64,000 nucleotides of DNA from an uncultured Clostridia bacterium (GTDB lineage Bacteria; Bacillota; Clostridia; Christensenellales; Christensenellaceae). The position numbers and the translations under genes are program-made. The notes under the pieces were generated by a model, which saw nothing but the letters and a program-made list of their open reading frames with translations, was not told the origin of the DNA and did no database searches. Below are positions 1 to 64,000 of the stretch, in pieces (position 1 is the stretch's first letter; each line of letters starts with the position of its first letter). Location: contig CALVMT010000033.1 in the NCBI GenBank assembly GCA_944347775.1, forward strand, positions 32,578 through 96,577, read 5' to 3'.

Positions 1-315
1 TCTTGGAACTATTATCGCAGCGCATTACAGAGTAATGCGGAAAAAATGCTTGCCAGGCGTAGACAAATTGGCAAAAGCGGTGTGGCGCAAGTCCATGCGA
101 TTGCGTTAAATCGAGAAAAACCTTTAGGGCGAGCGCTTACACAATTAGATCAGCGGGCATATAATTTGGTTTATATTTTGGATGACCAATTGCATCCGGT
201 TGGGGTGATGGATGAACAGCTCCTTTCAGAATTGGCGGTGCGTCATGGTGTTTCGGCAAAGTTTTCCGAAATTCCATGGAAAGAAGAAAAAGAGAGGAGA
301 AGGCTTAATGATTGA
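1..315 (+). CDS. C-terminal part of a SpoIVFB-like M50 protease (CBS domain), cut by the window start
   Basis: The frame is open from base 1, so this is the last 104 residues of a longer protein. Residues about 35-85 look like a CBS-type module: an 'AL' helix, then a strand ending NLVYILDD and the turn HPVGVMDE. SpoIVFB-type site-2 proteases end in such a CBS domain, and in many Clostridia spoIVFB lies just before the radical SAM/DUF2344/RNase G genes that follow here. SpoIVFB cleaves pro-sigma K in the outer forespore membrane. The HExxH metal site would be upstream of the window, so the identification rests on the tail and gene order. Another CBS-containing protein is possible. Confidence 0.55.
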   Translation, partial: SWNYYRSALQSNAEKMLARRRQIGKSGVAQVHAIALNREKPLGRALTQLDQRAYNLVYILDDQLHPVGVMDEQLLSELAVRHGVSAKFSEIPWKEEKERRRLND

Positions 316-340
316 CCATATTTCGACAAAATGCTATAAT
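312..340 (+). promoter_or_regulatory. Sigma-A-type promoter with a Spo0A-box-like sequence in the spacer
   Basis: TTGACC (312-317), a 17-base spacer and TATAAT (335-340), preceded by TG for an extended -10. It would drive the radical SAM gene starting at 394. The spacer holds TTCGACA at 322-328, the reverse complement of the Spo0A box TGTCGAA. The promoter match is strong; regulation by Spo0A is inference. Confidence 0.6.
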
Positions 341-393
341 AAAAAAATAATGCATTGATTGAGTGAAGAAAAACAGACAGGAGTGCATGGTTT

Positions 394-2214
394 TTGATAG
401 ATACAGTAAAACTTGATCAGATTCTCCCTTTGGTGGAAAAACCGGGCAGATATATTGGCAAGGAATTGGGAAGTGTAAAAAAATCTACAGACTTGCCCAT
501 TCGCTTTTTGTTTGCATTTCCGGACGTTTATGAAGTGGGTATGTCTCATTTGGGTAGTATCATTCTTTATCATATGACGAACGCGCGCTCGGATACCTAT
601 GCAGAACGTGCATATGCACCGTTTCCGGATATGCAGGAGCAAATGAAAAAAATGGGTATTCGCCTATACTCTTTAGAGACATATACAGAGGCCTCGGCAT
701 TTGATATTATAGGATTTAATCTTTCCTATGAGATGTGCTATACAACTGTACTTTCTATGATGGATTTGGCCGGGATACCCTTGTTGGCAAGAGAGCGAAA
801 AGAAGGGCCAATCATTATGGCCGGAGGAACATGCACTTACAATCCGGAGCCTCTTGCAGATTTTATTGATTTATTTGTTATAGGAGAAGGTGAAGAGGTT
901 AATCATGAATTGTTGGATTTATATGTGCGACATAAGAAAAAAGGCTTAAATAAGCAGGCGTTTTTAAAAGATGCTGCCAAAATCCCCGGAATTTATGTCC
1001 CATCTCTAGTTCAGGTAGAATACTGTACCGATGGCACTATAGCAGCGATTAAAGGAGAAAATCTTCCCGTAAAAAAGAGATTTATACTGGATATGGATAA
1101 TGCATATTATCCGGACAGTCTAATTGTACCAAATATTGAAATTGTACATGATCGAGTTGTTCTGGAAATTTTTCGCGGCTGTACCAGGGGTTGTCGGTTT
1201 TGCCAAGCTGGATTTATTTATCGGCCTGTACGCGAAAAATCGTTGCAAAAGTTAATGGCGCAAGCGCATCAATTAATTAAGCAGACAGGCTATGACGAGT
1301 TATCACTATCATCTCTCAGTTCGGGAGACTACAGTTGCATTGAACAGCTATCCGTTCGGCTGTTGGATGAGTTTGAGGATCAGCATGTCAGTCCCTCGCT
1401 TCCATCTTTGCGTGTAGATTCTTTTCAGAAGGAATATGCACAGAAAATGCAGAATGCGCGGAAGACAGGTTTTACATTTGCACCGGAAGCGGGTAGCCAA
1501 CGTTTGCGTGATGTCATTAATAAAAATGTAACGGAAGAAGATATTTTACGCGGGGTAGGATATGCTTTTGAAAGCGGAGCCAGCACGGTTAAACTTTATT
1601 TTATGATGGGATTACCTACTGAAACGACAAAGGATTTAGATGATATGGTGGAATTGGTAAGCAAAATACGGGAAGTTTATTATCGCTTGCCTAAAGAGCA
1701 GAGAAACGGTTCTCTTAAAATTAATGTCAGTGCGGCATCATTTGTTCCCAAACCTTTTACTCCTTTTCAGTGGGAAGCTCAAGATACAACACAACAATTG
1801 CGTGAAAAACAGAACTATTTAAAAGAAAAGTTTCGTTCTTTAAAAGGAGTCCGTTTTGCCTATCATGACTCTCCTATCAGTTTTTTGGAAGCTGTTTTTG
1901 CCAGGGGAGACAGAAAATTAGGTAAAGTATTATGGTATGCATGGCAACAGGGAGCGCAATTTGACAGTTGGCAGGATTGCTTTAAAATGGAACGTTATGA
2001 AAAAGCTTTTGAACTGGCCGGAATAGATCCTTGCTTTTATGCCTATCGCTCTAGGGATGTTGAAGAAATATTGCCGTGGGATCATATCGATTGTGGTGTG
2101 ACAAAAGAATTTATGCAAAGAGAATTGCGACGCGCGAAAGCCGGAAAAACCACACCTGATTGTAGACAGGGATGTCTGCGATGTGGATTTGAGGAGGTGT
2201 GCGTAAAAAAATGA
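394..2214 (+). CDS. TIGR03960-type B12-binding-like/radical SAM protein
   Basis: 606 residues with a TTG start; AGGAG lies 10 bases upstream. The N-terminal third resembles a B12-binding-like domain (FPDVYEVGMSHLG near residue 50). The radical SAM core carries CTRGCRFC, a CxxxCxxC site for the 4Fe-4S cluster, near residue 265. A cysteine cluster CRQGCLRCGFEEVC closes the protein and may hold a second metal site. This family (TIGR03960) is almost always followed by a DUF2344 protein (TIGR03936), as here with a 4-base overlap, which suggests a joint function. The substrate is not established; proximity to RNase G hints at RNA or ribosome modification, but that is inference. Confidence 0.85.
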   Translation: MIDTVKLDQILPLVEKPGRYIGKELGSVKKSTDLPIRFLFAFPDVYEVGMSHLGSIILYHMTNARSDTYAERAYAPFPDMQEQMKKMGIRLYSLETYTEASAFDIIGFNLSYEMCYTTVLSMMDLAGIPLLARERKEGPIIMAGGTCTYNPEPLADFIDLFVIGEGEEVNHELLDLYVRHKKKGLNKQAFLKDAAKIPGIYVPSLVQVEYCTDGTIAAIKGENLPVKKRFILDMDNAYYPDSLIVPNIEIVHDRVVLEIFRGCTRGCRFCQAGFIYRPVREKSLQKLMAQAHQLIKQTGYDELSLSSLSSGDYSCIEQLSVRLLDEFEDQHVSPSLPSLRVDSFQKEYAQKMQNARKTGFTFAPEAGSQRLRDVINKNVTEEDILRGVGYAFESGASTVKLYFMMGLPTETTKDLDDMVELVSKIREVYYRLPKEQRNGSLKINVSAASFVPKPFTPFQWEAQDTTQQLREKQNYLKEKFRSLKGVRFAYHDSPISFLEAVFARGDRKLGKVLWYAWQQGAQFDSWQDCFKMERYEKAFELAGIDPCFYAYRSRDVEEILPWDHIDCGVTKEFMQRELRRAKAGKTTPDCRQGCLRCGFEEVCVKK

Positions 2215-2873
2215 GAGTTTGTGTCAAATTTTCGCGCGAAGGATTTTGTAAATATCTCGCACATCTGGATATACAGAGATTATTTGTCCGTGCAATTAAA
2301 CGTGCAGGTATTCCTGCAAAATATTCATCGGGTTTTAATCCTCATATGAATATTTCTTTCGCCTATCCTTTGGGAGTTGGTATCGAAACGTTAGGAGATT
2401 ACTTTGAATTTGTCACAACGAGAGATATTGATGTTGTTCAAGCACAAAAGCAGTTGCAAGAACAGATGCCGGAAGGCTTTTCCGTTGTGGCGGTGGGGCA
2501 GCTTTGCGATACTGAAGGCAAGCTGATGGCTCTTACTCAACAGGCAGAATACCGTCTTGAGAAGTTGCCAATGCAGTTTATGGATTGGATGAAGAGTTTT
2601 CTCCAAGAAAAGTCTTATCATATCAGACGTGAACGGAAAGGGAAAATACAGACTATAGATATTCGGCCTTCGGTGCGTGAATGTATTTTTTTGACGCAAC
2701 AGAGTTTGTGCTTGTGGGTTGATTGTTCGAGCGGATCAGCTCTTAATCCAACATTGTTGCTAAAACAGGCGGCGGAAGTGTGTAAGCAGGAGATAACGGC
2801 GCAGGTGATACGTTTGGAATTATATACACAAAAAAACGGCAGTATGCTTCCGCTGCAAACATTGTTTGGATAA
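2211..2873 (+). CDS. DUF2344 protein (TIGR03936), partner of the radical SAM protein
   Basis: 220 residues. An in-frame GTG lies at 2199, but GAGGAGG ends one base before it, so the ATG at 2211 was chosen; it gives an ATGA overlap with the upstream stop. The N-terminus has the family pattern KYLAHLDIQRLFVRAIKRA followed by a glycine-rich SSGFNPH. DUF2344 proteins occur beside TIGR03960 radical SAM proteins or fused to them. Function is unknown; co-transcription and overlap suggest a heteromeric or sequential activity with the upstream enzyme. Confidence 0.82.
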   Translation: MRVCVKFSREGFCKYLAHLDIQRLFVRAIKRAGIPAKYSSGFNPHMNISFAYPLGVGIETLGDYFEFVTTRDIDVVQAQKQLQEQMPEGFSVVAVGQLCDTEGKLMALTQQAEYRLEKLPMQFMDWMKSFLQEKSYHIRRERKGKIQTIDIRPSVRECIFLTQQSLCLWVDCSSGSALNPTLLLKQAAEVCKQEITAQVIRLELYTQKNGSMLPLQTLFG

Positions 2874-2898
2874 GGAAAGGTTGGTCAGCAGAAAAAAT

Positions 2899-4434
2899 AT
2901 GCGGAAAGATATCATTGCGGATGTCACCCCTCATGAAGCGCGTGTGGCACTTTTAGAAGATGGAGAACTTGCTGAAGTTCAGGTAGAGTTACGGGGCAAT
3001 GAAAGATTGGTCGGCAATATTTATAAAGGCAGGGTGGCGAATGTCCTGCCTGGTATGCAAGCCGCATTTGTCGACGTCGGATTGGATAAAAATGCCTTTT
3101 TATATGTAGGAGATATTCTTGCAGATAAAAGCGATTTTGATTTTGACAATATGACTGGTGTTGTAGAAAAAGAACTTAAAGAAGTCAATATCAAAGATGT
3201 TGTAAAAAAAGGGCAGGAAATCATAGTGCAGGTGCTTAAACAGCCTGGAGGGACGAAAGGTGCGCGCATTACGACGCATATTACACTACCCGGTCGGACA
3301 ATTATACTGATGCCGACTGTTGACCATATTGGCGTGTCGAGAAAAATTGAAGATGAACAGGAACGCGAACGCCTAAAAAGTATAATGACAGAACATAAGC
3401 CTGAAGGAATGGGAATTATTGTGCGGACAGCCGCAGTGGGTTGCCCTAAAGAGGAACTAATTCGTGATATTCATTTTTTGGAGCGCTTATGGCAGCGTAT
3501 TCAAAAAAAAGGAAGCCTTGTTTCTGCTCCGCGACTGATTCATGCTGAAGAAACGCTGATGTTCCGCACAGTGCGGGATATGTTTACCACAGAAATTAGC
3601 AGTTTTGTGATTAATGATCGAGAGTATTACGAAAAGGTGCTTACCGTTGCGGAGATTACTTTGCCGGAAATTGCTAATCGAATTCATTTATATCAAGATA
3701 AAGTTAATATATTTGATGCATATAATATTGAAAATAAAATAGATAAGATTTTTAGCAGAAAAGTCTGGTTGGATAATGGTGCCTATTTGGTTATTGATGA
3801 GGCGGAAGCGTTAACTGCGATTGATGTAAATACCGGGAAATATATTGGTGAAGATGATTTGCAAGAAACGATTCTCAATGCAAATCTGGAAGCGGCAAAA
3901 AAAATAGCACAACAGCTTCGATTGCGAGATATCGGTGGTATTATCATTATCGACTTTATTGATATGGAGGATAAGAAAAACGAAGATCTGGTTGTAGAAA
4001 CGCTTAGAGAGGCTCTAAAAAGTGATCGTACAAAGACAAATGTTATTGGCTTTACCGGCCTCGGATTGGTAGAAATGACGCGTAAAAAAGTAAGACGTCG
4101 TATTTCTGCATTATTGCAGATTCCCTGTGCTGATTGCGGTGCCAGCGGAAGAGTACTTGCGCCGGCAGCAATAGCCATTCGTATTCGAAGGGAAGTTAAT
4201 CGCCTTGTTCTTAATATGGATGCAGATAAATACCTCGTGGAAGCTTCTCCCGAAACCGTACGATATATTGAAGATTGTAATGATCGAGGGATTCCTATTC
4301 TTCAATCTTATCAGGGAAAGACGTTCTATATTAGTGCAGATAAAAAAATCGGGAAGCAAACTTGCAGAGTTTCTGTTTATACCGAGGCAATGCGAAAAGA
4401 AGAAGGATTGAGAGATTCTCGGTTGTTTTTCTAG
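2899..4434 (+). CDS. rng: Ribonuclease G/E family endoribonuclease
   Basis: 511 residues from the ATG at 2899, which matches the usual family start (MRKDIIADVTPHEARVAL). In-frame TTG codons at 2866 and 2881 have no usable ribosome site; AAGGAAAGG at 2872-2880 touches the second. An S1 RNA-binding domain covers about residues 35-120. The catalytic metal-binding aspartates sit in AIDVNTGK and GGIIIIDFIDM, and the zinc-link CADCGASG follows. The enzyme makes single-strand cuts in mRNA and rRNA precursors. The long regulatory C-terminus of RNase E is absent, so this is the short RNase G form. It is the third gene of the radical SAM operon. Confidence 0.9.
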   Translation: MRKDIIADVTPHEARVALLEDGELAEVQVELRGNERLVGNIYKGRVANVLPGMQAAFVDVGLDKNAFLYVGDILADKSDFDFDNMTGVVEKELKEVNIKDVVKKGQEIIVQVLKQPGGTKGARITTHITLPGRTIILMPTVDHIGVSRKIEDEQERERLKSIMTEHKPEGMGIIVRTAAVGCPKEELIRDIHFLERLWQRIQKKGSLVSAPRLIHAEETLMFRTVRDMFTTEISSFVINDREYYEKVLTVAEITLPEIANRIHLYQDKVNIFDAYNIENKIDKIFSRKVWLDNGAYLVIDEAEALTAIDVNTGKYIGEDDLQETILNANLEAAKKIAQQLRLRDIGGIIIIDFIDMEDKKNEDLVVETLREALKSDRTKTNVIGFTGLGLVEMTRKKVRRRISALLQIPCADCGASGRVLAPAAIAIRIRREVNRLVLNMDADKYLVEASPETVRYIEDCNDRGIPILQSYQGKTFYISADKKIGKQTCRVSVYTEAMRKEEGLRDSRLFF

Positions 4435-4536
4435 AAATGGATGGGAAACGCATAAGAAAGTACTGAAATCGTACATAATACTATTGTAACAATGAATTTT
4501 TTATGATAGAATGCAGTAGAAACAGTATACTCTTAT

Positions 4537-4567
4537 AAAGAGTGGGTATCCCCCACTCTTTGATTTT
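4537..4567 (+). terminator. Hairpin in the leader of the rimP operon
   Basis: A 10-bp perfect stem, AAAGAGTGGG (4537-4546) with CCCACTCTTT (4552-4561), joined by a 5-base loop and followed by GATTTTG. It lies between rng and rimP with only a weak T-tract. A TATGAT -10-like element at 4502-4507 would place it inside the rimP leader RNA. GAGTGGG-type leader stems before rimP are common in Bacillota. It could be the rng terminator, a leader attenuator, or both. Confidence 0.6.
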
Positions 4568-4614
4568 GTATAAAAGAGATATAGACGGATAAATTGGGCA
4601 GGAGGTAAGGTTTT

Positions 4615-5079
4615 TTGGCAAAAAAAATTGAAGAGAACGTGATGAACTTGATTGCCCCTGCTATTGCGCAGATGGGGTATGAATTAGTCGATGTGGAATA
4701 CATTAAAAAGAGAAATGAAGATTCTGAACTGGTTGTCTATATTGACAAAGAAGGCGGGGTCGATTTAGACGATTGTGAAATTTGCAGTAATGGGATAGAT
4801 CCGCTCATTGAAGCGGCAGACCCAATAGAAGAGTCGTATCTTTTATGTGTGTCTTCTCCCGGAATTGATCGGCCGCTCAAACGTCCGAAAGATTTTGAAA
4901 AGCATATGGGAGAAAAAGTAGATGTGAAATTATATGAAAAGTTAAATGGGAAAAAGGAATTTACTGCGATTCTCAGGGGATATGAGCAGGAAAAAATTTT
5001 ATTGGATATCGGAACGGAAGAACTCTTGGAATTGGTTGCTTCAAAGATTGCGCTAATTCGTCCGCATATTGAATTTTAA
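4615..5079 (+). CDS. rimP: Ribosome maturation factor RimP
   Basis: 154 residues with a TTG start, 8 bases after AGGAGGT. RimP assists late assembly of the 30S subunit. The N-terminal alpha/beta domain carries the family pattern YELVDVEYIKK and CEICSNGIDPLIE. The highly conserved SSPGIDRPLK near residue 85 leads into a small C-terminal SH3-like barrel ending IALIRPHIEF. It opens the canonical rimP-nusA-rnpM-ylxQ-infB operon. Confidence 0.96.
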   Translation: MAKKIEENVMNLIAPAIAQMGYELVDVEYIKKRNEDSELVVYIDKEGGVDLDDCEICSNGIDPLIEAADPIEESYLLCVSSPGIDRPLKRPKDFEKHMGEKVDVKLYEKLNGKKEFTAILRGYEQEKILLDIGTEELLELVASKIALIRPHIEF

Positions 5080-5091
5080 GGAGTAATGGGC

Positions 5092-6195
5092 ATGAACGCT
5101 GAATTTATAAACGCATTAAACGAACTGGAACAGGAAAAAGGTATTGATAAAGAAGTTTTACTGGATGCAATTAAAACGGCATTGGTATCTGCATATAAAC
5201 GTGATTTTGGAATGTCGCAAAATGCACGTGTGGATATCGATGATGTAACAGGTGTGATTAAGGTTTTTGCAGAGAAAACAGTAGTTGATGATGTTTTTGA
5301 TGAAACGTTTGAAATTAGTTTGGAGGATGCCAGAAAAATCAATATGGCTTATGAGCTTGGGGATATCGTAGAAGAAGAAGTCACTCCGGCATCTTTTGGG
5401 CGAATTGCTGCGCAGATGGCAAAACAGGTTGTTATACAACGTATTCGGGAAGCAGAGCGTGGAGTAATTTACGAGCGTTTTATTGAAAAAGAGAATGAAC
5501 TGATGACAGGAATTGTTTTGCGACAGGAACGGGGTAGTTATTATTTGGATCTCGGAAATGCTGAAGGAATTCTTCCGGCAAAAGAAGTCATTCCCGGTGA
5601 AAAATATGAAACAAATATGCGAATTAAAGTATATGTGCTTGAGGTAAAAAATTCTGCGAAAGGTTCACAGATTATTGTTTCCAGATCGCATCCTGGTTTG
5701 TTAAAACGGTTATTTGAACTAGAAGTTCCTGAAATTAATCAAAATACAGTCATTATAAAGAGTATAGCCAGAGAAGCGGGAAAGAGAAGTAAAATGGCAG
5801 TATATGCAGAAGATCCTAATGTAGATGCTGTCGGAGCATGTGTCGGAGCACGTGGGAGCCGTATTAATCGCATTGTAGAAGAATTGCATGGGGAACGGAT
5901 TGATGTAATTCCGTGGAGTGCAGATCCTGCAGAATTTATTGCAAATGCATTACGACCGGCTCAGGTGTTGATGACAAGGGTGAACGAGGAACAGAAAATG
6001 GCTGAGGCGATTGTTGCAGATAATCAGCTTTCTTTAGCCATCGGGAAGGAAGGCCAGAATGCACGTCTGGCGGCAAAGTTAACTGGATATAAAATTGATA
6101 TCAAATGCCGTTCTCAGGTAGTAGACAATGTATTTGATGAATATAAAAATGCAGAGGGCGAGAAAAAGCAAGAGTCGGAGAGTGATAAGGATTGA
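5092..6195 (+). CDS. nusA: Transcription termination/antitermination protein NusA
   Basis: 367 residues from the ATG at 5092; the ATG at 5086 is only 2 bases from AAGGAG and is less likely. NusA binds RNA polymerase and modulates pausing, termination and antitermination. In order it has an RNAP-binding N-terminal domain (about 1-125), an S1 domain (about 135-200) and two KH domains, with the conserved GACVGARGSRINRI and LAIGKEGQNARLAAKL. It lacks the C-terminal acidic repeats found in proteobacteria, as usual in Bacillota. The TGA overlaps the next start. Confidence 0.96.
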   Translation: MNAEFINALNELEQEKGIDKEVLLDAIKTALVSAYKRDFGMSQNARVDIDDVTGVIKVFAEKTVVDDVFDETFEISLEDARKINMAYELGDIVEEEVTPASFGRIAAQMAKQVVIQRIREAERGVIYERFIEKENELMTGIVLRQERGSYYLDLGNAEGILPAKEVIPGEKYETNMRIKVYVLEVKNSAKGSQIIVSRSHPGLLKRLFELEVPEINQNTVIIKSIAREAGKRSKMAVYAEDPNVDAVGACVGARGSRINRIVEELHGERIDVIPWSADPAEFIANALRPAQVLMTRVNEEQKMAEAIVADNQLSLAIGKEGQNARLAAKLTGYKIDIKCRSQVVDNVFDEYKNAEGEKKQESESDKD

Positions 6196-6470
6196 AACAA
6201 AAAAAAGTGCCGATTCGCATGTGTGTGGCGTGTAGAGAGGCAAAGCCAAAAAGAGAACTGATTCGAATTGTAAAAAATAAAGAAGGGGTTGTCAGTGTAG
6301 ATACAACCGGTAAGGCTCAGGGCAGAGGGGCGTATCTATGCCCTAATGTCAGTTGCCTGGAAAAAGCATACAAAATAAAAGCACTTAATCGAGCATTGGA
6401 ATGTGAGTTTACACAAGATATGCTGCAAGAGGTAAAGCGGGTGATTTTGCGCCGTGAAATTGAAAAGTGA
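6192..6470 (+). CDS. rnpM: RNase P modulator RnpM (YlxR)
   Basis: 92 residues with a TTG start overlapping the nusA stop (TTGA). The family signature is present: CVACREAKPKRELIR near the start and GRGAYLC with a second cysteine in the middle. YlxR proteins bind RNA, and B. subtilis YlxR (RnpM) modulates RNase P. The position between nusA and the L7Ae-like gene is the standard one in Bacillota. Confidence 0.93.
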   Translation: MKQKKVPIRMCVACREAKPKRELIRIVKNKEGVVSVDTTGKAQGRGAYLCPNVSCLEKAYKIKALNRALECEFTQDMLQEVKRVILRREIEK

Positions 6471-6792
6471 TTTTTATGTTATGCTGGGGTTTGCAGCACG
6501 CTCACGCGGATGTGTTAGCGGATATACCGCGGTAGAATCGGGTGTACGTAAGAAAAAAATTTTGCTGGTGATACTAGATGAGGGAATTTCATCCGGCAGT
6601 CGAGAAAAGATCAAAATGTTATGTAGGGCAAATGGCGTACCTTATGTAACGGTTAGATCCGCAGAGGAAATGGGACGCCGTATTGGCAAGCCTGCTGTAA
6701 AAGTAGCGGGAATTACACAACGGTTATTTGCTCAGCGCATGCTGCAATTGATTGAGAAAAGTGTAGACGACAGGACGGAGGTTGAAGATTGA
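6454..6792 (+). CDS. L7Ae/L30e-family RNA-binding protein (YlxQ)
   Basis: 112 residues, overlapping the end of rnpM; start GTG 6454 or TTG 6460. The fold pattern of the L7Ae/L30e/S12e/Gadd45 family is visible: a glycine- and serine-rich N-terminus ([13 protein letters not shown]), the strand [12 protein letters not shown], and a VPYVTV segment with a helical tail. Such proteins bind kink-turn RNAs. YlxQ has no settled role, but it is fixed between rnpM and infB, which suggests ribosome-linked work. Confidence 0.88.
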
Positions 6793-9593
6793 GTAAGTTT
6801 AATATATTAGAATTTAATAAAAATATGAAGGCGCATTTAAAAAGCGTAATTGAAAAGGCTGATCAACAAAATATACAGGCAAAGCAACGCCTTAAAGAAG
6901 CTAAACAATTGGAAGAAGGGTTGCGAAAACGCTTGGAAGAAAAGCAAAAAAGAACTTCTGATGAAGCGGTAAATCATATGTTGAAAGAAGAACAGCCAAA
7001 AGACTGCGGGGCTATTGAGACACAGCCTGTACAGGTAGACAGCCGCCTCCAAACAACAGTACAAGAAAACGAAACGCCAACATTAATTAAAGAGAATAAC
7101 GAACATACTCAGAAACCTGAGAATATGATTAAAGTGGAACAAATGCCTGATGAACAGGTGAAAGAAGAGAAGGAAATCATGAAGACAGCCGTCAAGGAAA
7201 ATACGGAAAATAAATCACATAGTGAACAGGGTAAACAAGTTGTGAAAGAGCCCAAAAAGGTAAAGGCAGAGGCAAAATCAGATTTTAGCGTGTATATGCC
7301 GGATCTGAGTGCATTTAAACCAAAGATTCGCGTAGTGCGTAGCGCTAAAGATGAAGAAGCCGAACAAAAAAAGCGCGAAGAAAAGCAACGTCAGGAGAGG
7401 GAACGTGCTATAGCTAATACAAAATCACAACGCCAGCCTTTGGAACGTCGTTCCGATAGAAATAACAATGATAACCGGTCCGGAAATTTTCAGCGTAGAA
7501 ATTCATCCGGTATACAGGCCTACCAAAAAGAAAACGGGTTTAATAAATTTGATAAAGACGAAGATGTTGTACAGACGACACCGTCCAGAAGACAATCTTC
7601 TAAAAACAGGAATACCATGTTTGTTGCTCCGCAAACGCGTGAACGGCATGGCAATAATAATCATGAGCAGAAGCGTCGGGCCTCTGATGAGGAGTTAGCG
7701 GCGAAACGTCGTCGCAATGCGATGAAAGAAAGAGTAATCATGAGCGATGATGATGAGTTTGTCAGAGGCGCGCGAAAGAAACGAAAGGATCCCCGTAAAA
7801 ACACGGCAGTGATTGAACCTATTAAGATTGAAAGTGCTGTAATTACCGGCGATATGGTGTCAATTAAGGTTTTGGCTGAAAAAATTGGTAAACCGGCGGC
7901 GGAGATTATTAAAAAGCTGTTTATGCTTGGTAATATATGTACAATTAACTCTGAGATCGATTATGATACCGCAGCTTTGATTGCAGATGATTATGGGATT
8001 ACCTTAGAACAGAAAAAAGAGCAAACGGCAGAAGAAGCATTAATCGCAGGTTTTGAAGAAACTGACGATGAAGAAGAAAACCTGCAGGAACGTCCTCCAG
8101 TTGTAACGGTAATGGGACATGTCGATCATGGAAAAACTTCTCTTTTGGATGCAATTCGAAAAACAAAGGTACAGCAGGGCGAAGCCGGTGGAATAACACA
8201 GCATATTGGTGCGTATACCGTTGTGGCAAAAGGAAAGCCGATTACATTTTTAGATACGCCGGGACATGCTGCATTCACCGCTATGCGTGCAAGAGGTGCA
8301 CAGGCAACAGATATTGCTGTTTTAGTTGTTGCGGCAGATGATGGTGTTATGCCTCAGACAATAGAAGCAATTAATCATGCAAAATCAGCAGGAGTGCCTA
8401 TTATTATTGCTATAAATAAAATGGATAAACCTGCTGCTAATCCTGAACGGGTTAAGCAAGAACTGACAGAGTATGGCCTTGTTTCTGAAGAATGGGGAGG
8501 CGATACGATTATGGTTCCGGTTTCAGCACTTACGGGCGAGGGGATTGATAATCTGCTTGAGATGATTTTGCTGGTAGCAGATGTGGCAGAACTAAAAGCA
8601 AACCCAAATCGTATGGCCAAAGGGATTATTATTGAAGCAAAGCTGGATCGCGGCAGAGGACCGGTAGCAACAGTATTGGTGCAAAACGGAACATTAAAGG
8701 TACAGGATACAATTGTGGCTGGTATGACATATGGTCGTGTGCGTGCAATGTATGATGATAATGGAAAATCGGTTAAAAAAGCAGGCCCATCTATTCCGGT
8801 AGAGGTAATTGGCTTTTCAGATGTGCCGGCAGCAGGAGATATTATTTATGCTGTAGAGCAGGATAAACTTTCCAAGCAGGTAGTTGAAGAAAGAAAAGAT
8901 CGGCTAAAAGCAGAGAAGCTTAAGAGCATGTCGCGTGTATCTTTGGATGATTTGTTCTCTAAGATTGCTGAAGGTCAAATGAAAGATTTGAATATCATCG
9001 TTAAAGCGGATGTCCAAGGTTCAGTTGAAGCATTAAAACAATCATTAGAAAAATTATCAAATGAAGAGGTAAGAGTGCGTGTAATTCATGGAGCAGTTGG
9101 TGCAATCAGCGAGTCTGATATTCTTCTTGCATCTACCAGTAATGCCATTGTTATTGGGTTTAATGTGCGCCCAGATGCAGCAGTAATGGCTGCAGCCGAA
9201 CGGGAAAATGTAGATGTGCGCTTATACCGCATTATTTATAATGCGATTGAAGATGTGGAAAAAGCAATGAAAGGAATGTTGGCGCCTGAATTTAAAGAGG
9301 AAGTCTTAGGGCATGCGACAGTGCGTCAAACCTTTAAAGTTTCTTCAGTGGGAACGATTGCCGGTAGCTATGTAACTGACGGAAAAATTGCCCGTAATGC
9401 TGAAGTGCGTCTCGTTCGTAATGGAATAGTAATTTATGAAGGAAAGCTTTCCTCGCTAAAGCGTTTTAAAGATGATGCCAAAGAAGTTGCTGCCGGATAT
9501 GAATGCGGTATTACTTTGGAAAATTATAACGATATCAAGGAAGAAGATGTTATTGAAGCTTTCCAAGTTGTGGAAGTAGAAAAAAATAATTAA
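6789..9593 (+). CDS. infB: Translation initiation factor IF-2
   Basis: 934 residues, TTG start overlapping the ylxQ stop, GGAGG 7 bases upstream. IF-2 is the GTPase that delivers initiator tRNA to the 30S subunit and promotes subunit joining. Residues 1 to about 350 are a long, highly charged, low-complexity region rich in E, K, Q, R and N. An IF2_N domain follows, then the G domain with [16 protein letters not shown] (G1), DTPGHAAF (G3), NKMD (G4) and SAL (G5), and domains II-IV. The N-terminal extension is at the longer end for Bacillota. Confidence 0.98.
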
Positions 9594-9614
9594 GGAAAGT
9601 AGGAGAATGTTTGT

Positions 9615-10001
9615 ATGAGCCAAAGAAGAATTGCCAAAATAGACGGGGAAATACAAAGACTCCTCGGGGAAATATTTCTGACTGAAATTAAAGACCCGCG
9701 TTTTAGTAAAATGGCAGGGGTTATGCGCGTATCCACAACGCAGGATTTAAAATACGCAAAAGTATATGTCAGTATTTATGACACGCCTGCAAAAATAGAA
9801 TCTACAATGGAGGCTCTTAAAAGTGCAGAGCCTTTTATTAGGGCAAAACTCAACGAAAAAATAAAATTGCGCAGGATACCGGATCTGGAGTTTATTCATG
9901 ATACCTCAATCAAATACAGTATTGAAATATCAAAATTGATTGATGAGGTTACTGCCAAGGATAAGAAAAATGCAAAAAATCGAGAAGATTATCAAGAATG
10001 A
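9615..10001 (+). CDS. rbfA: Ribosome-binding factor A
   Basis: 128 residues, ATG start after AGGAG. RbfA is a KH-like RNA-binding protein that helps mature the 5' end of 16S rRNA in the 30S subunit. The pattern KDPRFSKMAGVMRVSTTQDLK and the later IRAKLNEKIKLRRIPDLEF are typical. It follows infB as expected and overlaps the next gene by 32 bases. Confidence 0.95.
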   Translation: MSQRRIAKIDGEIQRLLGEIFLTEIKDPRFSKMAGVMRVSTTQDLKYAKVYVSIYDTPAKIESTMEALKSAEPFIRAKLNEKIKLRRIPDLEFIHDTSIKYSIEISKLIDEVTAKDKKNAKNREDYQE

Positions 10002-10920
10002 AAAAGATTTTTTAATTATTGGCCATATCAGCCCGGATGGGGATACGATAGGCAGCGGTATGGCGCTTTTGCTGGCTCTACAGAAGCTAGGCAAAAGCGC
10101 TGTATTTGTAATAGACGGGAAAATACCGGAAAAAATGTCTTTTCTTATGGGGTATGCAAAGGTATATACGTTTACAGAATGTCCTAAGCGGAATTACGAT
10201 TGCGTGATAGCGGTTGATGTTTCAGATCCGGAACGCATGGGAAAATGTAAAGCAATATTTGATGTGCATCAAAATACAATAGTTATTGATCATCATGGGA
10301 CAAACCCGGCTTTTGGTTCATATAACTATATCCGAACAGTAGGCGCGACAGGGCTGTTGATTTATCGTTTGTTTAAGCAAATGCATATTGAATTAACAAA
10401 GGAAATTGCCAATCTGCTTTATCTGGCTATTTGTACGGATACCGGAAATTTCTCCTACTCCAATACAGATGCGGAAATTTTATATGCTGCAGCGGAACTG
10501 AGAAACGCAGGAGCGGATATTCCATTAATTATTGAAAACGTATATCAGATCCGCTCTCTTGGCGCGACAAGGTTAATTGGTCGCTCGTTGGAACATTTGA
10601 TATTGGCCGAAGAGGGAAAAATTGCGTTAACCTATATATTGCAGGAAGATTTTCGTGAGTTATTTGCGTTAACTGAAGATACCGAGGAATTGATTAATTA
10701 TGCCCGTGCAATTAAAGGAGTGGAAATCGCAATTTTCTTGCGTCAAAGCGAGGAAGAAGAATTTAAGATAAGTTTTCGCAGCAAAAACTATGCGGATGTT
10801 GCAGAACTTGCTTCGGAATTTAACGGAGGTGGGCATAAACATGCTTCCGGAGGAAAAATACATGCGCCGCTCAAAGAGGCAATATCTAAACTGCTGAAAG
10901 CGGCGGCTAAAAAATTATGA
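9970..10920 (+). CDS. nrnA: DHH-family phosphoesterase, NrnA-type oligoribonuclease/pAp phosphatase
   Basis: 316 residues from the ATG at 9970, which follows AAGGATAAG; an ATG at 9940 lies deeper in rbfA with no ribosome site. NrnA degrades very short RNAs (nanoRNA) and dephosphorylates 3'-phosphoadenosine 5'-phosphate. Metal ligands are visible in HISPDGDTIGSG, VAVDVSDPER and the DHH signature VIDHHGTN. The DHHA1 domain ends in the conserved GGGHKHASGG. Gene order with rbfA and truB is the standard one. Confidence 0.92.
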   Translation: MQKIEKIIKNEKDFLIIGHISPDGDTIGSGMALLLALQKLGKSAVFVIDGKIPEKMSFLMGYAKVYTFTECPKRNYDCVIAVDVSDPERMGKCKAIFDVHQNTIVIDHHGTNPAFGSYNYIRTVGATGLLIYRLFKQMHIELTKEIANLLYLAICTDTGNFSYSNTDAEILYAAAELRNAGADIPLIIENVYQIRSLGATRLIGRSLEHLILAEEGKIALTYILQEDFRELFALTEDTEELINYARAIKGVEIAIFLRQSEEEEFKISFRSKNYADVAELASEFNGGGHKHASGGKIHAPLKEAISKLLKAAAKKL

Positions 10921-11789
10921 ATGGGATAATTAATGTATTAAAACCTCCGGGTATGTCTTCCAACGGGGTAACAGTCTATCTGAAAAAGTTACTTCATGAA
11001 AAACGCATAGGACATGCCGGGACATTGGATCCGGGAGCTGCGGGTGTACTTATCGTTTTGCTTGGAAGATCTGCGCGATTATCGGAATATTTGATGGGGC
11101 ATGATAAAATTTATCTTGCTGAAATGCACTTTGGTTGTGAAACGGATACTTTAGATAGCTATGGAAAGATAGTGCAAAGGAAACCCCAAATGCAAAAGTT
11201 GACGTTTATGCAACTTGAACATGCCTGTAAAAAATTTATAGGTGAAATAGAGCAAAAACCACCGGCTTATTCTGCAATTAAGGTAGATGGGAAAAAATCT
11301 TATGAATTAGCAAGAAAAGGAATTGATTTGCCAAAGCCATTGCGCAAGGTAAGAATTTATGATATTGATATTCTGGAACAGACTGGTAGTCGACAGTTTC
11401 TTTTACGAATTTCTTGCTCTAAGGGGACATATATCCGTACATTAATTTCGGATATTGCACGCTCAATGGGAGAAATCGCCTATACTTCGCTGTTGGTTCG
11501 AAAAGGATCCGGTCATTATGACATACAAGATGCGTATACACTGGATGAAATTGCAATGATGGCGCAAGAAAAGGATTTTTCTTTTTGTATTTCTCCTCAA
11601 AAGGTTATTGAGGAACTGCCGGTAGTATATTTAGATGATACGCAACGCTTTGCAATAGAGCATGGACAGAAACTTTATGCTGATACTCCTTTGCCTGACG
11701 GTCAATTTGCTCTTTATTGTGGGGGAACATTTTATGGTATTGGTGTTACGGAAGCCGGAAAGCCGAAATTAAAAATACCGCTTTTTTAA
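10917..11789 (+). CDS. truB: tRNA pseudouridine-55 synthase
   Basis: 290 residues, ATG overlapping the nrnA stop (ATGA). TruB makes pseudouridine-55 in the T-arm of tRNAs. The catalytic aspartate is in GHAGTLDPGAAGVL; KPPGMSS near the N-terminus and PPAYSAIKVDGKKSYELARKG are further family motifs, and CSKGTYIRTL lies near residue 165. The C-terminus carries a short PUA-like segment. Confidence 0.96.
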   Translation: MNGIINVLKPPGMSSNGVTVYLKKLLHEKRIGHAGTLDPGAAGVLIVLLGRSARLSEYLMGHDKIYLAEMHFGCETDTLDSYGKIVQRKPQMQKLTFMQLEHACKKFIGEIEQKPPAYSAIKVDGKKSYELARKGIDLPKPLRKVRIYDIDILEQTGSRQFLLRISCSKGTYIRTLISDIARSMGEIAYTSLLVRKGSGHYDIQDAYTLDEIAMMAQEKDFSFCISPQKVIEELPVVYLDDTQRFAIEHGQKLYADTPLPDGQFALYCGGTFYGIGVTEAGKPKLKIPLF

Positions 11790-11807
11790 TGTAAAGGGTA
11801 GAAAAAT

Positions 11808-12725
11808 ATGCAATTGGTAAAAGAAGATACGATTTTTCAAACAAAAAATGTAATTGCATTAGGTACTTTTGATGGTTTGCATCTTGCACATCAGCATATA
11901 GTACATCGTGCGCAGTCTATTGCGGCAGAAAAAAAGTTGCATAGCTTGGTTTATACTTTTTCTAATTTACCTTCCGCGTATTTGGGAGGAGAACATGAGT
12001 CGCTTTTTTCTTATGAGGAAAAATTGCAGGCGTTTGCAGAACTTGGTATAGATTATTTGTGTATATATCCGTTTGATGAACGCATTGCGCAGCAGCAAAG
12101 GGAATACTTTATGCAGACCCTCCTTGGGAAATTAAAGGGGGAAGTATTAGTTGCGGGTTATAATTTTCGATTCGGGAAAGATGCTGCGGGTAATTCTGAA
12201 TATTTACGCGATTATGCCGAGTCACACGGTGCGCAGACGGAAATTGTTGAGTGTATGCAGAAAGAGGGAGAGGTAATTAGCAGTACAAGAATACGTGCGG
12301 CTGTGCGTAAGGGTGAGATGGAGTGTGCAGAAATGTTGTTGGGCAGACCATATGCAATCGAAGGGAAGATTGTTCATGGAAGAGAAGTAGGAAGAACTAT
12401 TGGTTTTCCAACAGCGAATATTTGCCCACCAAAAGAAAAGTTGCTTCCTCCTAAAGGAGTGTATATTGCAAGAATATGGCTGAATGGTATAGCTTATGGA
12501 GGCATTACTAATATCGGTGTACGGCCGACATTGGATAATGGAAAAGATGTTTCTGTTGAGACAAATATTCTGGAATTTGCAGGGGATATTTATGGGCAAC
12601 AGGCAAAGGTTGAATTACTGCATTTTCTGCGCCCCGAACAGCCGTTTTCAGATTTGCGGGCGTTGAGAGAAGCAATTGAGCAAAATAAGAGGCAGGCATG
12701 CCGCTTTTTTGAAAATCAGAAATAA
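11808..12725 (+). CDS. ribF: Bifunctional riboflavin kinase/FAD synthetase
   Basis: 305 residues, ATG preceded by AAAGGG. RibF converts riboflavin to FMN and then FAD. The N-terminal nucleotidyltransferase domain has GTFDGLHLAHQHI (an HxGH-like site) and ISSTRIRAAVRKG. The C-terminal flavokinase domain has the PTAN signature in GRTIGFPTANICPP and GVYIARIW. It usually sits between truB and rpsO in this block. Confidence 0.95.
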   Translation: MQLVKEDTIFQTKNVIALGTFDGLHLAHQHIVHRAQSIAAEKKLHSLVYTFSNLPSAYLGGEHESLFSYEEKLQAFAELGIDYLCIYPFDERIAQQQREYFMQTLLGKLKGEVLVAGYNFRFGKDAAGNSEYLRDYAESHGAQTEIVECMQKEGEVISSTRIRAAVRKGEMECAEMLLGRPYAIEGKIVHGREVGRTIGFPTANICPPKEKLLPPKGVYIARIWLNGIAYGGITNIGVRPTLDNGKDVSVETNILEFAGDIYGQQAKVELLHFLRPEQPFSDLRALREAIEQNKRQACRFFENQK

Positions 12726-12762
12726 ATGCCTTTATGTAGGGTTTTTGTGTATAAAATGTTCT

Positions 12763-12791
12763 TTACAATGGATAGAATATATGGTACAATG
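12763..12791 (+). promoter_or_regulatory. Sigma-A-type promoter of rpsO
   Basis: TTTACA (12763-12768), 17 bases, TACAAT (12786-12791). It predicts a transcript start near 12798 and an 80-base leader before rpsO, giving the ribosomal protein gene its own promoter within the operon. Confidence 0.7.
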
Positions 12792-12880
12792 CATTCGTAT
12801 TAAACCGAATACTTTGTTTTGCGAATACCCGACGCGATACAAAGTTATCGGCGATTTTAATCTATGGGGAGGAAATTTAT

Positions 12881-13144
12881 ATGGAAAAGATTGATAAGAG
12901 TGCAATTATTGCGGAATATGCTACACATGAGGGAGATACTGGTTCTCCTGAAGTGCAAGTAGCATTGCTTACTGCACGGATTAATCATCTGAATGAGCAT
13001 CTGCAGTCTCATCTGAAAGATCATCATTCTAGACGCGGACTGTTAAAAATGGTTGGTGCGAGAAGAGGCCTATTAGAGTATCTGCGGAAAAAAGATATTG
13101 AAAGATATAGAGCATTGATTGCGAAGCTTGGCCTTAGAAGGTAA
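12881..13144 (+). CDS. rpsO: 30S ribosomal protein S15
   Basis: 87 residues, ATG preceded by GGGGAGG. S15 binds the central domain of 16S rRNA and helps form bridge B4. The conserved [17 protein letters not shown] and [15 protein letters not shown] are present, and the length is standard. A hairpin follows. Confidence 0.98.
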
Positions 13145-13172
13145 AAGAGTAGTTTTATTGAATTGTATGGAT

Positions 13173-13205
13173 ATAGAGCGAGGAAAAGTTTCTCGCTCTA
13201 TCTTT
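13173..13205 (+). terminator. Hairpin after rpsO
   Basis: A 10-bp perfect stem (13173-13182 with 13192-13201, ATAGAGCGAG) and a 9-base loop, followed by a short CTTTAT tract. With few T residues, it may be a partial terminator that reduces transcription into pnp. Confidence 0.6.
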
Positions 13206-13285
13206 ATAAGCGCAGTTCTCTGGCGCAGTGCCTGTGATGGTTCACAGATTTATTTTTGTTTCTAATGAAAGGAAATATAGAGTTG

Positions 13286-13306
13286 GCAGGCAGAGCCTGC
13301 AGGAGG
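13286..13306 (+). promoter_or_regulatory. Small hairpin abutting the pnp ribosome binding site
   Basis: GCAGGC (13286-13291), a 3-base loop and GCCTGC (13295-13300) form a GC-rich stem ending exactly where the Shine-Dalgarno AGGAGG (13301-13306) starts. The hairpin could affect ribosome access or provide an RNA processing site; this is inference. Confidence 0.4.
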
Positions 13307-13311
13307 TTGTA

Positions 13312-15429
13312 ATGGTAGAAAATCATGTTTTTAAAATGGAGCTTGGCGGGAGAGAACTGATAGTGGAATCCGGTAAGTATTGTGCTCAAGCAGGGGGCTC
13401 ATGTATTGTTAGATGTGGCGATACTGCTGTTATGGTTTCGGCGACAGCCGCAAAAGAGCCAAGAGAGGAAATTGATTTCTTCCCGTTAAGCATAGAATTT
13501 GAAGAAAAAATGTATTCTGTGGGGAAAATTCCTGGCGGTTTTATTAAAAGAGAAGGGCGACCTTCCGAAAAAGCGATACTTTCCTGCAGATTGATTGACA
13601 GGCCTTTGCGCCCGCTGTTCCCCAAAGGGTATTTTAATGATGTACAGGTAATTGCTACAGTGCTTTCGGTTGATCCTGAAATTCCACCGGAAGTTTATGC
13701 GATGATTGGGTCTTCCGTAGCCCTTTCTATAGCGGGAATACCTTTCCAAGGGCCCACAGGTTCTGTTGTGGTGGGGATGGTTGATGGTAAATATATCATT
13801 AACCCCAATACTGCTGAGCGTGAGGCTTCTCGTATGCATCTTACTGTTTCTGGAACAAAAGATGCCATTATGATGGTAGAAGCAGGAGCAAATGAAGTGA
13901 CGGAAAGCGAAATGCTGGAAGCGATTTTGTTTGCCCATGAGGAAATTAAGAGAATTTGTGATTTTATTTCAAATATTAAAGCCGAAATTGGTAAGCCGGA
14001 GCAGCCTTATGTACTTTATCATGTGCCGGAGGAGTTAGATGCTAAAGTGCGCGAAAAGTTTTACGATCGAATGAGGTGGGCAATGGATACGTTTGATCGT
14101 ACGGAGCGCGAGGCAAGGGAAGAGCAGGTTAAAGCTGAGGCAGTGGAATATTTTGCGGAGACATATCCTGATAGTAAAGTTGATATTGGTAATAGCTTAT
14201 ATGCAGTGATGAAAGAAATTGTCCGTGAAAAAATTGTTAAAGAAGGTGTACGTCCTGATGGCAGAGGATATGAAGATGTACGCCCAATTTGGTGTGAAAC
14301 AGGATTGTTTGCAAGAACTCATGGAAGCGCTGTTTTTACCAGAGGGCAAACACAGGTAATGAATCTTGTCACTTTAGGGCCTCTTGGCGATGGGCAAACG
14401 CTGGATGGGATTTCTGATGAGACATTTAAGCGCTATATGCATCAGTATAATATGCCGCCTTATTCAACCGGTGAGGCAAAACCGCTGCGCAGTGCAAACA
14501 GAAGAGAAATTGGGCATGGTGCGCTGGCTGAAAGGGCAATTGTTCCCATGTTGCCTTCAGAAGAGGAATTTCCTTATGCGATCCGTGCCGTATCCGAAGT
14601 ATTGAGTTCTAATGGATCTACTTCGCAAGCAAGTATTTGTGCAAGCTCGTTGGCTTTGATGGATGCAGGAGTGCCAATGAAAAAACCGGTTGCAGGCACA
14701 GCAATGGGTCTGATCAAGCAAGAAGATAAAGTTGTTATTTTGACAGATATTCAGGGACTGGAGGACTTTTTAGGTGATATGGACTTTAAAGTTGCCGGTA
14801 CCGATAAAGGAATAACTGCAATTCAGATGGATATTAAAATCAAAGGAATTGATAAAGATATTCTTGAACGTGCACTTGCGCAGGCATTGCGTGGTAGATT
14901 GCATATACTGGCTAAGATGAATGAAGTCTTGCCTGAAGCAAGAAAAGAACTTTCAAAATATGCGCCTAAGATTACGCAGTTTATGATTAATCCCGATAAG
15001 ATCCGCGAGGTGATTGGGTCTGGTGGAAAGACGATTAATAAGATTATAGCGGATACTGGAGTGAAAATTGACATTGAGGATGATGGACACATTTCCATTG
15101 CTACTGAAGATGCAGCGGCAGCGGCAAAGGCGAAAGCAATTATTATGGGTATCGCCAGAGATATTAAAGCGGGAGATGTATATCGGGGCAAAGTAACGCG
15201 TATTATACCAATAGGTGCGTTTGTTGAATTAGCACCGGGTAAAGAGGGAATGGTTCATATTTCAAAATTGGCAAAAGAGCGTGTTGAAAAAGTAGAAGAT
15301 GTCGTTACTGAAGGGCAGGAAATTTTGGTCAGAGTACTTGGTATTGATGAAAAGCACCGTATTAACCTTATTCATCGTGGGGTAACGGAGGAAGATCTGA
15401 ATAAATTTAATGCTTCTGAAGAACAATAA
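13312..15429 (+). CDS. pnp: Polyribonucleotide nucleotidyltransferase (PNPase)
   Basis: 705 residues from the ATG at 13312, five bases after AGGAGG; an upstream in-frame start at 13228 would add a non-homologous N-terminus. PNPase degrades RNA 3' to 5' by phosphorolysis and can add tails. Two RNase PH cores are joined by a helical domain. The second core has TRGQTQVMNLVTLG. A KH domain (IREVIGSGGKTINKI) and an S1 domain (GDVYRGKVTRIIPIGAFVE) close the protein. A terminator follows. Confidence 0.97.
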   Translation: MVENHVFKMELGGRELIVESGKYCAQAGGSCIVRCGDTAVMVSATAAKEPREEIDFFPLSIEFEEKMYSVGKIPGGFIKREGRPSEKAILSCRLIDRPLRPLFPKGYFNDVQVIATVLSVDPEIPPEVYAMIGSSVALSIAGIPFQGPTGSVVVGMVDGKYIINPNTAEREASRMHLTVSGTKDAIMMVEAGANEVTESEMLEAILFAHEEIKRICDFISNIKAEIGKPEQPYVLYHVPEELDAKVREKFYDRMRWAMDTFDRTEREAREEQVKAEAVEYFAETYPDSKVDIGNSLYAVMKEIVREKIVKEGVRPDGRGYEDVRPIWCETGLFARTHGSAVFTRGQTQVMNLVTLGPLGDGQTLDGISDETFKRYMHQYNMPPYSTGEAKPLRSANRREIGHGALAERAIVPMLPSEEEFPYAIRAVSEVLSSNGSTSQASICASSLALMDAGVPMKKPVAGTAMGLIKQEDKVVILTDIQGLEDFLGDMDFKVAGTDKGITAIQMDIKIKGIDKDILERALAQALRGRLHILAKMNEVLPEARKELSKYAPKITQFMINPDKIREVIGSGGKTINKIIADTGVKIDIEDDGHISIATEDAAAAAKAKAIIMGIARDIKAGDVYRGKVTRIIPIGAFVELAPGKEGMVHISKLAKERVEKVEDVVTEGQEILVRVLGIDEKHRINLIHRGVTEEDLNKFNASEEQ

Positions 15430-15436
15430 TAAAGAT

Positions 15437-15464
15437 AAAAAAGGCGGCGTCAGCCGTCTTTTTT
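15437..15464 (+). terminator. Intrinsic terminator after pnp
   Basis: GGCGGC (15443-15448) pairs with GCCGTC (15453-15458), with one G-U pair, extended by flanking A and T runs and ending in six T. This marks the end of the long translation operon. Confidence 0.85.
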
Positions 15465-15499
15465 AACACATGATTAAAAAGCAAAAAGGAATTTTTTAT

Positions 15500-16735
15500 A
15501 TGTATCAAGAAAAAATTTTATCTAACGGGATTCGGTTTTATGGTGAATATATTCCACAGGTAAGAACAGCGTCTGTAGGGATTTGGGTAAAGGCGGGTTC
15601 TTCTACCGAATCAGATGCTGAAAATGGGCTTTCGCATTTTTTAGAGCATTTATTTTTTAAAGGAACAGAAAAACGCAGTTATAAACAAATTGCAGAGGAA
15701 TTTGATAATCTTGGAATTCAATCTAATGCCTATACTTCTAAGGAAATGACCTGCTATTATGTTAAAGCAATTGATTCAAAATTAAGTGAGGCTGTAGATA
15801 TTTTAACAGATATGTTTTGCCATTCTGTTTTCCCGCAAAGAGAAGTAGAAAAGGAACGGGGTGTTATTCTTGAAGAAATTGCAATGTCATTGGATACCCC
15901 GGACGATCTTCTGATGGATTGTCTTTCGGAAAAATTTTTTTCCGGGACAGAGCTTTCTCGAACAATTTTAGGACCGGCGGAAAATATTAGGAAGTTTACA
16001 CGAGAGCAAATTCTAGATTATCGAAATAAACATTATTATGGGAAAAATATTGTTATTGCTGCGGTAGGCAATTACAATGAAGAGAAATTGCTGGCTGAAC
16101 TGGAGGAAAAAATGCAGGGTGTTCCTTCTGGAGAAAAGGTAAACGTCTATCATCTCTGTACAAACTGGAAACCGGTTAAAAAAGAGTTTTGTATTCATAA
16201 AGATATTGAGCAAGCACATCTTGGTATTGCTTTTCCGGGGCCAGGAAGTGCAGAAGAGGATCGATATGCTTTTTCTATTTTGGCAAATATTTTTGGCGGA
16301 GGAATGAGTTCTCGGTTATTTCAAAAAGTAAGAGAGGAATTGGGAGCAGCATATTCTGTTTATGCATATCCTGCAATATATTATCAGGCGGGTGCTCTCA
16401 TTATATATGCTGGAATATCTCCAGAAAAAACACAGGTTGTGGAAGAAGCAATTCTGAATGAAATTAAAATTGTAAGAGAAAAAGGGATTTCGCAAGAGGA
16501 ATTGGAACATACAAAAACGCAAATCTCTGCTAGTTATATTATGGGTCAAGAAAGTACCTCGGCAAAAATGAATCTACTGGGAAGGAATGCCCTGTTACTG
16601 GAAAAAATAATTTCTGAAGAGGAAATGTTGGAAAATATACAAAAAGTGACAATGACAGATATGAATAATATAATAGAACGTGTGTTGCAGGAAAAAATGA
16701 GATGTACGGGATGGGTATTGCCCCAGGAGCAATAA
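15500..16735 (+). CDS. M16-family zinc metallopeptidase
   Basis: 411 residues from the ATG at 15500, nine bases after AAAGGA; an ATG at 15470 lies inside the preceding terminator area. The inverted zinc motif HxxEH is seen as HFLEH near residue 50, with the downstream glutamate in EKERGVILEEIAM. Peptidases of this type (YmxG/MlpA) follow pnp in many Bacillota. The C-terminal half has the second M16 domain with FGGGMSSRLFQKVREE. Substrate unknown; cytoplasmic, no signal peptide. Confidence 0.9.
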   Translation: MYQEKILSNGIRFYGEYIPQVRTASVGIWVKAGSSTESDAENGLSHFLEHLFFKGTEKRSYKQIAEEFDNLGIQSNAYTSKEMTCYYVKAIDSKLSEAVDILTDMFCHSVFPQREVEKERGVILEEIAMSLDTPDDLLMDCLSEKFFSGTELSRTILGPAENIRKFTREQILDYRNKHYYGKNIVIAAVGNYNEEKLLAELEEKMQGVPSGEKVNVYHLCTNWKPVKKEFCIHKDIEQAHLGIAFPGPGSAEEDRYAFSILANIFGGGMSSRLFQKVREELGAAYSVYAYPAIYYQAGALIIYAGISPEKTQVVEEAILNEIKIVREKGISQEELEHTKTQISASYIMGQESTSAKMNLLGRNALLLEKIISEEEMLENIQKVTMTDMNNIIERVLQEKMRCTGWVLPQEQ

Positions 16736-16757
16736 AAATAATATAGAATAATTCAAG

Positions 16758-16799
16758 AAAAAATCTTCAAACTAATAGAAAAAAGTTTGGAGATTTTTT
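16758..16799 (+). terminator. Terminator-like hairpin that contains the tepA ribosome binding site
   Basis: A 16-bp stem with one G-U pair (16758-16773 with 16784-16799), a 10-base loop and a six-T end. The start codon of tepA is at 16801 and its GGAG (16789-16792) lies inside the 3' arm. It would terminate the M16 transcript and also mask the tepA ribosome site in any read-through RNA. Confidence 0.7.
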
Positions 16800-16800
16800 A

Positions 16801-17496
16801 ATGTTACGGATAAAGAAAAATAATCAAGCGATAACAAATGATAATGCTTCTCAACAAAAACTAACAAATGATAAGCAGGATCTGGGCGCAACGAGTTTAG
16901 AGCAGGGAATTCGCCTAATCAATATTATTGGACAAATAGAGGGGCATACTTTATTACCTTCTCAAACTAAGGCAACAAAGTATGAACATATTATTCCCTT
17001 GCTGGCAGAAATGGAACAAAATACCGAAGTAAAGGGAATTCTCATTATTTTAAATACAATGGGTGGTGATGTTGAAGCAGGATTGGCAATTGCAGAATTA
17101 ATACGCAGTATGAGCAAACCCAGCGTTAGTTTGGTGTTGGGGGGAGGTCATAGTATTGGAGTGCCTTTGGCAGTCAGTTCAGATTATTCTTTTATTGTGC
17201 CGACAGCGTGTATGACTGTTCATCCTTTACGTACAAATGGATTATTTATTACTTCTCCGCAGAGTTTTGAATATTATTTGAAAATGCAAGAACGTATCTT
17301 GCGTTTTATTAGTGAAAACGCTGATATATCGCAAAAGGCTATAGAAACGTTAATGAACAACAAGAATCAGATGGCTGACGATATTGGAACAGTTTTAATC
17401 GGAGCTCAAGCGGTAGAAGCGGGAATTATTGATGAAGTGGGTGGTCTGGCAAGTGCGCTAAAAAAACTAAAAGAATTATGTAAGATTCACCAATAA
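16801..17496 (+). CDS. ClpP-like serine protease, TepA (translocation-enhancing) type
   Basis: 231 residues. The ClpP/crotonase fold is clear: NTMGGDVEAGLAIAELI, then GHSIGVPLA with the nucleophilic serine in GxSxG, and TVHPLR with the catalytic histidine. The N-terminal 40 residues are polar and low-complexity, as in TepA. B. subtilis TepA is a membrane-associated protein reported to aid secretion and to act on spore proteins. No ClpX-type partner is nearby. GGAG lies 8 bases before the ATG, within the upstream hairpin. Confidence 0.85.
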   Translation: MLRIKKNNQAITNDNASQQKLTNDKQDLGATSLEQGIRLINIIGQIEGHTLLPSQTKATKYEHIIPLLAEMEQNTEVKGILIILNTMGGDVEAGLAIAELIRSMSKPSVSLVLGGGHSIGVPLAVSSDYSFIVPTACMTVHPLRTNGLFITSPQSFEYYLKMQERILRFISENADISQKAIETLMNNKNQMADDIGTVLIGAQAVEAGIIDEVGGLASALKKLKELCKIHQ

Positions 17497-17500
17497 ATTT

Positions 17501-17546
17501 TCTCAAAACAAAAACTCCCAAGTTATCGGGAGTTTTTGTTTTGAGA
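17501..17546 (+). terminator. Terminator after tepA
   Basis: A perfect 19-bp inverted repeat (17501-17519 with 17528-17546), 8-base loop, with internal T runs. The rest of the gap, 17547-17869, is very AT-rich; I see only the promoter at 17790-17818 in it. Confidence 0.85.
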
Positions 17547-17789
17547 TTTGAAATTAGAAAGGATTAAGAGGGGATACCAACTTAATAACAATATCAAGTG
17601 ATAACTGTTGATATTATAATAACATATATTTTAAAAAAATCAATAGCAAATAACAAAAAAAATAAAAAAATTTTTAAAAAATAATAGCAAATAATAACGA
17701 TATGATAAAATCAAAAATTTTTTATGTTTTTTATGAAATAAAGCAAGACTTTATTTTATATCTCTATAATTTGCAGATAGAAATGTAGA

Positions 17790-17818
17790 TTGTCATTCAA
17801 ACAACAATATGATACAAT
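17790..17818 (+). promoter_or_regulatory. Sigma-A-type promoter before the DUF5050 gene
   Basis: TTGTCA (17790-17795), 17 bases, TACAAT (17813-17818). It lies 51 bases before the GTG start at 17870. Confidence 0.68.
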
Positions 17819-17869
17819 GAATACCAGCATGATTATTACTAGAACTAATAAGTAAGTGAGGATAAACTG

Positions 17870-18868
17870 GTGGAAAATAAACAGAAGATGAGTAAGAAAA
17901 TGTTGGGAATGATCATCGCAGGTACAATAGTAGGAATTGCTATCATTTCTATTGCAGTTGCGACATATATTTCTTCTAAAAATTACGATAAAACATGGGT
18001 TGGTAATACGCATGGAAATATTGCCAATCGGCCAACGGTTGCAGAATATGATGGGAATTTTTATTTTGCTGATGATGTGATTTATGAGGTTAATCCAGAA
18101 GGGGAATGCCAGGTATTGGCTGCTTATGAAGCAATTGACTTAATTGTTGATGGTGATTATCTTTATTATGTCAATTATGATGAGGCGCAAACGATTTATC
18201 GGACAAATTTAAAAACAAAAGAAAGCGAGTTAGTAAGCAGTATTGCAGGATCATATATTAATATTGTGGATGGCGTTTTATATTATGCCTCGTTGTATGG
18301 GACAGACTATTCGGGTATTTATAAGATAAATTTAAATGAGGATTTTGATCCGAATAATCCCGAGCAGATTACGGTAGATTGGGCATCGAATTTGCTTTAC
18401 TATGATGAAAGGCTTTATTTTATTAATCAGGCGGACACCAGTCGGCTTTATTCAATGAAGTTGGACGGGAGCGATCGTGCGGTTTCTGCTGGCAGAGCGA
18501 CATCATGCTTTTTGTTCTATGAAGGGAATTTGTATTATTCAAATGTCTACGGCATATATCGTTGTAAACCGGATGGCAGTAATTTAACACAATTAAGTGA
18601 AATTCGTTCGTCGACGTTGAATATTGCGGATGATTATATATATCATTGTTTTTATGCTGACACAAGCAGTTCATATGACCAGTCGTTATATCGGATGAAA
18701 CTTGATGGTTCAAAAGAAGAAGTATTGACAACTGATTCGGCAAGTAATATTACATGTCTCAATGGGTATATTTATTTCCGTAATGTATATAAAGGTCAGG
18801 AAATCTACCGTATTAATGAAGAGAATACTGTTTTTGAAAATGTATTAAAATTATATGGAGCAAATTGA
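17870..18868 (+). CDS. Membrane-anchored DUF5050-type beta-propeller protein
   Basis: 332 residues, GTG start 8 bases after GAGG. One N-terminal transmembrane helix (about 12-35: MLGMIIAGTIVGIAIISIAV) is followed by an extracytoplasmic domain made of repeated short strands rich in tyrosine (LYYVNYD, IYRTNL, LYYSNVYGIYRCKPDGSN, YIYFRNVYKG). This pattern fits DUF5050, a predicted beta-propeller. Function unknown. It is a single-gene unit between two strong terminators. Confidence 0.75.
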   Translation: MENKQKMSKKMLGMIIAGTIVGIAIISIAVATYISSKNYDKTWVGNTHGNIANRPTVAEYDGNFYFADDVIYEVNPEGECQVLAAYEAIDLIVDGDYLYYVNYDEAQTIYRTNLKTKESELVSSIAGSYINIVDGVLYYASLYGTDYSGIYKINLNEDFDPNNPEQITVDWASNLLYYDERLYFINQADTSRLYSMKLDGSDRAVSAGRATSCFLFYEGNLYYSNVYGIYRCKPDGSNLTQLSEIRSSTLNIADDYIYHCFYADTSSSYDQSLYRMKLDGSKEEVLTTDSASNITCLNGYIYFRNVYKGQEIYRINEENTVFENVLKLYGAN

Positions 18869-18869
18869 C

Positions 18870-18912
18870 AAAATCAATGAGGCATATCAAAATGATATGC
18901 CTCATTGATTTT
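18870..18912. terminator. Bidirectional terminator between the DUF5050 gene and thiI
   Basis: A perfect 19-bp inverted repeat (18870-18888 with 18894-18912), five-base loop, with A and T runs on both flanks. The converging transcripts can both end here. Confidence 0.88.
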
Positions 18913-18964
18913 AATTATGTAATTTTTATTTTGCAGATCTAAATCTCAGTTTTTCAGTCGAAAT

Positions 18965-20170
18965 TTATTTCGAAACAATGATATCTGACTTATGGTCGGG
19001 ATAAGCGATAATTGTTTCTGTTTTATTTAATGCGTCGGAAATAAGTGTATCGGCATCCAATAGTCGAACAGATTTGAGGATTTTATCTAATTTAGGATGG
19101 GTGACGGGGTGTTTAGGGACAAAAACCGTACAACAATCTTCATAAGGTAGGATTGATGTTTCAAAAGTATTAATTCGTTTGGCCAATTCCATAATTTCCA
19201 ACTTATCCATGCCAATCAACGGTCGAAATACCGGTAGATCGACAACTGCATTAGTAACTGCTAAAGAATAGAGAGTTTGACTAGCAACTTGACCAAGGCT
19301 TTCTCCTGTAATAAGAGCGCCACAATTGCAATTTTTTGCAATTTTTTCCGCAATTCGCATCATAAATACACGCATAATAAGCGTTAACTGTTCTTCTGGG
19401 CATTTTTCATAAATTGCCATTTGAATATCTGTAAAATGAACCATATGTATTTTTATAGGTCCTGTATAAGAAGAAAGACGCTGAGCAAGCTCTATAACTT
19501 TTTGCTTTGCACGTTCGCTTGTATACGGGAAACTATGATAATGAACAGCTTCCAGAGCGATACCGCGCTTGGCCATCATGTACCCGGCAACCGGACTGTC
19601 AATTCCGCCTGAAAGCAGTAGCATACCTTTCCCTGATGTTCCTACAGGCATACCGCCACTACCCATGATAATGTCGGTATAAACAAATGCACTTTCTCGA
19701 ATTTCCAAATAAACAATAAAGTCCGGATGATGGACATCTACTTTAAGGCCCGGTACATGGTTTAGAATATAACCGCCTGCTTCGGCGGAAAGAGCCATTG
19801 AATTCAAAGGGAAATGTTTATCCGAGCGTTTACTGTCAACTTTAAATGTGGCATTTTTTTTCCCGAGTGTATGCATTTTTTTACGCGCAGCGTCTGCTGC
19901 AGCAGAAAATATAATATCAAGATTTTTATCCATTTCCATGGCAGGGCTGACAGAATAAATACCAAATATCTTGGCCATTGCGTCGATGGCTTGAGGTATG
20001 TCTTGTGAGGCAACTTTTCGTAAGTAGTAACGCCCTTGCCCTTTTTCAACATATCCATCAAATTTTTTTGCAGAAGCAACGATAGCTTGCAACAATGACT
20101 TTTCAAAATAAGGGCGATTTTGGCCTTTAAGATGAATTTCTCCGTATCGAATGAGTATCATGGGAGTCAT
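18965..20170 (-). CDS. thiI: tRNA 4-thiouridine synthase ThiI
   Basis: 401 residues; AAGGAG lies 9 bases before the ATG. ThiI adenylates U8 of tRNA and inserts sulfur to give 4-thiouridine. An N-terminal ferredoxin-like segment (ILIRYGEIHLKGQNR) and THUMP domain (about 60-165) precede the PP-loop ATPase with LLSGGIDSPVAGY near residue 185. The rhodanese domain of the E. coli enzyme is absent, as usual in Bacillota. The cysteine desulfurase directly upstream on the same strand is the expected sulfur donor. Confidence 0.95.
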   Translation of the reverse strand: MTPMILIRYGEIHLKGQNRPYFEKSLLQAIVASAKKFDGYVEKGQGRYYLRKVASQDIPQAIDAMAKIFGIYSVSPAMEMDKNLDIIFSAAADAARKKMHTLGKKNATFKVDSKRSDKHFPLNSMALSAEAGGYILNHVPGLKVDVHHPDFIVYLEIRESAFVYTDIIMGSGGMPVGTSGKGMLLLSGGIDSPVAGYMMAKRGIALEAVHYHSFPYTSERAKQKVIELAQRLSSYTGPIKIHMVHFTDIQMAIYEKCPEEQLTLIMRVFMMRIAEKIAKNCNCGALITGESLGQVASQTLYSLAVTNAVVDLPVFRPLIGMDKLEIMELAKRINTFETSILPYEDCCTVFVPKHPVTHPKLDKILKSVRLLDADTLISDALNKTETIIAYPDHKSDIIVSK

Positions 20171-20175
20171 ATTGT

Positions 20176-21312
20176 TTATCTCCTTATAAAACCTTGAAAT
20201 TTTTGAAGCGCAGAAATTGTTTTTTCTGCAGTATATTCAATTTCTTCAATTGTATTATCCGGGCAAACGCTAAACCGAACAGCGCATTCGGATAAAACAG
20301 GACTTAATCCAATCGATTCATGCACACGAAAACTCCGTTTTTTAGAAGAACAGGCAGAACCGGTTGCAATATATATCCCATCTTTTTCTAACAAATGCAG
20401 AAGAACTTCGCCACGCATCCCCTCAAACGCCATATTGAGAATATGCGGAGCTGCGTTTGCAGGAGAAATACACACAGCACCGTTAGCCTTTTTTAACAAT
20501 TCATACAATCTTTTCTTTAACGCAGCCATATGTGCAATTTTTTGCTCATGATTTGAGAGAAAATCTTTTGCAGCTTCTGCAAAACAAAGAATACCAAAAG
20601 TATTTTCTGTTCCGCTACGCAATGTTTTTTCTTGCCCGCCACCTAAAAGAAAAGCTTTAAGAGGGACATTCTTTTTAAAGAATAAGATACCCGTTCCTTT
20701 TAAGCCATGAATTTTATGAGCACTGGCGGTATAGTAATCTATTTTTGAGGACATCATATCAAATGGAATGCGCAAATATGCTTGTACTCCGTCGGAATAA
20801 AAGAGTGTTTGCGGATTTTTTTCTTTTACCGCATTGGCAATGGCACAAATATCGTTAATTGCGCCAGTTTCATTGTTAACATGCATTATTGAAACAAGAG
20901 CGGTATTATCACAAACCAATTCGGCAACAGACTGCGGAGAAATAATACCACTTTTCCCCGGTTTTATAAAATCTACACGATGCCCCTGTTGTTCCAACAG
21001 GCGGAAACATTCATATACACAAGGATGTTCATAAGCGGAAGTAATAAAATGCATTTTAGAAGCGCCATGTTTTTGCCAACCATTAAAAATAATTGTATTA
21101 GAAGCTTCTGTCCCGCAGGAAGTAAAAATTGCTTCCGGTGCATGGATAATTTTCTTAAGTAATTCTCTGGCTGCGTTTATTTTCTGTTCTACACGTATGG
21201 CAGGTAAATACAACGCAGATGGATTTTGCCAAGTATGCGTGCAATAATGAGAAAAAAGTTCATTTAAACATGAAGCTGGTTTTGTTGTAGCTGCGTTATC
21301 CAAATAAATCAT
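20176..21312 (-). CDS. Cysteine desulfurase (NifS/IscS family), probable ThiI partner
   Basis: 378 residues. A PLP enzyme that takes sulfur from cysteine as a persulfide. The N-terminus MIYLDNAATTKP and the PLP lysine in SAHKIHGLKGTGIL are typical. The catalytic cysteine is in TGSACSSKKR, near residue 320. Only 5 bases separate it from thiI, so it is likely the dedicated donor for tRNA thiolation (NifZ type in B. subtilis). Confidence 0.92.
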   Translation of the reverse strand: MIYLDNAATTKPASCLNELFSHYCTHTWQNPSALYLPAIRVEQKINAARELLKKIIHAPEAIFTSCGTEASNTIIFNGWQKHGASKMHFITSAYEHPCVYECFRLLEQQGHRVDFIKPGKSGIISPQSVAELVCDNTALVSIMHVNNETGAINDICAIANAVKEKNPQTLFYSDGVQAYLRIPFDMMSSKIDYYTASAHKIHGLKGTGILFFKKNVPLKAFLLGGGQEKTLRSGTENTFGILCFAEAAKDFLSNHEQKIAHMAALKKRLYELLKKANGAVCISPANAAPHILNMAFEGMRGEVLLHLLEKDGIYIATGSACSSKKRSFRVHESIGLSPVLSECAVRFSVCPDNTIEEIEYTAEKTISALQKFQGFIRR

Positions 21313-21404
21313 ATTAAAGTACTTCCGTTCTGAAAGGATTTTTTCATTTTAGCATTTTTTCTTGTTTTTTTCAATGCGTAAAATGCTGTTCAAAACGAAA
21401 AAGC

Positions 21405-21433
21405 GAATAATTGAGAAAATTTTGTACACAATA
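21405..21433 (+). promoter_or_regulatory. Sigma-G-like promoter of the spoVA operon
   Basis: GAATA (21405-21409), a 17-base spacer and CACAATA (21427-21433). The sigma-G consensus is roughly TGAATA and CATACTA, so the -10 matches at 5 of 7. spoVA is sigma-G dependent in B. subtilis, which supports the call. By eye only. Confidence 0.45.
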
Positions 21434-21465
21434 GCCGATAGAGAAAGTTTTTAAAGGAGAAATAT

Positions 21466-21591
21466 ATGAAAAAAGAATATAAGGAGATTCCGCTTGATGA
21501 TCTTTCAGGAAAAGAAATGCCAAATCAACCTGAAATCAGAGCACAACAGTTGACAGATTCTGCTGCAGCGAAAAGCGAACTAAAAGAATAA
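21466..21591 (+). CDS. Unrecognised 41-residue protein at the head of the spoVA operon
   Basis: ATG at 21466, six bases after AAAGGAG (21453-21459), and a stop TAA whose last base is the first base of the spoVAC ATG (TAATG). The product starts MKKEYKEIPLDDLSGKEM and is polar and charged, with no membrane segment. I do not recognise it. The strong ribosome site and 1-base coupling indicate a real translated gene, plausibly forespore-specific. It could also serve only to couple translation of spoVAC. Confidence 0.65.
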   Translation: MKKEYKEIPLDDLSGKEMPNQPEIRAQQLTDSAAAKSELKE

Positions 21592-22058
21592 TGAATATCA
21601 GAGAACAGTTAAATATTGGAAATTATAATGCATATGTAAAAAAAGAAATGCCTAAATCAAAGGTGTTTTCCGAATGTATTCGTGCATTTTTTGTCGGTGG
21701 ATTGATTTGTACATTGGGGCAGGCAATTCGGAACTTTGCTCAATATACGTTAGAACTTAGTGAAAACGAAGTAAGCGCATTTACAAGTATCATATTGATT
21801 TTTTTGGGAGCATTGTTAACGGGACTTGGCGTTTATGATATTATTGGCAATTTTGCCGGTGCAGGAAGTATTATTCCTATTACAGGTTTTTCCAATTCTG
21901 TTGTTTCTTCGGCGTTGGAATTCAAGGCTGAGGGATACATTGTTGGGGTAGGTGCGAAATTGTTCACTGTGGCAGGGCCTGTGCTAGTCTATGGAATAAG
22001 CTCTTCTATTGTGGTAGGGCTAATATACTATCTATTAAAATTATTGGGTATGGCATAG
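21591..22058 (+). CDS. spoVAC: Stage V sporulation protein AC
   Basis: 155 residues, several membrane segments (about 30-50, 65-85, 105-130, 130-152). SpoVAC is part of the inner-membrane channel that moves calcium-dipicolinate into the forespore and out at germination. Family features are the glycine-rich GALLTGLGVYDIIGNFAGAG and ITGFSNSVVSSALEFK. Translationally coupled to the 41-codon gene before it. Confidence 0.95.
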   Translation: MNIREQLNIGNYNAYVKKEMPKSKVFSECIRAFFVGGLICTLGQAIRNFAQYTLELSENEVSAFTSIILIFLGALLTGLGVYDIIGNFAGAGSIIPITGFSNSVVSSALEFKAEGYIVGVGAKLFTVAGPVLVYGISSSIVVGLIYYLLKLLGMA

Positions 22059-22069
22059 GAGGCGTGATA

Positions 22070-23086
22070 ATGGGTGGAAAAATTTTGCCGGAAGGCACAA
22101 TGATATTAGAAAACCCCGTTTATATTCGTGGGAAAGGTTCTGCTGTAGGGCAAGAAGAAGCAAAAGGTCCTTTGTCCGATTATTTCGATATTAAAGCGGA
22201 TAATGCGAAATGGGGAGAAAAGAGTTTTGAGTTTGCTGAAAAAAAGTTTTTTATGAGCGCCTGTAAAAAGGCAGTAGAAGATGCAGGGTTGTCTCTTAAT
22301 GACATTGATTTGCTGCTGGGAGGAGATTTACTGAACCAAATTATTACTGCATCATACTCTGCAAGAGACCTGGGACTTCCCTTTTTAGGTTTATATGGGG
22401 CATGCTCAGGAATGGCGCAAGCTTTAGCAACGGGAAGCATGTTGATTGATGGCGGCTTCGGTAATAATATTCTTTGCGCTGCCAGCAGCCATTACGCTAC
22501 AGCAGAGCGGCAATTCCGTTCTCCTTTAGAATTAGGAACACCAAAGCCGCCAACGGGCCAAGATACGGTAACGGGTGCAGGAGCTACAGTTATCTCAAGT
22601 GAAAAGGGAAATAATAAAGTAGTGATTCGGGCGCTGACTATAGGTCGATGCGTAGATTTTGGAATTACAGATGCGAATAATATGGGTGCGGCAATGGCAC
22701 CTTCTGCTGTCCAAAGCATTTTAACACATCTGCAAAACAGAGGAAAAAACCCTTTAGATTATGATGCAGTTTTTACAGGTGATCTTGGTATGTTTGGAAG
22801 TAAGCTAATGATTGATCTTGCTCAAAAATGCGGTGTTGACCTATCGGAAGTACATCATGATTGCGGGAGTATGATTTATGAGGGAATGAAAAGTAAACGA
22901 TGCGGTGCTAGCGGATGCGGCTGTTGTGCCGTTGTATTAAACGGATATATTTTGCGACAACTTGAACAAGGAAATTACCGACGCATATTATTTACCGCAA
23001 CCGGAGCGATGATGTCAACTACAAGTGTTCAGCAAGGAGAAAGTATTCCCGGCATTGCGCATGTGATTGAGATGGAAAGGGTGTAA
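22070..23086 (+). CDS. spoVAD: Stage V sporulation protein AD
   Basis: 338 residues from the ATG at 22070, seven bases after AGGAGG; a GTG at 22064 is too close to it. SpoVAD has a thiolase-like fold and binds dipicolinic acid during its uptake. Features are LLGGDLLNQII, GLYGACSGMAQALATGS (the cysteine position of thiolases) and HYATAERQFRSPLELG. It is the middle gene of spoVAC-AD-AE. Confidence 0.96.
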   Translation: MGGKILPEGTMILENPVYIRGKGSAVGQEEAKGPLSDYFDIKADNAKWGEKSFEFAEKKFFMSACKKAVEDAGLSLNDIDLLLGGDLLNQIITASYSARDLGLPFLGLYGACSGMAQALATGSMLIDGGFGNNILCAASSHYATAERQFRSPLELGTPKPPTGQDTVTGAGATVISSEKGNNKVVIRALTIGRCVDFGITDANNMGAAMAPSAVQSILTHLQNRGKNPLDYDAVFTGDLGMFGSKLMIDLAQKCGVDLSEVHHDCGSMIYEGMKSKRCGASGCGCCAVVLNGYILRQLEQGNYRRILFTATGAMMSTTSVQQGESIPGIAHVIEMERV

Positions 23087-23092
23087 TAAATA

Positions 23093-23449
23093 ATGGATTA
23101 TATTAAAGCATTTGCAGTAGGGGGGATTATTTGTGTGATAGGACAAATTTTAATCTCTCTTACCAATATGACGCCAGCGCGTATTCTAGTCATGTTCGTA
23201 ACTGGAGGAGTTATCCTCACCGCTTTAGGGATTTATGAACCTATCGTAGAATTTGGCGGAGCAGGGGCAACAGTACCGCTTACAGGATTTGGGTATTCGC
23301 TTGCTCAGGGAGTATTTAAAGCGGTAGATGAACATGGACTTCTTGGTATTTTTATAGGAGGCGTCACGGCGACGGCGGCAGGAATAGCTGCGACAATCTT
23401 TTTTGGATATCTTGTCTCTATTATTTTTCAACCGAAAGTTAAGAAATAG
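23093..23449 (+). CDS. spoVAE: Stage V sporulation protein AE
   Basis: 118 residues, ATG six bases after the spoVAD stop; AAAGGG near the end of spoVAD is the only ribosome site seen. It is a small membrane protein with about three helices and resembles SpoVAC: GILYEP-like loop (TALGIYEPIVEFGGAGA) and PLTGFGYSLAQGV. It acts in the same dipicolinate channel. Confidence 0.93.
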   Translation: MDYIKAFAVGGIICVIGQILISLTNMTPARILVMFVTGGVILTALGIYEPIVEFGGAGATVPLTGFGYSLAQGVFKAVDEHGLLGIFIGGVTATAAGIAATIFFGYLVSIIFQPKVKK

Positions 23450-23477
23450 GTACTTACCAAATGAAGCAGAAGTATTT

Positions 23478-23648
23478 TTGAGAGACTTGTTTTATAAACT
23501 TTTACAAACAGCTCGTTACGGATACACGATTGGCAGATGGAGTTTTTTGTGGAAAATTATTCTGGTGCTTTGGAATAACCTCGAAATTAAAATACCAAAA
23601 AAAATTCAAAAATTGCTTGATCGTTATATGGGTAATGTTAAAAGATAG
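23478..23648 (+). CDS. Doubtful small basic ORF after spoVAE
   Basis: An open frame follows spoVAE and ends just before a terminator. A TTG at 23478 would give 56 residues rich in W, K, R and L (GRWSFLWKIILVLWNNLEI), perhaps amphipathic or membrane-associated. There is no ATG near the front and no clear ribosome site, so translation is uncertain. The frame is also open back to 23403, inside spoVAE. It may be a remnant or only a 3' UTR. Confidence 0.25.
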   Translation: MRDLFYKLLQTARYGYTIGRWSFLWKIILVLWNNLEIKIPKKIQKLLDRYMGNVKR

Positions 23649-23683
23649 CCATGTGCGCACAGGTGTGCCGCATGGCTATTTTC
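23645..23683 (+). terminator. Terminator of the spoVA operon
   Basis: ATAGCCATG (23645-23653) pairs with CATGGCTAT (23671-23679); an inner GCGCAC/GTGTGC stem extends it, and TTTTC follows. Confidence 0.85.
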
Positions 23684-23755
23684 TTGTCTAAGTTAATGGA
23701 AAAATCAGATTTTTCATAGTACAATAAGTATAATATGATAAGAGGGAGAAAATAA

Positions 23756-25015
23756 ATGAAACATATTAGGGCTGAAATATTGTGTGTAGGTACCGAAATT
23801 CTTTTGGGTGATATTGTCAATACCAATGCAACTTATTTGGCAAAACAGCTTGCTTCTCTTGGTATAGAAGTCTATCATCAGTCTGTAGTGGGCGATAATC
23901 CAGAAAGGTTAAAAGAAAGTCTAAAAATTGCATTTTCCCGTGCTGATATGGTGGTCATGACAGGCGGCTTAGGACCGACTTATGATGATTTGACAAAAGA
24001 GACAGTGGCAGCCTATTTTGGCGAGAATATGCGTTTAGATGAAAATTCGCGTGAAAGAATCATGAATTTTTTTGCTGCAAAGAATGTGGAGGTCACACCA
24101 AATAATTTAAAACAGGCGCAGATGCCCGAAGGTGCGATTGTTTTTGCTAATGATGCCGGGACAGCACCGGGTTTGGCAATAGAAAAAAATGGAAAAACGG
24201 CAATATTGATGCCGGGACCTCCTTTTGAGATGAGAACGATGTTTGAGGGGAAAATTCGTCCATGGTTGGCGCAACGCAGTGATCATGTATTAATTTCGCG
24301 GACAATTCACCTTCATGGAATTGGCGAAAGTGTAGTAGAGTATCGCCTCAAAGAATTGATGGAGGAAAGCAAGAATCCAACAATTGCGCCTTATGCAAAG
24401 CAAAGTGAAGTACAGCTTCGCGTTACTGCGGCCGCTGTAAGTCGGGAAGAAGCCTATGCGATGATGCAGCCGATTATTGATCAGGTTTATCGGGAACTTG
24501 GAGATTATGTATATGGTATTGATATTGGCAATCAGGAAACGGCATTAGTTCAATTATTGAAAGAGAAACAGATAAAAATTGCTACGGCGGAAAGTTGTAC
24601 GGGTGGATTGCTCTCAAAACGAATTACTGATGTTTCTGGGGCTTCTGAGGTATTTGAATTTGGGGTATGCACTTATGCAAATTGTATGAAGGAGAAAATC
24701 TTGGGAGTGGAAACTCAGACATTGCAACATTATGGTGCTGTTTCTTCACAGGTAGCAGAGCAGATGGCCAGAGGAGCGAGAAGAGTTGCCGGAGCGGAAA
24801 TTGGTATAGGGATTACAGGAATTGCTGGCCCGGGAGGAGGGACGAAGGAAAAACCGGTAGGTTTGATTTATATTGCTGTTGACTCGCAAACATTTAGCCA
24901 TGTAGAAAAATATCTGCCTGGGCATCGTGGAATGGACAGAGATGCACTTCGCTATGCTGCAACACAGCATGCTTTGCGTTTGGCGATACAAGCTGCGAAA
25001 CGTTATGTCAGGTAA
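23756..25015 (+). CDS. cinA: CinA-family competence/damage-inducible protein, nicotinamide-nucleotide amidase
   Basis: 419 residues, ATG preceded by GAGGGAG. The N-terminal MoCF-like domain (about 1-170) has CVGTEILLGDIVNTN and MTGGLGPTYDDLTKE. The C-terminal PncC domain (about 255-419) has TAESCTGGLLSKRIT and GITGIAGPGGGTKEKPVG. The enzyme removes the amide from nicotinamide mononucleotide in NAD recycling. It is a single gene with its own terminator; a TATAAT at 23729-23734 is a possible -10 but lacks a good -35. Confidence 0.94.
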   Translation: MKHIRAEILCVGTEILLGDIVNTNATYLAKQLASLGIEVYHQSVVGDNPERLKESLKIAFSRADMVVMTGGLGPTYDDLTKETVAAYFGENMRLDENSRERIMNFFAAKNVEVTPNNLKQAQMPEGAIVFANDAGTAPGLAIEKNGKTAILMPGPPFEMRTMFEGKIRPWLAQRSDHVLISRTIHLHGIGESVVEYRLKELMEESKNPTIAPYAKQSEVQLRVTAAAVSREEAYAMMQPIIDQVYRELGDYVYGIDIGNQETALVQLLKEKQIKIATAESCTGGLLSKRITDVSGASEVFEFGVCTYANCMKEKILGVETQTLQHYGAVSSQVAEQMARGARRVAGAEIGIGITGIAGPGGGTKEKPVGLIYIAVDSQTFSHVEKYLPGHRGMDRDALRYAATQHALRLAIQAAKRYVR

Positions 25016-25077
25016 GTAATGTTATATTTTACCTGGACTTTATCTCAAAAACTAGTCAGATGCTTTTTTCTAAATTT

Positions 25078-25118
25078 ATGCCCGTATCTGTCGAATTAAA
25101 ACGGATATGGGCATTTTT
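25078..25118 (+). terminator. Terminator after cinA
   Basis: ATGCCCGTATCTG (25078-25090) pairs, with two wobbles, with CGGATATGGGCAT (25102-25114), then TTTTG. The loop contains TGTCGAA by chance. Confidence 0.75.
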
Positions 25119-25195
25119 GCTTATTTGCATAATAAAAACAAATTGATAAAACATAAAAGGGAAAGAAAAATATAAGTAGAATTAACAGTTTTAAT

Positions 25196-25825
25196 TCAAT
25201 GTTGAAAGTTTTGTAACATTTGCATCGCTTGCATAAGATTAGTTCCAGAACTCATGTGGGATAAAGCATTTGCCATAGCCATAGCTTTTTGGATTTCTGC
25301 TGACGAACCTGTGCTTGACTGGTCTAATAGAGAAGCGATATCTGGCAGAGAAGAAGCGTCAAGACCACAGCTTTTCATGCGCATAAGTTTTTCTCGAAGG
25401 ACAATGTATTTTTTTAATTGTTCAAAAGCACGGGCGCTGTTTTGCCCCCCATATTTTTTTAATGTATCCAATAAACCAAGAAGACGTTCGCTTTGGGTGA
25501 GCCAACAACGTTGAGGTTGCGGGCGCGGCGGATTGAGACAAGGATGAGAACATAATTCGCGAGCGGCATCTCCGGCCTGAAGAAGATGATGTGCGGCAAG
25601 AGCATCATGTTTACCCAGATAAGGCATAATATCTCGGATCATGCCAAAAGTAGCTTGGTTTACAAAGCCGTCTTTATAGACAAGAGAAAGTAAGTACAAA
25701 AGTGATGGCGAAAAACAAAGCTGTTCTGGTTCGGGAAAACATGGTGTTTCTTTTGGAGAAATTTTACACTTTGCAGAGATAACACAATGACGGTCAGGGT
25801 GTGGAGGGCGACGGGGATATTTCAT
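25196..25825 (-). CDS. Unrecognised protein, candidate sigma-E-dependent sporulation gene
   Basis: 209 residues; AGGAG about 9 bases before the ATG. I do not recognise the family. The first 45 residues are rich in proline and cysteine (MKYPRRPPHPDRHC; four Cys). Residues 45-95 are helical (YLLSLVYKDGFVNQATFG), and the C-terminal half is helical with leucine, methionine, alanine and glutamine (LMQAMQMLQNFQH). No signal peptide or membrane helix. It is transcribed away from the 93-residue gene on the + strand, and both share a back-to-back sigma-E-like promoter region. A coat or mother-cell role is plausible but unproven. Confidence 0.7.
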   Translation of the reverse strand: MKYPRRPPHPDRHCVISAKCKISPKETPCFPEPEQLCFSPSLLYLLSLVYKDGFVNQATFGMIRDIMPYLGKHDALAAHHLLQAGDAARELCSHPCLNPPRPQPQRCWLTQSERLLGLLDTLKKYGGQNSARAFEQLKKYIVLREKLMRMKSCGLDASSLPDIASLLDQSSTGSSAEIQKAMAMANALSHMSSGTNLMQAMQMLQNFQH

Positions 25826-25861
25826 TATAAACAGCTCCTATAAGAAGATGGTTTTTATCAT

Positions 25862-25917
25862 ATCTTATGCGAATTAAAGGGAAAATGTGCACAATTTCAG
25901 GAGAAAACGCATACAAT
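25862..25917. promoter_or_regulatory. Overlapping divergent sigma-E-like promoters
   Basis: On the + strand: GCACAAT (25889-25895), 14 bases, CATACAAT (25910-25917). On the - strand: GCACATT (25890-25884), 14 bases, CATAAGAT (25869-25862). The B. subtilis sigma-E consensus is about GHATATT and CATACAHT, with a 14-15 base spacer. Scores are 5/7 and 8/8 for the first, 6/7 and 6/8 for the second. The two -35 boxes overlap on the palindrome GTGCAC, giving a mirror-symmetric control region. By-eye match. Confidence 0.55.
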
Positions 25918-25953
25918 GCTCATGAGCATATCTCATAAAAAAGGAGGATAAGA

Positions 25954-26235
25954 ATGGCAAAGAAAGATTTACGAAGTTTTGCAAATAAGAAATCGGGCAA
26001 AACGATGAATCCGCAGCAAAAAGTACAGGCTGACCAATTGATGAAACAGGCTGAACAGTTTAAAGGGAAAAGTGATACAGAACTTATGGCACGACTAATG
26101 GAAGAGATAAGTAAAGGTAAAGCCAATGGTTCAATTAATCGAGAAACAATACAACAATTTGTTGCCCAGGTCTCACCGATGATGAATGCTCAGCAAAAAA
26201 ACAAACTGAACGAAATTACAAAGAAATTATTCTAA
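25954..26235 (+). CDS. Unrecognised 93-residue helical protein, candidate sporulation gene
   Basis: ATG seven bases after AAGGAGG. The product is basic, glutamine- and lysine-rich, with no membrane helix or cysteine. Residues 20-90 should form helices (TELMARLMEEISKGKANG, then VAQVSPMMNAQQKNKL). I cannot assign a family. It is preceded by a sigma-E-like promoter with a perfect CATACAAT -10, paired with a divergent one for the 209-residue gene, and lies directly before spoIIE. That context suggests a mother-cell sporulation protein. Confidence 0.75.
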   Translation: MAKKDLRSFANKKSGKTMNPQQKVQADQLMKQAEQFKGKSDTELMARLMEEISKGKANGSINRETIQQFVAQVSPMMNAQQKNKLNEITKKLF

Positions 26236-26359
26236 AATAGAACCGCGAAAAAAATAGAATATGTTCTAATTTCCAGGAAAAACAATAGACGACATCTTTC
26301 GCCTGTATGCCATGTTGTAATAAAACTAAAAAAAGATTTGCTTGGCAGGTGTATTGATT

Positions 26360-28705
26360 ATGCAAAAAGATGAACGAAACCAAAGGCGGTTGGTAATTGG
26401 TATCGGAAGAAGCAGTGCAATCCGATTGCTGGCTACTTTTCTTGGCGGCATATTGGTCGGGAGAGTAAATATTGAGGAAGTAATTTACCCCTTTGGAATT
26501 GCCTATATGTTGGCTTCTTACCGCCATTTTGAAGCTGTAAATCCATATATGGCGGCAGGCGGTGTGTTTGCCGCACTGGCATTAAGCGCGGGAGGAATGC
26601 AACAACCCGCCTATTGTTTTTCCGTAGTAGCAATTTGTGTCAGCCTGATTTTAGTGGCGACTTGTTTTAAACTAAAAGAGAGTTATTGGTTATGCTGCGG
26701 GATAGCTACAGTTTCTTATTCTATAGGAACATTGGTTTTCCGATTAAATATGTTGTTGTCTATTGCGGCATCAGCCCTGGAATTAATTATTACGCTTTTA
26801 TTAATTTTGGTGATGGATAAAGCGTTTAGTGCGTTGCACAGCGAAGAACGAAACAGAATATATAGCGATGAACAATTAATTAGCTTGTGCTTTTGCGGAT
26901 TGATCTGCATTATGGGGCTTGGAAATATCGGCTTATATGGAGTTTATCTGCGGGAAATTTTATGTGCAAGTATTGCTATTGTAGCAGGATATGCAGGAGG
27001 GGCAGCAATTGGGGTAGCGGCTGGTGCTGCGGCAGCATTTGCAAGTACAATTGCAGGAACTGATGGTCTATATATTGGTTATATGAGCATTCTGGGCATG
27101 GTTTCGGGTATTTGTAAAGGATATGGGAAATGGGCATGTGCAGGCGGTGGTACTTTGGCAAGTGCATTAGCAACAATATATATTGGATATGGGAGTATTT
27201 CTGTTCCGGTACTTTTAAGCATAGGAATGGGAGCTGCACTTTTTTTATTAACCCCCGGGCGTTTACTTAATCGAATGGCAGAATATGTGGATGCAAATGT
27301 TATGCATGAGCAACAGTGGAGTTTAAGACAGCAACGGTTTCGTGAGTTGACTTTTGGACGCTTAACCGAAGCTGCAGATATTTTTGCCGACGCTGCAGCT
27401 CTAATTTCTAAAACGGCTGAACCGGAAAAGATTGAACAGATTTCATATACAATTGCTGATATTCCAGATATGGCTTGCAGAGGCTGTGCCTTTTATAAAG
27501 GTTGTTGGCATGAAGATTTTGATCACACTTATGAACTTATGCAGGGATTATATGAAATATATCGCGAAAAGGGAACAATCCGCGAAAAAGATTTGGGCCG
27601 ATTTGCAAAAAAATGTTTGCGAACTCAAAAACTTTTATCTACGGCAAAGGAAGTTTATGAACGTTTTGAGATAAACAGCCGTTGGGAAAAACGGCTTGCA
27701 GGAAGCCGAGAGGCAATTGCGCTGCAGATGAAGGGGACAAGCGGGGTAATACAAAATCTTGCAGAAGATATTCGTAGAGATATTCGTTTTTCTAGGGATT
27801 TGCAGGAAAATGTTAGAAGAGAATGTGATAAAGCTCTATTAGATGTAAGAGAAGTTTCGGTAACTTCGGAACGTGGTATTACCCGTGTAGACATTTTAGT
27901 TAAAACAAACCGCCCGGAGGCTGCGGAATATAACGCGCAAAAAGCGACAACAAAAGCCTGTGGAAGGCAAATGAGACGCATTTGTTCTCCGGTACAACAA
28001 GATGATAAAGGAAAACTTTGGCGTTTAAGTTTTGAAACAGCACGCGCATTTTCTGTTCAAATTGGTGCGGCGTCAACTGCAAAAGCTGGAAATGAAATTT
28101 CCGGCGATGCATATTCTCATGAAGCTTTAAAAGATGGGCGCTACATGATGCTTTTATGCGATGGAATGGGCAGCGGGTTACGCGCTGCTAAAGAAAGCAG
28201 AATGGCTGTTACACTAATGGAGGATTTTTATAAAGTTGGTTTTGAAGAACAGGCCATTATTGATATTATTAATAAACTATTGATTTTAAGCAGCAGCGAT
28301 GATATTTATTCTACACTTGATCTAGCAATGCTGGACCTGGTAGAAGGGACCGCCCGTTTTATTAAAATTGGGGCTCCTCATTCTTATGTTGTTGGTGAAA
28401 GGGGTATGAGGAAGCTAAAAGCTGGAAGCTTGCCGATGGGAATTTTAGAAGAGTATGAACCAATTGTTTATGAAGCAAGGTTGGAACCGGGAGATACAAT
28501 TATTATGTTTACCGATGGAATTGCTGATCTTGAGGATGCAGATGATATTTTGCATGAAGCGGTTCGAAAAGCTGCACGCTTACGTAATGCGAGTGAGGCT
28601 GCAGAAAGCATTTTAAATGCAGCTAAACAGGCCAGCGGAGGGCAGGCAGGTGATGATATGACAGTGTTGACGGCACGCATAACGAAGCCAGTAAATAAAG
28701 CTTGA
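26360..28705 (+). CDS. spoIIE: Stage II sporulation protein E, SpoIIAA-P phosphatase
   Basis: 781 residues from the ATG at 26360; an in-frame TTG at 26342 has no good ribosome site, while AGG lies about 10 bases before 26360. The N-terminus holds about ten membrane helices (about 25-310). A central region with CRGCAFYKGCW follows, and the C-terminal PP2C domain (about 575-781) has the metal sites LCDGMGSG, FTDGIADLE and GDDMTVL. SpoIIE dephosphorylates SpoIIAA at the sporulation septum, freeing sigma F. Its targets, spoIIAA-AB-sigF, are near 56 kb. Confidence 0.95.
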   Translation: MQKDERNQRRLVIGIGRSSAIRLLATFLGGILVGRVNIEEVIYPFGIAYMLASYRHFEAVNPYMAAGGVFAALALSAGGMQQPAYCFSVVAICVSLILVATCFKLKESYWLCCGIATVSYSIGTLVFRLNMLLSIAASALELIITLLLILVMDKAFSALHSEERNRIYSDEQLISLCFCGLICIMGLGNIGLYGVYLREILCASIAIVAGYAGGAAIGVAAGAAAAFASTIAGTDGLYIGYMSILGMVSGICKGYGKWACAGGGTLASALATIYIGYGSISVPVLLSIGMGAALFLLTPGRLLNRMAEYVDANVMHEQQWSLRQQRFRELTFGRLTEAADIFADAAALISKTAEPEKIEQISYTIADIPDMACRGCAFYKGCWHEDFDHTYELMQGLYEIYREKGTIREKDLGRFAKKCLRTQKLLSTAKEVYERFEINSRWEKRLAGSREAIALQMKGTSGVIQNLAEDIRRDIRFSRDLQENVRRECDKALLDVREVSVTSERGITRVDILVKTNRPEAAEYNAQKATTKACGRQMRRICSPVQQDDKGKLWRLSFETARAFSVQIGAASTAKAGNEISGDAYSHEALKDGRYMMLLCDGMGSGLRAAKESRMAVTLMEDFYKVGFEEQAIIDIINKLLILSSSDDIYSTLDLAMLDLVEGTARFIKIGAPHSYVVGERGMRKLKAGSLPMGILEEYEPIVYEARLEPGDTIIMFTDGIADLEDADDILHEAVRKAARLRNASEAAESILNAAKQASGGQAGDDMTVLTARITKPVNKA

Positions 28706-28731
28706 CGAAAATAGCTTGTATTCTTTATAAT
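28702..28731 (+). promoter_or_regulatory. Strong sigma-A-type promoter of the serine dehydratase operon
   Basis: TTGACG (28702-28707), 18 bases, TATAAT (28726-28731). It starts at the stop of spoIIE and predicts a transcript start near 28738, just before the hairpin at 28750. Confidence 0.7.
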
Positions 28732-28749
28732 AAAAATATAAGTAAAGGA

Positions 28750-28781
28750 AAGGGTCTGCAGATTATTGCAGACCTTTTTTT
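28750..28781 (+). terminator. Intrinsic terminator between spoIIE and sdaAB, possibly a leader attenuator
   Basis: GGTCTGCA (28753-28760) pairs with TGCAGACC (28767-28774), extended by AAG/CTT-type pairs, then seven T. The sdaAB ribosome site GGGGGAAAG follows at once. Because a promoter lies upstream at 28702-28731, the hairpin would sit in the sdaAB leader as well as ending spoIIE. Confidence 0.75.
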
Positions 28782-28791
28782 GGGGGAAAGT

Positions 28792-29451
28792 ATGAATTTG
28801 TTTGATATACTTGGACCGATAATGATTGGTCCATCAAGTTCGCATACTGCAGGTGCTGCGAGAATCGGCTATGTGGCGCGCAAGCTTTTGGGAGAGGAAC
28901 CAATATATATTGATATTGGGTTACATGGTTCATTTGCTGCGACTGGTGATGGGCATGGAACGCCAATGGCTATTGTCGGCGGATTGCTCGGAATGAAACC
29001 AGATGATGAACGATTGCCGCAAAGTTTTGAGTTAGCTCATTCTTTGGGAATTGAGATCATACGGCATAACATCTATTTGCGCGAGGCTCATCCTAATACT
29101 GCGGTATTATTTGTTAAAGGAAAGAAACGGCAGTTGGAGATCCAAGCGGAATCATTGGGTGGAGGAACAATACGTATCTGCAAGATCGATGGGATCAATA
29201 CAAATTTTAATGGAGATTATCCGACGCTTATTGTACATAATATTGATGAACCGGGGCATGTAGCTGGAGTAACCGCGCTTTTGGCAAAACGACAAATTAA
29301 TCTGGCCACAGTGCAATTATATCGTGACGAACGAGGTGGCTATGCGGTTATGGTTATCGAGTCAGATCAACGTATTCCGGAAGATGTACTCTATGAAATT
29401 GAAGAAATGCCAGGAATAATTAAGGTTACCTATCTAAATATGGATGCATAA
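28792..29451 (+). CDS. sdaAB: L-serine dehydratase, iron-sulfur-dependent, beta subunit
   Basis: 219 residues from the ATG at 28792; a TTG at 28702 would place the promoter and terminator in the coding region and is rejected. The family motif GPIMIGPSSSHTAGAARIG is near the N-terminus, and the C-terminal part (about 145-219) is an ACT domain. With the alpha subunit it converts serine to pyruvate and ammonia using a 4Fe-4S cluster. The split two-gene form is typical of anaerobic Bacillota. Confidence 0.94.
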   Translation: MNLFDILGPIMIGPSSSHTAGAARIGYVARKLLGEEPIYIDIGLHGSFAATGDGHGTPMAIVGGLLGMKPDDERLPQSFELAHSLGIEIIRHNIYLREAHPNTAVLFVKGKKRQLEIQAESLGGGTIRICKIDGINTNFNGDYPTLIVHNIDEPGHVAGVTALLAKRQINLATVQLYRDERGGYAVMVIESDQRIPEDVLYEIEEMPGIIKVTYLNMDA

Positions 29452-29463
29452 GAGGAGATGGAT

Positions 29464-30339
29464 ATGGCGTTTACCAGTGTAAAAACTCTTTTAGATGGAT
29501 ATGCAAAACAAGATCTAAATATTGAATTTTGGGAATATATTATGTTGGAAGACATGAAAGATCAGCAGATTTCCCGTACCGAATCGATGAAGCATGTGCA
29601 GGAACTGATGAGCGTGATGAAACAGGCGGTACAAAATTATGATGCGAATCAACGATCTGCAAGTGGGCTTTCCGGAGGAGATGGAGCGAAATTTGCAGCG
29701 GCACAAGAAGCGGGGCATACATTAACTAGCGGATTTATTGCGGATGCAATTCGTATTGCATTAACAATGGCAGAATGCAACGCATGTATGAAGCGCATTG
29801 TAGCTGCACCAACTGCAGGTTCTTGTGGAGTATTGCCTGCAGTTTTACTGGCTTATGAAAGCAATTTTGGAGCAGAGCCCGAAGCTTTTATCGAAGCATT
29901 ATATGTTGCAGCGGCATACGGGCAGATTATAGCTTATGAAGCTAGTATTTCGGGTGCACAAGGTGGTTGTCAGGCCGAGATCGGGGCAGCATCTGCTATG
30001 GCCGCCGTGGCATTGACTTATTTACATGGAGGATCGCTTGAAGAAGGAGCTAATGCATGTGCTTTTGCGCTGAAAAATATGTTGGGGTTGGTTTGCGACC
30101 CGGTTGCAGGGCTGGTAGAGGTGCCATGTGTGAAGAGAAATGTTGCTGGGGCAGTTAACGCTATTGCAGCGGCAGAAATGGCTCTTGCAGGTATTCAGAG
30201 CAAAATTCCTGTAGATGAAGTAATTGCTGCGATGGATGAGATTGGCAAGTTAATGGACAGCAGCCTTAGAGAAACCGGCAAAGGTGGTTTAGCGGCAACG
30301 TTGACAGCGAAAAAAATAGAAAAAGCATTGACGCATTAA
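29464..30339 (+). CDS. sdaAA: L-serine dehydratase, iron-sulfur-dependent, alpha subunit
   Basis: 291 residues from the ATG at 29464, six bases after GAGGAG; the ATG at 29458 abuts the ribosome site. It carries the cluster ligands expected for the alpha subunit: cysteines in CMKRIVAAPTAGSCGVLPA, GLVCDPVAGLVEVPC and near residue 200. The 4Fe-4S cluster acts as Lewis acid in serine deamination and makes the enzyme oxygen-sensitive. Forms an operon with sdaAB. Confidence 0.95.
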   Translation: MAFTSVKTLLDGYAKQDLNIEFWEYIMLEDMKDQQISRTESMKHVQELMSVMKQAVQNYDANQRSASGLSGGDGAKFAAAQEAGHTLTSGFIADAIRIALTMAECNACMKRIVAAPTAGSCGVLPAVLLAYESNFGAEPEAFIEALYVAAAYGQIIAYEASISGAQGGCQAEIGAASAMAAVALTYLHGGSLEEGANACAFALKNMLGLVCDPVAGLVEVPCVKRNVAGAVNAIAAAEMALAGIQSKIPVDEVIAAMDEIGKLMDSSLRETGKGGLAATLTAKKIEKALTH

Positions 30340-30377
30340 GAAAAACAGTAATTTCACTAAAGGAAATGCAATAAATT

Positions 30378-30434
30378 AAAAAACGACATTACTTTTGCGC
30401 AAATGAATAAAAACGCTAAAGGGTGTCGTTTTAT
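30378..30434 (+). terminator. Terminator after sdaAA
   Basis: AAAACGACA (30380-30388) pairs with TGTCGTTTT (30424-30432); an inner CTTTTGCG/CGCTAAAG arm extends the structure. TTAT follows. The rest of the gap up to metA (30435-30605) is AT-rich and holds only the metA terminator. Confidence 0.75.
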
Positions 30435-30570
30435 TATAATGATATCGAAGAAGCTTATTGATTTTCTTGTATTATATAAAGGGTGCAAAAAGATTGCAAT
30501 TGATAAAAAAAATTAATAATATTTTTTGCAATTTTGCCATATTTTAGTCGTATTTCAGTTATATACTGTA

Positions 30571-30600
30571 ATAAAAGATATGCCGATTAAGGTATATCTA
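30571..30600 (-). terminator. Terminator after metA
   Basis: Read on the - strand, AGATATACC (30599-30591) pairs with GGCATATCT (30584-30576) with a G-T pair and a 6-base loop, then TTTTAT. It lies 6 bases past the metA stop. Confidence 0.75.
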
Positions 30601-30605
30601 AAAAA

Positions 30606-31547
30606 TCAAAAATGAGGAGAAAGTGTGGAAATGTCATAAGGGGTTTCCTGATAGACATAATAGTTAAGCCAGTTGTTGAAGAGCAAATTGGCATGGCTCC
30701 TCCATTGGACGATCGGCGCGAGGGAAGGATCATCATTAGGATAATAGTTGCAGGGAATTTGTATGGATAAGCCTTTAGCAATATCTCGATCGTACTCATA
30801 TTTCAGTGTTTCCGGATCATATTCTGAATGGCCGGTAACAAAAATCTGACGACCGTTTTTTGCCATGACAATATAGACACCGGCTTCTTTGGAACTTGCG
30901 ATAATTTTAAGTTCTGGATTTGCAGAAATATCTTCTCTAAAGACGGTAGTATGACGGGAATGCGGTGCATAGAAAACATCATCAAAGCCACGGGTTAATT
31001 GTGTTGATTTATCGTCAATCTGATGAGAAAAAACACCAAAAACTTTTTTGCTCACTGGTGATTTACGAATGCCGTAATGATAATAAAGACCAGCTTGTGC
31101 AGCCCAGCAAATATGAAAAGTTGAGAAAACATGACTTTTGCTCCACTCCATAATTTCCACAAGTTCATCCCAATAATCTACTTGCTGAAAATCTAGTTTT
31201 TCTACCGGAGCACCAGTAATAATTAGTCCGTCGAGATTGGTATGGCGTATATCATCAAAAGTTTGATAAAATGCATCAAGATGACTTTGCGGCGTATTTT
31301 TTGAATCATGATTTTTTGAACGAAGCAAAATAATTTCTACTTGAAGCGGCGAATTTCCGATTAAACGGAGCAATTGTGTTTCTGTAACAACTTTAGTAGG
31401 CATAAGATTAAGTATTGCAATGCGCAGAGGGCGAATATCCTGGCTTGAAGCGCGTTCGTCGGTCATAACGAAAATTCCCTCCGCGCTTAAAGTTTTATAA
31501 GCAGGTAAATTTTTATTTATATTAATGGGCAAAATGAAATCCTCCAT
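30606..31547 (-). CDS. metA: Homoserine O-acyltransferase MetA, probably acetyl-CoA-using
   Basis: 313 residues. MetA activates homoserine for methionine synthesis. The catalytic cysteine is in [18 protein letters not shown] (near residue 142) and the His-Glu pair in [12 protein letters not shown]. The specificity loop reads TGAPVE; a glutamate here marks acetyl-CoA users, a glycine (E. coli TGAPLG) marks succinyl-CoA users, so the product is probably O-acetylhomoserine. The gene stands alone, with no SAM riboswitch seen upstream. TATAAT at 31588-31583 on the - strand is a possible -10. Confidence 0.93.
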
Positions 31548-31573
31548 TTAAAAAATATTAAAATTTGAATGGT

Positions 31574-31602
31574 TTGACTTTCATTATACTTTATTTTAAA
31601 AT
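31574..31602 (+). promoter_or_regulatory. Sigma-A-type promoter of the serine acetyltransferase gene
   Basis: TTGACT (31574-31579), 17 bases, TAAAAT (31597-31602), 42 bases before the start codon. It lies in the divergent gap to metA. Confidence 0.55.
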
Positions 31603-31644
31603 AAAAATACAGTAGAAGGAAAAAAATAATCATATGGAGTTTTC

Positions 31645-32574
31645 ATGGGCAATATTATTGAATTCATGAGATATCGTTCTCAGGATTTAGCAGATGAGTT
31701 AGTGAATATTAATTCAAAACAACTGTTGCGGGATAATATCAGCGGATTTGGAATGAAGGCGAGAGTTATTGAACTGGCTGAGCATATCAAAGCGGCACTT
31801 TTTCCAACGCTTTATGAACGTGAAATCCATACGGCTGATCATTTGCCGGCCATTGTACTTGATCGAATTAATACTGTGATTATGGAATTGAATAGTATTG
31901 TGGAAGATGTACTGATTAATTCGTGTAATAAGCAGGAACGCGCAGGATGTAACGCTGGAGAATGCCGTAGAAAGGCAGCAGATGTTGCAGTGTGTTTTAT
32001 GGAAAAATTACCACAGGTGCGCTATATGTTGGGGCTGGATATGAAAGCAGCTTACGACGGGGATCCTGCGGCCAAGTCGTATGATGAAATTTTGCTTAGT
32101 TATCCTTCAATGGAGGCAGTGACAATTTACCGCGTTGCGCATGAGTTAGTTTTGTTGCAAGTACCGTTGATTCCAAGAATGATGAGTGAATATGCCCATC
32201 AACTGACGGGAATAGATATTCATCCCGGAGCAACAATAGGTAAAAGTTTTTTTATAGACCATGGTACCGGTGTTGTGATTGGAGAGACGACACAGATTGG
32301 GGATCGGGTAAAACTTTACCAAGGTGTAACGCTTGGAGCAAGAAGTTTTCAATTAGATGATGAGGGTAATCCAGTTAAGGGGATTAAACGTCATCCAAAT
32401 ATCGAAGACGAGGTCGTCATTTATGCAGGAGCTACGATACTGGGCGGAGATGTAACAATTGGAAAAGGAAGTGTAATTGGTGGAAATGTTTGGTTGACTT
32501 CTTCTGTTCCGCCATATACAACAGTGTATAACGCTGCGCCCAAACCAATTATAAAAATAAAAAAGGATTCATGA
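31645..32574 (+). CDS. Serine O-acetyltransferase (EpsC/CysE family)
   Basis: 309 residues. Makes O-acetylserine, the precursor of cysteine. The N-terminal half is helical. The C-terminal left-handed beta helix of hexapeptide repeats starts near [18 protein letters not shown] and includes [18 protein letters not shown]; the histidines in HPGA and DHGTG are conserved. At 309 residues it is longer than typical CysE (about 220-270), matching the EpsC form of anaerobes. No cysK is adjacent. Confidence 0.92.
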
Positions 32575-32645
32575 GGGATGCGGCGAATATTTACTATATA
32601 GAGAATTAAGATTTCCTCTTAACAAGGAAATGAGGGATACAGCGA
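32571..32645 (+). repeat. Imperfect direct repeat after the serine acetyltransferase gene
   Basis: A 16-base sequence at 32571-32586 (ATGAGGGATGCGGCGA) recurs at 32630-32645 with 14 matches. Between them is a small stem, TTTCCT/AGGAAA (32612-32630). No mobile element is visible; meaning unknown. Confidence 0.4.
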
Positions 32646-32674
32646 TCAATGTAATGAAGGGATGGTAAAAAAGA

Positions 32675-33085
32675 ATGATCCAGTTGATTTATGGAACAAA
32701 AGGAAGCGGCAAGACAAAACGATTACTTGGTATGGTGGCACAAGAAGTAAAAACCGCGGCGGGGAACATTGTATTTATTGATGACGATAAGAGATATCTG
32801 CGAGAAATACCAAGTAGTGTGCGCTTTGTAGATATTTCCGAATATGGTGTTGATAGTGCAGACGGTTTATTTGGTTTTATATGCGGTATGTATGCCCAAA
32901 ATTACGATATTGGTGCAATTTATGTAGATGCATTTTTAAAGATTATAGGAGCGCAACCTAAAGAGGTGGAAAAATTCTTTAAGAAACTTTCTGCTTTTTG
33001 CGAGCAAAATAACATCCATGCTGTATTTAGTGTAAGCGCAGATGTGGCCCAGGCGCCTGACTTCCTTAAAGATTGGATTATCTGA
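32675..33085 (+). CDS. Small P-loop protein of unknown function
   Basis: 136 residues, ATG preceded by GAAGGGATGG. It begins MIQLIYGTKGSGKTKRLLG, a Walker A motif (GxxGSGKT) directly at the N-terminus. A possible Walker B strand is IGAIYVDAFLKII near residue 95, and HAVFSVSAD near residue 115 resembles the next core strand. The length is about half of a normal P-loop ATPase, so it may be a minimal fold. The product is unknown. It converges with yajC. Confidence 0.75.
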   Translation: MIQLIYGTKGSGKTKRLLGMVAQEVKTAAGNIVFIDDDKRYLREIPSSVRFVDISEYGVDSADGLFGFICGMYAQNYDIGAIYVDAFLKIIGAQPKEVEKFFKKLSAFCEQNNIHAVFSVSADVAQAPDFLKDWII

Positions 33086-33100
33086 TTGGAATAAAATAAA

Positions 33101-33135
33101 AAAAGAGGCAGTGAATTTTATTCATTGCCTCTTTT
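33101..33135. terminator. Bidirectional terminator between the P-loop gene and yajC
   Basis: A 15-bp stem with one wobble (33101-33115 with 33121-33135), five-base loop, A run before and T run within the end. Confidence 0.88.
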
Positions 33136-33150
33136 AAGTTAAAGGTATAA

Positions 33151-33531
33151 TTATTTTTCCTCAGACTGCGAAGAAGGTTGTTCTTGACCGACACTTTTTT
33201 GTTCTTCTGATTCTGATAAAGGAGGATTCTGTTCTTGTTCGGTTTTTGTAATTTCTTCAGTAGCCTGAGCTGTTTGGTTGAGTTCTTGCTCTAAAGGTGC
33301 AACAGCACCTTTTAATAACTCGACTCTTACTTTATCGGGGTTGAGTTCCAGGATCACAGTATCATCATATACAGCGATGATCGTGCCAATAAATCCGCCA
33401 GCTGTACGGACTTTTACACCTAAACGTAAACTTTCCATCATTTGTTGCATTCTCTTTTTTTGTCTTCTTTGAGGAATAATCATCATGACGACAAAAACTG
33501 CAAGGATGATGATCCAATATAGGTATTCCAT
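33151..33531 (-). CDS. yajC: Preprotein translocase subunit YajC
   Basis: 126 residues. One N-terminal membrane helix (WIIILAVFVVMMIIPQRRQKK), then the YajC core with LGVKVRTAGGFIGTIIAVYDDTVILEL. The last 40 residues are a disordered tail rich in E, Q, S and P, longer than usual. YajC associates with SecDF and SecYEG. No secD, secF, tgt or queA gene is adjacent, unlike many genomes. Confidence 0.93.
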   Translation of the reverse strand: MEYLYWIIILAVFVVMMIIPQRRQKKRMQQMMESLRLGVKVRTAGGFIGTIIAVYDDTVILELNPDKVRVELLKGAVAPLEQELNQTAQATEEITKTEQEQNPPLSESEEQKSVGQEQPSSQSEEK

Positions 33532-33742
33532 TTAGTTTTTCAAATTCCTTTCAAATTGAAATTTTTACAATTTATTATATCATTGTAAATATGCTTTGAA
33601 AACCCCGTTGATAAAGTTTACAAAAAGTTTTTGATCAAAAGCTTAATTATTGGTAAATTGTGTTATGATATATTCGTCAAAATATTGCTAAGCAGGATAA
33701 AAACAGGCAATATGGGAAAAAATCTCAGAGGGGACATTATTT

Positions 33743-34747
33743 ATGATTTTAGTTACTGGAGGAACTGGTTATATTGGAAGCCATACTTGTGTTCGTTTGA
33801 TACAAGAAGGGTATGAAATATTAATTGTAGATAATTTTATCAATAGTAAACCGGAAGTGCTGCATAATATACAGAAAATTACAGGAGTAAAACCACTATT
33901 TGTTCAAACTGATATAAATGATGCAAAAAGGATGGAACAGATTTTCTCTGCATATCAAATAGATGCAGTAGTGCATTTTGCAGGATTAAAAGCGGTAGGG
34001 GAATCGGTGCAGAAACCTCTTTTGTATTATCGCAACAATTTGGAGGGAACACTTGTTCTATTAGATTCCATGAAGCGACATGGTGTAAATAAAATTATTT
34101 TCTCTTCTTCTGCAACTGTTTACAGCATAGATAACGCCATGCCATTAACGGAAAAGTCGAAAACTGGAGATTGTACAAACCCCTATGGATGGACAAAATA
34201 CATGATTGAGCAGATATTGATTGATCTTTGCCATACGCATAAAGATTGGAGCGCAATATTGTTGCGTTATTTTAATCCATTAGGGGCGCATCAAAGCGGC
34301 CTGATCGGGGAAGATCCAAACGGAATTCCAAATAATCTTATGCCGTATATCTGTAAAGTGGCGAATGGGGAACTGGAAAAACTGTCGGTTTATGGGAATG
34401 ATTATTCAACAGTAGATGGAACAGGGGTGCGAGATTATATTCATGTGTTGGATTTGGCTGATGGACATATCAGTGCATTGAAATATATGCAGACGTATAC
34501 TGGTGCGGAAGCGTTTAACTTAGGGACAGGCAGAGGGTATAGCGTCTTGGAGGTGGTGAAAGCATTTGAAGGAGCTTCAGGGAAAGAGGTGCCCTATGCT
34601 ATCACTAAACGTCGAGAGGGAGATGTTGCTGTTTTGGTATGTGACCCGAAAAAGGCAAAAGAGAAATTGGGCTGGGAAGCCCATTATGGAATAGAAAAGA
34701 TGTGCGAGGATGCATGGAACTTTGCATTGGCACAAAAGCGAAAGTGA
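33743..34747 (+). CDS. galE: UDP-glucose 4-epimerase
   Basis: 334 residues; AGAGGGG lies about 10 bases before the ATG. An extended SDR enzyme that interconverts UDP-glucose and UDP-galactose (or the GlcNAc pair). NAD binding: VTGGTGYIGSHTC. Catalysis: SSSATVYS and YGWTK (YxxxK). The segment RYFNPLGAHQSGLIGEDPNG is typical of GalE. It precedes a sugar-phosphate transferase gene by 12 bases, so it probably supplies the activated sugar for a surface polymer. Confidence 0.95.
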   Translation: MILVTGGTGYIGSHTCVRLIQEGYEILIVDNFINSKPEVLHNIQKITGVKPLFVQTDINDAKRMEQIFSAYQIDAVVHFAGLKAVGESVQKPLLYYRNNLEGTLVLLDSMKRHGVNKIIFSSSATVYSIDNAMPLTEKSKTGDCTNPYGWTKYMIEQILIDLCHTHKDWSAILLRYFNPLGAHQSGLIGEDPNGIPNNLMPYICKVANGELEKLSVYGNDYSTVDGTGVRDYIHVLDLADGHISALKYMQTYTGAEAFNLGTGRGYSVLEVVKAFEGASGKEVPYAITKRREGDVAVLVCDPKKAKEKLGWEAHYGIEKMCEDAWNFALAQKRK

Positions 34748-34759
34748 GTAAGAAAAAAT

Positions 34760-36136
34760 ATGTCATTTTTAAAAAAATTTACTCCACAAAATTTTAGAAA
34801 AGGAATACTAGTGCTGCAAAAGCTGCTGATCATTTTAATTACTGTAGCTTTATATATCGGGATGATGATTTTTGTTTATCCCTCTCTTATTGTCGGTTTT
34901 ACAAACTATATTATAGTTACTTTGCTGTATTTGGCGATCTTTATGTTGCTATTTAGTGCTTATGGCTGTCACCGTGTTGGCATGTTGAGACTTAAAGAAT
35001 TGATTTTTTCTTTTGTATTAACTACTTTTTTGGCTGACACAATCTCTTATTTTATTATTGTGCTGGCAGTAGGAAAAATGATACTAGTTTGGCCATTTGC
35101 CGTGTTATTGGTAGTACAAACTGTTTTAGGGATATTTTTATATATTGTTGCGAATAAAACATATTTTTCGTTGAATCCGGCCTACCATACGGTAGTTATT
35201 TGTGCAAATAGCCAGTGGGAAGAAGAAATTATCGGTAAATTTCGTCGTATTCCGGAGCGTTATAATATTTCGCAGGTACTTTATGAGGGAGCTACCGAAG
35301 AGGAAATCTTTTTAGCTATTGATAGACATAGTACTGTAATTTTGGGCGATATCGCGTCGCCAAAAAAGGAAAAAATCATCAATTACTGTTTTGAGAATAA
35401 TCGGCGTTTATATATTTTACCAACAGTACAGGATATTATGATGAACAGCGCTACATCGACACAAATAGGAGATACGATTGCTCTATTATGTAAGAATAGG
35501 CCGATGACAATGGAGCAATTGGCAGTTAAGCGCCTTATGGATATATTGATCTCTGCAATTGGCCTTATTCTCCTTTCTCCGATACTTGCTATCGTAGCTT
35601 TGCTGATTAAATTATATGACGGCGGACCGGTAATGTTTCGGCAGGATCGTTATACACGAAATAACGAGGTTTTCACTTTGATTAAATTTCGTAGTATGAT
35701 TGTGGATGCGGAGAAAGATGGTGCGCAGTTTACTGTTCCTGGAGATAAACGAATTACACCCATTGGAAAGTTTATTCGTGCAACCAGAATTGATGAGTTG
35801 CCTCAATTGATTAATGTATTACGAGGAGATATGTCAATTGTTGGGCCACGGGCGGAACGCTTGGAAAATGCAGATGCCTATACAAAAATGCTTCCTGAAT
35901 TTCGATATCGTACAAAGGTAAAAGCTGGATTAACAGGCTATGCACAGGTATACGGCAAATATAATACCAGTTTTGAAGATAAAGTACGTATGGATCTTTA
36001 TTACATTGAAAATTACTCTTTGCTGATGGATCTGAAGTTATTACTTTATACGGTAAAAGTAATTTTTATGAAAGAAAGTACAGAAGGTTTCGAAAAGCAA
36101 AATTTGAAAGAGGAATACTTCCAGAAAAATGAGTAA
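34760..36136 (+). CDS. Polyprenyl-phosphate sugar-1-phosphate transferase
   Basis: 458 residues. Four N-terminal membrane helices (about 15-35, 40-68, 78-105, 108-132) and a central CoA-binding-like region precede a fifth hydrophobic segment. The C-terminal transferase domain (about 255-450) has KRLMDILISAIGLILLSP, FTLIKFRSM and ELPQLINVLRGDMSIVGPRA. Enzymes of this family put the first sugar phosphate on undecaprenyl phosphate in capsule or exopolysaccharide synthesis. The sugar cannot be told, though galE upstream suggests a hexose. Confidence 0.92.
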   Translation: MSFLKKFTPQNFRKGILVLQKLLIILITVALYIGMMIFVYPSLIVGFTNYIIVTLLYLAIFMLLFSAYGCHRVGMLRLKELIFSFVLTTFLADTISYFIIVLAVGKMILVWPFAVLLVVQTVLGIFLYIVANKTYFSLNPAYHTVVICANSQWEEEIIGKFRRIPERYNISQVLYEGATEEEIFLAIDRHSTVILGDIASPKKEKIINYCFENNRRLYILPTVQDIMMNSATSTQIGDTIALLCKNRPMTMEQLAVKRLMDILISAIGLILLSPILAIVALLIKLYDGGPVMFRQDRYTRNNEVFTLIKFRSMIVDAEKDGAQFTVPGDKRITPIGKFIRATRIDELPQLINVLRGDMSIVGPRAERLENADAYTKMLPEFRYRTKVKAGLTGYAQVYGKYNTSFEDKVRMDLYYIENYSLLMDLKLLLYTVKVIFMKESTEGFEKQNLKEEYFQKNE

Positions 36137-36172
36137 TTGCTATAGATATTGAAAAGGCAATGTATAAATATG

Positions 36173-36206
36173 ACGACGTGTACAAAAAGGGGTATACGTC
36201 GTTTTA
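36173..36206 (+). terminator. Terminator after the sugar-phosphate transferase
   Basis: ACGACGTGTAC (36173-36183) pairs, with one wobble, with GTATACGTCGT (36192-36202), then TTTT. Confidence 0.82.
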
Positions 36207-36292
36207 TTATTTATATGTTTTTTTATAGGGTACACACTTAAATAATTTTTAGCAGTATAGAAAGTAAACGTTATTTGATAGATGAAAATAAA

Positions 36293-36320
36293 AAAAGATA
36301 TATAATAAAAGATATATAAT
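36293..36320 (+). repeat. Two tandem copies of a 14-base AT-rich unit
   Basis: AAAAGATATATAAT occurs twice in a row (36293-36306 and 36307-36320) in the AT-rich gap 36207-36455. Each unit holds a TATAAT-like end. A further TATAAT at 36395-36400 is a possible -10 for the next gene, without a clear -35. Nothing else is seen in this gap. Confidence 0.5.
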
Positions 36321-36455
36321 ACAAGAAAATTGTAAATATCTACAAATTAAATTGAAAAATAGAGAAAAAAAGGATATTATAAAAAAATATATGTTATAAT
36401 GAAATAAAATTTTATAATTTAGTAATACGATTGATAAAAATGAGGAATGAAAATA

Positions 36456-38183
36456 ATGAAACGGATCTGTCGATGGAATGCTATACTATGCTCTTGTATT
36501 CTGCTTTTTATGACGATGGTATTGCCTTTTTCTGTTAGAGCATACGCAGTAAAATGGGGCTCTGTCAATGGTACGGTTAATTTTAGAGAAGGCCCGGGAA
36601 CTTCGTATTCATCGATTACCAAGCTCGGTGTAGGTGACGGTGTTTATATTATCGGAGAAGCGACAGCTGATAATGGAGGGCTTTGGTATCAAGTTGAATG
36701 TGATAAAAATGGACAACATTTGACGGGATATGTATTTGCAGAATATATTACTGTAGCAAGTGATGATTTTATTGCTTATTTGGAGGAGCAGGGATTTCCT
36801 CAAAGTTATTATGCCGGACTTATTGCGTTACATGAGCAGTACCCAAACTGGCAATTTTATGCGACACAGACCGGGCTTACCTGGGATGAAGTGATTGCTG
36901 GAGAAACTGTGATTGGGCGTAACTTGGTCTATTATACCAGTAATCCTGCCTATATTGATTTGACGGATGTAGATGAAAACGGGAAGCAAATTGGCAGAGA
37001 TGGTTACTCCTGGGTGAGTGCGTCTAAAGCAGCGGTAGAATACTATATGGATCCCAGAAATTTTTTGACTTCTTCAAGTATCTTTATGTTTGAAAGTTTG
37101 TCTTATACCGAGGGGGCTTATACACCTAGCGGAGTAGCGGCGATATTATCAGGAACTTTTATGTCTGGAAATTATACTTGTAAAGATACTGGAGAAACGT
37201 TAAATTATGCTGAGACATTTTTAGCTGCCGGGCAAATCTCCGGTGTAAGCCCGTATCATTTGGCCGCTAGGGCAAAGCAGGAACAGGGATCAAATGGGAA
37301 TGCATTGGGAACGGGTACCGTTTCAGGTTATGAAGGATACTATAATTTTTTTAATATCGGGGCATATGCGACATCGACAGGTGGCGCTACATTAAATGGA
37401 GCAAAATATGCCAGCACAGCCGGTTCTTATGGGCGCCCGTGGAATAACCAGTATAAGGCGATTACGGGTGGGGCGCAGTTTCTGGGGACGAGCTATATTA
37501 ATAAAGGGCAGGACACCATTTATTTTCAAAAATTTAATGTTGTGAATAAGTCGAATTTATATAACCATCAATATATGACGAATGTTCAAGCGACGGTTTC
37601 GGAAGCGTCGATTATGAAAAAAGCGTATAATGATGAAATACTAAATGGCACTTTATTATTTAAAATTCCTGTATATCAGAATATGCCGGCGCAGCCAATA
37701 GCAAAACCGGAAAACAGAACAGATGATGAACAGCCGGATAATCCACCAGTGCAGGAAAATCCTTTAGTTAGCACCTCATATAAAATAAGCGGTTCTATTT
37801 TAACCGGTGTAGCAGAGGATACACAGGTTTCCGCATTTCTTGGAAAGGTCAGTGTCAATAACGGCAGCGTTGCGTTATATAATGTAAATAACCAAAAAAA
37901 GAATAGCGGAACAGTGGCAACAGGAGATACATTGAAAATATTAAAAATGGACGGATCTGTTTACCAGGCCATTGATATTGTCATTTATGGCGATACAAAT
38001 GGGAATGGAAATATTACTATTGCAGATTTGGTTTTGATTAGAAAACATCTTTTGGAATTGTCATTTTTGAAAGAAAGCTATTATTCAGCAGCAGATATTA
38101 ACAAAGACGGATCAGTCAGTATTGCGGACTTGGTGTTTGTACGCAAACATTTATTAGAGTTATCAAAAATTTCACAATCTTAA
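36456..38183 (+). CDS. Secreted glucosaminidase with SH3b and dockerin domains
   Basis: 575 residues from the ATG at 36456, eight bases after GAGGA; the ATG at 36447 overlaps that site. In order: signal peptide (1 to about 30, ending VRAYA), SH3b domain with NFREGPGTSYSSI, a GH73-like beta-N-acetylglucosaminidase (about 105-400, with LAARAKQEQGSNG holding a likely catalytic glutamate), a proline-rich linker, and a C-terminal dockerin of two calcium loops, GDTNGNGNITIADLVLIRKH and DINKDGSVSIADLVFVRKHL. It should cut cell wall glycan. The dockerin predicts binding to a cohesin, and the next gene encodes one. Confidence 0.88.
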   Translation: MKRICRWNAILCSCILLFMTMVLPFSVRAYAVKWGSVNGTVNFREGPGTSYSSITKLGVGDGVYIIGEATADNGGLWYQVECDKNGQHLTGYVFAEYITVASDDFIAYLEEQGFPQSYYAGLIALHEQYPNWQFYATQTGLTWDEVIAGETVIGRNLVYYTSNPAYIDLTDVDENGKQIGRDGYSWVSASKAAVEYYMDPRNFLTSSSIFMFESLSYTEGAYTPSGVAAILSGTFMSGNYTCKDTGETLNYAETFLAAGQISGVSPYHLAARAKQEQGSNGNALGTGTVSGYEGYYNFFNIGAYATSTGGATLNGAKYASTAGSYGRPWNNQYKAITGGAQFLGTSYINKGQDTIYFQKFNVVNKSNLYNHQYMTNVQATVSEASIMKKAYNDEILNGTLLFKIPVYQNMPAQPIAKPENRTDDEQPDNPPVQENPLVSTSYKISGSILTGVAEDTQVSAFLGKVSVNNGSVALYNVNNQKKNSGTVATGDTLKILKMDGSVYQAIDIVIYGDTNGNGNITIADLVLIRKHLLELSFLKESYYSAADINKDGSVSIADLVFVRKHLLELSKISQS

Positions 38184-38198
38184 GAGGAAGGAAAGTAT

Positions 38199-39569
38199 AT
38201 GAGAAAGAATTTGAAAAAAATTGCTTTATGTACACTTTTGATCATTTTATTAATGCTTCCACTGCCTGTATTGGCTGCTGGTAGTGCAGGGGTTTCGGTC
38301 AGTTCATCGTCAGTGACTGTAGGAAACACGGTAAAAGTAACATTTTCTTTTAGTGGAGGAGATGTTTATATTGCCGGAGTTAAGGCGTATGTATCTTATG
38401 ATTCCTCCTTATTAAAATATTCGGGAGCCAGTGGTGACGGAAAGGCGAATGTTGCCAGTGGTAGCGGAACAATTGTGTTGGAAACCATTTCTAAGAGTAA
38501 ATCGACTTTAAGTATTACGATGACATTTTCTGCAACTGCGGCAGGAACGGCAAAGGTCAGCATTACGGGAAGCGATATCGTCGATTGGGATGGGAACACG
38601 ATAGGCAGCCCTACTGCCAGTAAATCGATTACGATTAAAGAAAAAGAAAGCTCAAGCGCAGGAAATAATGATGAGAAACCTGATGATGAGCCTCCGGAAT
38701 CTAGTCAAATTGAGCAGCCAACCGGTATTGAGACCGCAATTGAAACACAGATTGATGGTAGTACGTTATATTTATGGAAAAATTTAGATGAAATAACTTT
38801 ACCTCAAGATTTTACAATTAAAACGATTGTATATAATGGAGAACAAGTACAGGCCGCATATCGGGAAGACTTAGATTTGACTTTGGTCTATTTTACAAAT
38901 GCTGAAGGGGCTAATGGTCAGTTTTATATTTATAATGGGTATGATGTTTTTTATGTTTATCAGATATTAACGATTGGTCAAAATAAGTATATTTTGATCC
39001 AACCTGGAGAAGAAGTTGTTTTTCCAGAAGGCTATGCATATCAGCAAGAATTGGTTAATAATGAAAATGTGTCGGCGTGGGTAAATCCTGAAGATACAGA
39101 GTATTGCTATCTGTATGCGATTAACGAGCAAACACAAAAAGCTTCTATTTATTTATATGATCGGCAGGAGAATACTTTGCAGAGAATAAATCAACAGATG
39201 TATGATTTGTTGTTGGAATCTCAGGAGAAGCAACAGGAAGTTCCAGTTATTGTCCAGCCTGAGCCGGAAATTGTAGATGAGAAGAGCGTTATTGATCGCA
39301 TTTTAGAAGATGACGAGATAATGATTGTTGTTCTGAGCATTATTGGCATAAGCTTACTGATAATTGTTGTTATGGTGAGTGTCTTTATTGTTTCCGGAAA
39401 GAGACGCAGAACATTAATGGTGTTAGACTCACAGATGATGACACCAAGTGAAGAGACGACGGAAGAAACCCCGGTTGGTACGCAAACATCTCAAAGTGAA
39501 GAGACAGCCGCTAATCAAAATGCTGAAAAAAAGCCTGAAGAGGATGATTTCAAAGAAACAGAAAATTAA
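38199..39569 (+). CDS. Membrane-anchored cohesin-domain protein
   Basis: 456 residues, ATG 15 bases after the glucosaminidase stop, preceded by AGAGGAAGG. A signal peptide (about 1-28) leads into a cohesin-type beta sandwich (about 30-150: VSVSSSSVTVGNTVKVTFSF, IAGVKAYVSYDSSLLKYSG). An uncharacterised domain (about 180-340) with many tyrosines follows. One membrane helix (IMIVVLSIIGISLLIIVVMV, near 375-400) and a Glu/Thr-rich cytoplasmic tail end it. It would display the cohesin outside the membrane and could tether the dockerin-bearing glucosaminidase next door. Confidence 0.85.
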   Translation: MRKNLKKIALCTLLIILLMLPLPVLAAGSAGVSVSSSSVTVGNTVKVTFSFSGGDVYIAGVKAYVSYDSSLLKYSGASGDGKANVASGSGTIVLETISKSKSTLSITMTFSATAAGTAKVSITGSDIVDWDGNTIGSPTASKSITIKEKESSSAGNNDEKPDDEPPESSQIEQPTGIETAIETQIDGSTLYLWKNLDEITLPQDFTIKTIVYNGEQVQAAYREDLDLTLVYFTNAEGANGQFYIYNGYDVFYVYQILTIGQNKYILIQPGEEVVFPEGYAYQQELVNNENVSAWVNPEDTEYCYLYAINEQTQKASIYLYDRQENTLQRINQQMYDLLLESQEKQQEVPVIVQPEPEIVDEKSVIDRILEDDEIMIVVLSIIGISLLIIVVMVSVFIVSGKRRRTLMVLDSQMMTPSEETTEETPVGTQTSQSEETAANQNAEKKPEEDDFKETEN

Positions 39570-39577
39570 ATGATAAT

Positions 39578-39605
39578 GCCGCATGTCTTTTTTATGACAT
39601 GCGGC
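39578..39605. terminator. Hairpin between the cohesin gene and the tRNA promoter
   Basis: A perfect GCCGCATGTC stem (39578-39587 with 39596-39605), loop TTTTTTAT. On the + strand it is followed by A, not T, so it is not a classic terminator, though the T-rich loop is unusual. It lies 10 bases before a strong -35 box. Confidence 0.5.
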
Positions 39606-39615
39606 AAAAAAATCC

Positions 39616-39644
39616 TTGACAAGCATTTGTATATTGTGTATTAT
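39616..39644 (+). promoter_or_regulatory. Strong promoter of the tRNA-Glu/tRNA-Val operon
   Basis: Perfect TTGACA (39616-39621), 17 bases, TATTAT (39639-39644), 22 bases before tRNA-Glu. Confidence 0.82.
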
Positions 39645-39666
39645 ATAACACGTGGCACGGTAAAAA

Positions 39667-39741
39667 GGCCCCTTGGTCAAGCGGTTAAGACATCGCCCTT
39701 TCACGGCGGCAACAGGAGTTCGATTCTCCTAGGGGTCACCA
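39667..39741 (+). tRNA. tRNA-Glu (TTC)
   Basis: 75 bases with encoded CCA. Acceptor GGCCCCT pairs with AGGGGTC; the anticodon loop CTTTCAC gives TTC, and the T-arm contains GTTCGATTC. Cloverleaf closes throughout. Confidence 0.95.
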
Positions 39742-39746
39742 ATATT

Positions 39747-39822
39747 GGGAGCATAGCTCAGCTGGGAGAGCATTTGCCTTACAAGCAGGAGGTCACAGGT
39801 TCGAGCCCTGTTGCTCCCACCA
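39747..39822 (+). tRNA. tRNA-Val (TAC)
   Basis: 76 bases with encoded CCA. Acceptor GGGAGCA pairs with TGCTCCC; anticodon loop CTTACAA gives TAC; T-arm GGTTCGAGCC. Five bases after tRNA-Glu, so co-transcribed. Confidence 0.95.
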
Positions 39823-39853
39823 TAAAAGCCCGCGTTATTACGCGGGCTTTTAT
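39822..39853 (+). terminator. Terminator of the tRNA operon
   Basis: ATAAAAGCCCGCG (39822-39834) pairs perfectly with CGCGGGCTTTTAT (39841-39853), six-base loop. Confidence 0.9.
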
Positions 39854-39885
39854 TTATGCGGAATTATTTTTTAAGAGAAATTTAT

Positions 39886-40305
39886 ATGATTAATTTTTAT
39901 GAAACAGTTAAAGACGAGTGCCTGAAGTTTGCTGTTATTATTGCAAAACATAAAGGAAAATATGTTTTTTGCAAACATAAATTTCGCAAAACTTTGGAAA
40001 TTCCCGGAGGTCATCGGGAATATGGAGAAAAAATTGATGATACGGCAAAAAGAGAGTTGATAGAGGAAACAGGTGCAGAAGTATTTGATATAAAGCCTGT
40101 TTGTATATATTCGGTGATTATGTCGGCACAGGAGCAAATTGAATCATTTGGAAAATTATATGTTGCCGATATAAAATCATTCCAAAAAGAATTAACTGCT
40201 GAAATTGAAAAAATTTTTTTACTTGATGAAATACCCGACAATTTAACCTATCCGCAAATACAGCCAGGATTAATTAAAGAAGCAGAAAGAAGAGGAATGA
40301 CATAA
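39886..40305 (+). CDS. NUDIX hydrolase
   Basis: 139 residues from the ATG at 39886; an ATG at 39856 lies against the tRNA terminator. The NUDIX box GX5EX7REUXEEXGU is complete: GGHREYGEKIDD and then KRELIEETGA, near residues 45-68. It hydrolyses a nucleoside diphosphate linked to some other group; the substrate cannot be told. Likely a single gene. In the 155-base gap after it I see only AT-rich sequence and a TATGAT at about 40412-40422. Confidence 0.88.
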   Translation: MINFYETVKDECLKFAVIIAKHKGKYVFCKHKFRKTLEIPGGHREYGEKIDDTAKRELIEETGAEVFDIKPVCIYSVIMSAQEQIESFGKLYVADIKSFQKELTAEIEKIFLLDEIPDNLTYPQIQPGLIKEAERRGMT

Positions 40306-40461
40306 TAATATCTTAAACAACGCAAAAGGTTTAAATAAAAAGAAATTAAGATTTTTAAAATTTTCAAAAGATAAACTACCGAAAATTACTTCGTATATGG
40401 AAAATGTCTTTTTGATATGATATGATGGTAAAGATTAAAATTTGACAGAACGGATAACGTT

Positions 40462-42000
40462 ATGAACCGATCAAGGAATTCGATTAGAAACATTATTTTT
40501 GGCATGGGAGGTCAACTCCTGAATATTTTAATGAGCTTTGCATATCGGACTGTCTTTATGCACACTCTTAGCGATGAATACTTAGGAATTAACGGGGTAT
40601 TTACCAATATTTTAATGGTGTTTTCCTTGGCAGATTTGGGTGTGGGAACTGCAATTATTTATGCGCTTTATAAGCCCATCGCAGAAAATGACATTAAAAA
40701 GATTAAATCGTTGATGAAGATGTATGCTAAAGCATATGTTCTTATTGGGTTTGTGATTATAGGTATGGGCTTACTGTGTCTTCCGTTTATTGAAAGCCTG
40801 ATTACTGCGGATACGGCAATTCCTCATGTAAGACTTATTTTCATGATTTTTGTTATCAACACAGCATCATCTTATTTTTTTGCTTATAAAGGGACTTTGA
40901 TTACTGCTAATCAAAAGCATTATATTGTTTCAAGCGTGGTATATGGAACTTCCGTATTATGTTATGCTGTACAAATGTTGATTATGGTTTTAACACATAA
41001 TTACATTTTAACATTATCAATCCAAGTAGGTACTAATATTTTGCAGAATATTATTACGATGCAGATTGCCAATCGAATGTATCCTTATTTAAAAGAAAAA
41101 ACAGATGAGAAACTCTCACTTCGGGAACGAAGACGAATTTTTCGCAATATGGGTTCTTTGATGTTTTACCGTACTGGGCAGGTAATTATTAATGGTACGG
41201 ACAGTATCATTATTTCCAAATTTCAGGGGATTGTGGAAGCGGGAATTTATTCTAACTATTCTTTAGTGACGACGACAATTAAAAATTTGATGTTGCAGGT
41301 ATTTAATGCCATCACGGGAAGTGTAGGGAACTTAGCTGCAGTTGAATCTGAAAAAAGAAAATATGAAATTTACAATTTAATTTATTTTGGGAATTTTTGG
41401 ATGTTTGGCTTTTGTTCTGTTTGTTTGTTTGTACTATTTAATCCGTTTATTACAATTTGGGCGGGTGCTGATCGTCTGCTTACCATGCAGCAGGTGTTTT
41501 TTATTGTATTAAATTTTTATCTTGTTGGTATGCGTAACGTTAACCTGACATTTCGTGATACCATGGGAATTTTTAAAGAAGGTCGTCTTGTCCCGATTAT
41601 TTCTGCATTTGTTAATATCTTTGTTTCAATTATTACAGCAAAACAATGGGGATTGATCGGTGCTTTTGTTGGAACGACAGTCAGTATGCTTACAACATTA
41701 GTATGGATGGAACCCGTAATTTTATTTAAATATGGATTTCAGCGCAGTGTTAGGCCATATTTTATGAAATATCTTATGTATTTTGCTTCAACGGTATTGG
41801 CTACTGTTGTAACATGGCTAATTGCAAATTTATTACCGTCTTCATTTATTGGTTTCATCGGGAAAATGTTTGTTTGTCTTATTGTACCGAACGCTGTTTT
41901 TCTGTTGTTATATGGAAAAACTAAAGAATTTCGCGAAGTCTATCAAAGGATAATGGGTGTATTATTAAGAAAGTTAAAGAGGAAAGAGGTGCGCCAATGA
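40462..42000 (+). CDS. Polysaccharide flippase-like membrane protein (Wzx/MOP type)
   Basis: 512 residues with about 12-14 membrane helices. It begins SRNSIRNIIFGMGGQLLNIL and contains DEYLGINGVFTNILMVFSLADLGVG, typical of oligosaccharide flippases of the MOP superfamily. The central GTDSIIISKFQGIVEAGIYS motif is also usual. It would move lipid-linked sugar units across the membrane. Together with galE and the sugar-phosphate transferase 4 kb upstream it suggests a surface polymer, but glycosyltransferases and a polymerase are not in this window. Its stop overlaps the next start. Confidence 0.88.
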   Translation: MNRSRNSIRNIIFGMGGQLLNILMSFAYRTVFMHTLSDEYLGINGVFTNILMVFSLADLGVGTAIIYALYKPIAENDIKKIKSLMKMYAKAYVLIGFVIIGMGLLCLPFIESLITADTAIPHVRLIFMIFVINTASSYFFAYKGTLITANQKHYIVSSVVYGTSVLCYAVQMLIMVLTHNYILTLSIQVGTNILQNIITMQIANRMYPYLKEKTDEKLSLRERRRIFRNMGSLMFYRTGQVIINGTDSIIISKFQGIVEAGIYSNYSLVTTTIKNLMLQVFNAITGSVGNLAAVESEKRKYEIYNLIYFGNFWMFGFCSVCLFVLFNPFITIWAGADRLLTMQQVFFIVLNFYLVGMRNVNLTFRDTMGIFKEGRLVPIISAFVNIFVSIITAKQWGLIGAFVGTTVSMLTTLVWMEPVILFKYGFQRSVRPYFMKYLMYFASTVLATVVTWLIANLLPSSFIGFIGKMFVCLIVPNAVFLLLYGKTKEFREVYQRIMGVLLRKLKRKEVRQ

Positions 42001-42857
42001 TTAGGTTTGGGCCGGCGGGGAATTCAGATGCTTTTTATGAAGCAGGATATAAACATACTTATCAGGCAATGAAATGGCTTGCTGATATGGGATTAAATGC
42101 TTATGAGTATTCTTGCGGACGTGGAGTACGGTTAAAACCCGAAACGGCGGAACAAATACGAAATGAAGCAGAACGCTGTGGTATTGCGTTAAGCTTGCAC
42201 GCTCCCTATTTTATTAATTTGGCAAATGCTGATCCGGAGAAATTCCAGAAAAATATAGAATATTTTGTAGAAAGCGCAAAAGCAGCAAAAGAACTGGGGG
42301 CAAAGAGAATTGTTTTTCATCCAGGTTCCCCAGCAAAGGAAGAGCGGCGTTCAGCATTTGCAAGATGTCGGGATAACTTCTCTAGGATTCTTTGTCTTAT
42401 GGATGAAATGGGATATGGAGATTTAATTTACTGTCCGGAAACGATGGGAAAAGTCAATCAATTAGGAGATTTAGAAGAGATAATAGAGTTGGTTTGCCTA
42501 GATGAACGAGTTTTGCCTACTGTTGATTTTGGACATTTGCATGCTCGGGGGATAGGTGCAATTAATACACCACAGGATTTTGATATTATTATACAAAAAT
42601 TAAAGCAGGGTATCGGAGTAGAACGACTGCGAAAGATACATGTGCATTTCTCAAAAATAGAATATACTGTAATGGGAGAAAAAAGGCATCGCATCTTTGA
42701 TGAGGATGGGTTTGGACCTGATTTTTCGATGTTGGCGCCTATTTTGGTTAAAGAAAAAATGGAACCCGTAATTATTTGTGAAAGTAAAGGGACAATGGCA
42801 AAAGATGCGTTGACGATGAAACAGATATATCAAAATGTAAATAGAGAGGAAATTTAG
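41997..42857 (+). CDS. TIM-barrel protein of the AP endonuclease 2/endonuclease IV family
   Basis: 286 residues, ATG overlapping the flippase stop (ATGA). The xylose isomerase-like TIM barrel shows the usual zinc ligands: LSLHAPYF, IVFHPG, CPETMG, VDFGHLHA, HVHFSK and IICESKG. Endonuclease IV cuts DNA at abasic sites. The family here is the shorter 'DNase IV-like' branch, so DNA repair is likely but not certain. It is followed after one base by the peptidase gene. Confidence 0.87.
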   Translation: MIRFGPAGNSDAFYEAGYKHTYQAMKWLADMGLNAYEYSCGRGVRLKPETAEQIRNEAERCGIALSLHAPYFINLANADPEKFQKNIEYFVESAKAAKELGAKRIVFHPGSPAKEERRSAFARCRDNFSRILCLMDEMGYGDLIYCPETMGKVNQLGDLEEIIELVCLDERVLPTVDFGHLHARGIGAINTPQDFDIIIQKLKQGIGVERLRKIHVHFSKIEYTVMGEKRHRIFDEDGFGPDFSMLAPILVKEKMEPVIICESKGTMAKDALTMKQIYQNVNREEI

Positions 42858-42858
42858 G

Positions 42859-43929
42859 ATGGAAATTAATAAAACACAGCAACTACGAATGAAATTGCAG
42901 GAATATCAGTTGGATGCTGCTTTAATTACGAGTGTAGAAAATATGCAGTGGTATACGGGTTTTTCCGGAGATACGGGCTGGGTTTTGGTTACGCCGGAAA
43001 AAGAATATTTTATTACGGATTTTCGTTATATTGAAATGGCAGAGCGTCAATTGGAAGCAGGGAGATTTACGTTGGTTAAGGAGCGCACAGGCGGCGTTAT
43101 TCCCGAAATGACCGATTGGCTGAAAGCAACATCAAAATTGGGAATTGAATATGATAAAATTACTGTAGCGCAAAAGCAATTATTTGAAGAGACGTGGAAT
43201 TATTCTTACGCCCCGATTGATGAACTAATGCATCAGCTCCGTGCGATAAAGACACAAGATGAACTTTCAAGAATGAAGCGGGGAGCTAAAATTACTGAAG
43301 CGATTTTTTCTCATATGTGTGAAATTATTCGGCCTGGAATTTCAGAGTTTGACTTATTAGCCGAAATGCAATATATGATGAATAAAAATGAGTGTGCACC
43401 ATCTTTTAACCCCATAATTGCCAGTGGACCTAATTCCTCTTTGCCCCATGCTGTTGTATCGTCGAGAAAATTACAAAATGGGGACTTTATTACAATGGAT
43501 TTTGGAGTGATATATAAAGGTATTTGTACTGATTTTACACGGACTGTTGCGCTGGGAGGGGTTGAAGAGGAGCTTAAGTTGATATATAATATAGTGCATA
43601 AAGCAAATCTGGAGACTGAAGCAACTATTCGTTGTGGTGTTTATGCAAAAGATGTTGATGCAGTGGCCAGAAAGGTAATTACGGAAGCCGGTTATGGTGC
43701 ATTTTATGAACATGGAACAGGGCATGGTGTAGGTGTAGAGATCCATGAAGCACCATGGTTGAGTGTGAAGTCTACAGATGTTTTGCAGGAGAATATGGTG
43801 TTGACCGTGGAGCCGGGTATTTATTTGCCGGGTAAAGGCGGAGTTAGAATTGAAGACATGGTTGTTGTGACGAAAGATGGATTTGAGAATTTCTATACGG
43901 CAGCTAAAGATTTAATCATTATTTTATAA
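42859..43929 (+). CDS. M24-family Xaa-Pro aminopeptidase
   Basis: 356 residues. The N-terminal creatinase-like domain (about 1-130) precedes the pita-bread fold. Metal ligands are seen in [17 protein letters not shown] (two Asp), [12 protein letters not shown] (His), [10 protein letters not shown] (Glu) and VRIEDMV (Glu). It removes N-terminal residues next to proline. It sits directly upstream of efp, as in many Bacillota. Confidence 0.94.
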
Positions 43930-43939
43930 GGAGTTTTCT

Positions 43940-44497
43940 ATGGTAACAGCAGGTGATTTCAGAAAAGGAATGACAGTTGAAATTGACGGGCAAGTTTGGA
44001 TGGTTGTAGATTTTTTGCATGTAAAACCCGGGAAAGGAGCTGCATTTGTCAGGACAAAACTAAAGAACGTAATGACAGGTAATGTGTTGGAACGTACATT
44101 TAACCCGTCAGATAAATTTCCCCGTGCAATGATTGAAAAAAAGACAATGGAGTATCTCTATTCGGATGGCGGATTGTATTATTTTATGGATATGGAAACA
44201 TACGAGCAATTACCCCTTAACGAATCTCTTGTCGAGGATGCTCTTCCGTTTATTAAAGAGAATATGCAGGTTACGATTCAGTTTTATAATGGAAGTGCTT
44301 TTTCAGTAGAAGCACCGAATTTTGTAGAATTGGAAGTAGTGGAAACGGATCCGAACTTTAAGGGCGATACGGCAACAGGCGGAAATAAACCTGCGGTGTT
44401 AGAAACAGGCGCGCGTATTATGGTTCCGATGTTTGTTAATGTAGGAGATAAGATCAGAGTTGATACACGTACTTCTGAATACATGGAACGTGTTTGA
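43940..44497 (+). CDS. efp: Translation elongation factor P
   Basis: 185 residues, ATG preceded by AAGGAG. EF-P relieves ribosomes stalled at polyproline. The loop [17 protein letters not shown] holds the lysine (near residue 32) that is modified in some bacteria. The OB domains end with [17 protein letters not shown]. No epmA/epmB modification genes are nearby. A hairpin follows. Confidence 0.97.
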
Positions 44498-44514
44498 GAT
44501 TTGTTGATTTTCAT

Positions 44515-44554
44515 ATCGAGAAATAATCAATTTTATTATTGATTATTTCTCGAT
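44515..44554 (+). terminator. Hairpin after efp that overlaps the tRNA-Ala promoter
   Basis: A perfect 16-bp inverted repeat (44515-44530 with 44539-44554), loop TTTTATTA, no T tract after it. Its 3' arm contains the -35 box of the tRNA promoter. Confidence 0.7.
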
Positions 44555-44567
44555 AAAGGTGTATAAT
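44539..44567 (+). promoter_or_regulatory. Promoter of tRNA-Ala
   Basis: TTGATT (44539-44544), 17 bases, TATAAT (44562-44567) with a preceding TG, 20 bases before the tRNA. Confidence 0.75.
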
Positions 44568-44587
44568 GCAATTTGTCAAAAAGATAT

Positions 44588-44663
44588 GGGGGTATAGCTC
44601 AGTTGGTAGAGCGCTTGCTTCGCATGTAAGAGGCCAGCGGTTCGAATCCGCTTATCTCCACCA
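44588..44663 (+). tRNA. tRNA-Ala (CGC)
   Basis: 76 bases with encoded CCA. Acceptor GGGGGTA pairs with TATCTCC and contains the G3-U70 pair that specifies alanine. The anticodon loop TTCGCAT gives CGC, reading GCG. The anticodon stem CTTGC/GTAAG has one G-U pair. The body matches the usual Bacillota tRNA-Ala(TGC) form. Confidence 0.92.
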
Positions 44664-44681
44664 GAGCAGAGATTCTGCATC

Positions 44682-44719
44682 AATATCGCTTCAATAACAG
44701 TTTCTGAAGCGATATTTTT
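44682..44719 (+). terminator. Terminator after tRNA-Ala
   Basis: AATATCGCTTCA (44682-44693) pairs perfectly with TGAAGCGATATT (44705-44716), then TTT. Confidence 0.88.
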
Positions 44720-44797
44720 GTTTACTGCATTTATGGTTTAATTCTTTAATTTGTAAGATAAAATGGTTCAAAATTTAAATAATTATCGGAGAAAAAG

Positions 44798-45409
44798 ATG
44801 TATTATACAACAACATATTTTTCGCCAATTGGGCAATTAGTATTGGCGAGTAATGAAGAGGCACTAATTGGCGTTTGGTTTAAAGATCAAAAATATTTTG
44901 CGGAAACGTTAAAAAATTTTGTGACAAAGCAGCAGACAACAGAGATATTACGGCGCAGTCAAGATTGGTTGGAACGCTATTTCGCGGGAGAACAACCTGA
45001 TTGGCGGGGATTAAAATTATCTCCCCAGGGCAGTGCTTTTCGCCAAAATGTATGGGAAATATTGAAGAAAATCCCTTATGGAAAAACGATAACTTATGGG
45101 CAAATTGCGCGGCAGCTTGCTCAACAATTGGATCGTTCAAGTATGTCGGCACAAGCAGTTGGGGGTGCAGTTGGTCATAATCCTATTTCCATTATTATTC
45201 CCTGTCATAGAGTAGTGGGAAGCGACGGAAGTTTAACAGGCTATGCTGGAGGGATAAAAAAAAATTGTGGCTGTTACAGCATGAAGGAGCTAATAACCTA
45301 TACTTTGAAAGCCTTGCTGAAAAAAAATAATGATAACAACATGAGACTTTCGAACAATATATTTTTTTGCTGTATTTTATCATTCCTGTTTAAAGTAAAT
45401 ATTAATTAA
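44798..45409 (+). CDS. ogt: Methylated-DNA-protein cysteine methyltransferase, frameshifted near the end
   Basis: The open frame gives 203 residues. The active site IIPCHRVVGSDGSLTGYAGG is intact near residues 130-150, as are the helix-turn-helix and the VGGAVGHNP segment. After GYAGGIKK the reading changes to an unrelated tail (NCGCYSMKELIT). One base more in the A9 run at 45256-45264 would restore the family ending LWLLQHEGANNLYFESLAEK, stopping at 45330. So the gene has a 1-base deletion, a sequencing error, or slippage. The protein repairs O6-methylguanine; the active-site half is complete, but the last helix is lost as read. Confidence 0.88.
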   Translation: MYYTTTYFSPIGQLVLASNEEALIGVWFKDQKYFAETLKNFVTKQQTTEILRRSQDWLERYFAGEQPDWRGLKLSPQGSAFRQNVWEILKKIPYGKTITYGQIARQLAQQLDRSSMSAQAVGGAVGHNPISIIIPCHRVVGSDGSLTGYAGGIKKNCGCYSMKELITYTLKALLKKNNDNNMRLSNNIFFCCILSFLFKVNIN

Positions 45410-45499
45410 CCGCTAATAAAAATAAAATGATAAAACCGCAAAAAAATATATAAATAAACAGCTCAAGAATATGTAATTGAGCGAAAAATACAACAATAA

Positions 45500-45850
45500 C
45501 TATTTGGTAAGAGAACAGCTCTTCCTGAGAAAATGATTGTAGTAGGATGCCAATATATCGATAATCTCCCCGTTATTGGGTTTATAATCAATAGAGTATC
45601 CGGCTATTTTTTCAAGATAATGCAAATTGCCTCGTTCCCAAATAATTCGAATAACTGTGCGCAAATTACGATCGATGCTTGTTGAGGTTGTATTAAATTG
45701 CTCGGCAATTTTTGGATAAAGCCGTTTTGCAATGTTATATAGGTAACTGTTGTCATCAGCGACTAAGGCAATTGCGTGTACAAGATAATAATAACCACTA
45801 AGATTGGCGTGAATACCCAGTTGCCGAACCAAATGATATATTTCGTTCAT
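45500..45850 (-). CDS. Stand-alone Spo0A C-terminal (DNA-binding) domain protein
   Basis: 116 residues from the ATG at 45850, six bases after AAGGG; a longer reading from 46021 adds AT-rich non-coding sequence over the promoter. Nearly the whole protein matches the Spo0A effector domain: LGIHANLSGYYYLVHAIAL, then LYPKIAEQFNTTSTSIDRN with the recognition helix region, and RTVIRIIWERGN. There is no receiver domain. It could bind Spo0A boxes without phosphorylation and tune sporulation; that is inference. Its own promoter contains a perfect Spo0A box. Confidence 0.85.
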   Translation of the reverse strand: MNEIYHLVRQLGIHANLSGYYYLVHAIALVADDNSYLYNIAKRLYPKIAEQFNTTSTSIDRNLRTVIRIIWERGNLHYLEKIAGYSIDYKPNNGEIIDILASYYNHFLRKSCSLTK

Positions 45851-45922
45851 ATCAATCCCTTTATCACCACGATAGAAATAAATGTTAATTGAATTTACCC
45901 TATCTATCTTAATGTAAAAAAT

Positions 45923-45951
45923 ATTATAAGTGTATAAATTCGACAAAAAAA
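45923..45951 (-). promoter_or_regulatory. Promoter of the orphan Spo0A-domain gene with a perfect Spo0A box
   Basis: On the - strand, TATAAT (45928-45923) with a poor T-rich -35 (45951-45946) 17 bases upstream. The spacer holds TGTCGAA (45945-45939), the exact Spo0A box, placed to block polymerase. The gap 45851-46418 is otherwise very AT-rich, with the gpsA promoter as the only other signal I see. Confidence 0.55.
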
Positions 45952-46341
45952 GATAAAATTCCAAAAAATATTTATTGTTTAGGAAATGAATATGGTGTAT
46001 CAATTTGAAAACAGGAAGCAAGTTTTTAAAACAATAAGGGAAGGGGAAGCTTTTTCCATCATCACAAATATGTTATACTGACAGTAAAATAAATCATTAA
46101 AAATGTTTTTTAAATTTCGCACATGAAAATAATTATAATTTCACAAAAAATAAAGACGCAGTAAATACAGCAATTTATTTTATATTAAGAAAAATGATTA
46201 ATTATTGGATTTTTTCTGCGAGACAAAATAATTTTATGAATAATTTTTTTAACAAATAAAATACCGGTAAAATAATGAATAAAGAATGTACAATTCTAAT
46301 AGAAATTATTTGCTATTTTACATTATGCGTATAAAATAGGA

Positions 46342-46350
46342 TGCTATAAT
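46342..46350 (+). promoter_or_regulatory. Extended -10 promoter element before gpsA
   Basis: TGCTATAAT (46342-46350) is an extended -10. The best -35, TTTACA at 46317-46322, is 22 bases away and too far, so the element would act alone. gpsA starts 69 bases downstream. Confidence 0.4.
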
Positions 46351-46418
46351 TCTTGGGTGGCGTTACTATGTATATATGAACTTATTTAAATAGATCAGAT
46401 AAAAGGATGGGGAAATAG

Positions 46419-47369
46419 ATGAAATTTAGTGTAATGGGGTGCGGCCGTTGGGGGTCTTTTATTGCATGGTATTTACATCGGCTTGGGCATCAGGTCTGTG
46501 TGTGGGGAAGAAAAGATTCGGCAAATTTGGCGGCGCTCAAAGAAGGACATATGGGAGAGTTTGTTTTTCCTTCGGAAATTTACCTGACAGATAATGAAAA
46601 GGAAGCAATGGAATTTGGCAAAATGATTGTCATATCCATTAGTTCGCAACATTTGCGGGAATTTATGGTAAATTTTTATACATATCGGATAAAAAAACCA
46701 GTGGTACTCTGCATGAAAGGAATTGAAGAAAATACAGGGAAACGGTTGAGCGAAATTGCGATGGAAGTTGTGGGAAAAGAAAATGTTGCAGTTTGGCTTG
46801 GACCTGGACATGTACAAAATTTTTTAGCGGGTATTCCTAACTGTATGGTGATTGATGCGTATAGCGAAGAATTGAAAGGTCGCTTGATTGAAGAATTAAA
46901 AGGAAATTTAATTCGTTTTTATTATGGAACGGATATGATAGGCAATGAAATTGGCGCTGCGGCAAAAAATGTGATTGGGATTGCCGCAGGTATGTTGGAT
47001 GGCTATAAAAATGCGAGTCTGAAAGGTGCATTGATGTCGCGGGGTGCGCGGGAAATATCGAAACTGATTGAAAATTTGGGAGGGAACCCGATGTCAGCTT
47101 ACGGTTTGGCACATTTAGGAGATTATGAGGCGACAGTTTTTTCTCCGTATAGTCGGAATCGCATGTTTGGTGAAAAATTTGTACGAGGAGAAAAAATGCA
47201 AGGATTAGCAGAAGGGGTGAGCACTTCAAGTGCTTTAATGAGATTGGCACGTCAATCAAATACTGAGTTGCCTATATGTAATGCGGTTTACCGTATGTTG
47301 TATGAAAATGTCTCGCCGACGGACGCATTGGAACAGTTGTTTATTCGAAATTTAAAGAAAGAATTTTAA
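46419..47369 (+). CDS. gpsA: Glycerol-3-phosphate dehydrogenase, NAD(P)-dependent (divergent)
   Basis: 316 residues, ATG preceded by GGATGGGG. Makes sn-glycerol-3-phosphate from dihydroxyacetone phosphate for phospholipids. NAD-binding: MGCGRWGSFIAWYL. The catalytic lysine lies in NEIGAAAKNVIGIAAG, and the C-terminal region has AHLGDYEATVFSPYSRNR. The sequence is somewhat divergent (WLGPGHVQNF where most have SGPSFA), and it is about 15 residues shorter than usual, so a related specialised paralogue is possible. Confidence 0.85.
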   Translation: MKFSVMGCGRWGSFIAWYLHRLGHQVCVWGRKDSANLAALKEGHMGEFVFPSEIYLTDNEKEAMEFGKMIVISISSQHLREFMVNFYTYRIKKPVVLCMKGIEENTGKRLSEIAMEVVGKENVAVWLGPGHVQNFLAGIPNCMVIDAYSEELKGRLIEELKGNLIRFYYGTDMIGNEIGAAAKNVIGIAAGMLDGYKNASLKGALMSRGAREISKLIENLGGNPMSAYGLAHLGDYEATVFSPYSRNRMFGEKFVRGEKMQGLAEGVSTSSALMRLARQSNTELPICNAVYRMLYENVSPTDALEQLFIRNLKKEF

Positions 47370-47378
47370 AAAGAAAAT

Positions 47379-47410
47379 AAAAAACGGTCTAATGAGGAGA
47401 CCGTTTTTTT
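47379..47410. terminator. Terminator after gpsA
   Basis: AAAAAACGGTCT (47379-47390) pairs perfectly with AGACCGTTTTTT (47398-47409), 7-base loop, one more T after it. A runs on the left let it also end the opposing gene. Confidence 0.88.
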
Positions 47411-47426
47411 GATATGATGATTTATA

Positions 47427-48038
47427 TTATTGATATTGATACTGAGAAGGTTCAGTAAAATATAATCCCTCATCTTTATTCCGGCAGGAGAAAACAAAGA
47501 AAGGAATAAGGAAAGAAAAGAAAATGGATAAAACCAAAAATACTACAGCATTATTAGGGGTACAGGATTTAAAGAGCTTATAATAGGAAATATAGGTAAA
47601 GACGGAAGAAATAATAGCCAAAGCCAGTAAGGCAATATAACATATTAGCATCACAACTACAGTTCCTAAAAAAGCATCTGTACTAAAAGAGGAGAAGGAA
47701 CGTTGAGCGGCATTAATAAGAAATGCAATAAAAGTAGGAGTAATAATGAGAATCAATATAATAATTGCAATTGAAAGCCAAAGCAAGAGATGCCGTTGTT
47801 TCTTTTTTACATGTCGCGTAATAAAATCATATTGGTCTGCAATACTTCCCAAAATCCAAAGATTACCAAGCGGAACCCATGCCCATCCAGCACCACGAAT
47901 ACCTCTGCGTTTAGCAATGGTATATAGCCCGATAGAAGAAAAGATATAGAAAATAATACCTAAAATAGAAAGAATAGAAAAAACAATACTAAGTATTCCA
48001 GTTAGAATTTCAGTATAAGAAAAATAATAAGGCATCAT
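47427..48038 (-). CDS. Integral membrane protein of unknown function
   Basis: 203 residues with four or five membrane helices (about 12-40, 80-110, 120-150, 165-190). The segment YTIAKRRGIRGAGWAWVPLG followed by NLWILGSIADQYD is a motif shared by small Bacillota membrane proteins, many of them with zinc ribbons. No zinc ribbon is seen here, only a short cytoplasmic tail. Function unknown. A hairpin with a T tract lies in its upstream region on the same strand. Confidence 0.75.
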   Translation of the reverse strand: MMPYYFSYTEILTGILSIVFSILSILGIIFYIFSSIGLYTIAKRRGIRGAGWAWVPLGNLWILGSIADQYDFITRHVKKKQRHLLLWLSIAIIILILIITPTFIAFLINAAQRSFSSFSTDAFLGTVVVMLICYIALLALAIISSVFTYISYYKLFKSCTPNNAVVFLVLSIFFSFLIPFFVFSCRNKDEGLYFTEPSQYQYQ

Positions 48039-48120
48039 ACCTCAATTCCTCTCTAAACAAAATTCCCTATGCTACAAGGGTACTTTGATAGTATCATATA
48101 ATTTATTAAATTACAATATA

Positions 48121-48171
48121 ATAAAAAACCTTTAAGAAACATCCGAATAAACATCATCAGATTCTTAAAGG
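48121..48171 (-). terminator. Terminator-like hairpin upstream of the membrane protein gene
   Basis: Read on the - strand, CCTTTAAGAA (48171-48162) pairs with TTCTTAAAGG (48138-48129), a 23-base loop, then TTTTTTAT. No - strand gene ends here, so it may be an attenuator in the leader of the gene starting at 48038. A TATAAT on the - strand near 48290 could be the promoter. The gap 48039-48412 otherwise holds only AT-rich sequence and a TGTTATAAT -10 at 48362-48370 for the + strand gene. Confidence 0.45.
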
Positions 48172-48412
48172 CAAAAACGATGGCAAATTTATATTTAATT
48201 TAAAATAAAATAACAACCTATAAAAAACGAACTAATTTTCAACCACTTACTATTTGTAATTTATAAAATTTACCTATAATTATTATACCTCAAATGGGAA
48301 AAAAATAAACATAAAATCAAAAAATTTTTTATGAATAAATGAAAAAAAAGAATTGCAAAAGTGTTATAATAAAATATGGTTATATCAAGATATTGAAGGG
48401 AAAATGAAGATT

Positions 48413-49519
48413 ATGGGGGAATTTTGGTCAGGTATATTATTTTTTATTATTACGCTATCGGTTGCAGCTCTTGGTTCATTTGTTGCACAAAAAATAAAAA
48501 TGCCCGCTGGTGCGATGATGGGTGCAATGATAAGCGTAGCCTTTTTTAATATTATTTTTGGAAAAGGTTTTTTCCCAGAAGAATTACGTACTGTTGTGCA
48601 AGTCTTTTCTGGCGCGATGATTGGATGTAAAGTAGCTAAAAAAGATGTTGTTGAATTGAAATATATTGTTATTCCAACAGTAATTCTTTTAATATTTATG
48701 ATTGCAATGAATATTGCTCTTGGGTTGGCGATATATAGTATAGGAAAGTTGGACATAGCGACTTCTTTATTTGCTTCATCACCCGGTGGCCTTTCTGATA
48801 TGGCGCTTTTAGCTGAAGAATTAAATGCGAATTCAACATATGTAACGTTGTTGCAATTGATCCGTATTATAACTATATTTTCCTTTATGCCGGCAATTAT
48901 CAAAAAGATTTTATCCAAGAAAATATCTGCTGAGGCGGAAGATATTCGTCGTCAAATTGAAGAAGAACACAGGCGTGTTTATCAAGAACAAGAAAATCAA
49001 AGTAAAGAAACAAGCGATAAACAAAAAAAGTTGGGATTTCTTTACACTCTTTTGGTGGCGTTTGCCGGTGGTTTGATATTCCATTTTTTAGGAGTTACGG
49101 CTGGAGCAATGTTGGGCAGCATGCTTGCGACGGCAACATTTCATATATTAACAGGTCGGGCATATTTTCCAAAAACGATGCGTCAATATACTCAAATTGG
49201 TTCCGGCGCGTTTTTGGGAATGCGGATTGATATGGCAAGTATATTGGGGTTAACAGGGTTAATTGTTCCGGCTTTTATTATGATTATAGGTGTGTTGTTG
49301 TTTGCATTAATTACCTCTTTTATTATGCATAAATTGACCAAATTGGATTTTAGCGTCTGTTTAATGGCGAGTACGCCTGGGGGATTGCAGGAGATGTCTT
49401 TGTTAAGTGATGAATTAGGTGCAGATACACCTAAAATTGCTGTTATGCAGACATCAAGATTAATGTTTGTGATTGCATTATTTCCTACAATGATAGAATG
49501 TCTTGCAGACATCATCTGA
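48413..49519 (+). CDS. AbrB-family (PF05145-type) membrane protein
   Basis: 368 residues from the ATG at 48413; an ATG at 48404 is also possible (AAGGG 48396-48400). The protein has about ten helices in two similar halves: MPAGAMMGAMISVAFF / VTAGAMLGSMLATATF and SSPGGLSDMALLAEEL / STPGGLQEMSLLSDEL. This internal duplication is the mark of the AbrB family, often labelled ammonia monooxygenase-like but best regarded as transporters of unknown substrate. A charged loop rich in E and Q (about 170-210) joins the halves. Confidence 0.85.
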   Translation: MGEFWSGILFFIITLSVAALGSFVAQKIKMPAGAMMGAMISVAFFNIIFGKGFFPEELRTVVQVFSGAMIGCKVAKKDVVELKYIVIPTVILLIFMIAMNIALGLAIYSIGKLDIATSLFASSPGGLSDMALLAEELNANSTYVTLLQLIRIITIFSFMPAIIKKILSKKISAEAEDIRRQIEEEHRRVYQEQENQSKETSDKQKKLGFLYTLLVAFAGGLIFHFLGVTAGAMLGSMLATATFHILTGRAYFPKTMRQYTQIGSGAFLGMRIDMASILGLTGLIVPAFIMIIGVLLFALITSFIMHKLTKLDFSVCLMASTPGGLQEMSLLSDELGADTPKIAVMQTSRLMFVIALFPTMIECLADII

Positions 49520-49584
49520 TCACAAAAATGATGTAACGTAAGTATGGAAAATCTGTAAAGAAATATGTCTAAGGCGAAGCTCTC

Positions 49585-49612
49585 TTGACTTTTGCCGAGC
49601 AACCGATACAAT
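49585..49612 (+). promoter_or_regulatory. Promoter of the amino-acid ABC genes
   Basis: TTGACT (49585-49590), 16 bases, TACAAT (49607-49612), 48 bases before the start codon. Confidence 0.6.
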
Positions 49613-49660
49613 ATAATAATATTGATAAAAAAGAAAAGAATTAGCGGAGGAAATAAGAAA

Positions 49661-50458
49661 ATGCCTCTATGGAAAAAAACTATTTTCTTGTTGACCATGT
49701 TTGTTGTCCTGATAGGGTCAGTAGGATGCAGCAAGACGCAATCGGATATGGAACAGATATTAGATCGAGGGACATTGCGTGTGTTGATGAATCCAGAATT
49801 TCCGCCTTACGAATATAAGGACTCACAGGGTAATATTATTGGGGTTGATGTAGAAATTGCTAAGCGGATTGCTGAAATGTTGGGTGTGGAATTGGAAATT
49901 ATACCGTGTGATTATGCAGATTTTGAAGAAGCCCTGCTTAAAGGAGAGGGTGATCTGATTATTTCTGCATTTACTGCAACACAGAATAATAAAGAGATGA
50001 TTGATATTTCGCAGATTTATCTAAGTAATGCGCAATATATTGTTGCGATGGCTGATAATGACCTGATTGTAACAGAAGATGACTTGGAAGGAAAGATATT
50101 AGGTGTGCAACAGTATGCGCAGGGAGATATTTATGTGACTGATATGGTTAGTGCAAAAAATATTGAGAGATATGCTTGGTTGAGTGAAGCTGCGCAAGTG
50201 CTGATGGAAGGTAAGTTAGATGCAATTGTTGTAGATAAGGTGACAGCCGATGCATTAATGCAAACCGAAGATGCTGAATTAAAAAAAATTTATATCGGTG
50301 GTAGTGCTGGGGATTATTGTATAGGAATGAAAAAGGGCTCGGATTTAAAGAAACAAATTGACGCGTTACTAGTCACGATGCGTGAAACAGGAGAAATTGA
50401 ACAAAACGTTTTGCAAAATAAAATTTATTCTTCACTGTCAGAAAAAACTGAAGAGTGA
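49661..50458 (+). CDS. Amino-acid ABC transporter substrate-binding lipoprotein
   Basis: 265 residues from the ATG at 49661, ten bases after CGGAGG; an ATG at 49592 lies upstream of it without a ribosome site. The signal sequence ends GSVGCS, where the cysteine near residue 23 would be lipidated. The family-3 solute-binding fold shows [38 protein letters not shown] and [17 protein letters not shown]. It probably binds a polar amino acid such as glutamine or cystine. It overlaps or abuts the ATPase gene, but no permease gene is present. Confidence 0.9.
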
Positions 50459-50484
50459 AACAGGAAATAAAGGGGAGTGAACAA

Positions 50485-51207
50485 GTGATACAGGTAAAAA
50501 ATCTTTATAAAAATTTTGGAGAAGTTAATGCACTTAATGGCATTGACGAGCATATTCAAAAAGGTGAAAAAGTGGTGATTATTGGACCGTCTGGATGTGG
50601 GAAAAGCACTTTTTTACGCTGTCTCAATTTGCTTGAGAAACCAAGTAGTGGCGAAATTTGGTTTGAAGGGAATTTAATTACAGATCCCTCTTGCGACATA
50701 GATCGCTTGCGCCGGAAAATGGGTATGGTTTTTCAGCAATTTAATTTGTTTCCTCATATGACTATTTTAAAGAATATTACTTTAGCACCAGTGCAATTAA
50801 AACTGATGGACAGGCAACAAGCTGAAGAAAAAGCGATGGCACTGCTGCAACGTATCGGATTGCAGGATAAGGCCAGTGTTTATCCGAATCAACTTTCTGG
50901 AGGGCAAAAGCAGCGCATTGCGATTGTGCGTGCTTTAGCAATGAATCCTGATGTAATGTTGTTTGACGAACCTACTTCTGCGCTGGATCCCGAAATGGTA
51001 GGAGAAGTATTGGGGTTAATGAAGGAACTTGCTGATGATGGTATGACAATGGTTGTTGTTACGCATGAAATGAATTTTGCAAGAGAGGTAGCTACTCGCT
51101 GTTTGTTTATGGAGGGCGGGAAGATTTTGGAACAGAATAAGCCTGCGGAATTTTTTGACCATCCTCAAAATTCCAGATTAAAGGAATTTTTATCTAAAGT
51201 ATTATAA
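50485..51207 (+). CDS. Polar amino-acid ABC transporter ATPase (GlnQ type)
   Basis: 240 residues from the GTG at 50485, seven bases after GGGGAG; a GTG at 50455 overlapping the upstream stop is possible but has a weaker site and would exceed family length. Walker [10 protein letters not shown], the Q-loop [12 protein letters not shown], signature [15 protein letters not shown], Walker B VMLFDEP and the H-loop VTHEMNFA are all intact. It energises amino-acid uptake, but must pair with a permease encoded elsewhere. Confidence 0.92.
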
Positions 51208-51219
51208 AATATTATAGGC

Positions 51220-51258
51220 AAAGGACGACATTAGTTATGTTATAATGTCGTCCTTTTT
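51220..51258 (+). terminator. Terminator after the ABC ATPase gene
   Basis: A perfect 14-bp stem (51220-51233 with 51243-51256), nine-base loop, then TT. The remaining gap (51259-51531) is AT-rich; the only element I see is the operator-like site at 51363-51377. Confidence 0.85.
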
Positions 51259-51362
51259 GACTCTTTTTCGGTTGTAAAAACAGAACAACAAATGAAAAAT
51301 CAATGATTAAATTTTTCTTTATTGTTGTTATCTACAAAATAAATATTTTTTGATATAGATAA

Positions 51363-51377
51363 TGTGATTTGCTCACA
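51363..51377 (+). promoter_or_regulatory. Crp/Fnr-like operator upstream of the CoA-disulfide reductase gene
   Basis: TGTGA (51363-51367), five bases, TCACA (51373-51377), followed by G. It matches TGTAA-N5-TCACAG at 53296 upstream of trxA. The classic CRP site has a 6-base centre, so N5 is unusual. The likely regulator is the Crp/Fnr-family gene at 53788-54444. Confidence 0.45.
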
Positions 51378-51531
51378 GTACTTCATATGTACTTTTTGAT
51401 AAGATATATATAAAAATTATTAACGAGATTTAAAAATATGATATGATTAAAATGACAATGAAATTTTTAAAGCAGGAAAAGATATTAAGAGAGAGTAAGT
51501 TGATTTTTATAAAAGAAAGGGGATCGATGAA

Positions 51532-53229
51532 ATGAAAGTTATTATTGTTGGAGGCGTAGCAGGAGGTGCCAGTGCGGCAGCTAGACTCCGTAGATTGGAT
51601 GAAAAGGCAGAAATTACAATTTATGAACGCAGTGGATATATTTCTTATGCTAATTGTGGATTACCCTATTATATTGGCGATGTCATTTCAGATCAGGGGG
51701 AATTGACTTTACAGACGCCAGAGAGTTTTTACAAACGTTTTCATATTGAAGCAAAAGTTCATCATGAGGTAATGGAAATTGAGCCTGAAAAAAAGATGGT
51801 GACTGTTTGTGATTTGCAAACTGGTAAAGTTTGGAGAGAAAAATATGATAAATTGATACTTTCTCCTGGAGCAAAGGCGATCAAACCGAATATTCCTGGA
51901 ATTGATATGGAAAATATTTTTACATTACGAACGGTAGAAGACACATTAGATATTGACAATTATGTAAAAGCCAAAAACGTAAAATCCGCAGTTGTCGTGG
52001 GCGGTGGCTTTATTGGATTAGAAGCTGCGGAGAATTTAAAACATATTGGGATTAATGTAACGATTGTAGAAGCAGCTCATCAGGTACTTTCTATATTGGA
52101 TGAGGATATGGCTTGTCAAATACATGCTTTGCTACGTGAAAATGATATAGAGCTTCTTCTGGGAAGTGGAATTGCTGCTTTTGAAAAGGCAGAAGGAGGA
52201 GATCAAGTAATCAGTATTCTCGCAAATGGGAGACGGATTTATGCGGATATGGTTGTACTCGCCATCGGTGTAACACCTGATACAGTTCTTGCGCAAAAAG
52301 CGGGAATAAAAACAGGGCTTAAGGGAAGTATTGTGGTAAATGAAAAAATGGAGACGTCAATTCCGGATATTTATGCAATTGGTGATGCAATAGAGGTGAC
52401 GCATTATATCACAGGAAAGAAAGCCCTGATCTCTCTTGCCGGGCCTGCAAATAAGCAAGGTAGAATTGTTGCTGATAATATTTCCGGGGGCGAGAGCATA
52501 TATAAAGGTACCCAGGGATCTTCGGTGATCAAATTATTTGATATGACTGCGGCAGCAACCGGAATTACTGAGAGAGTCGCAAAAATGGCAGGGATTAGCT
52601 ATGGTAAAGTAATTTTGTCTCCTGCATCGCATGCGTCATATTATCCTGGCGGCAAAATAATGACAATAAAAGCAATTTTTGATCAAGAGACAAATCGAAT
52701 CCTTGGTGCCCAGATTGTGGGGTATGAGGGGGTAGATAAACGTATTGACGTCATTGCGACGGCTATTCGAGCCGGTATGCGGATAAATGAGTTGGCAGAG
52801 CTTGAATTGGCCTATGCACCACCGTTTTCTTCTGCAAAAGATCCAGTAAATATGATTGGATTTATTGCGGAAAATTTAATTACAGAAAAGGTAAAACAAT
52901 TTTATTATGAAGATTTAGGTGGACTTTTTAATCGCAAAGATGTCTTTTTACTTGATGCACGGACACCGCAGGAGTATGCAAGAGGACATGTAGAGGGGTT
53001 TTTGAATATTCCAGTAGACGAGCTTAGAGAGAGAATTATGGAGATCCCAAATGAAAAAAGCGTTTATGTGATGTGCCAAAGCGGACTTCGCAGTTATATT
53101 GCCTGCCGTATATTATCTAATCTTGGTTATGAATGTTATAATTTTGCTGGAGGTTATCGTTTCTTTTCTATGGTGGAAAAAGAAAATTTAGCTAATCCTA
53201 ATAGTTATACTTGTGGTATGGAAAAATAA
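51532..53229 (+). CDS. CoA-disulfide reductase fused to a rhodanese domain
   Basis: 565 residues. FAD-binding IIVGGVAGGASAAARLRR at the start, the redox cysteine in SYANCGLPYYIGD (near residue 43), NAD(P)H-binding VVVGGGFIGLEAAENL, and AIGDAIEV. The C-terminal rhodanese (about 470-560) has DARTPQEYARGHVEG and its active cysteine in CQSGLRSY. The fusion (CoADR-RHD) reduces CoA disulfides or persulfides and polysulfide, important where CoA is the main thiol. Gene neighbours thioredoxin and a Crp/Fnr regulator support a redox or sulfur role. Confidence 0.92.
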   Translation: MKVIIVGGVAGGASAAARLRRLDEKAEITIYERSGYISYANCGLPYYIGDVISDQGELTLQTPESFYKRFHIEAKVHHEVMEIEPEKKMVTVCDLQTGKVWREKYDKLILSPGAKAIKPNIPGIDMENIFTLRTVEDTLDIDNYVKAKNVKSAVVVGGGFIGLEAAENLKHIGINVTIVEAAHQVLSILDEDMACQIHALLRENDIELLLGSGIAAFEKAEGGDQVISILANGRRIYADMVVLAIGVTPDTVLAQKAGIKTGLKGSIVVNEKMETSIPDIYAIGDAIEVTHYITGKKALISLAGPANKQGRIVADNISGGESIYKGTQGSSVIKLFDMTAAATGITERVAKMAGISYGKVILSPASHASYYPGGKIMTIKAIFDQETNRILGAQIVGYEGVDKRIDVIATAIRAGMRINELAELELAYAPPFSSAKDPVNMIGFIAENLITEKVKQFYYEDLGGLFNRKDVFLLDARTPQEYARGHVEGFLNIPVDELRERIMEIPNEKSVYVMCQSGLRSYIACRILSNLGYECYNFAGGYRFFSMVEKENLANPNSYTCGMEK

Positions 53230-53295
53230 AACGGTAGGTAGTGAAAATCAAACTGTAAAATAATAAACCATATTTGATTGCTGTCAGGCATATAG

Positions 53296-53310
53296 TGTAA
53301 AAAAGTCACA
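53296..53310 (+). promoter_or_regulatory. Crp/Fnr-like operator upstream of trxA
   Basis: TGTAA (53296-53300), AAAAG, TCACA (53306-53310), then G. Half-site spacing and the final G match the site at 51363, 58 bases before the trxA start. Confidence 0.45.
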
Positions 53311-53367
53311 GAAAAAATAAAAAAATCATGAGATACTTTATTTGAAATAGTTAAGGAGGTAATTTAT

Positions 53368-53676
53368 ATGTCTGCATTAGCAATCAATCAGTATAATTTT
53401 GAACAGGAAGTATTAAATAGCGATAAGACAGTATTACTTGATTTTTGGGCAAGTTGGTGCGGACCATGTCGTATGGTCAGCCCTATTGTGGATCAAATTG
53501 CAAAAGAATGCCCTGAAATTAAGGTGGGGAAAATCAATGTTGATGAACAACCAGAACTTGCTGCTGCATTCCGCGTAATGAGTATACCATCATTGTTTGT
53601 TATGAAAAAAGGGAAAATAGTAAACAGTGCAATTGGTGCTAGGCCAAAGCAACAGATATTAGAAATGCTAAAATAA
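53368..53676 (+). CDS. trxA: Thioredoxin
   Basis: 102 residues, ATG seven bases after AAGGAGG. Active site WASWCGPCRM near residue 32, the cis-proline in SIPSLFV, and the length of a classic thioredoxin. It reduces protein disulfides in the cytoplasm. It lies between the CoA-disulfide reductase and the Crp/Fnr regulator with its own upstream region carrying an operator-like site. No thioredoxin reductase gene is adjacent. Confidence 0.95.
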   Translation: MSALAINQYNFEQEVLNSDKTVLLDFWASWCGPCRMVSPIVDQIAKECPEIKVGKINVDEQPELAAAFRVMSIPSLFVMKKGKIVNSAIGARPKQQILEMLK

Positions 53677-53694
53677 ATACTATATGAAACGAAA

Positions 53695-53744
53695 ATACAT
53701 AATAAATGATGCAGCCTTACAAAACTGCATCATTTATTATGTAT
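53695..53744. terminator. Bidirectional terminator after trxA
   Basis: A perfect 20-bp inverted repeat (53695-53714 with 53725-53744), ten-base loop, between the converging trxA and Crp/Fnr genes. Confidence 0.85.
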
Positions 53745-53787
53745 TTAAAAGCAAAGTGTCAAGAGTGTATAGGCATTTTTACAAGTG

Positions 53788-54444
53788 TTATTTATTTAAT
53801 TCGTTAAGCTTTTTTATATCGGTTATTTCGATAAGTCCTCGAGCCAATCTAACTAAACCTTCATCTTGAAAATATTTGAGCATACGAGTGACGACTTCTC
53901 TGGCTGTCCCCAAATGAAAAGCAATTTGTTCATGGGTAATATGCAGTTGGTTTTTTGACTGAAGATTACTTTCTTCAATTAAAAAATTTGCCAGACGTTG
54001 ATCAAAACTTTTCCATAAAATCTGCTCGATAAGCCACATCACATCAGTAAACCGCGAAGCCATAATCTCATTTGTATAATTCGCAATGATAGTAGATTTT
54101 TGCATCAAGGTTTTGTAAATATTAATGGGGATGATCCAAACATCTGTATCTCTTTCGGCGGAGATGTTAAGATCAAATTGAATATTTTTCATGATACATG
54201 AAGCAGAAAAAAGGCATATATCTCTGTCATATAAACGATAAATAGTAATTTCTCTTCCGTTTTGAGATGTCATAAAAACACGCAGTTGCCCGGAAAGAAC
54301 AAGCAACAATCCCAAACAATCTTTTTCATCGCGATGTAATTGTGTTCCCTTAGGGATTTTTTGCAAAAAAACATGGCTAAGGAGAAGAGATTGCTCATCT
54401 GCGGGTAAACGGGAAAAAATAGGAAAATATTCCGCAAAGCACAT
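53788..54444 (-). CDS. Crp/Fnr-family transcriptional regulator
   Basis: 218 residues, start preceded by GGAGG on the - strand. The N-terminal cyclic-nucleotide-type beta barrel (about 10-120: FLQKIPKGTQLHRDEKD, LLLVLSGQLRVFM) is followed by a dimer helix and a winged helix-turn-helix (HITHEQIAFHLGTAREVVTR). The cysteines do not fit the FNR iron-sulfur pattern, so the signal is unknown. It is convergent with trxA; the two TGTRA-N5-TCACAG sites before the reductase and trxA are its likely targets. Confidence 0.9.
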   Translation of the reverse strand: MCFAEYFPIFSRLPADEQSLLLSHVFLQKIPKGTQLHRDEKDCLGLLLVLSGQLRVFMTSQNGREITIYRLYDRDICLFSASCIMKNIQFDLNISAERDTDVWIIPINIYKTLMQKSTIIANYTNEIMASRFTDVMWLIEQILWKSFDQRLANFLIEESNLQSKNQLHITHEQIAFHLGTAREVVTRMLKYFQDEGLVRLARGLIEITDIKKLNELNK

Positions 54445-54566
54445 GATAATAGTTCCTCCAATAATGAAAAATGCTAATATGTATCGTAACTACTTGCGGT
54501 AAACTAATAAATTTTATGGCAAAAAATCTTAAAGATAATTAAAAAATCACAATAATATTGCCATGA

Positions 54567-55283
54567 TTATTTTGCTGAAGTCGTATCAGTAATAGATGTT
54601 GATTTTCTATTGTGGCGTTTTAAAGTAAAATATCCGATAATACACATTAAAAACGCGCCGATAGCATCGACAATCATATCTTCCATAGTGTCGGATAGGG
54701 CTGCGCGCCCAATTAGTTTTGTACCATCTTCTAACATAAATTTTTGCATATTCATATGAAGAATACCATCCATTACATATTCATAAATCTCCCAGAGTGA
54801 ACCGACAGCTAAAGCAAAACAAAAAGCAAATAGCAACGTAAATCCGGGGCTTAATTTTACCTTGACTTTCTCTGAACTATTCATAATATTGACAATGGAA
54901 AACCCGAGAACGCCGAGCATGGCGCCACTGAATGTATGTAAAATAAGATCCCAATAGGGAATAATAAAAAAGAAATTACGTACTTCACCCAAGTAAATTG
55001 CGCAATAAAGGAAAATAAAATAAAATATTTCCATATAGTTTGGAATATCAATTTTAAAATGTTTTTCAATAACTGATGGAAGAAATAGGACAACAGAACC
55101 TAAAAGGCATTGAACTAACATAAGAATGTAATCACTTTTTAACCGTTCATGTGGCTGAGCATCAGAAAGCTCTGCGGGAGCGTTAAAAAGCTTATAGATT
55201 GAAAAGCCGATAGAGAAAATTAACGTGGTTAAGCAAATTATGCCAACAATATTTTTAATTGAAAGTTTTTTGACGCGTTGCAT
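54567..55283 (-). CDS. YjdF-type integral membrane protein (DUF2238-like)
   Basis: 238 residues with about six helices. Motifs of the YjdF/DUF2238 group are visible: PYWDLILHTFSGAMLGVLGF, GSLWEIYEYVMDG and DTMEDMIVDAIGA, which place Asp, His and Glu at membrane edges. Function unknown. It stands alone. The gap after its start (55284-55513) is AT-rich with no signal I can name. Confidence 0.8.
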   Translation of the reverse strand: MQRVKKLSIKNIVGIICLTTLIFSIGFSIYKLFNAPAELSDAQPHERLKSDYILMLVQCLLGSVVLFLPSVIEKHFKIDIPNYMEIFYFIFLYCAIYLGEVRNFFFIIPYWDLILHTFSGAMLGVLGFSIVNIMNSSEKVKVKLSPGFTLLFAFCFALAVGSLWEIYEYVMDGILHMNMQKFMLEDGTKLIGRAALSDTMEDMIVDAIGAFLMCIIGYFTLKRHNRKSTSITDTTSAK

Positions 55284-55513
55284 TAAATCTCTCCTGTTTT
55301 TATGTGTTATAAAATGGTAATTAATTTATTTTTACATTTTTACATAAAATGATAAAAGTTGCAAGTAAATTGGTAAAATACTCGAAAATGTTTTTATTTC
55401 AACTAATGCAGTTAATGTGATTGATAAATATATATTTTGTAATTTTATTTAAAATAAAGTGGGAATTTTATGCAATCGAACCTTTTTCTAAAGTATTGAT
55501 TAGGATATTTTTA

Positions 55514-55564
55514 ATATAAATAAAGTATGGCTAGCTTATAAATTATACCATACTTTATTTATAT
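55514..55564 (-). terminator. Hairpin after sigF
   Basis: A perfect 17-bp inverted repeat (55514-55530 with 55548-55564), 17-base loop, 51 bases past the sigF stop. On the - strand the end is AT-rich rather than a pure T tract. Confidence 0.65.
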
Positions 55565-55614
55565 TCTTAAATTTGTTTTTTGAGAAATAAATTCTATACG
55601 CAGTTAATACTGAT

Positions 55615-56334
55615 TTAAAGAAAAACATGTCGTAATTTTTCTAGAGTTTTTGACAAAATACGGGATATTTGTACTTGAGAAACTCCGAATATAGAAGCAA
55701 TCTCACTTTGTGTTTTATCAGAAAAAAAACGTAACATAATAATTTGCCGTTCTCTTGGCGATAACTGAGAAAGTTGCTCCTTTAACAGGATTTTGTCAAT
55801 AGAAATAGGGTCTTGCGATGCAGGCAAGGTATCTGCCAGAGTAATAGAAGAATCATCGTTAAAAATGGGCTCATCCATAGAAAGTGGTGTTCGGCAGGCA
55901 TCCAACGAAAAAATGATTTCCTCTGAAGAGATGCCGGAAGCTTTAGATAATTCTTCTAGGGTGGCATCACGCCCCAAGGTATTTTTTAGCTTCTCTTGTA
56001 GAGCAAGTAATTGGCTTGCTTGCTGCTTCAAATGTCGACTTACCTTAATTGGACCATCATCTCTTAAAAAACGACGAATCTCGCCTAAAATTATTGGAAC
56101 AGCATAAGTTGAAAAACGTACACCAAAAGAAACATCGAATCCATCTATAGCCTTAACCAGGCCAAGATTTCCAATCTGGAATAAATCTTCGTATTCCAAA
56201 CCGCGCCCAAGAAAGCGCTTTACGATGCTTTTTACTAAGGGGATATTTTCTTTGGCTAATTCTTCCTTTGAGTTAAGATCGCCCTCTTTTGCTTTGCGTA
56301 ACAAGCTAAGTGTTTGCTCATGAGAGAGCGACAT
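55615..56334 (-). CDS. sigF: Sporulation sigma factor SigF
   Basis: 239 residues, start overlapping the end of spoIIAB by 17 bases. Sigma F is the first forespore-specific factor. Region 2 has YEDLFQIGNLGLVKAIDGFD and VRFSTYAVPIILGEIRRFL; region 3 has DATLEELSKASGISSEEI; region 4 has LSPRERQIIMLRFFSDKTQ and GVSQVQISRILSKTLEKLR. It is held inactive by SpoIIAB. Third gene of the spoIIA operon. Confidence 0.96.
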   Translation of the reverse strand: MSLSHEQTLSLLRKAKEGDLNSKEELAKENIPLVKSIVKRFLGRGLEYEDLFQIGNLGLVKAIDGFDVSFGVRFSTYAVPIILGEIRRFLRDDGPIKVSRHLKQQASQLLALQEKLKNTLGRDATLEELSKASGISSEEIIFSLDACRTPLSMDEPIFNDDSSITLADTLPASQDPISIDKILLKEQLSQLSPRERQIIMLRFFSDKTQSEIASIFGVSQVQISRILSKTLEKLRHVFL

Positions 56335-56779
56335 TTGCAGCAGCCTCCATAGAATTTACAGGGATGGTTTTTTCGAGTCGGACGGTTGTCCCATGCCCGG
56401 GCTGAGAACGTACGACAACGCGGTCCATAAATGACTGCATGACAGTAAAACCCATTCCCGAACGTTCCTCACTGTTTCCAGTCGAATAGAACGGTTGCAT
56501 AGCCTGTTGGATATCTTCGATGCCTTTGCCAAAATCTTGTATTTCAAAGGTTACAGTATTTTTAGAAATCTCTCCGCGTAAAATTACTTTTCCTTTTTGA
56601 TGGGTATATGCGTGAACGACAGCATTAGTAACAGCTTCCGAAACTGCTGTTTTGATATCTGAAATATCTTCCATCGTACAATCAAGTCGAGCAGCAAATG
56701 CTGCTGCGCAGACCCTTGCAAAAGCCTCATTTTGTGAAGTGGCGGGGAAAATCAGTTCCATATAATTATCTGTATTCAT
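56318..56779 (-). CDS. spoIIAB: Anti-sigma F factor SpoIIAB
   Basis: 153 residues from the ATG at 56779, four bases after GGAGG; an ATG at 56797 overlaps spoIIAA without a ribosome site. A GHKL-fold kinase: N box SEAVTNAVVHAY, G1 DFGKGIED and G2 ERSGMGFTVM. It binds sigma F and phosphorylates SpoIIAA on serine. Length matches the family (about 145). Confidence 0.96.
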   Translation of the reverse strand: MNTDNYMELIFPATSQNEAFARVCAAAFAARLDCTMEDISDIKTAVSEAVTNAVVHAYTHQKGKVILRGEISKNTVTFEIQDFGKGIEDIQQAMQPFYSTGNSEERSGMGFTVMQSFMDRVVVRSQPGHGTTVRLEKTIPVNSMEAAANVALS

Positions 56780-56793
56780 TTTTCCTCCAAAGT

Positions 56794-57090
56794 TCATAAA
56801 AGTTTTTCAATAATGTTATATAAGCCGGACATGCGGAATATTTTATCGACATGTGAATTGACATTTTTAACGTAGAGTGGCATTCCCTTTTCCTTAAGCT
56901 TTTTATACCGGCCGATAAGTAGACCAATTCCCGAACTGTCCATTAATGTGACGTGGGAAAAGTCCAGAATTAAACCGTTACGGCAGCGCATAATTGCACG
57001 ATCCAGTTGACGTCGAATTGTTTCAGCATTATGATGATCCAATTCACCTTCCAACTCGACGCACAATGCGCGCACAGTTGTTTTTTGCAT
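56794..57090 (-). CDS. spoIIAA: Anti-anti-sigma factor SpoIIAA
   Basis: 98 residues, ATG preceded by AAGGAGG. A STAS-domain protein; the regulated serine is in TLMDSSGIGLLIGRYK near residue 55. Unphosphorylated SpoIIAA pulls SpoIIAB off sigma F; SpoIIE (26.4 kb) removes the phosphate. It is the first gene of spoIIAA-AB-sigF. About 18 residues shorter than the B. subtilis protein, mainly at the C-terminus. Confidence 0.95.
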   Translation of the reverse strand: MQKTTVRALCVELEGELDHHNAETIRRQLDRAIMRCRNGLILDFSHVTLMDSSGIGLLIGRYKKLKEKGMPLYVKNVNSHVDKIFRMSGLYNIIEKLL

Positions 57091-57120
57091 AGATTACCTC
57101 CTTCAATTGCCATGAAATAA

Positions 57121-57147
57121 TATTCACGTTTTTCTTCTAAAACCCTT
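57121..57147 (-). promoter_or_regulatory. Sigma-H-like promoter of the spoIIA operon
   Basis: On the - strand: AAAGGGTTT (57147-57139), 11 bases, CGTGAAT (57127-57121). The sigma-H consensus is about RnAGGAwWW and RnnGAAT with 11-12 bases between, so the match is good at both boxes. spoIIA is sigma-H dependent in B. subtilis. It lies about 31 bases before the spoIIAA start. Confidence 0.5.
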
Positions 57148-57221
57148 TGAAGAAAAAAAACGGCTTTTGCCAAAATAAAGCGAAGGCGTATATTTTTTTT
57201 CCAATCGGGGAAAATTTTTCT

Positions 57222-59483
57222 ATGGACAAAAAAAGTACAAAGAAAAAATCCAAAATTTTCAAAAAAATATTATATGTTTTTTTAGTATGTGTAATTTGCG
57301 TTGTATTATTCATTTCCGCATATATTTTTGGTATTGAAGAATGGCAGGAGTTTGATCCGAAACAAGCGGCAGAAATGCAACTTTGCACAATACTTTATGA
57401 TGTCAGTGGGCAACCTTTTCAAGAGCTATATAATACTGAAAGAAGATATTATATTGAATTTGAAAAATTGCCTGATTACGTTGCACAGGCATTTATTGCA
57501 ATAGAAGATGCACGTTTTTATGAACATGCAGGCTTTGACCTTGTTCGTATTGGAGGAGCTTTGTTAGCGGATCTTCGCAGCGGAAGTTTCTCGCAAGGAG
57601 CTAGTACAATTACGCAACAGCTGGTTAAACTTTCTTATTTAAAAAATGAAAAAACCGTAACGCGCAAGGTTGCTGAAATTTTAATGGCAATTAAATTGGA
57701 AAAAAGATATACAAAAGATGAAATATTAGAGTTATATCTAAATCGCGCTTATTTTGGAAATGGAGCTCATGGAATAGATACGGCAGCGCGGGAATATTTT
57801 GGAAAAACGGCAAGTGAATTATCGCTTGCCGAGGCCGCATTACTTGCTGGAATGGTGAAATCTCCATCAGGATATGATCCACGTAATCATTTTGAAGAAG
57901 CAAAACAGCGGCAGGAATTGGTGCTTTTACAGATGAAGGAACAGAACTTTATTTCCGATACGCAAGAAAATCAAGCAAAAACGGAACAATTAACAATCAT
58001 AGAAAAACAGGAAACTTCTTATAAGTATGGTTTTTATACGGATTATGTAATTGATGAGGCAGCAAAATTACTGACTCTAACTTATGCAGAACTAATGGAA
58101 GGAGGTTACCAAATCTATACTTATTTAGATCCAGAACAACAAACTTATCTGGAAGAGTATGGACTAAAAGAAGATGCCTTTCCAGAAGCAGCAGAGGATG
58201 GAGAGCTTTGTCAATGCGCGGCAGTTATATTGTCGGCTCAACATAATGGAATTACAGCGTTGATCGGAGGGCGTACTCATGAAACGCGTTTAGCTTTTAA
58301 TCGGGCATCTGCGATGCGCCGGCAGCCAGGTTCCGCAATTAAACCTGTAATGGTATATGCTCCTGCGATTGAATATCTCGGATATGAGACAACTTCTTTA
58401 CTTCTGGATCAGCCGGAAGATTTTTTGGGTTATACGCCGAGAAATTCGGGAAATACTTATCGAGGATGGGTTACCTTGCGTGATGCTGTGGCTTATTCAA
58501 TTAACTTACCAGCTGTCAAACTGCTAAATGAAGTAGGTGTTAGTCGAGCTAAAAGTTATGCAAGCAGTGTTGGAATTCCTTTTGAAGAAAAAGATAAAAA
58601 TCTTTCGTTGGCTTTAGGCGGTTTTACGACAGGCGTTTCACCGCTAGAATTAGCAGCATCTTATATGCCGTTTGCTTCAGGAGGATACTATGATGCTCCA
58701 AGTACAATTTATCGGATTTTAGATGCACAGGGTAATGTCATTTATCAACGGCAAGAAAAACCCAAAAATGTACTTTCTGAACAATCGGCTTTTTTAATGA
58801 GTTCCCTTTTGCAATCCAGTGTTGAATATGGCACCGCAAAAACGCTTAACGAAGTAGGCATTTCATTATGTGCGAAAACAGGAACCAGCACATACGACGA
58901 TGCAAGTAATAATAAAGATGCTTGGATTGTGGCGTATAATCCGGAATATATCGTTTGCTGCTGGATGGGTTTCGATAATCCGGATGATTCCCATTATTTA
59001 GAAAAGGGAATTACAGGAGGAACATATCCAGCACAAATGGCTGCGGGAATATTTTCGCACATCTATCAAGATAAACAGGCACCTGATTTTAATGTACCAG
59101 CTTCTATTGCGGCCATTGAAATTGATGCATATCAGTTAAAGGAAAATTTGGAGCTGCGCCCAGCTAACAGTGATCGTGAGAGTTGTACGGAATATTATAG
59201 GAAAGATCAAATTCCGGAAGAATTAAGTCCTAAAGCAAAACAAATGAATGTAGAGAAGAAAGATGGATATCCGAGAATTCAATTTTCCGGATATAGCCAA
59301 TATACTTATGCGTTGGAGAGAAAAGAAGTCGGTGAAAATGATTTTACTTTGCTTGCCCGTTTAAAAGGGGGAGAAAGTTATATTGATAAAGAAGCACAAA
59401 AAAATAAAACTTATATTTATCGTTTGACACCGGAAGAGTTCTATACGCCGCAATATGAGTCGATATACCTTTATATTCCCTAA
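57222..59483 (+). CDS. Class A penicillin-binding protein (PBP1A type)
   Basis: 753 residues from the ATG at 57222, ten bases after GGGGA; a TTG at 57147 overlaps the divergent promoter. A membrane helix (KILYVFLVCVICVVLFISA) is followed by the GT51 transglycosylase with AIEDARFYEHAGFDLVRIGG and GASTITQQLVK. The transpeptidase has PGSAIKP (SxxK serine), SIN (SxN) and AKTGTS (KTG). The last 90 residues look like a fibronectin III-type domain. It builds peptidoglycan. Its place beside spoIIA might mean a role in the spore wall, unproven. Confidence 0.94.
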   Translation: MDKKSTKKKSKIFKKILYVFLVCVICVVLFISAYIFGIEEWQEFDPKQAAEMQLCTILYDVSGQPFQELYNTERRYYIEFEKLPDYVAQAFIAIEDARFYEHAGFDLVRIGGALLADLRSGSFSQGASTITQQLVKLSYLKNEKTVTRKVAEILMAIKLEKRYTKDEILELYLNRAYFGNGAHGIDTAAREYFGKTASELSLAEAALLAGMVKSPSGYDPRNHFEEAKQRQELVLLQMKEQNFISDTQENQAKTEQLTIIEKQETSYKYGFYTDYVIDEAAKLLTLTYAELMEGGYQIYTYLDPEQQTYLEEYGLKEDAFPEAAEDGELCQCAAVILSAQHNGITALIGGRTHETRLAFNRASAMRRQPGSAIKPVMVYAPAIEYLGYETTSLLLDQPEDFLGYTPRNSGNTYRGWVTLRDAVAYSINLPAVKLLNEVGVSRAKSYASSVGIPFEEKDKNLSLALGGFTTGVSPLELAASYMPFASGGYYDAPSTIYRILDAQGNVIYQRQEKPKNVLSEQSAFLMSSLLQSSVEYGTAKTLNEVGISLCAKTGTSTYDDASNNKDAWIVAYNPEYIVCCWMGFDNPDDSHYLEKGITGGTYPAQMAAGIFSHIYQDKQAPDFNVPASIAAIEIDAYQLKENLELRPANSDRESCTEYYRKDQIPEELSPKAKQMNVEKKDGYPRIQFSGYSQYTYALERKEVGENDFTLLARLKGGESYIDKEAQKNKTYIYRLTPEEFYTPQYESIYLYIP

Positions 59484-59611
59484 AAAATGAGAAATGCTAC
59501 CGGTTTTATCCGATATAAAAAAGTAAAATTTAAAACTAGTCCCTTAAAGATATGACAATTTATCTAGAATTTGATATGCTAATTATATAGGTATATCTAG
59601 GAGGAAAATAA

Positions 59612-61390
59612 ATGAATGGTGAATGGTCTTTAGAGGCATTATATACGGGGTATGATGATCCCGTTTACCTTGCGGATTTAGAAAAAGCCGAAATAATAGG
59701 CGAAAAGATCAATTTATTTTCACAATCGCTGAGTGAACGAAGCGAAAAGGAAAATTTGCTTGGCATTCTATCGTTATTGGAACAAGATGAGGAAGTATAC
59801 GAAAAACTTTTTTCTTTTTGTTCTTTAAAGCAGGAAGCAGATACTACAGATGCAAAAAGTGCTTCCTATCTCGGTCAATTGATGCAAATGAATAGTAAAA
59901 CGGCGAAAGCAAAGGCGGCTTTTGTATTATATATTTCGAAAATCACACAATTAGAAGTATTGATTGAGCAAGAGCCTATGTTTAAAGAATATGCAGATTA
60001 TTTGAAGCAAGCCCAACTTAATGCTCGCTATTTGCTGAGCGAGGAAGTAGAAGAAGCTTTAGCTAAATATAGTATGAGCGGTGCGCATGCATGGGCAGAT
60101 TTGCAAGCGTTTTTGACTTCCTCTGTAAAAGCGGAATATGAAGGGAAAAAATTAACTCTTTCGGCATTGCGAAATTTGGCTTATGATTCACAGGCTTTAG
60201 TAAGAAAAAAAGCGTATGAGGCAGAATTGACTGCTTATGATCAAATTAAAGATGCGGCGGCGTTTGCACTTAACAGTATTAAAATGCAAACCTGGAGCGA
60301 ATGTGAACTTCGCGGTTTTGCTTCGCCTTTAGAAAAAACGTTGTACGAATCAAGGATGCAGAAGCAAACATTAGATGCATTGATAGAAGCGATGCGTGAA
60401 TACATGCCAAAATTACATAGGTATCTTAGAGCGAAAGGAAAAGCTTTAGGTCATGAAAATGGATTGCCTTGGTATGATCTGTTTGCTCCGATGGGTAAAA
60501 GCGACAAAAAATTCACGGTAGAACAGACAAAAGAAAAGCTTCAATATATTTTTGGGAAATTTAACTCCCGGATGGTAGATATGATTTCAAGAGCCTTTGA
60601 TGAGAAATGGATTGATTTTTATCCAAGAGAGGGAAAAGTTGGTGGTGCTTTTTGCGCCGGAATTTCCTCAATTCGGCAATTTCGGATTCTGACAAATTTT
60701 GATGGGAGTTTTAGTAGCTTAACAACTCTTGCGCATGAACTCGGACATGGGTATCATGATTTTATAGTACAGGATAACCGACCATTAAATCGAAGCTATT
60801 CTATGCCTGTTGCTGAAACGGCATCGACATTTAATGAGAATATAGTGCTGGAAGAAGCTCTGACTGAGGCCGATTCAGATGAAGAGAAGCTTGCCTTGTT
60901 GGAAAATGAGTTAATGGAAGTGACGCAAGTTATTTGCGATATTTATTCGCGTTTTATATTTGAATATGAGGTTTGCGAACGCCGAAAAGATGAATTTATG
61001 TTTGCCGACCAGTTGTGCAAAATGATGCTGGATGCACAAAAAGAAGCCTATGGCGATGGCTTGGAGAAAGAGACGTTGCATCCATATATGTGGGTATGTA
61101 AAAGTCATTATTATGATGCGGACTTGGCTTTTTATAATTTTCCTTATGCTTTTGGAGGATTATTTGCCAGGGGCCTGTATGCAAAATATTGTAAAGAAGG
61201 AAAGAATTTTTTGCCGCAATATGATGAAATGTTGCGGCGTACGCCTATTGCCAGTGTGGAAGAAGTTGCGCGAACTTGTGGTATCGATCTTACAAAAAAG
61301 GATTTTTGGCTAAACAGCTTACAGTCCTATACACCTGCCATTGAAGAGTTTGAACGTCTCGCCGGCGGATACAAAAAAGATGCACGTTGA
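59612..61390 (+). CDS. pepF: M3-family oligoendopeptidase F
   Basis: 592 residues, ATG preceded by AGGAGG. Zinc site HELGH in LAHELGHGYHDF near residue 380, with the downstream glutamate in AETASTFNE. The N-terminal helical region and the C-terminal fold are typical of PepF, a cytoplasmic endopeptidase for short peptides. It forms a likely operon with the following gene (41-base gap). Confidence 0.93.
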   Translation: MNGEWSLEALYTGYDDPVYLADLEKAEIIGEKINLFSQSLSERSEKENLLGILSLLEQDEEVYEKLFSFCSLKQEADTTDAKSASYLGQLMQMNSKTAKAKAAFVLYISKITQLEVLIEQEPMFKEYADYLKQAQLNARYLLSEEVEEALAKYSMSGAHAWADLQAFLTSSVKAEYEGKKLTLSALRNLAYDSQALVRKKAYEAELTAYDQIKDAAAFALNSIKMQTWSECELRGFASPLEKTLYESRMQKQTLDALIEAMREYMPKLHRYLRAKGKALGHENGLPWYDLFAPMGKSDKKFTVEQTKEKLQYIFGKFNSRMVDMISRAFDEKWIDFYPREGKVGGAFCAGISSIRQFRILTNFDGSFSSLTTLAHELGHGYHDFIVQDNRPLNRSYSMPVAETASTFNENIVLEEALTEADSDEEKLALLENELMEVTQVICDIYSRFIFEYEVCERRKDEFMFADQLCKMMLDAQKEAYGDGLEKETLHPYMWVCKSHYYDADLAFYNFPYAFGGLFARGLYAKYCKEGKNFLPQYDEMLRRTPIASVEEVARTCGIDLTKKDFWLNSLQSYTPAIEEFERLAGGYKKDAR

Positions 61391-61431
61391 CATTATAATG
61401 GAAGTATGAGTGGATTAACGGGGGAATATAG

Positions 61432-62226
61432 ATGGACAAACAGGAAATTTTACATCGTTTTGCAAAAAATAAAGAAGATGAACAACTTGTCAGCCGATTA
61501 CTTGATTTTATAGGGCAAACGCAAAAAGGATATCCTGTTTACAGTAAATTTTTAAATCCGCATGAGCGGGCAATAGCAAAACAAGTGTTGCAATATGTTG
61601 GTGTGCCGTACAAAATGGATGGTGGCCATGAACAGGCGGAAAGAGCAATATTGGTATGCTTGCCGGATCAATGGCGAGATGTACAAAATGATAAGCGTTA
61701 TCCTCTTTGTTTGCTCCGTATCCATGTAAACGGTACTGCATTTGGGCGGAAATTAACGCATAGAGATTATCTGGGCTCACTGATGAGTCTACAGATTGAA
61801 CGCGAAACGATTGGAGACATTTTAACTGATCAAGACGGTGCACAGATTTTTTTGTTGCGGCAAGCCTTGAAAGTAGTTTTGGATGAGTTGCATAAAATAG
61901 GAAATCACAGTATACAGGCTAGTGAATTAAAATTAGGTGAATTTAAAGACTTTGTGGGAGAGAAAAAGCCAATCCACGTGTTTGTCGCCTCTATGCGGAT
62001 AGATATTGTTATTGCCGAAGGGTTTAATCTTTCTCGCTCTAAGGCGGCAGAACGAGTTGAGTCAGGACAAGTTTTTTTGAATTACAGCGAATGCCTGCGC
62101 CCGTCAACAGAGGTAAAACCACAAGACGTGATTTCTCTTAGGGGAAATGGACGGATTACTGTTGGACAAATAGGCGGAATGAGCCGAAAAGGGCGCACTA
62201 GTCTTGTACTTTGGCGGTGGGAATAG
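61432..62226 (+). CDS. YlmH-type S4-domain RNA-binding protein
   Basis: 264 residues. The C-terminal S4 domain (about 180-250) has MRIDIVIAEGFNLSRSKAAE and VFLNYSECLRPSTEV. The N-terminal part has the YlmH pattern NPHERAIAKQVLQYVG and DYLGSLMSLQIERETIGDI. YlmH proteins bind peptidyl-tRNA on stalled large subunits in ribosome rescue. It usually lies in a cell-division cluster next to divIVA; here it follows pepF instead. Confidence 0.9.
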   Translation: MDKQEILHRFAKNKEDEQLVSRLLDFIGQTQKGYPVYSKFLNPHERAIAKQVLQYVGVPYKMDGGHEQAERAILVCLPDQWRDVQNDKRYPLCLLRIHVNGTAFGRKLTHRDYLGSLMSLQIERETIGDILTDQDGAQIFLLRQALKVVLDELHKIGNHSIQASELKLGEFKDFVGEKKPIHVFVASMRIDIVIAEGFNLSRSKAAERVESGQVFLNYSECLRPSTEVKPQDVISLRGNGRITVGQIGGMSRKGRTSLVLWRWE

Positions 62227-62239
62227 TGATTTTAACGAT

Positions 62240-62276
62240 AAAACCTTCCTATTTGGTTTGATGAGGAAGGTTTTTT
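62240..62276 (+). terminator. Terminator after the YlmH gene
   Basis: AAAACCTTCCT (62240-62250) pairs perfectly with AGGAAGGTTTT (62264-62274), 13-base loop, then TT. Confidence 0.88.
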
Positions 62277-62304
62277 ATGTGTTCTATAATGGATATTAAA
62301 CAAT

Positions 62305-62868
62305 TTAGTGAAACAACTGTATTAAGTCTTGTAACTTTTCGGCAGAAAGTGCAGTGTTTTCCCGATGGATGATCAGATTGTCTTGATTGATAAAAATTGT
62401 TGAAGGCAAAGAATAGACGTAATAGCTATTCATTCCCTCGAGATCCAGATCAAAGTAAACAGGAAACATAATGTTACTTTTGGATAGAAAATCTTGCGCA
62501 TCAGCTTTTGTTTCCTGATAACCATCGGTTAGATTGATCATAAGAAAAGTGATTTTTTGCCCATATTTTTCATACAACTCTTGATAAAGAGGTAGTTCTT
62601 CTCGACAGGGTGCACACCAACTGGCCCAAAAATGCAAAATAATTGGCTGACCGAAAAAGTCAGAAAGTTTTACTGCATTGCCGTCTAAATCATAAAAAGA
62701 AAAATCGGGAGCGGTGGATAGTTTTGATGAATCTTCATCGGGGGAAATTTGAGAGGAAATTGTAGGGGGAGAATATTGTTGACGGTCGGTAAAAAAGCGA
62801 TAGATAAATAAAGAAAGGGCAAATAATATGATAAATATAATGACAAGCCACACTGTTTTTTGACGCAT
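62305..62868 (-). CDS. Membrane-anchored TlpA/ResA-like thiol-disulfide oxidoreductase
   Basis: 187 residues from the ATG at 62868, five bases after GGAGG; a longer start overlaps ccdA. One N-terminal helix (VWLVIIFIILFALSLFIYRF) anchors an extracytoplasmic thioredoxin fold with ILHFWASWCAPCREELPLY and the cis-proline in YSLPSTIF. Such proteins take electrons from CcdA, encoded 11 bases upstream. B. subtilis StoA, of this type, is needed for spore cortex formation; ResA is the alternative. With no cytochrome c genes seen, a StoA-like role is favoured. Confidence 0.88.
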   Translation of the reverse strand: MRQKTVWLVIIFIILFALSLFIYRFFTDRQQYSPPTISSQISPDEDSSKLSTAPDFSFYDLDGNAVKLSDFFGQPIILHFWASWCAPCREELPLYQELYEKYGQKITFLMINLTDGYQETKADAQDFLSKSNIMFPVYFDLDLEGMNSYYVYSLPSTIFINQDNLIIHRENTALSAEKLQDLIQLFH

Positions 62869-62879
62869 AAGGACCTCCG

Positions 62880-63545
62880 TTAAATAAGCTTGGAAAGAAA
62901 ACGGCCCATCATACCCGTCATCATTAAAATACCGAGTATAATTAATAAAATGCCGCAAAATATCTGAATAGAACGATAATGTTTTTTTATCAAATTAATC
63001 GTTTCTTTTAATTGATCAATAAGTACGGCGCTCAATAAAAAAGGAATTCCAAGTCCAAGAGAATAGCAAATCAACATAAAAATTCCTTTAAATGCGGATC
63101 CCTGTTGTGCAGCTAGTAATAATGCAGATCCTAAAAATGCACCCGCACAGGGTGTCCATCCTACAGAAAAAATCATTCCAAATAGCAGAGAAGAGAAAAA
63201 GCCGAACTGTTCAATTGTTGTATTCCACTGATGTGTTTTGTTTAGCAAGGGGATATGCAAAAATCCGATGTAGTTAATGCCAAACAAGACGACGATTGCA
63301 CCACTAATCAGATTAACAGCAGTCTGGTGTGTACGCAAAAGACTACCAAGGGTTCCGGCAAATGCCCCCATAAGTGTAAACAGTAAGCTAAATCCCAAGA
63401 CAAATCCCAGCGCGTTAAGTAGTGTTTTTTTGGAATTATTTTTTTGATTTCCGGCAAAATATACTAGGTAAAGCGGTAGCATTGGCAAAAGACATGGAGA
63501 GATAAATGTAATTATACCTTCCAAAAAAGAAATAAAATAATCCAA
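62880..63545 (-). CDS. ccdA: CcdA-type thiol-disulfide membrane transporter
   Basis: 221 residues from a TTG at 63545, seven bases after GGAGG; a longer frame reaches into AT-rich sequence. About six helices, with two redox cysteines in FISPCLLPMLPLYLV and GWTPCAGAFLGSALLLA. CcdA carries reducing power across the membrane to thioredoxin-like proteins. Forms an operon with the TlpA-like gene. Possible promoter on the - strand: TTGCAA and TATCAT, 18 bases apart, upstream of the start. Confidence 0.9.
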   Translation of the reverse strand: MDYFISFLEGIITFISPCLLPMLPLYLVYFAGNQKNNSKKTLLNALGFVLGFSLLFTLMGAFAGTLGSLLRTHQTAVNLISGAIVVLFGINYIGFLHIPLLNKTHQWNTTIEQFGFFSSLLFGMIFSVGWTPCAGAFLGSALLLAAQQGSAFKGIFMLICYSLGLGIPFLLSAVLIDQLKETINLIKKHYRSIQIFCGILLIILGILMMTGMMGRFLSKLI

Positions 63546-63784
63546 AATATCACCTCCGCATATAATTTTATGATAACAAAATAATATACTGTATTGCAAT
63601 ATGTGGAGAAAAAATGATGAAGAGGAATAAATTATATTGGAATATAAAAATAAAAAAATCAAAAAAATTAAAAAAAGGACTTGCATTATAAAAAAAGTTG
63701 ATGTAATATAATTGTAACAAAGTTGTAATGACTTTATTCTGCTATTTGTTAAAACTTTTTTCTTTTCTTATATATGCAAATTTT

Positions 63785-63819
63785 ACAAAGGGCATGGGCA
63801 TCAAGCACATGCCTTTTGT
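63785..63819 (-). terminator. Terminator of sigG
   Basis: ACAAAGGGCATG (63785-63796) pairs with CATGCCTTTTGT (63808-63819) with one wobble, 11-base loop, followed on the - strand by TAAAATTT. It lies 23 bases past the sigG stop. The rest of the 63546-63841 gap is AT-rich with no other signal I can name. Confidence 0.6.
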
Positions 63820-63841
63820 AATAATTAAAATTTTGGGAGAT

Positions 63842-64000
63842 TTATGTATAATATTTGCGCATATTTCTCAATGCGGACTTTTCCAGACGGGAAACTTGCG
63901 CTTGGCTGATTCCGATTTCCTTGGAAACTTCCATTTGTGTTTTCCCAGCAAAATAACGCAGATAAATAATGTTTTTTTCGCGGTCGTTTAATTTTGAGAC
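63842..64000 (-). CDS. sigG: C-terminal end of sporulation sigma factor SigG, cut by the window end
   Basis: The frame is open to base 64000 and gives the last 52 residues of a sigma factor. Region 4.2 reads LNDREKNIIYLRYFAGKTQM, then EIGISQAQVSRLEKSAL. KTQMEV followed by SQAQVSRLEK is the form found in sigma G; sigma F has SQVQ and sigma E has SQSYISR. sigE normally lies just upstream, beyond this window. Sigma G drives late forespore genes such as spoVA. Confidence 0.88.
   Translation of the reverse strand, partial: VSKLNDREKNIIYLRYFAGKTQMEVSKEIGISQAQVSRLEKSALRNMRKYYT

Follow-up and report, generated by a model that had tools for sequence, protein, structure and literature searches.

Overlapping divergent promoters of probable sigma-K type serve a conserved pair of orphan genes in uncultured Clostridia

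Introduction

Two genes of no recognised family diverge from a short gap beside spoIIE in the genome of an uncultured clostridial bacterium. Which sigma factor reads them, are they read together, and what might their products do in spore formation? We analysed the 64,000-nucleotide stretch of DNA that holds them (the window), which lies on contig C33 of the draft genome G000 (2.05 Mb in 172 contigs, completeness 90.21%). An initial annotation had proposed that back-to-back sigma-E-like promoters sharing a palindrome drive both genes, probably through one factor, and that the products are candidates for mother-cell proteins acting together.

In excerpts of the published work on C. difficile (PMC3789822), the -10 elements of sigma-E and sigma-K promoters are closely alike, and the -35 element tells them apart, ATA pointing to sigma E and AC to sigma K. 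The two factors are themselves distinguished in region 4.2 by a glutamine (sigma E) versus an arginine (sigma K), and spoIVA of C. difficile is preceded by a mapped sigma-E promoter (excerpts of PMC3789822).

Results

The opposed promoters of the initial annotation are present base for base between positions 25862 and 25917. On the minus strand, the -35 element TGCACATT (25884..25891) and the -10 element CATAAGAT (25862..25869) are separated by a 14-base spacer and lead to a 209-residue ORF (25196..25825) with the Shine-Dalgarno-like sequence AGGAGC (25834..25839, minus strand). On the plus strand, TGCACAAT (25888..25895) and CATACAAT (25910..25917), again 14 bases apart, lead through the Shine-Dalgarno sequence AGGAGG (25942..25947) to a 93-residue ORF (25954..26235). 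The gap between the two ORFs measures 128 bases (25826..25953). The two -35 elements overlap, as claimed, on the palindrome GTGCAC (25887..25892, both strands), which is also present in the related loci L003, L005 and L006, the last two being near-identical. The sequence of both -35 elements is CACA, in which the C is characteristic of sigma K and a T would be expected for sigma E; at that register the window holds AC on both strands and no ATA-type -35. CATAnnnTA is the -10 form of sigma-K promoters. The minus-strand -10 fits it in its extended form CATAAGATA, and the plus-strand -10, extended to CATACAATG, matches CATA and the T, with the final A absent. Upstream of the pair are genes that we take to be spoVAC, spoVAD, spoVAE and cinA. 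The gene that follows is indeed spoIIE, matching Pfam SpoIIE above its cut-off and TIGR02865 at 476.6 bits, slightly under the cut-off of 490.8.

The motif by itself carries little evidential weight: the window has four matches to CACA-N16-CATA where 1.95 are expected, and four are reached in 12 of 100 shuffles. More unusual is that two of the four adjoin within a single divergent gap. It is above all recurrence in relatives, not rarity of the motif, that carries the case for a promoter pair. L003 is the closest relative; 10 of the 12 bases of the shared -35 stretch are unchanged there, as are 5/8 and 6/8 in the -10 elements, while the spacers keep just 6/14 and 3/14. Sigma 70 found no support as the factor involved: one 9/12 match overlaps the plus-strand promoter, and the region has three sites against 4.4 expected.

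The two genes stay together in relatives, as the initial annotation had proposed to check. Among 18 genomes of the family, the 93-residue protein is found in six and the 209-residue protein in the same six, always in divergent arrangement. A spoIIE-like gene follows the pair in five of the six loci of family f1; the pair is intact beside different neighbours in L004, and f22 loci likewise have other neighbours. Across 200 genomes of the order, the profile of the 93-residue family matches 145 and that of the 209-residue family seven, four of them in f22, where the pair is again divergent. In the remaining families, what mostly stands in the partner position is a short protein of rapid evolution, with much Leu, Ser, Ala, Gly and Asn and frequently an LLPLL-like start. 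An automatic rule placed a partner in 88 of 113 loci (146 places minus 36, none of which had E better than 1e-8, plus three own-family genomes from outside the sample). By eye, about five of these calls were judged spurious (L056, L067, L073, L098 and L102), and in about a dozen loci missed by the rule a similar gene is visible, farther off or with no clear ribosome site. Conservation is high in the 93-residue family; its partner changes fast and turns low-complexity.

Occurrence of the 93-residue family follows that of sporulation genes. Of its 145 positive genomes in the order sample, spoIVA is present in 141, and sigma-K/E matches in the remaining four (G039, G063, G064 and G113), so the spread into non-sporulating lineages that would have spoken against a sporulation role is absent from this sample. 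Of the 200 genomes, 166 have spoIVA; in 25 of those 166 no homologue of the 93-residue protein is detectable, and 30 of the 200 have neither. Within the genus itself, two genomes (G008 and G010) lack the pair, spoIVA and sigma-K/E matches (E <= 1e-30) altogether. Family f29 (for example G068 and G088) combines genomes of 0.8-0.9 Mb, 99-100% complete, with spoIVA, sigma-K/E matches and weak matches to the 93-residue family; sporulation genes in genomes so reduced (compare UBA1242) have already been termed unexpected in an excerpted report (PMC12306168).

We then compared the -35 elements of the pair with those of spoIVA. An expectation-maximisation promoter model, seeded solely with the -10 form CATAnnnTA, arrived at a -35 whose key base is C, for the 93-residue genes and for their partners alike, with log-likelihood gains of 655 and 658 for the two sides against 116-134 in five single-base shuffles each. 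The identical procedure applied to 29 spoIVA upstream regions learned T at that base. We also counted AC or AT at 16 or 17 bases upstream of CATA, leaving out sequences with no -10 scoring at least 6 (11/113 on the 93-residue side, 8/90 on the partner side and 5/29 for spoIVA). Among these related loci, which are not independent draws, AC is present at 57 of 102 sites of the 93-residue family (shuffle mean 12.1, maximum 23) and at 57 of 82 partner sites (shuffle mean 8.8, maximum 18), and AT at the same register at nine and six sites, respectively. The spoIVA reference shows the reverse, with AC at 0/24 and AT at 17/24. The spoIVA set comprises 30 loci, of which that of G000 was read by eye, outside the automated count of 29; its promoter, GGCATGAA-N14-CATATATT, has T at the key base. 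At least one AC site is found in 18 of 22 families on the 93-residue side and in 17 of 20 on the partner side. Family f20 has AC at 0/11 sites on the 93-residue side but at 7/10 on the partner side. Exceptions on the 93-residue side are f15 (AC 1/12) and f14 (AC 0/5), and AT is commoner than AC there in f19, f14 and f2; on the partner side f19 has three AT and no AC (n = 3).

The sigma factor available to read these promoters points the same way. A sigma gene on contig C36 of the same genome (L218) reads ISRSY in region 4.2, as does L219, and its arginine is presumably the residue that marks sigma K. This factor scores 289.9 bits against the sigma-K model TIGR02846, below its cut-off of 298.65. 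It is of the arginine type and the single sigma-K/E match in the G000 draft at E <= 1e-30, so sigma E may be absent from the assembly. The initial assignment to sigma E is not supported, as both -35 elements have AC whereas spoIVA of G000 and its relatives has AT. The promoters are better read, on their bases, as sigma-K than as sigma-E type, which would shift the expected timing of the pair from early to late; the proposed mother-cell compartment is kept. That one factor turns on both genes is probable.

Two further genes were tried as sigma-K references and set aside. A dpaA-like gene was matched weakly in 30 of 101 genomes of the order, never above cut-off, and its starts and operons were too uncertain. 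YabG, described as a genomic signature of endosporulation in an excerpted study (PMC10681294), was matched in 0/101 genomes.

The spacing of the opposed promoters is not random. We measured the distance between opposed CATA motifs in the 81 loci where both genes have a site, and compared it with permutations in which promoter-to-start distances were exchanged among loci. Among these loci, again related and hence non-independent, the distance is 4-7 bases in 40 (10 families; permuted mean 3.4, maximum 11), 20-22 bases in five (4 families; permuted mean 2.1, maximum 10) and 39-41 bases in 12 (6 families; permuted mean 1.4, maximum 8). By these permuted values, the 4-7 and 39-41 classes exceed chance and the 20-22 class does not. 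The other 24 loci fall outside the three classes, and we think that some of them reflect a wrong automatic choice of -10 or start. In the 4-7 class the -10 elements abut as ATATGCnnGCATAT, with the -35 elements on the outside. In the 39-41 class, to which the window belongs (41), the -35 elements overlap, in the window on GTGCAC. Taking transcription to begin 7 bases past the -10, we predict starts near 25924 (plus strand) and 25855 (minus strand) in the window. The distance between starts would then be about 69 bp there and about 33 bp in the 4-7 class. Two polymerases should clash in either layout.

Other genes of the genus carry the same promoter pattern. An exact search of seven genomes for CACM-N16-CATAnnATA gave 22 places, against eight for the reversed pattern. 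Eleven of the 22 lie 22-35 bases ahead of a start with a ribosome site, and the genes that follow are presumably those of an ABC-transporter ATPase, an amidase-like protein, a CotJA-like protein and a PRC-barrel protein. The gene pair itself accounts for three of these 11 places (both genes in G009 and the 209-residue gene in G000, where the match includes the -10 at 25862..25869). The ATPase gene has a match in five genomes (L214, L204, L206, L201 and L212, in G000, G009, G011, G012 and G013, respectively) and, in the two genomes inspected (G000 and G011), is separated from the sigma-K gene by some 5 kb. The other 11 places show no such arrangement and lend no support to a regulon, and some are in the two genomes that lack spoIVA. 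The B. subtilis sigma-K regulon includes coat and lysis genes, in agreement with the genes found here.

Some of these neighbourhoods have features of their own. In G000 and G011, permease and substrate-binding genes follow the ATPase gene, and loci of f13 and f17 have ABC-transporter genes next to the gene pair as well. At L215 (G000:C51:1993-2021), a sigma-K-type promoter precedes a gene similar to N-acetylmuramoyl-L-alanine amidases, whose product is possibly a mother-cell lysis enzyme.

Neither protein belongs to a recognised family, in line with the initial annotation: no curated Pfam or NCBIfam model matches either window protein above cut-off. Scattered weak matches were all that curated families gave with 54 members of the 93-residue family, and Pfam with 37 partners. 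The 93-residue protein has a conserved C-terminal helical domain (KSExELMxEL...SPMLxxxQRxKL), and the 209-residue protein has a C-terminus rich in M, Q and S. Structure models, each built from a five-sequence alignment and of low confidence, show helices only for the former (mean pLDDT 64.4) and a mostly helical core with poorly predicted ends for the latter (mean pLDDT 63.9). No hit at E <= 0.001 came from Foldseek with the 209-residue model, and none below E 0.18 from a search of PDB sequences with the 93-residue family. In the titles and opening lines of abstracts searched, no work describes this gene pair. Since family, structure and fold searches gave nothing, any guess at function has to be drawn from the stage of expression, the pairing and the composition. 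The likeliest guess is a late role at the spore surface, with the chances about evenly balanced.

Beyond the order, we searched with a profile built from the 54 members of the 93-residue family. A phylum sample, which holds few genomes of the same class (at least 14 among those listed), gave one match in 398 genomes at E <= 1e-5, namely the window's own genome. This suggested a family confined to the order, which the class sample ruled out: 52 of 391 genomes matched at E <= 1e-3, 15 in the order and 37 outside it, two of the latter (ORFs of 842 and 1080 residues) probably by chance. We inspected 16 loci outside the order and found a divergent long ORF in most, with a wider gap and seemingly separate promoters. 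With a partner profile made from f1 and f22 only, 14 of the 16 gave a match to a frame of 289-382 residues on the opposite strand (E <= 0.0011, below 1e-4 in 12); L248 and L249 gave no match. Several of these matches are short (24-41 residues), and those in L239, L241 and L243 are N-terminal only; in the control, one of 440 shuffled partners reached E 0.0049. The 93-residue-family frames at these loci themselves match the partner profile weakly (E 0.00026 to 0.05, over short stretches), mostly in its C-terminal part. Judging by such matches, the two proteins may be distant paralogues.

Discussion

We consider it probable that the window holds a compact divergent pair of sigma-K promoters driving two small helical proteins that are made late in the mother cell and act together. 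Because the opposed promoters have the GTGCAC core of their -35 elements in common, sigma-K RNA polymerase would load in either orientation and probably not in both at once, so that loading would probably be mutually exclusive. From the common core it would follow that expression of both genes falls in one stage and that their levels are related. The products would most likely cooperate, presumably through physical contact, late in sporulation, for example in assembly of the coat or crust.

The evidence bears differently on other readings of the locus. That the promoters are those of early mother-cell genes, read by a sigma E that in this lineage tolerates C in the -35, is quite unlikely: the -10 CATACAAT suits sigma E as well as sigma K and families such as f19 and f14 have AT at the register, but spoIVA of the same order and genome keeps T, and most families of the gene pair show the reverse of spoIVA. 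The inverted repeat invites another explanation, in which the palindrome chiefly serves a dimeric regulator that binds there and controls both genes, its overlap with the promoters being purely positional. Both GTGCAC and the ATATGCnnGCATAT of other families are true inverted repeats, as such a site would be. What is conserved, however, is the bases of the -35 and -10 elements, whose register is fixed on each strand; a single regulator site is disfavoured because the inverted repeat is not the same in every spacing class although the promoter elements are, and we regard this explanation as very improbable.

It is also conceivable, though unlikely, that two independent sporulation genes share an intergenic region with no joint function. 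Divergent gene pairs are frequent in bacteria, and the wider gap and seemingly separate promoters outside the order would suit such a history. Against it, the pair persists when its neighbours change (L004 and f22), a partner-like ORF is divergent in other orders too, and the spacing of the promoters is quantised.

A wider form of the sigma-K reading is possible, and we put it forward tentatively. The two proteins might constitute a late-sporulation module found across the class, in which mutually exclusive, symmetric sigma-K promoters serve as a stoichiometry device. Selection would then have kept alternative symmetric layouts, with -10 elements abutting, -35 elements shared or, perhaps, a -35 lying over the opposing -10, even as the partner diverged almost past recognition. 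If the sigma-K reading is right, late spore formation in Clostridia that are largely uncultured gains a conserved, unnamed protein pair, and divergent promoters that overlap form a natural series for a single alternative sigma factor. With that series one could test whether the symmetry of promoters governs the ratio of two protein partners.

Known systems share parts of this picture. Sigma-K promoters of B. subtilis and C. difficile, as far as excerpts of PMC517825 and PMC3789822 describe them, likewise have an AC -35, a CATA-type -10 and comparable spacing, and are served by a sigma factor with the region 4.2 arginine; unlike those, the two promoters here overlap head to head, serve two orphan genes and are read from sequence. 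The sigma-K-controlled coat proteins of C. difficile (CotA, CotE and others), few of which are held in common with B. subtilis according to the same excerpts (PMC3789822), are late mother-cell products as the window pair would be; unlike them, the pair is known from its genes alone and matches no Pfam or NCBIfam family. The bidirectional promoters of E. coli and Salmonella, as excerpted in PMC10268837 and PMC12825309, are also pseudo-symmetric DNA on which polymerase loads either way and simultaneous binding is sterically unlikely. They share one -10, with starts 7-25 bp apart (same excerpts). At basal E. coli promoters, polymerase is reported to load too seldom for interference (PMC12825309). 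In the window, the -10 elements do not overlap and the Cs of the opposed CATA motifs are 41 bases apart, which places the pair outside the Warman/Grainger definition of a bidirectional promoter, by divergent starts around a shared -10; here it is the -35 elements that are shared, and in other families the -10 elements abut. The kinds of regulation involved are thus known, and what is new is the protein families and the unusual layout of their promoters.
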